From the NCBI GenBank assembly GCA_905215945.1, contig CAJMRZ010000013.1, positions 1-16,744 on the forward strand: a stretch of 16,744 nt of DNA. Reading direction: 5' to 3'. The notes under the pieces were generated by a model. That model was given only the letters and a program-made list of their open reading frames with translations. It was not told the origin of the DNA and made no database searches. The DNA is from an uncultured bacterium (lineage in GTDB: Bacteria; Actinomycetota; Coriobacteriia; Coriobacteriales; Coriobacteriaceae). The translations under genes were made by a program, and so were the position numbers. Below, piece after piece: positions 1-16,744 of this stretch (position 1 is the first letter of the stretch; the number at the start of each line of letters is the position of its first letter).

Positions 1-305
1 TTTCCCGCCACTCGTTGGGGTCTGGAGCTGACGTGAGACCGTTGCCGAAGTCCCGTTTGGAGCCGTTGCGGGACCGGTTTCGCAGCATCGTTGGTACGAC
101 CGTAGAGCCGGCTCCTACTCAGGGTCGGCACCAACGCGGGACCCGGAGCCAATGCAGCACCACAAGTGATCCAATCCTCTAGCTCACTGCCAATTCTCCT
201 GCTAGCGTGTATGACAAAGGTGAGATGGGGTAGGAAAAACGCATTACACGCGAGTGATGGGGAAAGGCCGACGTGCCCGTCCCTGTGCGGGGAGGAAGCC
301 CATCG
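1..305. other. Left intergenic region without a supportable gene
   Basis: No convincing gene was found. One frame stays open from base 3 to 182 but is Arg/Pro-rich, has no ribosome-binding site and matches no family I recognise. About 35-160 is built of degenerate short motifs around GCCGTTGC and GGGACC, in both orientations, which look like a decayed simple repeat. The last part, about 185-305, is the leader of the ABC transporter gene: a weak promoter candidate and then GGAGG at 291-295. Confidence 0.5.
187..215 (+). promoter_or_regulatory. Weak sigma-70-like promoter candidate for the ABC transporter gene
   Basis: CTGCCA (187-192) and TATGAC (210-215) each match four of six consensus bases and are 17 bp apart, about 90 bp before the ATG at 306. 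This is read by eye only, and nothing else in the leader scores better. Confidence 0.25.
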
Positions 306-3300
306 ATGCTGGAGCTCAAAGGTATTTGCAAAAGGTACGTTACCCAGTCGTTTACGCAGGTGGCGCTCGACAGCGTAAGCCTGGCTTTTCGCGATAACGA
401 GTTCGTGGCCATTCTGGGTCCCTCGGGCTCGGGTAAAACTACGATGCTCAACGTCATCGGCGGACTGGATCATTTCGATTCCGGCGACCTGCTCATCGAC
501 GGTATTTCGACCAAGGATTTTCACGATCGCGATTGGGATGCCTATCGCAATAACCGCATCGGCTTTGTGTTCCAGAGCTATAACCTCATTCCGCATCAGA
601 CCATTTTGGAAAACGTGGAGCTGGCGCTTACGCTCACGGGTGTGGGGCACGCCGAGCGCCGCCAGCGTGCGCGCGAGGCGTTGGAGAAAGTCGGCCTGGG
701 CGAGCACGTTAACAAGCGCCCGAGCCAGCTTTCGGGCGGGCAGATGCAGCGTGTGGCCATCGCCCGCGCCCTGATTAACGATCCCGAGATTGTGCTGGCC
801 GACGAGCCGACCGGCGCTTTGGATTCAACGACATCCGTACAGGTCATGGATCTGCTCAAAGACGTGGCGCGCGACCGCCTGGTTATTATGGTCACGCACA
901 ATCCCGAGCTGGCGTACCAATACGCCACGCGCATCGTCAACCTGGCGGACGGTAAGATCACCGACGATTCCGACCCTTTCGATGTCGCTGACGCCACGCG
1001 CCGCGAGGCCAAGCCTACGCGCAAAACCTCGATGAGCTTTGTGACGGCGCTGGGGCTTTCTGCCCGCAACCTCATGACCAAGAAGGGTCGCACGGCCATG
1101 ACTGCTTTTGCGGGCTCGATTGGCATTATCGGCATTGCGGCGATTCTGGCGCTGTCCAACGGCGTAAACGGCTACATCAAAAAGGTCGAGGAGGATACGC
1201 TCTCGAGCTACCCGCTTACGATCTCCAGGCAGGACTACGACCTGTCGTCCATGATGGGCGGGCAGGGGGCCACGGATGACGAGGCGTCCAACGGCGAGGA
1301 TTCGTCCGACGACGGTACCGACGGCAAGGCTCAGGGAACCGATAAGATTCCCGTGGTCACGGCCGTAAAGGATATGTTTGCGAGCGTTAAGTCCAACGAC
1401 ATGACGAGCTTTAAGGCATGGCTTGACGACGGCGGCGATGGTATCGACAAAGAGGTCAACGCCATCCAGTATGGCTACGGCGTGACGCCAGTTGTCTATC
1501 GTTCGAGTAAGGGTGACGAGAAGCCCGTCCGGCTGGTGCCCAACGCTATGACCGAGGCCATGAGCGGAGGCGCAAGTTCGGCGGCAACGGTGAGCATGGA
1601 ATCCATGGGAACCTCGGTCTTTAACGAGATGATCGACGACCAGAGTCTGCTCGACAGCCAGTACGATGTCGTCGCTGGCCATTGGCCTACGTCCGCCAAC
1701 GAAGCCGTGATGGTGCTTTCGAGCCGTGGCACGGTGGGCGATTACACGCTCTACAGCATCGGTGCGCTGGATATTGATGAGCTCAATGACCTGGTTAACA
1801 GCGCCATGGCGGCCGACGGTGGGGTCGAAACGCCCGAGACCGGCACCGACTTTACCTACGACGATGCGCTGTCCACGACGTTTAAGGTGCTGTCGCCGGC
1901 CGATGCCTATCGCAAAAACGAAGAGACCGGCATGTGGACCGATATGTCTGGCGACGCCGACTTTATGTCCGCCAAGGTTGCCGACGGTATCGACGTGCAC
2001 ATTGTGGGCGTGGTGCGACCCAACGAGACGGCCAACGCGAGCGCGTTGTCCCCGGGCATTGCCTACACGCATGCGCTGACTCGCCAGCTTATGGAGCGCG
2101 CCGCCGATTCGCAGATTGTGCAGGAGCAACTCGCCCACCCCGAGACGGATGTCTTTACGGGCAAGTCTTTCGATGAGCTGCAGTGCGAGGCCAAACAAGG
2201 CGTGGATCTGGGCAGTATGTTCAGCGTGGATGAGGCGGCGCTGAAGAGCGCGTTCTCGTTCGATACGCCTGCGCTCTCAGGTGCGGCGGGCGGTATGGAC
2301 CTGTCGGGTCTTGACTTGTCCGGGCTGGACATTGACCTTTCGGACGTTGGCAAGGATATCGACTTCAGCGACATCATGGCAAAAGCACCGGCCCCAGATT
2401 TCTCGGGTGTCTTCGATGGGTTGGAGCTTACACCCGAGCAGATGCAGCAGGTGGGAACGCTTGCCAACCAGCTGTTTGAGGGCTTTCTGCAATCTGATCA
2501 GTTTAGGGCACTGTCGCCCGAAGATCTTAGGGACGCGTCAAAGCTCGCTGCCGCATTCTCGACGTATCTTGAGAATGATGCCGCAGCCCAGCAATACCTG
2601 GCTCAGCTCAAGGCACTCGGCGGCGATGCCCTGGCCGAGCGCCTGCAACAGGCGATGACCGACTATGTGCAAAAGCAGCTGGCTCCGTATCTGCAGCAGG
2701 CTATGGATCAGGTGATGAAGGCGATCAGCGAGCAGATAGCATCGACGGTATCGTCCCAGCTCAAGGCGGGCGCGGCAGGGCTCATGGCAGGGCTCATGGA
2801 CCAGATGGCGACACAGATGTCTTCGAGTTTTGCCAACCTGGCGAGCGCCATGCACGTGGATGCGAGTGCCTTTGCTCGTGCCATCCATTTCAACATGGAC
2901 GCCGAGGATCTGAGTTCGCTCATGATGAGCTATGCCAAGGCGTCGAAGCTCACCTACGACAACAATCTGACCACGTTGGGCTATGCGGATGAGGCGGACC
3001 CCATCTCGGTTAAGATTTTCCCGCGCGACTTTGAGGCCAAGGAGCGCGTACTCGATCACATCGATGCGTACAACAAGCAGGTCAAAGCCGCTGGCCATGA
3101 TGATCGGGCAATTTCGTACACCGACTACATGGGCATCATCATGGGTTCGGTGACCGACATCGTGAACACCATCAGCTTGGTGCTCATCGCATTCGTGAGT
3201 ATCAGCCTGGTGGTGAGCTCCATCATGATCGGCATCATCACCTACATCAGCGTGCTGGAACGCAAAAAGGAGATTGGCATCCTGCGCGCGATCGGCGCGT

Positions 3301-3572
3301 CGAAGCGCAACGTGGCCAACGTATTCAATGCCGAGACATGTATCGAGGGCCTCATTGCCGGCGTCTTTGCTATTGTCGTCGTGGTGGCCGTGAGCTTTCC
3401 GGTTAATGCCTGGGCGCTTGCTGCCAAACAGGTACCCAATCTGATGAGCCTGCCCGTGCAGGATGCGCTGGTGCTCATCGCGATTTCGGTGCTGCTGACG
3501 GTTGTCGCTGGCCTGCTGCCGGCCCGTAGCGCATCCAAAAAGGATCCCGTGGAAGCCCTGCGCTCCGAATAA
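306..3572 (+). CDS. Fused MacB-type ABC transporter: ATPase plus FtsX-like permease with a giant extracellular domain
   Basis: The 1088-residue protein joins an ABC ATPase to a permease of the MacB/FtsX/LolE type. ATPase (about 1-225): Walker A GPSGSGKT at 38-45, Q-loop Q90, signature LSGGQMQRV at 142-150, Walker B IVLADEPTG at 162-170, switch His198. One TM lies at about 265-285. An extracellular region of about 660 residues follows, then three C-terminal TMs (about 955-984, 1016-1038, 1053-1076) with the family's coupling segment ERKKEIGILRAIGAS after the first. The extracellular part is much longer than in MacB. It has an acidic low-complexity stretch (about 315-355), a DLSGLD repeat near 665 and a long Gln/Ala-rich, probably helical segment (about 735-860). 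ATG 306 was chosen over an in-frame GTG at 273 because GGAGG lies at 291-295 and the residues from 306 start the ABC fold. MacB-type pumps use ATP for mechanotransmission at the membrane; the substrate here is unknown. Confidence 0.9.
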   Translation: MLELKGICKRYVTQSFTQVALDSVSLAFRDNEFVAILGPSGSGKTTMLNVIGGLDHFDSGDLLIDGISTKDFHDRDWDAYRNNRIGFVFQSYNLIPHQTILENVELALTLTGVGHAERRQRAREALEKVGLGEHVNKRPSQLSGGQMQRVAIARALINDPEIVLADEPTGALDSTTSVQVMDLLKDVARDRLVIMVTHNPELAYQYATRIVNLADGKITDDSDPFDVADATRREAKPTRKTSMSFVTALGLSARNLMTKKGRTAMTAFAGSIGIIGIAAILALSNGVNGYIKKVEEDTLSSYPLTISRQDYDLSSMMGGQGATDDEASNGEDSSDDGTDGKAQGTDKIPVVTAVKDMFASVKSNDMTSFKAWLDDGGDGIDKEVNAIQYGYGVTPVVYRSSKGDEKPVRLVPNAMTEAMSGGASSAATVSMESMGTSVFNEMIDDQSLLDSQYDVVAGHWPTSANEAVMVLSSRGTVGDYTLYSIGALDIDELNDLVNSAMAADGGVETPETGTDFTYDDALSTTFKVLSPADAYRKNEETGMWTDMSGDADFMSAKVADGIDVHIVGVVRPNETANASALSPGIAYTHALTRQLMERAADSQIVQEQLAHPETDVFTGKSFDELQCEAKQGVDLGSMFSVDEAALKSAFSFDTPALSGAAGGMDLSGLDLSGLDIDLSDVGKDIDFSDIMAKAPAPDFSGVFDGLELTPEQMQQVGTLANQLFEGFLQSDQFRALSPEDLRDASKLAAAFSTYLENDAAAQQYLAQLKALGGDALAERLQQAMTDYVQKQLAPYLQQAMDQVMKAISEQIASTVSSQLKAGAAGLMAGLMDQMATQMSSSFANLASAMHVDASAFARAIHFNMDAEDLSSLMMSYAKASKLTYDNNLTTLGYADEADPISVKIFPRDFEAKERVLDHIDAYNKQVKAAGHDDRAISYTDYMGIIMGSVTDIVNTISLVLIAFVSISLVVSSIMIGIITYISVLERKKEIGILRAIGASKRNVANVFNAETCIEGLIAGVFAIVVVVAVSFPVNAWALAAKQVPNLMSLPVQDALVLIAISVLLTVVAGLLPARSASKKDPVEALRSE

Positions 3573-3601
3573 TGCGACAAAAGGGTTGTTCCTTTGTCAC
3601 A
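3573..3601. repeat. Imperfect hairpin of the TTCCTTTGTCAC type after the ABC gene
   Basis: GACAAAAGG (3576-3584) pairs with CCTTTGTC (3591-3598) with one bulged A. It sits directly after the ABC stop codon. There is no T-run, so it is not a classical intrinsic terminator. The right half, TTCCTTTGTCACAT, recurs exactly at 5438-5451. Confidence 0.5.
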
Positions 3602-3622
3602 TTGAGACCCTTGCGAAATCGG

Positions 3623-3798
3623 GGTCTAATACTTTTCCGAGAAGTGAGCGAGTCAAAATGGACCCCCGAAGCGCTAACACTTATTGAAGGCGGTTTCCTG
3701 CGGTTTTGATTGTTAAATCCTGCGGTTTTGGCGTCAGAAAATGTCGATGCTTCGGGGGTCAAAAAACGGTCGTTCACTTCTTGGAAAAGTATTAGACC
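3623..3798 (+). repeat. Hairpin-forming dispersed element, copy 1 (50-nt arms, 76-nt loop)
   Basis: Arms 3623-3672 and 3749-3798 are reverse complements at 40 of 50 positions; seven of the ten mismatches cluster in one internal bulge. The outermost 16 bp pair perfectly. The 76-nt loop (3673-3748) holds TCCTGCGGTTTTG twice, at 3696-3708 and 3718-3730 (22-nt period). The reverse complement of copy 2 (5154-5335) aligns to it with no gap in the loop, at about 70% identity by hand, and with the same arm core (TTTTCC, GAAGTGA, GGACCC). The outermost 10 bp are not shared with copy 2, although they are complementary within this copy. No coding capacity is seen. It lies 46 bp beyond the stop codon of the membrane-protein gene and could act as its terminator; this role is inferred. 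Confidence 0.85.
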
Positions 3799-3844
3799 TC
3801 GAGATATAGACGATGTTCGCGAGCGGCAATTAGAGCGTAAGCCT

Positions 3845-4978
3845 TTAGTTCTTCTTTGCAGAGAGCATGAGCCTAATTTCCGGATGGGTGTATTCGTCGA
3901 ACTCTTCTTTGGGCTCGGTGTCAAAGGCGTAGTACGACCTGATGGATTCGCCCTCCGTCTCGATGCTGATTTCTTCATATAGGGAGCCGGCTAAAAATGC
4001 CTGCTTAAATTCATCCGACAGGCTGCACGGCGTGAGGAGGCCCGGTGTGGCAACGGAAACGTCCAGCCCATTGAGCGGGGCACAGAGCGTCGCGATATCC
4101 TGCTCGGCGCGGGCGAGGTTGTCTGCAAGGCTTGCCTCGGGGTCGATCTGACTGACGTAATCGACGTCCGTGAGCGTGCCGTCTACATCAAAAGAAAGGT
4201 AGATATAGGCTGCTTGAGCGCCGAGGTCATTATCGCGTAGATAGCCGATTATGCGGTAGCCGTAGTCGTGATACGACTCGTATGGGTCGTCTGCTGCGAC
4301 GCGTTCGCACACGGGCTCCAAGGCATCTTGCGCGATGGCGAGCTGCTCGGCGGCTGCAGCCTTTCTTACCTGAAGCGCGTTATTTCCCTGGACAAACTGC
4401 GGGATGTAGACGCCAAGCAGCACAATGGCGGGCACCACCGCGAGAGCTATGATCTGCTTCTTGACGCTTGGAATCGTCACGCCGTATGCATTTGCCATGG
4501 CCTCGGCATTGCTCGAGGTCTCGGCTAGCACGTCTGCCGCCGTGGCGACTGCCCCTACGGCGCCGGCGACCTCGGCGGCACCGCCCAGGTTGCGCGCGAG
4601 ATCGTTATCGCTGTTCTTGAGCAGGCGGCCGGCAGCTTGCGTGGCAAGCACGCCGGCGACCTCCGCGGAACGGTCCTTGTTGGTCTGGGCTACCGCGAGC
4701 CTGCTCTGCAGCTCCTTCCACTGTTTGCCCTGCATTCCAAAGCGCGGCGCAAGAGCGCAATAGCAAAAGATGGCGAGTTCGATTACGGTGAGTGCGATGG
4801 CGGTATATATGCCCGCGGGTTGGAATTCCTTTTGGTGGAACGCGATATCGTTGATCATTTGGAGCGGCAACATCAACAGGCATGCTACGAACGACATGAC
4901 GAGTGCGGTCGCTGCGATCTTGGGGTATGTGCAGTACCGCTGTATGCGTTTCTTTTCTTGTTCGGTGAGTTGCTGCAT
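3845..4978 (-). CDS. Orphan membrane protein with three predicted TM segments and a C-terminal extracytoplasmic domain
   Basis: I do not recognise a family for this 377-residue protein. It has a polar N-terminus, TM segments at about 21-41 and 57-76, a roughly 100-residue Ala-rich cytoplasmic or membrane-surface segment with possible amphipathic helices (about 90-165), TM3 at about 176-196, and a soluble C-terminal domain of about 180 residues, acidic, with three cysteines (C224, C299, C318). If the N-terminus is inside, the C-terminal domain faces outward. The ATG at 4978 has GAGG four bases upstream. An in-frame GTG at 5020 would add 14 residues; it has no Shine-Dalgarno but lies 7 bp after a TATACT box, so a leaderless form is possible. 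The gene stands alone on its strand, flanked by inverted copies of the 176-182 bp repeat, which suggests it may be an acquired or mobile cargo. That is inference. Coding character resembles its neighbours. Confidence 0.75.
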   Translation of the reverse strand: MQQLTEQEKKRIQRYCTYPKIAATALVMSFVACLLMLPLQMINDIAFHQKEFQPAGIYTAIALTVIELAIFCYCALAPRFGMQGKQWKELQSRLAVAQTNKDRSAEVAGVLATQAAGRLLKNSDNDLARNLGGAAEVAGAVGAVATAADVLAETSSNAEAMANAYGVTIPSVKKQIIALAVVPAIVLLGVYIPQFVQGNNALQVRKAAAAEQLAIAQDALEPVCERVAADDPYESYHDYGYRIIGYLRDNDLGAQAAYIYLSFDVDGTLTDVDYVSQIDPEASLADNLARAEQDIATLCAPLNGLDVSVATPGLLTPCSLSDEFKQAFLAGSLYEEISIETEGESIRSYYAFDTEPKEEFDEYTHPEIRLMLSAKKN

Positions 4979-5027
4979 GGGGCCTCGACTCTCATCGTTT
5001 TTCGGGGGCGATGCGCACACGCTCTTG

Positions 5028-5033
5028 AGTATA
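5028..5033 (-). promoter_or_regulatory. TATACT -10 box candidate for the orphan membrane-protein gene
   Basis: On the minus strand TATACT (5 of 6 consensus) is followed by 7 nt and then the in-frame GTG at 5020, or by a 49-nt leader to the ATG at 4978. No good -35 box is present. The remaining stretch from about 5034 to 5153 shows nothing else recognisable. Confidence 0.35.
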
Positions 5034-5153
5034 GATGAGTGAAGGACGTCTGTTGTTCATATAGCGGTCAACAGCGTGCTGTTGGTGGTCGTTTGATCGC
5101 GAACGTCGTCTTTTGGAGCATGAAGCCGCTGCCGATGCCCGCAAACAGCAAAT

Positions 5154-5335
5154 CGAAGGTGAATGGTTTCCCGAGAAGTGAACGACCTAATTTGGACCCC
5201 TGAAGCACCCACGTTTTTCGACGCTAAAACCGCAGGATTTGAGTGATAAAACCGCAGGAATTGGCCTTCCAAAAGTGTCGATGCATCGAGGGTCCGATTT
5301 CACTCGTTCACTTCGCGGAAAACCATTCACCTTCG
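5154..5335 (-). repeat. Hairpin-forming dispersed element, copy 2 (53-nt arms, 76-nt loop), inverted relative to copy 1
   Basis: Arms 5154-5206 and 5283-5335 are reverse complements at about 43 of 53 positions, with the outermost 16 bp perfect. The loop (5207-5282) is 76 nt, exactly as in copy 1. It contains AAAACCGCAGGA at 5226-5237 and 5248-5259, again with a 22-nt period; this is the reverse complement of the copy 1 box. The outer 13 bp, starting CGAAGGTGAATGG, are unrelated to those of copy 1 but perfectly complementary within this copy. It lies upstream of the orphan membrane-protein gene, so the gene sits between two inverted copies. Confidence 0.85.
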
Positions 5336-5385
5336 TTGTATGAGGCGCCGGATGGAAGGGTGATTATCGTCAAGCTGCTGCCTCT

Positions 5386-5418
5386 GCCTTGTGAATCATC
5401 TGGAGCACAAGGCATAAT
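5386..5418 (+). promoter_or_regulatory. Promoter candidate for the dihydrouridine synthase gene overlapping an 8-bp inverted repeat
   Basis: TTGTGA (5389-5394) and CATAAT (5413-5418) are 18 bp apart. The same stretch carries a perfect inverted repeat, GCCTTGTG (5386-5393), 12 nt, CACAAGGC (5406-5413), which covers the -35 box and touches the -10 box. This is the geometry of a repressor operator. It could instead be an RNA hairpin terminating something upstream, but there is no T-run. Confidence 0.4.
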
Positions 5419-5421
5419 GCA

Positions 5422-5451
5422 TGTAACAAGGGGGCGGTTCCTTTGTCACAT
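5422..5451. repeat. Imperfect hairpin of the TTCCTTTGTCAC type in the dus leader
   Basis: TGTAACAAGG (5422-5431) pairs imperfectly with CCTTTGTCACA (5440-5450). It shares TTCCTTTGTCACAT with the hairpin at 3573-3601. If the promoter candidate just upstream is real, this hairpin is transcribed in the 5' leader of the dihydrouridine synthase mRNA. Confidence 0.45.
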
Positions 5452-5474
5452 CCGCTGATATGAGAGAAGAGTAG

Positions 5475-6428
5475 ATGATTCTTTCGCTTGCCCCTATGGA
5501 GGGGATTACCGGGCATGTGTTCCGTCGCGTGCATGCGGAGTGCTTCGGTGCGCTCGATTGTTATTACACGCCGTTTTTGCCGCCGCCGCGGGTGGGAAAC
5601 CGCTTTGGCGGCAAGGCGTTTAAGGAGATCGATCCTGCCAATAACCAGGGGCTTAACGTAGTGCCTCAGCTGATGTCCAAGAACGCGGACGAGTTTGTGT
5701 GGGCGGCACAGGTGCTCGCCGACATGGGCTATCGCGAGGTCAATCTCAACTTGGGTTGCCCCTCGGGGACGGTTGTCGCCAAGGGCAAGGGCTCGGGTTT
5801 CTTGCGTAATCTCGACGAACTTGAGGTGTTCTTGAGCGACGTGTGCGAACGCTCGCCGTTGCCGGTATCGGTCAAGACCAGGCTGGGGCTGGAGAGTGAC
5901 GACGAATACGAGCGCGTGCTCGATCTGTATTGCCGCATACCGTTGGCAGAGCTGATCGTGCACCCGCGCGTACAAAAGGACCGCTATACGGGCACGCCGC
6001 GCAAGGAGTTTTATGGCGAGACGCTGGAGCGCGCACCGTTTCCGGTGGCATACAACGGCGATATTTTTGATCTTGAGGACATGGATGCGCTGGTTGAGGC
6101 CTATCCCGGTACACGCCATGTGATGCTGGGGCGTGGCTTGCTTGCGAACCCCGCGCTGGCTCGCATGGTCAAGGGCGGTCCTGCTGCCACAGCAGCCGAG
6201 CTGCAGCGTTTCCACGACACGCTGTTCGCGGCCTATGCAGAAGAGATTGGCGGCAATGCGGTCTTTCGCATGAAGGAGTGGTGGTTCTACGCCAAGTGCG
6301 CTTTTGCCGACCCCGCTACCGTTCACAAGCTCGTACGTAAGACCAAAAAGGTCGACGAATACCGTGCCGCCGTCGATCGCGTCTTTCGCGAGCAGCCACT
6401 TGCACCCATAGCCCGCTTCCACGGCTAG
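5475..6428 (+). CDS. dus: tRNA-dihydrouridine synthase family protein
   Basis: This is an FMN- and NADPH-dependent enzyme reducing uridine to dihydrouridine in the D-loop (or other loops) of tRNA. The 317-residue length is typical of Dus proteins. Seen in order: an N-terminal LAPMEGITGHVFR segment (FMN-binding strand), NLGCPSG at 92-98 with the likely catalytic Cys95, KGKGSGFL at 103-110, VSVKTRLG at 131-138 (Lys134), VHPR at 162-165, YNGDI at 193-197 and MLGRGLLANP at 217-226 (phosphate binding), then a helical C-terminal tRNA-binding domain. The start ATG has only a weak purine-rich GAGAAGAG before it. It is transcribed alone; an 18-bp perfect hairpin follows the stop codon. Which Dus subfamily (A, B or C-like) it belongs to cannot be settled by eye. 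Confidence 0.92.
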   Translation: MILSLAPMEGITGHVFRRVHAECFGALDCYYTPFLPPPRVGNRFGGKAFKEIDPANNQGLNVVPQLMSKNADEFVWAAQVLADMGYREVNLNLGCPSGTVVAKGKGSGFLRNLDELEVFLSDVCERSPLPVSVKTRLGLESDDEYERVLDLYCRIPLAELIVHPRVQKDRYTGTPRKEFYGETLERAPFPVAYNGDIFDLEDMDALVEAYPGTRHVMLGRGLLANPALARMVKGGPAATAAELQRFHDTLFAAYAEEIGGNAVFRMKEWWFYAKCAFADPATVHKLVRKTKKVDEYRAAVDRVFREQPLAPIARFHG

Positions 6429-6431
6429 TTG

Positions 6432-6483
6432 GTCGTTGGGGACGTTCTTTAACGACTAGTCATTTAAGAACGTCCCCAACGAC
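6432..6483. terminator. Perfect 18-bp palindrome between convergent genes, candidate bidirectional terminator
   Basis: Arms 6432-6449 and 6466-6483 are perfect reverse complements around a 16-nt loop. It lies 3 bp after the dus stop and 9 bp after the stop of the convergent glutaredoxin gene. There is no T-run on either strand, so termination is inferred from position and stem strength. The core GGGGACGTTCTT relates it to other palindromes of the window. Confidence 0.6.
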
Positions 6484-6492
6484 TATGTTGCA

Positions 6493-6738
6493 CTAGAGCA
6501 GGTTCTTCTGTGCCCATGCGATGATGTCGCTCGATTCGTAGAGTGGCTTGCCGTCGATGAACAGGCAGGGAACCTGGCGTTTTCCGCCGACGGCGATGAG
6601 CGTCTGCTCGGCATCGGGGTCGGTCGAGATGTTGCGCTCAGGGATGGTCACGCCGTTATCGGCCAAAAAGCGCTTGACCTTTATGCAATACGGGCAGCCG
6701 GTCATAACGAATAGCACGAGCTCATGATCAGTAGCCAT
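6493..6738 (-). CDS. Glutaredoxin-like thiol-disulfide oxidoreductase
   Basis: A small, cytoplasmic 81-residue thioredoxin-fold protein, the usual length for class I glutaredoxins or NrdH/YruB-like redoxins. It has the dithiol active site CPYC at 15-18 after a beta strand (LVLFVMTG), the cis-proline segment QVPCLFI at 55-61 and the C-terminal GKPLYESSDIIAWA helix region. It would reduce disulfides or glutathione/bacillithiol/mycothiol mixed disulfides; the electron donor is unknown. The ATG at 6738 is preceded by TTGGAGA with good spacing; an upstream in-frame start at 6777 adds 13 residues that do not look like a redoxin. It begins 51 bp after the regulator gene ends on the same strand, so the two are probably co-transcribed, which hints at a redox or drug-stress role. 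Confidence 0.9.
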   Translation of the reverse strand: MATDHELVLFVMTGCPYCIKVKRFLADNGVTIPERNISTDPDAEQTLIAVGGKRQVPCLFIDGKPLYESSDIIAWAQKNLL

Positions 6739-6789
6739 AGGTCTCCAATCGGTTGAGGTTTTGATTGAAATACCCAAAGCCGCCGCGGT

Positions 6790-7617
6790 CTATGCGCGGG
6801 CCAGCGACGACTCGATGGCCTGGACCAGAAACGCCGTGGCTCCGGTGTCGCAGGGCTTGTCGTAGTAGTCAATAAAGCGCTGGTCGGCAAGATAACCGTG
6901 AGCGAGCCCCAGATACGCCTCGTCTTGGGGCTCGCATCCCCAGTTGAGAGCAATCCAACGACGGTGCATCGCGACGAGCTTGCGAGCCTCGCTTCCATCC
7001 GCATCGCCGTCGCCCATGGCAATCGAAAGCTGGCCCAAAATGGCGCGTTCAAGTTCCTTCATGTCGTTCCATGTCTGAGGATCCATATCCAGCAGCGCCT
7101 CGTTTGCCGCATCGATAGCCTCATCGCCATAGCGCGCCCGCGCCTCGGCACCGTAGCGCTCCTCGTTTTCTTGCACGGCGCGCCAGCGCTCCAGTTGCGG
7201 CAGGACGGCGCCCATGAGCGAGACGGCTTCGTCGAGCGACATGCCGGTGTTTTGTGCCAGCCGCGGGGCACAGTCCTCGATCATCGCCTCCATGGTGGTC
7301 TCGTAGGTGTACTGGCCGTGGTCGTAGCACCACTTGCAGTAATGATCGGTCGCGGCGCCCGCAGCATCGGTACCGCAGTCGTCGGGCGTGAGTATCATGC
7401 CGCAGCTCTGGCAATAGTGCTCGGGCATTTCGAGCAGATGAGACAGGGGCTCGCCGGTCACGGCGGCAATGAGTTTCATCATGTCGATACCCGGTGTGAC
7501 CTCTCCACGTTCCCAACGGCTGATGGCCTGGCGTGTGACGAAGAGCTTAGCGGCGAGCTGCTCCTGAGTAAGGTGATGGGCGCGACGGATGGCAATGAGC
7601 TTTTCTGCAAAGGCCAT
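6790..7617 (-). CDS. Xre-type regulator with zinc ribbon and TipAS-like drug-binding domain
   Basis: A 275-residue predicted transcription regulator with three parts. Residues 5-60 are an Xre/Cro helix-turn-helix (LTQEQLAAKLFVTRQAISRWE). Residues 69-101 are a putative zinc ribbon with C69xxC72, C81 and C94xxC97. The C-terminal part (about 105-270), especially HRRWIALNWGCEP to LAHGYLADQRFIDYYDK, resembles the TipAS antibiotic-recognition domain of the thiostrepton-induced regulator TipAL. TipAL carries a MerR-type DNA-binding domain, so this is a different domain pairing. Ligand binding is inferred from the family. AAAGGAG lies 5 bases before the ATG. It is divergent from trmO (140 bp apart) and upstream of a glutaredoxin gene. 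Confidence 0.85.
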   Translation of the reverse strand: MAFAEKLIAIRRAHHLTQEQLAAKLFVTRQAISRWERGEVTPGIDMMKLIAAVTGEPLSHLLEMPEHYCQSCGMILTPDDCGTDAAGAATDHYCKWCYDHGQYTYETTMEAMIEDCAPRLAQNTGMSLDEAVSLMGAVLPQLERWRAVQENEERYGAEARARYGDEAIDAANEALLDMDPQTWNDMKELERAILGQLSIAMGDGDADGSEARKLVAMHRRWIALNWGCEPQDEAYLGLAHGYLADQRFIDYYDKPCDTGATAFLVQAIESSLARA

Positions 7618-7744
7618 AGCGGCTCCTTTCTGCTGGTTGATGGCTTAAGCATACGCGGCGGCAGGTGCCCTTCCAAGCAACCGTTGGTTGCACGACGGGG
7701 ACCGCGGCGAAGAATTGCGCGCAACGCCCCACACCTCCATGCCG

Positions 7745-7750
7745 TACAAT
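7745..7750 (+). promoter_or_regulatory. TACAAT -10 box placing the trmO start at or near +1
   Basis: TACAAT (5 of 6 consensus) ends 7 nt before the ATG at 7758 and there is no Shine-Dalgarno sequence. This is the arrangement of a leaderless actinobacterial mRNA. No clear -35 box is visible. Confidence 0.45.
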
Positions 7751-7757
7751 GACCGGC

Positions 7758-8495
7758 ATGGAACCTATCGCACACATACATACCGACCTGCCGCAGAAGT
7801 TCGGCATTCCGCGCAACAGCTTTTTGGCGCCTCATCTGCAGGGGCGCATCGTTTTTGAGCCGGAATTTGCCTCCAATGCAGCAGTTGAGGGCCTGGACTC
7901 CTTCTCTCACCTGTGGCTGCTGTGGCGCTTCGAAAACGGAACGCCCGGCGGCACGGCTAAGGACATAGCTGCCGATGCCAAGGCGCAGGACAGGTCCGGC
8001 ACCAATGCCAAGTGGTCGAAAACCGTGCGCCCGCCGCGTCTGGGTGGAGCCGAGCGTGTGGGCGTCTTTGCCACGCGCAGTCCGTTTCGCCCTAATCCCA
8101 TCGGGCTCACCTGCGTCAAGCTTGATCATGTCGAGCTCACCGACGATGGCCCCATCATCCATGTGCTGGGGGCCGACCTGCGCGATGGCACGCCCATCTA
8201 CGATATCAAGCCCTACATTCCATTTGCCGACTGTCACCCGGATGCGACGGGCGGCTGGATTGAGGATGCTCCGTGGCAAGAGCTTGACGTCGAGTTCCCG
8301 CAAGCGCTGCAGGATATGGTCCCGCCCGCAAAGCTCCCCGGCTTGGTCGAGGTCCTTTGCCAAGATCCGCGCCGCGCAGGCAGCAAGCACGAGCCAAACC
8401 GCGTTTACCACTTGGCTTACGCCGGGCTCGACATATCGTTTACGGTCGACGGAGCCAGGTTGACGGTAACCGCCGTCAACGACGCGCAAGACTAA
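7758..8495 (+). CDS. trmO: tRNA (t6A37) N6-methyltransferase TrmO
   Basis: TrmO uses S-adenosylmethionine to methylate N6-threonylcarbamoyladenosine at position 37 of tRNA-Thr, giving m6t6A. The 245-residue product is close to E. coli TrmO (YaeB/TsaA, about 235). Family features seen: N-terminal PIAHIHTDLPQKFGIPRN, LDSFSHLWLLWRF at 46-58, RPPRLGG at 91-97 followed by GVFATRSPFRPNPIGLT at 102-118 (the conserved SAM-binding and catalytic block), HVLGADLRDGTPIYDIKPY at 135-153, and the C-terminal QDPR then VYHLAYAGLDISF. ATG 7758 fits the family N-terminus; ATG 7749 (three residues more) is an alternative inside the -10 region. No ribosome-binding site precedes either, suggesting leaderless translation. 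Confidence 0.93.
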   Translation: MEPIAHIHTDLPQKFGIPRNSFLAPHLQGRIVFEPEFASNAAVEGLDSFSHLWLLWRFENGTPGGTAKDIAADAKAQDRSGTNAKWSKTVRPPRLGGAERVGVFATRSPFRPNPIGLTCVKLDHVELTDDGPIIHVLGADLRDGTPIYDIKPYIPFADCHPDATGGWIEDAPWQELDVEFPQALQDMVPPAKLPGLVEVLCQDPRRAGSKHEPNRVYHLAYAGLDISFTVDGARLTVTAVNDAQD

Positions 8496-8607
8496 CCAGC
8501 CATTCGTCCGCACCCGTCAAATTAAGCGCCAAACCCCGCGCCAAAACCGCCCACGCTGGTGGACAATAACGCCTACCAAAACAATCAACTTTGCACGGGA
8601 GTTCAGC

Positions 8608-9822
8608 ATGAAATACGACTTTAGCTCGCTTATCGACCGCCACGGCATGGACTCCATCGCCGTTGACTCCTGGGGCGAGATCCCCGGCATGGCTCCGAAC
8701 GCACCCGACGAGGGCTTCGACCGCATTCCCATGTGGGTGGCCGACATGAATTTTGCCACGGTGCCCACGGTTCAGGAGTACATCATCAAGCGCGCTCAGC
8801 ACCCCATGTTTGGCTACTTCAATCCGCGTCCCGAGTACTTCGATCGCATCATCGAATGGCAGAGGCGCCGCAATGGCGTTGAGGGCTTGGCACCGGAGCA
8901 TATCGGCTACGAAAACGGCGTGCTGGGCGGTGTCGTGTCGACGTTGCGCGCGTATGTCCAGCCGGGCGATGCGGTGCTGGTCCATAGCCCCACCTACATC
9001 GGCTTTACCAAATCCATCGAAGCCGCGGGCTATCGTATTGTCCACAGCCCGCTTAAGCTCGACGATCAAGGCGTGTGGCGTATGGACTTTGAGGACATGG
9101 AGCACAAGCTCGCCCAAAACCACATCCATGCCGCGGTGTTCTGCTCGCCGCACAATCCCTGCGGCCGCGTATGGGAGCGCGACGAGATCGAGCACGCCAT
9201 GGACATCTATCGCCAGCACGATTGCGTGGTGATCTCGGACGAGATTTGGTCCGATATCATCCTGCCGGGGCACAAGCATATCCCGACGCAGTCGGTGAGC
9301 GAGGATGCCCGCATGCGTACGGTTGCCCTCTACGCGCCCAGCAAGACGTTCAACCTGGCGGGCCTGGTCGGCAGCTACCACATTATCTATAACGAGACGC
9401 TGCGCGACCGCGTGTGCGCCGTGTCCAACAAGACTCACTACAACGAGATGAATGTCCTCTCCATGCATGCGCTTATTGGTGCCTATCAGCCGCAGGGCTA
9501 CGAGTGGGTGGACGAGCTCAACCAGGTGCTTGCCGGCAATATCGAGTACTTCTGCACGTATGCAGAAAAACACTGGAAGGGCGTCGCGTTATCGCGTCCG
9601 CAGGGCACGTACATGGTGTTTCTGGACTGTACCGAGTGGTGCCGCGAGCATGGCCGCGATATTCAGTGGTTGCTCGACGAGGGGGCGCGCGTGGGCGTGG
9701 GGTATCAGGACGGCCGCCCGTTCCACGGGCCCTGCCACATTCGCGTGAATCTGGCGCTGCCGCTTTCGCGCGTGAGGGAAGCGTGCGACCGCCTGGACCG
9801 CTACGTTTTTAATGCACGGTAA
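8608..9822 (+). CDS. MalY/PatB-family pyridoxal-phosphate aminotransferase or cystathionine beta-lyase (C-S lyase)
   Basis: A 404-residue fold-type I PLP enzyme, the usual length. Motifs: PMWVADMNFA at 41-50, HSPTYIGF at 126-133, CSPHNPCGRVW at 179-189, SDEIWSDI at 210-217 with the pyridine-binding Asp211, SKTFNLAGL at 245-253 with Schiff-base Lys246, and substrate-carboxylate Arg379 in HIRVNLALP. Members of this group cleave the C-S bond of cystathionine or cysteine, releasing homocysteine or sulfide, pyruvate and ammonia; E. coli MalY also acts as a repressor of the maltose regulon. GGGAG lies six bases before the ATG. A GACAAT box at 8562-8567 could be its -10 element. It stands alone and is followed by a hairpin. 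Confidence 0.9.
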   Translation: MKYDFSSLIDRHGMDSIAVDSWGEIPGMAPNAPDEGFDRIPMWVADMNFATVPTVQEYIIKRAQHPMFGYFNPRPEYFDRIIEWQRRRNGVEGLAPEHIGYENGVLGGVVSTLRAYVQPGDAVLVHSPTYIGFTKSIEAAGYRIVHSPLKLDDQGVWRMDFEDMEHKLAQNHIHAAVFCSPHNPCGRVWERDEIEHAMDIYRQHDCVVISDEIWSDIILPGHKHIPTQSVSEDARMRTVALYAPSKTFNLAGLVGSYHIIYNETLRDRVCAVSNKTHYNEMNVLSMHALIGAYQPQGYEWVDELNQVLAGNIEYFCTYAEKHWKGVALSRPQGTYMVFLDCTEWCREHGRDIQWLLDEGARVGVGYQDGRPFHGPCHIRVNLALPLSRVREACDRLDRYVFNAR

Positions 9823-9840
9823 GCGCGCACTGCATGCGGA

Positions 9841-9866
9841 GCCTTCTGCCAAGTCGGCTAGAAGGC
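9841..9866. terminator. Hairpin between convergent genes, candidate terminator
   Basis: GCCTTCT pairs with AGAAGGC, and the stem extends by GCC/GGC past one bulged T around a 5-nt loop. It is 18 bp after the C-S lyase stop codon and 51 bp after the stop of the convergent flavoprotein gene. A U-rich run on the plus strand (TTTATTTTTCTT, 9917-9928) lies further on, inside the 3' end of the convergent gene. Confidence 0.45.
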
Positions 9867-9917
9867 CCCGTGTGGTAAGGCATCTGTAACCATTGGGCGC
9901 AGACCTGCTGCGGAGGT

Positions 9918-10397
9918 TTATTTTTCTTGAATCTGCTTACCGCAGAGATGCTCAATCGTAATCTCGTAGAGCTGGACACCCTTAATGTCCTTGGCGATTT
10001 CCTCTTCGACTTCTTCGGCAGAAGGGTAGTACTTAAGCGCGAGCTGGCGAACTTTATCCTCGATAAACGCGGGGGTGTCATTCGCCAGGCGACAACGGCC
10101 AAAGACTACGGTACTCATAACGTAGGGAGCCCAGTCACCGTCCTGGTACCACTCGTTGCCGTAAACGGTAAAGCAGACCTTGTCATCGCGCTTGAGTGCG
10201 TCGACCTTGTGGCCAGCCTTGGCGCCATGGAAATAAATCTTGTCGTGCTCGGCGTCAAAGAAGTAGTTGACGGGAATGGCGTACGGGTAGCCATCGTCGC
10301 CGTTGACGGCAAAGACGCCGCGCTTGCAGGTAGCGAGCAGTTCGCGCGCTTCCTCGTCAGTGATGGCGCGTTTCTTTCGACGTAAGGGCCTAAACAT
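9918..10397 (-). CDS. PNPOx-like FMN-binding split-barrel protein, NimA type
   Basis: A 159-residue member of the pyridoxamine 5'-phosphate oxidase-like flavoproteins, closest in look to the nitroimidazole-reductase (Nim) branch rather than true PdxH. Signs: N-terminal AITDEEARELLATCKRGVFA, then DGYPYAIPVNYFFD at 35-48, DKIYFHGAKAGHKVDALK at 52-69 (His57 at the position of the Nim active-site histidine) and DKVCFTVYG at 72-80. Such proteins bind FMN at a dimer interface and reduce small molecules; the substrate here is not predictable. The ATG at 10397 is preceded by AAAGGAAA; an earlier in-frame start at 10436 lacks one and adds 13 basic residues. It follows the sensor kinase gene by 42 bp on the same strand, so they may share a transcript. 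Confidence 0.88.
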   Translation of the reverse strand: MFRPLRRKKRAITDEEARELLATCKRGVFAVNGDDGYPYAIPVNYFFDAEHDKIYFHGAKAGHKVDALKRDDKVCFTVYGNEWYQDGDWAPYVMSTVVFGRCRLANDTPAFIEDKVRQLALKYYPSAEEVEEEIAKDIKGVQLYEITIEHLCGKQIQEK

Positions 10398-10439
10398 CGT
10401 TGGTTTCCTTTCTGGTCGTGCGTGGTGGTTGAGCACAAA

Positions 10440-13244
10440 CTATAGCGAAACGGATCCGTTTTTCTTGATGCGGGCGAGTATGTTTTTGAGCTTGTTAAAG
10501 TCGAGCGGTTTGGACAGATGGGCGTTCATGCCGGCATCGTGTGCCGCCTTGGCGTCCTCGGCAAAGGCGTTGGCGGTGAGCGCGATGATGGGGATATCGG
10601 CTGCATCGACCTTCTCGCTCAGACGAATCACGCGGGTTGCCTCGTAGCCGTCCATGTCCGGCATCATAATGTCCATCAAAATGGCATCGAAGCTGCCGGC
10701 GGGATGCGACAAGTACAGATCGACGACTTCGTTGCCATTGGCGGCGCGGGTGACCACGACGCCCTCGGATTCTAGCAGTGTCTGGGCAATCTCGGCATTC
10801 AATTCGTTGTCTTCGGCGAGCAGCACGTTCATGTCGGCGAGCGAGCAGTCGGGCGCACTCTCAACCGTATTCGCCCGCGCCTGGGGATTCTCGTCGATAT
10901 CGAGCGGAATCTCCACGTAGAACGAGGTGCCCACATGGAGCTCACTGGTGACTTCGATGGTGCCGCCCATCAGTTCAATAAGCGACTTGACGATTGGCAT
11001 GCCCATGCCGGTTCCTTGGAACTTGCTGCGCGCATCGTCACCTTCTTGGGCAAACGGCTCATAGATATGCTTTAAAAACTTGGGAGTCATGCCAATGCCG
11101 GTATCCGAAACGCTAAAGCAAAAGAGCGCGCGCCCGTCATCGAGTGGCCTGGTCTTTGAACTAAAGGTGACGGAGCCGCCGTGCTTGTTGTACTTAATGC
11201 TGTTGTCTAACAGGTTGATCATGATCTGTCGGATATGGGTGGGACTGCCGATCATGTATGGCCCCGTGGCGTACGGCAGACTATTGTCCTGCATGGTGAT
11301 GCCGTTACTGGACGCGCGGAGCTTGCACAGAACCAGCGTATTGTCACAGAGCTCTTTGAGGTTAAAAGGCGCATGCTCCAGTGTTAGCTTGCGGTCTTCG
11401 ATTTTGCCCATCTCGAGGATGTCGTTGATTAGCGAGAGCAGGTGATTGGCGGCAACGCGCGCCTTGGCACGGCTCTCGCGGGCGACCTTGATATCGCCTT
11501 CCTTCAATTCCTCAATCTCGATAAGGCCCAGGATACCGTTGAGCGGCGTACGGATGTCGTGGCTCATGCGCGTGAGGAATGCCGTCTTAGCGGCGTTGGC
11601 AGCGTCGGCTTTTTTGCGCTCGGTTCGAGCGCGCACGAGCGCCCAGATGAGCAGGACGATGCCGACCGACAACATACCGATGAGGGTAGCGGCAATGGCG
11701 GTGCGGTTGCGAAAAAGGAATTGAAGCGTGTCTGATTCCTGGGTCGTGTACGACGTGGAGGAGTAATTGCTTGCGGAGAGCGATTCTCCGGCATTGATGA
11801 TGCCCTTGTTGATGATTCCCAGCAGCTCGGGCTTTCCGCGCGAAATCCAGCACGAGAGCTCACAGGTGTCAGGGAGCTCGACCGTCTCGTAGTCCTTGAG
11901 ATCATGACGGTCGCCGATGGTTTTTATGCGTGAGCTGGGAGCGACGATGCAGTGCGCCATTCCCTTCCTGAGGGCGTCGAACGCTTCATCGTCGGATTGG
12001 TATTCGGTCACGGTCGCTGTGGGGAACAGACTTTCAAGTACATTTTGGTTGATAAACGATGATTTGGTACAGGCGATGTTCTGAAGGTCTTTGTTCAGGT
12101 CGCTGCCGGTGTGGATGGCGGTGAGGGATATGGTCCCCAACGATATCGACTGCACAACGCCTGATTGCTCGGCAAACCAGTAATCTCGGTATACCGGCAG
12201 CACAACGTCTATGCTTCCCTTTGACAGGGCTTTTGACATCATCTTGTAGCTATCAAAGGCGACGGTTTTGACCGTAATGCCAAATTTATCGTGCAACGTC
12301 GTCGCAAGCGATGCGAGCGAGCCTTCCATTTCGCCGTTTTCGTCTTCGTTGCAATAGGGGAGTTTGCCCGTAATGTAGCCGAGCGTGATGGTGTTGTCAT
12401 TTGCTTTGAGCCAGGAACGTTCGGGGCCGTTGAGCGATGATGAACCGCTGTTTTGGGCCGAGTAGTTAGATTTGACTTCGTCGATATAGCGTGGGTTGAC
12501 GCGGGCGATTGCCGACATGGCGGCATTGATGTCGTCCATCAGGTCGGGGCGGCTTTTGGGGACGGCAAAATAGTAGTCGCTCGAACCAATGTAGAACATG
12601 GGGGAGGCGCTGGGTGACGAGGTCGTGTCGTTCATGATGATGGCATCGACCTCGTTGTTTGCGAGCGCGTCAAAGAGGGCACCGCCAGTGTTGATTTCTT
12701 TATAGGTGCAGGTAATGCCTTCGTTGGCGAGCCACTGCTGGCCAACGAAGGTTTGCATAACGCCGGGGTTGCAGCCGATGGTAAGGCCTTGGAGCGCTTG
12801 GGGGTCACCCTTGGCCAGATCGTCGCGATCGGGCTTGGCGTAGATGAAGTAGCGCTCGGTGCCCTCGGGGTTCGAGGAAAAGAGCAGCTTTTGTGCGCGT
12901 TCCTCGGAGTAGGAGATGTTGGGCATGAGGTCGATCTCGCCCGCCTCGAGCATGTCCAAAAGCTCGGTGAAGGTGCCGGAGACGTATTCGTACCGCCAGC
13001 CGGGCGTGTAGTACGACAGGGTCTGGAGGTACTCGTAACCCCATCCCGAGAGACGCTCGCCGGGGGTGCCGTCCTGGAAGCCCTCGTTGTTGACGAGCCA
13101 ACCAACGCGGACCGTCTTGACTGGCTGACTAGAGTCATCGGCAAAAGCTTGAACAGGCGCGATTGAACTCAGCACGGCAAGCGCGGCAAGCACAATGGTC
13201 AGGGCGCGACATATAACTGAACGAAGGGCAGTGGCAGCTCTCAC
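10440..13244 (-). CDS. Hybrid sensor histidine kinase with two periplasmic solute-binding domains and a receiver domain
   Basis: A 934-residue membrane sensor of the EvgS/BvgS type. Numbered from GTG 13244: signal or anchor segment (about 12-34), first SBP_bac_3-like domain (about 44-262), second (about 285-493), one TM (about 515-540), HisKA with MSHDIRTPLNG and phospho-His562, HATPase with the N-box LLDNS (Asn681), DTGIGM (Asp714) and GTGMGMPIV, then a receiver domain with acidic Asp812, phosphoacceptor Asp858 in LMDIMMPDMDG and Lys912. No Hpt domain, PAS domain or DNA-binding output is present, so a separate Hpt or response regulator is needed; none is encoded nearby. GTG 13244 was chosen because AGGA (13251-13254) precedes it by six bases; a TTG at 13250 would add two residues. 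An out-of-frame ATG-TGA overlaps the start. The ligand is probably a small molecule such as an amino acid, inferred only from the domain type. Confidence 0.9.
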   Translation of the reverse strand: MRAATALRSVICRALTIVLAALAVLSSIAPVQAFADDSSQPVKTVRVGWLVNNEGFQDGTPGERLSGWGYEYLQTLSYYTPGWRYEYVSGTFTELLDMLEAGEIDLMPNISYSEERAQKLLFSSNPEGTERYFIYAKPDRDDLAKGDPQALQGLTIGCNPGVMQTFVGQQWLANEGITCTYKEINTGGALFDALANNEVDAIIMNDTTSSPSASPMFYIGSSDYYFAVPKSRPDLMDDINAAMSAIARVNPRYIDEVKSNYSAQNSGSSSLNGPERSWLKANDNTITLGYITGKLPYCNEDENGEMEGSLASLATTLHDKFGITVKTVAFDSYKMMSKALSKGSIDVVLPVYRDYWFAEQSGVVQSISLGTISLTAIHTGSDLNKDLQNIACTKSSFINQNVLESLFPTATVTEYQSDDEAFDALRKGMAHCIVAPSSRIKTIGDRHDLKDYETVELPDTCELSCWISRGKPELLGIINKGIINAGESLSASNYSSTSYTTQESDTLQFLFRNRTAIAATLIGMLSVGIVLLIWALVRARTERKKADAANAAKTAFLTRMSHDIRTPLNGILGLIEIEELKEGDIKVARESRAKARVAANHLLSLINDILEMGKIEDRKLTLEHAPFNLKELCDNTLVLCKLRASSNGITMQDNSLPYATGPYMIGSPTHIRQIMINLLDNSIKYNKHGGSVTFSSKTRPLDDGRALFCFSVSDTGIGMTPKFLKHIYEPFAQEGDDARSKFQGTGMGMPIVKSLIELMGGTIEVTSELHVGTSFYVEIPLDIDENPQARANTVESAPDCSLADMNVLLAEDNELNAEIAQTLLESEGVVVTRAANGNEVVDLYLSHPAGSFDAILMDIMMPDMDGYEATRVIRLSEKVDAADIPIIALTANAFAEDAKAAHDAGMNAHLSKPLDFNKLKNILARIKKNGSVSL

Positions 13245-13331
13245 ATGCAATCCTAACGAATCGAGACATTACCGCATAAGGATACCAGCTCAGCCTGCCC
13301 AGTTGGCAGCTGTACCGCTAAACGCTCCCGC

Positions 13332-13389
13332 CCGGCAGCTGGGGACAGTCCCTTTCTGCCGGCACAAAAGGAACGTCCCTGGCTGCCGG
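13332..13389. repeat. Imperfect 24-bp palindrome between divergent kinase and channel genes
   Basis: Arms 13332-13355 and 13366-13389 pair at about 20 of 24 positions around a 10-nt loop. The core is GGGGACAGTCCCTTT facing AAAAGGAACGTCCC, related to the palindromes at 6432-6483, 3573-3601 and 5422-5451. It sits 88 bp upstream of the kinase gene and 53 bp upstream of the channel ATG, so it could affect either gene's transcript, or be a dispersed repeat. Confidence 0.65.
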
Positions 13390-13442
13390 TTGTGGGACAA
13401 TACCGGGCGAACGTGATTGAGCGTCTGGGAAAAGGGGTCGCG

Positions 13443-13868
13443 ATGAACAAGTTGAGGACGCTTGCCGATGTGCTGCGACAGGCTGGCTTTGCGCGCATCA
13501 CGGGTCTGTTTCTTATCTTTTACCTGCTGTGCTCGACGGCTGTCTGGCTGTCCGAGCCTACGACCCTCACCTTTGGCGATGGACTTTGGTTTAGCTTCGA
13601 GACGGTCTCGACCATCGGCTTTGGCGACATTCCGGCCGAAACACCGGTTGCCCGCGCTATTACCGTCGTCTTGAGCGTTATTAGCATCTTCTACATCGCC
13701 ATGCTCACGGGCGTGGCGGTGAACTACTGCAATACGCTCATCAAGATGCGTCAAAAGGACACCATGGCGCGCTTTATGGACGATCTTGAGCATTTGGAAG
13801 AGCTCGATCGCGACGAGCTTGCCGATCTTTCGCGTCGCGTGCGCGAGTATCGTCGACGCCAGCGCTAA
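13443..13868 (+). CDS. Minimal two-TM potassium channel protein
   Basis: A 141-residue membrane protein of the Ion_trans_2 (two-TM pore) type. TM1 spans about 18-36, the pore helix about 46-56, the selectivity filter TIGFGD is at 57-62, and TM2 spans about 70-96. A short charged C-terminal helix (about 100-141, rich in Glu, Asp and Arg) follows and could form a coiled coil in the tetramer. There is no RCK/TrkA-N regulatory domain, unlike most bacterial ligand-gated K+ channels, and no voltage sensor. The filter predicts K+ selectivity. ATG 13443 has AAAGGGG five bases upstream; an in-frame GTG at 13392 lacks a site. The LOG gene follows after 35 bp on the same strand, so they may share a transcript. 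Confidence 0.88.
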   Translation: MNKLRTLADVLRQAGFARITGLFLIFYLLCSTAVWLSEPTTLTFGDGLWFSFETVSTIGFGDIPAETPVARAITVVLSVISIFYIAMLTGVAVNYCNTLIKMRQKDTMARFMDDLEHLEELDRDELADLSRRVREYRRRQR

Positions 13869-13903
13869 GACGAACGTCGCGCGCCACAACAGGGGGACTG
13901 AAT

Positions 13904-14437
13904 ATGCATATCACCGTGTATCTGGGTGCCAGTGTCGGTAACGACCCAGCATTTCTGCCTGCGGTACAGGAGCTGGGCAACTGGATTGGCGCCAACGGAC
14001 ACGCGTTGGTATACGGCGGGTCCAAATCGGGCCTGATGGGTGCGCTCGCCGATAGCGTGCTCGATGCTGGCGGACACGTGACGGGTGTTGAGCCGAGCTT
14101 TTTTATCGAGGCCGAGTTTCAACATGACGGTATCGACGACCTCATCGTGACGAGTGATATGGCCGAGCGCAAAGCCAAGATGATTGAGCTCGGCGATGCG
14201 TTCATCGCCTTTCCCGGTGGGACGGGCACGCTCGAGGAGATTGCCGAGGTCATGTCCGCGGTGTCGTTGGGGCACCTGAGTGCTCCGTGCATCCTGTATA
14301 ACCTGGACGGTTACTACAACGATCTTAAGGCGCTGCTCGGGCACATGATTGATAAGGGCCTATCGAGCCCGCAGCGTCAACGGGGCATCTACTTTGCCGA
14401 GGATCTGCACGAGATTGCCTCGATTATCAACGGATAA
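13904..14437 (+). CDS. LOG-family (TIGR00730-type) nucleoside-monophosphate phosphoribohydrolase
   Basis: A 177-residue Rossmann-fold protein of the LOG (LONELY GUY) family, once annotated as lysine decarboxylase. It has the N-terminal ITVYLGAS strand-loop, YGGSKSGLMGALAD at 37-50, the paired basic residues R89 and K90 in MAERKAKM, and the hallmark PGGTGTLEE at 104-112 with catalytic Glu112. LOG enzymes hydrolyse cytokinin riboside 5'-monophosphates and, in bacteria, AMP or related nucleotides, to free base and ribose 5-phosphate. The physiological substrate in a gut bacterium is uncertain. AGGGGGA precedes the ATG with good spacing. It lies 35 bp after the K+ channel gene. Confidence 0.9.
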   Translation: MHITVYLGASVGNDPAFLPAVQELGNWIGANGHALVYGGSKSGLMGALADSVLDAGGHVTGVEPSFFIEAEFQHDGIDDLIVTSDMAERKAKMIELGDAFIAFPGGTGTLEEIAEVMSAVSLGHLSAPCILYNLDGYYNDLKALLGHMIDKGLSSPQRQRGIYFAEDLHEIASIING

Positions 14438-14472
14438 GTCTTGAGCCTGCCCCGCCGTGGTCCCCGGTGGCT

Positions 14473-14491
14473 CCGTTTGCAGCGCAGACGG
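14473..14491 (+). terminator. Short hairpin after the LOG gene, candidate terminator
   Basis: CCGTTTGC pairs with GCAGACGG (8 bp, one G-U pair) around a 3-nt loop, 36 bp after the LOG stop codon. No T-run follows, so this is weak. Confidence 0.3.
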
Positions 14492-14496
14492 TTGGC

Positions 14497-14523
14497 TTGA
14501 CTGGGCCACACTCGCTCTACAAT
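14497..14523 (+). promoter_or_regulatory. Promoter candidate for the ClC-family gene
   Basis: TTGACT (14497-14502, 5 of 6) and TACAAT (14518-14523, 5 of 6) are separated by 15 bp, shorter than ideal. They lie 40 bp before the ATG at 14563, which has its own GGGAGGA site at 14552-14558. Confidence 0.5.
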
Positions 14524-14562
14524 AAAACGTATCTATGTCGACTTTGACCGCGGGAGGACCCG

Positions 14563-15867
14563 ATGGATAACCTTGCCAAACCCACAAACCGCGCGCTGTT
14601 TTTAGTTAGCGTTGCCGTGACCGGTGCGTTCGCAGGTGCCGCGGTCTGGCTGTTCTTTTTTGCGATGGAGCACGGTATCGACTATCTATGGACAGAGATT
14701 CCGCACGCGCTGGGCGTCGCTTCGCCCGAGCTTGCCAGCGGCCCGTTTGGCTTTTTGCCGTATCCGTTTTTTGTCTGCCTGCTGGGCGGCCTGTTAATCG
14801 GTCTGTACGAAAAGATGACAGGCGCCAAGACCGATGACCTCAACCAGGTGATGGCTAAGGTTAAGCAAGACGGGCGCTACCCGTACGACAATCTGGGCAA
14901 GCTTTCGCTCGCGGCGTTGCTGCCGCTGCTGTTTGGCGGAAGCATTGGACCGGAGGCCGGCCTGACCGGCGTTATCGCTGGTCTGTGCAGCTGGGTCGGC
15001 GACCGTATGCGTTGCTTTGGCGCCGAGTTTAGGGAGCTCACGCTGCTGGGCACCCAGGCTGCCCTGACGGCGCTCTTTACCGCGCCCGTCTTTGGCTTTG
15101 TAGCACCGCTTGCCGGTAGCGCCGACGGCCAGGGCGAAGACGCCGACGATGAGTCCACGTCCGGCGAGATCACCATCAAGCTACCCAAGGTGCAAAAGAC
15201 CGTGGTCTATGGCATCGCGATTGCCGGCGGTCTGGGCACCTACCTGCTGCTTGGCCAGCTTGTGGGCGGCGGCATGGGCATGCCCAGGTTCGAGTCCGCC
15301 GAGGTGGGCAACCTGGAACTTGCCTGGCTCATTCCGCTGGCGTTGGTCGGCACCGTTTGCGGCTGGCTGTACTTTGTCTCCGAGCACGCAAGCGAGGCGC
15401 TGTCTCATGCAATAGGGGAGCGTCCTGTCGTCAAGGCCATGCTGGCCGGTCTGGCGCTCGCCATCTGTGGCACGGTCCTGCCCTACACCATGTTTGCCGG
15501 CGAGACCCAGGCCGACGTGCTCATGGAAACCTACCTGACCATTCCCGCCGGCGTGCTTATCGCGACCGGTCTTGTCAAAGCCATGCTGACCCCCGCCCTC
15601 ATCAACCTGGGCTGGCGCGGCGGCCACTTCTTCCCGGTTATCTTCTCGGGCGTAAGCCTGGGCTATGGCCTTGCTATCCTCACCGGCGCAGATCCGGTCT
15701 TTTGCGTCGCCGTCTGCACGGCATCGACGATGGGTGCGGTCATGCGCCAGCCGGTCATGGTCGTGGGCCTGCTGCTCATGTGCTTCCCACTCAAAGGTAT
15801 CGTCTGCATGATCATCGCCGCCGTTATCGCTTCCGGCATTCCGCTGCCCAAGCCGCTGCGCAAGTAG
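14563..15867 (+). CDS. ClC-family (YfeO-like) chloride channel or antiporter protein with altered gating motif
   Basis: A 434-residue polytopic membrane protein with about ten hydrophobic segments and the ClC internal layout. The first signature is GGSIGPEAG (125-133) and the second RGGHFFPV (352-359), corresponding to GREGP and GGIFAP in E. coli ClcA. At the place of the gating glutamate (ClcA Glu148) there is Ile128, with a glutamate three residues later (Glu131). This pattern resembles the divergent YfeO branch, whose ion and mechanism are not established. An acidic, soluble, low-complexity insert (about 186-205) separates the two halves. GGGAGGA lies five bases before the ATG. It is transcribed alone and is convergent with the ABC-2 permease gene. 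Confidence 0.85.
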   Translation: MDNLAKPTNRALFLVSVAVTGAFAGAAVWLFFFAMEHGIDYLWTEIPHALGVASPELASGPFGFLPYPFFVCLLGGLLIGLYEKMTGAKTDDLNQVMAKVKQDGRYPYDNLGKLSLAALLPLLFGGSIGPEAGLTGVIAGLCSWVGDRMRCFGAEFRELTLLGTQAALTALFTAPVFGFVAPLAGSADGQGEDADDESTSGEITIKLPKVQKTVVYGIAIAGGLGTYLLLGQLVGGGMGMPRFESAEVGNLELAWLIPLALVGTVCGWLYFVSEHASEALSHAIGERPVVKAMLAGLALAICGTVLPYTMFAGETQADVLMETYLTIPAGVLIATGLVKAMLTPALINLGWRGGHFFPVIFSGVSLGYGLAILTGADPVFCVAVCTASTMGAVMRQPVMVVGLLLMCFPLKGIVCMIIAAVIASGIPLPKPLRK

Positions 15868-15954
15868 CGCGGTGGCGCACGCCGAGGACATGCCATTTGT
15901 CACGGATTTGCGGGGGGGGGCGATCGCGTCCTTCGTGGATTGAGACTCGCGTGG
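15868..15954. other. Short convergent gap with a nine-G tract
   Basis: The gap between the ClC and ABC-2 permease genes holds a run of nine G at 15912-15920, followed by CGATCGCG. No convincing terminator hairpin with a T-run was seen. Confidence 0.5.
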
Positions 15955-16653
15955 CTACAGATCGCGTACTCGATAAACCTTGGTGCTGACGGTGCAGCTG
16001 ATTACGCATAGCGCGAGGGCAAGTGCGGCGATGCCTGCACACAGGCAGCCAAGAACGGCAGGATCGGGATTCGCCCCGGCAATCGACATGAGCCAGTTGC
16101 TGATGGGGTTGGAGGAACTCAACGTTGCCATGGTAAGGCACCCGAGCATGGCAAACAGGCCGACGGATAGGCGCAGCGCCTCCATGTGTCCAAATCGAAA
16201 GAACAGCGGTTGTGCCAAGAACACCATCATGAGGGAAATGAGCATCGAGGCTGCCGAGGCGATTGCGATTTCAAAGACCGTCTGTCCCGTCGAAGGAATG
16301 CCCGCGCTGTTGAAGAGCGGGATGGCGACGATACTCAAAAGCGTAGCTGCACATGCCATGACGGCGGAGAAGACAATAACGCTCAGGTAGCGTGCACAAA
16401 TAATGTCTTTGCGCGAGAAGGGCAGCGTTGCCCGATAACGCTCCCAGCTATTTTGATTGTCGAAGCCGGCCAGCGAGCTCATGACCATGATGGGCGACAT
16501 GGCACTGACCGCGCAGGCGCCGGCACTTGTGCCAGAGTCGCCGATCGACGTGTTGGCGAGGGACAGCACGACGAATAAAAACAGGCCGACGCCCGCGATG
16601 CTCGGGATGAGCGTGCGAACGATGGCGAGTTCGGACATAAAGGCGCGTTTCAT
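15955..16653 (-). CDS. ABC-2 type transporter permease
   Basis: A 232-residue integral membrane protein with about six TM segments (roughly 13-33, 45-62, 88-112, 124-148, 162-184 and 198-222). The cytoplasmic loop ENQNSWERYRATLPFSRKD-like segment (about 64-84, here FDNQNSWERYRATLPFSR) is typical of the ABC2_membrane_5 group found with YtrB-like ATPases in Gram-positive bacteria, where the W-RY-LP-SRK pattern is conserved. AAAGGGG lies eight bases before the ATG. The ATG overlaps the stop codon of the upstream ATPase gene by 4 bp (ATGA), so translation is probably coupled. The substrate is unknown; relatives of this type often act in peptide-antibiotic resistance or cell-envelope stress. Confidence 0.85.
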   Translation of the reverse strand: MKRAFMSELAIVRTLIPSIAGVGLFLFVVLSLANTSIGDSGTSAGACAVSAMSPIMVMSSLAGFDNQNSWERYRATLPFSRKDIICARYLSVIVFSAVMACAATLLSIVAIPLFNSAGIPSTGQTVFEIAIASAASMLISLMMVFLAQPLFFRFGHMEALRLSVGLFAMLGCLTMATLSSSNPISNWLMSIAGANPDPAVLGCLCAGIAALALALCVISCTVSTKVYRVRDL

Positions 16654-16744
16654 TTCGAAGCCCCTTTCAGCATGAGGCGCAGATAGTCATCAATGGTTGC
16701 CCGATCGCAGGGAATCTCGGGGAAGGCCTCGAGCGTTTCGCGAC
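16650..16744 (-). CDS. C-terminal end of an ABC transporter ATP-binding protein (cut by the window edge)
   Basis: Only the last 30 codons are inside the window. They end in CDRATIDDYLRLMLKGASK, which resembles the conserved tail (a short helix ending in a KG motif) of YtrB/EcfA-like ATPases paired with ABC-2 permeases. The stop codon overlaps the permease start (ATGA), as expected for an ATPase-permease operon. No Walker motif is visible because the body of the gene lies outside, so the call rests on context. Confidence 0.7.
   Translation of the reverse strand, partial: RETLEAFPEIPCDRATIDDYLRLMLKGASK

Follow-up and report, generated by a model that had tools for sequence, protein, structure and literature searches.

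Small palindromic repeats described so far are identified by ends that are conserved, and Correia elements include subtypes in which alpha and beta ends are mixed. In excerpts of the two sources that describe them, the Correia elements of Neisseria (NEMIS) are about 107 and 155 bp long, have terminal inverted repeats, give hairpin transcripts and, in the longer form, contain a site for integration host factor (IHF) (PMC2229807, PMC10969869). ERIC/RU-1, RUP and RPE are described in an excerpt of PMC2229807 as small palindromes with long stems. The window analysed here is a stretch of 16,744 nt from contig CAJMRZ010000013.1 (assembly GCA_905215945.1). It contains two hairpin elements for which the initial annotation knew of no described counterpart in layout; small palindromic repeats of similar layout do exist. 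The window elements resemble Correia elements in their small size, terminal inverted repeats and mixed end subtypes, and resemble ERIC/RU-1, RUP and RPE as small palindromes with long stems. Unlike Correia elements, they occur in few copies, show no visible TA ends or target duplication, have a longer outer stem with an internal loop and an inner stem, and share a loop word with hairpins of other stems. They differ from ERIC/RU-1, RUP and RPE in the absence of visible TA termini, in the conserved loop word and in the different end types found at the same site.

Both window hairpins are real, and what had been observed in the initial annotation was confirmed in large part, not wholly. Copy 1 lies at 3620..3801 on the forward strand (182 bp, end type A/A) and copy 2 at 5154..5335 on the reverse strand (182 bp, end type b/b); both were delimited by fold, nhmmer match and end typing. 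The two are inverted copies, as had been claimed, with 75% complementarity over 175 nt, and their loops align without gaps. Each forms a long hairpin: the minimum free energy was -99.5 kcal/mol for copy 1 (z -12.0) and -95.4 for copy 2 (z -10.5), and 0/200 shuffles equalled either value. In a 40-copy alignment (A2), the outer stem comprised columns 1-32 paired with 153-184, followed inward by an internal loop (10 nt on each side) that was unpaired in the consensus, an inner stem (columns 43-57 with 128-142) and, at the tip, an apical loop that holds two words similar to TCCTGCGGTTTT. In copy 1 the outer stem arms correspond to 3620..3650 and 3771..3801 (forward strand, alignment columns converted by hand) and the two sides of the inner stem to 3661..3675 and 3746..3760 (forward strand, from the alignment columns). 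The apical loop of each window copy contains TCCTGCGGTTTT twice, 22 nt apart: at 3696..3707 and 3718..3729 on the forward strand in copy 1, where both lie in conserved columns and the first recurs in the loops of other hairpins, and at 5226..5237 and 5248..5259 on the reverse strand in copy 2, as read from the sequence. Pairing of each outer stem with its own partner was found at 12/13 outermost positions in copy 1 and 13/13 in copy 2. The outer stems had been called unrelated to each other; CGGGGTCTAATAC and CGAAGGTGAATGG in fact match at 6/13 positions and belong to recurring end types of one family.

The window and the 43 genomes compared with it belong, we presume, to the genus Collinsella; the closest of these genomes (G001) had 40% of the window's sampled words in common. 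A blastn search with copy 1 matched 21/43 congeneric genomes, and the hairpins are thus a repeat family. A covariance model built from A2 matched at least 36/65 genomes of the taxonomic family, weakly outside the copy-rich genomes. In total, 62 distinct copies were collected from the fetched loci, with sequence plus 20 nt of flank as the deduplication key, so that identical copies in different genomes counted once; one copy (L145) was cut by a contig end. Copy number was low, with up to eight per genome among the matches listed. The 60/62 copies with both flanks long enough were grouped by flank into 26 flank families and 16 junction pairs. Four flank families were joined to more than one partner, which places some copies at the edge of variable segments, and some copies lay about 37-43 bp past a stop codon; integron attC-like cassettes were considered for these two reasons. 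By eye, the genes on either side of the copies were convergent, divergent or co-directional. Phage and plasmid records contained no match to copy 1, and two patterns, one of which matches known copies in 61/347 loci of this study, had no match in viral contigs. ARAGORN found no tRNA fragment beside the asd copy in the scanned loci. Among the papers listed on palindromic, hairpin or intergenic repeats of Coriobacteria or Collinsella, judged by title and start of abstract, none dealt with such a family, which is not proof that the family is undescribed.

One copy (L031 in G033) was split, with two frames inside its loop (L031:3887-6624) that presumably resemble an IS21-type transposition pair. 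This copy was rejected as an autonomous element, the two frames being taken as a later insertion. Two contigs of G005 (L032, L033) end inside element loops and may represent another insertion.

Three end types recurred: A (CGAGGTCTAATAC), B (CGAAGGTGAATAC) and b (CGAAGGTGAATGG). Typing used sites 6-8 and 12-13 alone, so some copies scored as matched differ at other outer sites. Matched ends were found in 47/62 copies (A1/A1 31, B2/B2 12, B1/B1 4), clear hybrid ends in nine (B1/B2 5, B1/A1 3, A1/B1 1) and incompletely typed ends in six (?1/A1 3, A1/?1 2, unclear 1). Some hybrids had broken outer pairs. Since 15/62 copies are hybrid or incompletely typed, the outermost 13 bp need not pair. In a tree built from the inner parts of 61 copies, from which 22 left and 21 right columns were excluded, the label A/A required four changes and the label b/b five, at least three changes being forced by starred branches in each case; all end labels together required 11 changes, compared with 28.4 for shuffled labels. 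Three junctions carried A/A in some genomes and b/b in others. At the asd site (5,6), both types were present and the eight copies formed one starred clade by their inner parts. At the L041/L043 site (18,19), A/A and b/b both fell inside a starred clade of eight that included copies from elsewhere. At the L034-type/L133 site (14,15), the inner parts of the A/A and b/b copies were not close, so that two insertions may have taken place independently at this site. Intermediate steps between the end types, e.g., CGAAGGTTAATAC, also occurred, and drift may therefore explain part of the end changes. Overall, it is well supported that the elements form a real family of palindromic repeats with unusual, interchangeable matched ends.

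The dus locus was found in several states. In six relatives (L085, L086, L088, L090, L094, L096) an ABC transporter gene, a short palindrome and dus followed one another without the element. Six loci (L081, L082, L091, L095, L097, L099) carried copy 1, a frame and copy 2 in between, with the frame incomplete in L091, and three (L084, L089, L092) carried a single element and no frame match. In the window this frame is an ORF of 391 aa between both copies (3845..5020, reverse strand); it had no match in Pfam, NCBIfam or PADLOC. Alleles of asd and gatB without the element also lacked about 100 and about 80 bp of flank, respectively. At dus, asd and gatB no clean empty site was found, since the shorter allele also lacked flanking sequence, and no target duplication was seen by eye at the three loci.

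Two side observations concern the surroundings of copy 2. Beside it, at 5134-5149, stands the 16-nt sequence GATGCCCGCAAACAGC; L095 has the opposite orientation, GCTGTTTGTGGGCATC, as if flipped by template switching beside the hairpin. Upstream of dus in L063 (G021), all that is left at the copy-2 site is CCATTCACCTTCG, an outer arm end, which looks like what a deletion of the remainder would leave.

The loop word was also found in hairpins with other stems. Weak covariance-model matches in other species (L122-L130) had other stems and, in most cases, the same or a similar loop word. A first probe, TCCTGSGGTTTTGC, found 20 sites in 16 genomes, 12 of them in strong hairpins (two of those in one window-type copy). 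The pattern TTCCTG(C/G)GGTTTT, a word picked after the window family and the weak model matches had been seen, gave 45 matches in 44 genomes of the taxonomic family without the window type, compared with three for the reversed pattern. After identical contexts were merged, 23/44 sites lay between arms scoring at least 40, some of these being orthologues of one another. As controls, 3/1239 random positions in the same loci and 8/520 positions outside long frames lay in strong hairpins. In other families of the class 2/19 loop-word sites lay in strong hairpins, and outside the class 0/10. Among altered words searched in the loci of this study, 4/6 had no match; TTCCTG(A/T)GGTTTT had two matches and TTCCAG(C/G)GGTTTT one, all three in hairpins, a result that carries no weight for or against. 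Of the 45 sites, 27 fell within an open frame of 120 aa or longer (in any of six frames) and 18 did not, so the wider set cannot simply be called "intergenic". When a few variants of the word were admitted as well, 47 motif hairpins scoring at least 40 formed 24 stem clusters. This set includes window-type copies and structure-model finds and is no unbiased census, and some clusters share short pieces by eye, so that they are not 24 proven independent origins. Several stem clusters occurred in one genome, e.g., L129, L301, L303 and L304 as against L302 and L305 in G059. Supported against the controls from random positions, positions outside long frames and more distant lineages, the window family apparently belongs to a broader set that keeps the loop word and not the stem.

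Outside hairpins, the loop word stood directly before a promoter-like stretch (TTGAA...TAAGGT) at six loci: L156, L161, L175, L185, L186 and L294. The next frame held MALPQLTDEQRKAALEKAAAARHARAELREKIKKGE in L161, L175 and L185, i.e., in 3/4 of the promoter-type loci with frames listed; we take this frame to be an actinobacterial-type IHF. At four other loci (L172, L192, L194, L299) the loop word was upstream of tRNA genes. Its position near promoters suggests a putative DNA-binding site.

Considered together, these data lead us to favour, with somewhat better than even confidence, the reading that both window copies belong to one interspersed, Correia-type MITE-like family of non-coding, near-palindromic DNA elements, which would act at the DNA level and carry a putative protein site in the loop. 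For the window family it is established that two long inverted arms carry interchangeable ends of two or three types, that the consensus leaves the internal loop unpaired and that the apical loop holds a 12-nt word twice, 22 nt apart. From its occurrence near promoters as well, the loop word may be recognised by a DNA-binding protein, possibly one that bends DNA or belongs to the nucleoid. The arms would provide two identical duplex sites for a trans-acting protein, or would allow cruciform extrusion; no trans-acting protein acting on the arms was found. Likeness of the arms would be kept by exchange between arms or between copies rather than by RNA folding. The original spread of the copies was probably by transposition, and most copies would now be inherited in place.

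The elements could instead be ordinary MITEs derived from a lost insertion sequence. Successive subfamilies would then account for the matched ends as their terminal repeats, and chance or descent for the loop word in common. Size (182 bp, below 500 bp), the non-coding sequence, the terminal inverted repeats (outer stem over 32 columns), dispersal (62 distinct copies, 16 flank junctions) and the subfamily ends all agree with MITEs, and the hybrids resemble the mixed-end Correia subtypes. Against this, the three loci inspected by eye showed neither target duplication nor precise empty sites, and the wider set shares the loop word, not the ends. All 39/39 arm-core matches in the 43 genomes fell in known elements, and no autonomous relative or insertion sequence with the same ends was found there, in what was a partial search because the arm-core pattern was limited to a single arm spacing and a single end type. 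We consider this origin unlikely.

A second alternative assigns the elements to the REP/REPIN repeats, which a RAYT (Y1 transposase) moves, and takes their stems for the transposase's own palindromes in inverted pairs. Y1_Tnp genes were indeed frequent, with 85 matches in 37/43 genomes. In G034 a Y1 gene (L343) was flanked by inverted copies of the stem sequence of another loop-word hairpin, the L178 type, which is thus a REP-like pair. The likeness to REP/REPIN with RAYT therefore includes inverted pairs, Y1 genes in the same genomes and one loop-word hairpin type that forms such a pair. However, 0/20 fetched Y1 loci (of the 85 matches; frame identified by pattern in 17) contained window-type arms or the loop word. 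Twelve Y1 loci had an inverted repeat around the gene, nine of these 12 with a GGGAC core that window-type arms lack. Few copies and longer arms also distinguish the window elements from REP/REPIN, and a RAYT-driven origin is, in our judgement, decidedly improbable.

Other palindromes in the window touch on the same subject. A second palindromic repeat of 31 nt is present at 3572-3602 and 5421-5451 (81% alike; form in relatives, GTGACAAAGGGACAGTCCCTTTGTCAC) and encloses the inserted module as a whole. This repeat is possibly a REP, since its GGGAC core is shared with the inverted repeats of 9/12 Y1 genes. Just past dus, at 6432-6483, lies a near-perfect 26-bp palindrome with GGGGACGTTC, also present in relatives and probably of the same REP-like kind as the 31-nt repeat.

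A third alternative holds that the hairpins are structured RNAs (processing site, bidirectional terminator or small RNA), with changes in the outer stem as compensatory mutations that keep an RNA helix. Structured cis-regulatory RNAs (Rfam) likewise have long stable hairpins, and the strong folding of both copies agrees with this view. So does the number of both-sided changes in the 40 copies: 67 cells, compared with 24.9 +- 3.6 after shuffling and 2-16 with a slid partner. The claim that pairing is kept while the outer sequence changes is often true. It does not hold throughout, given the 15/62 copies that are hybrid or not fully typed, and the counts of pairs were not above shuffles: 10 pairs had both-sided change, compared with 8.5 (124/500 shuffles), and 28 pair types, compared with 28.0. 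On the tree of the window family, 34 double changes went from pair to pair, and one-sided changes led to G.U 46 times and to A.C 37 times. Cells of A2 held G.U 54 times and A.C 30 times, a modest excess on related sequences. This slight lean towards G.U was confined to the window family. In the 24 stem clusters taken together, mismatches between the arms comprised G.U 54, A.C 52 and others 154, with seven clusters richer in G.U and eight in A.C. Compensatory change in a structured RNA, as had been proposed, is not supported over the 24 clusters because G.U and A.C mismatches are equal; the lack of a wobble preference over these clusters would set the elements apart from structured cis-regulatory RNAs, and the Rfam comparison separates them as well. 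Rfam had no match at the gathering score in the window, with chance-level matches at E 0.19 and 1.1, and among 20 related loci it matched tRNAs only at that score, the elements remaining unmatched. The hybrids with broken outer pairs and the placement of copies in all three gene orientations also argue against a role as RNA. An RNA helix as the cause of the stem changes is thus disfavoured on sequence evidence, and the RNA reading as a whole appears very unlikely.

The last alternative derives the outer stem from flanking DNA that is copied in inverted form on insertion. It was suggested by outer ends that differ between the two window copies and is rejected as extremely improbable, because a few end types recur at 16 junctions and beside unrelated flanks, and because the element-free sites inspected show no such palindrome.

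The favoured reading, a DNA-level family with a putative protein site in the loop, can be extended to the wider set. Tentatively, and with somewhat less than even confidence, Coriobacteria may have a class of DNA hairpins that is the reverse of MITEs, in which the stem is long and nearly free in sequence and the loop word is kept. The 24 stem clusters, more than one of them in a single genome, point to such a nearly sequence-free stem. The loop word also lies near promoters of tRNA operons and of the IHF-like gene. The hairpin would give a nucleoid or recombination protein a place to dock, and the arms would be replaced and re-matched as blocks. In contrast to known repeats, the ends are interchangeable, and the wider set keeps a short loop word although its stems differ. 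Should the loop word be under selection, the elements would offer a way of getting at an unknown DNA-binding protein, and their inverted repeats a natural collection for asking how the arms of a palindrome stay alike. They also caution that not every covarying stem is an RNA.

Some minor observations were made on arms and loop words of the wider set. In six loci (L155, L164, L199 and L293 in G028; L190; L210) each arm of some loop-word hairpins consisted of two or three similar units, e.g., AACCTCCCCTATATTGGGGG, mirrored in the other arm. Four stretches in G014 (L152, L166, L168, L170), related to one another and each about 110 nt long, run from close to the word in inverted form (ACCGCAGGTCA or a similar sequence) to the loop word. 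A tRNA gene was downstream in 1/3 of the scanned G014 stretches of this kind (L152, L166, L170).
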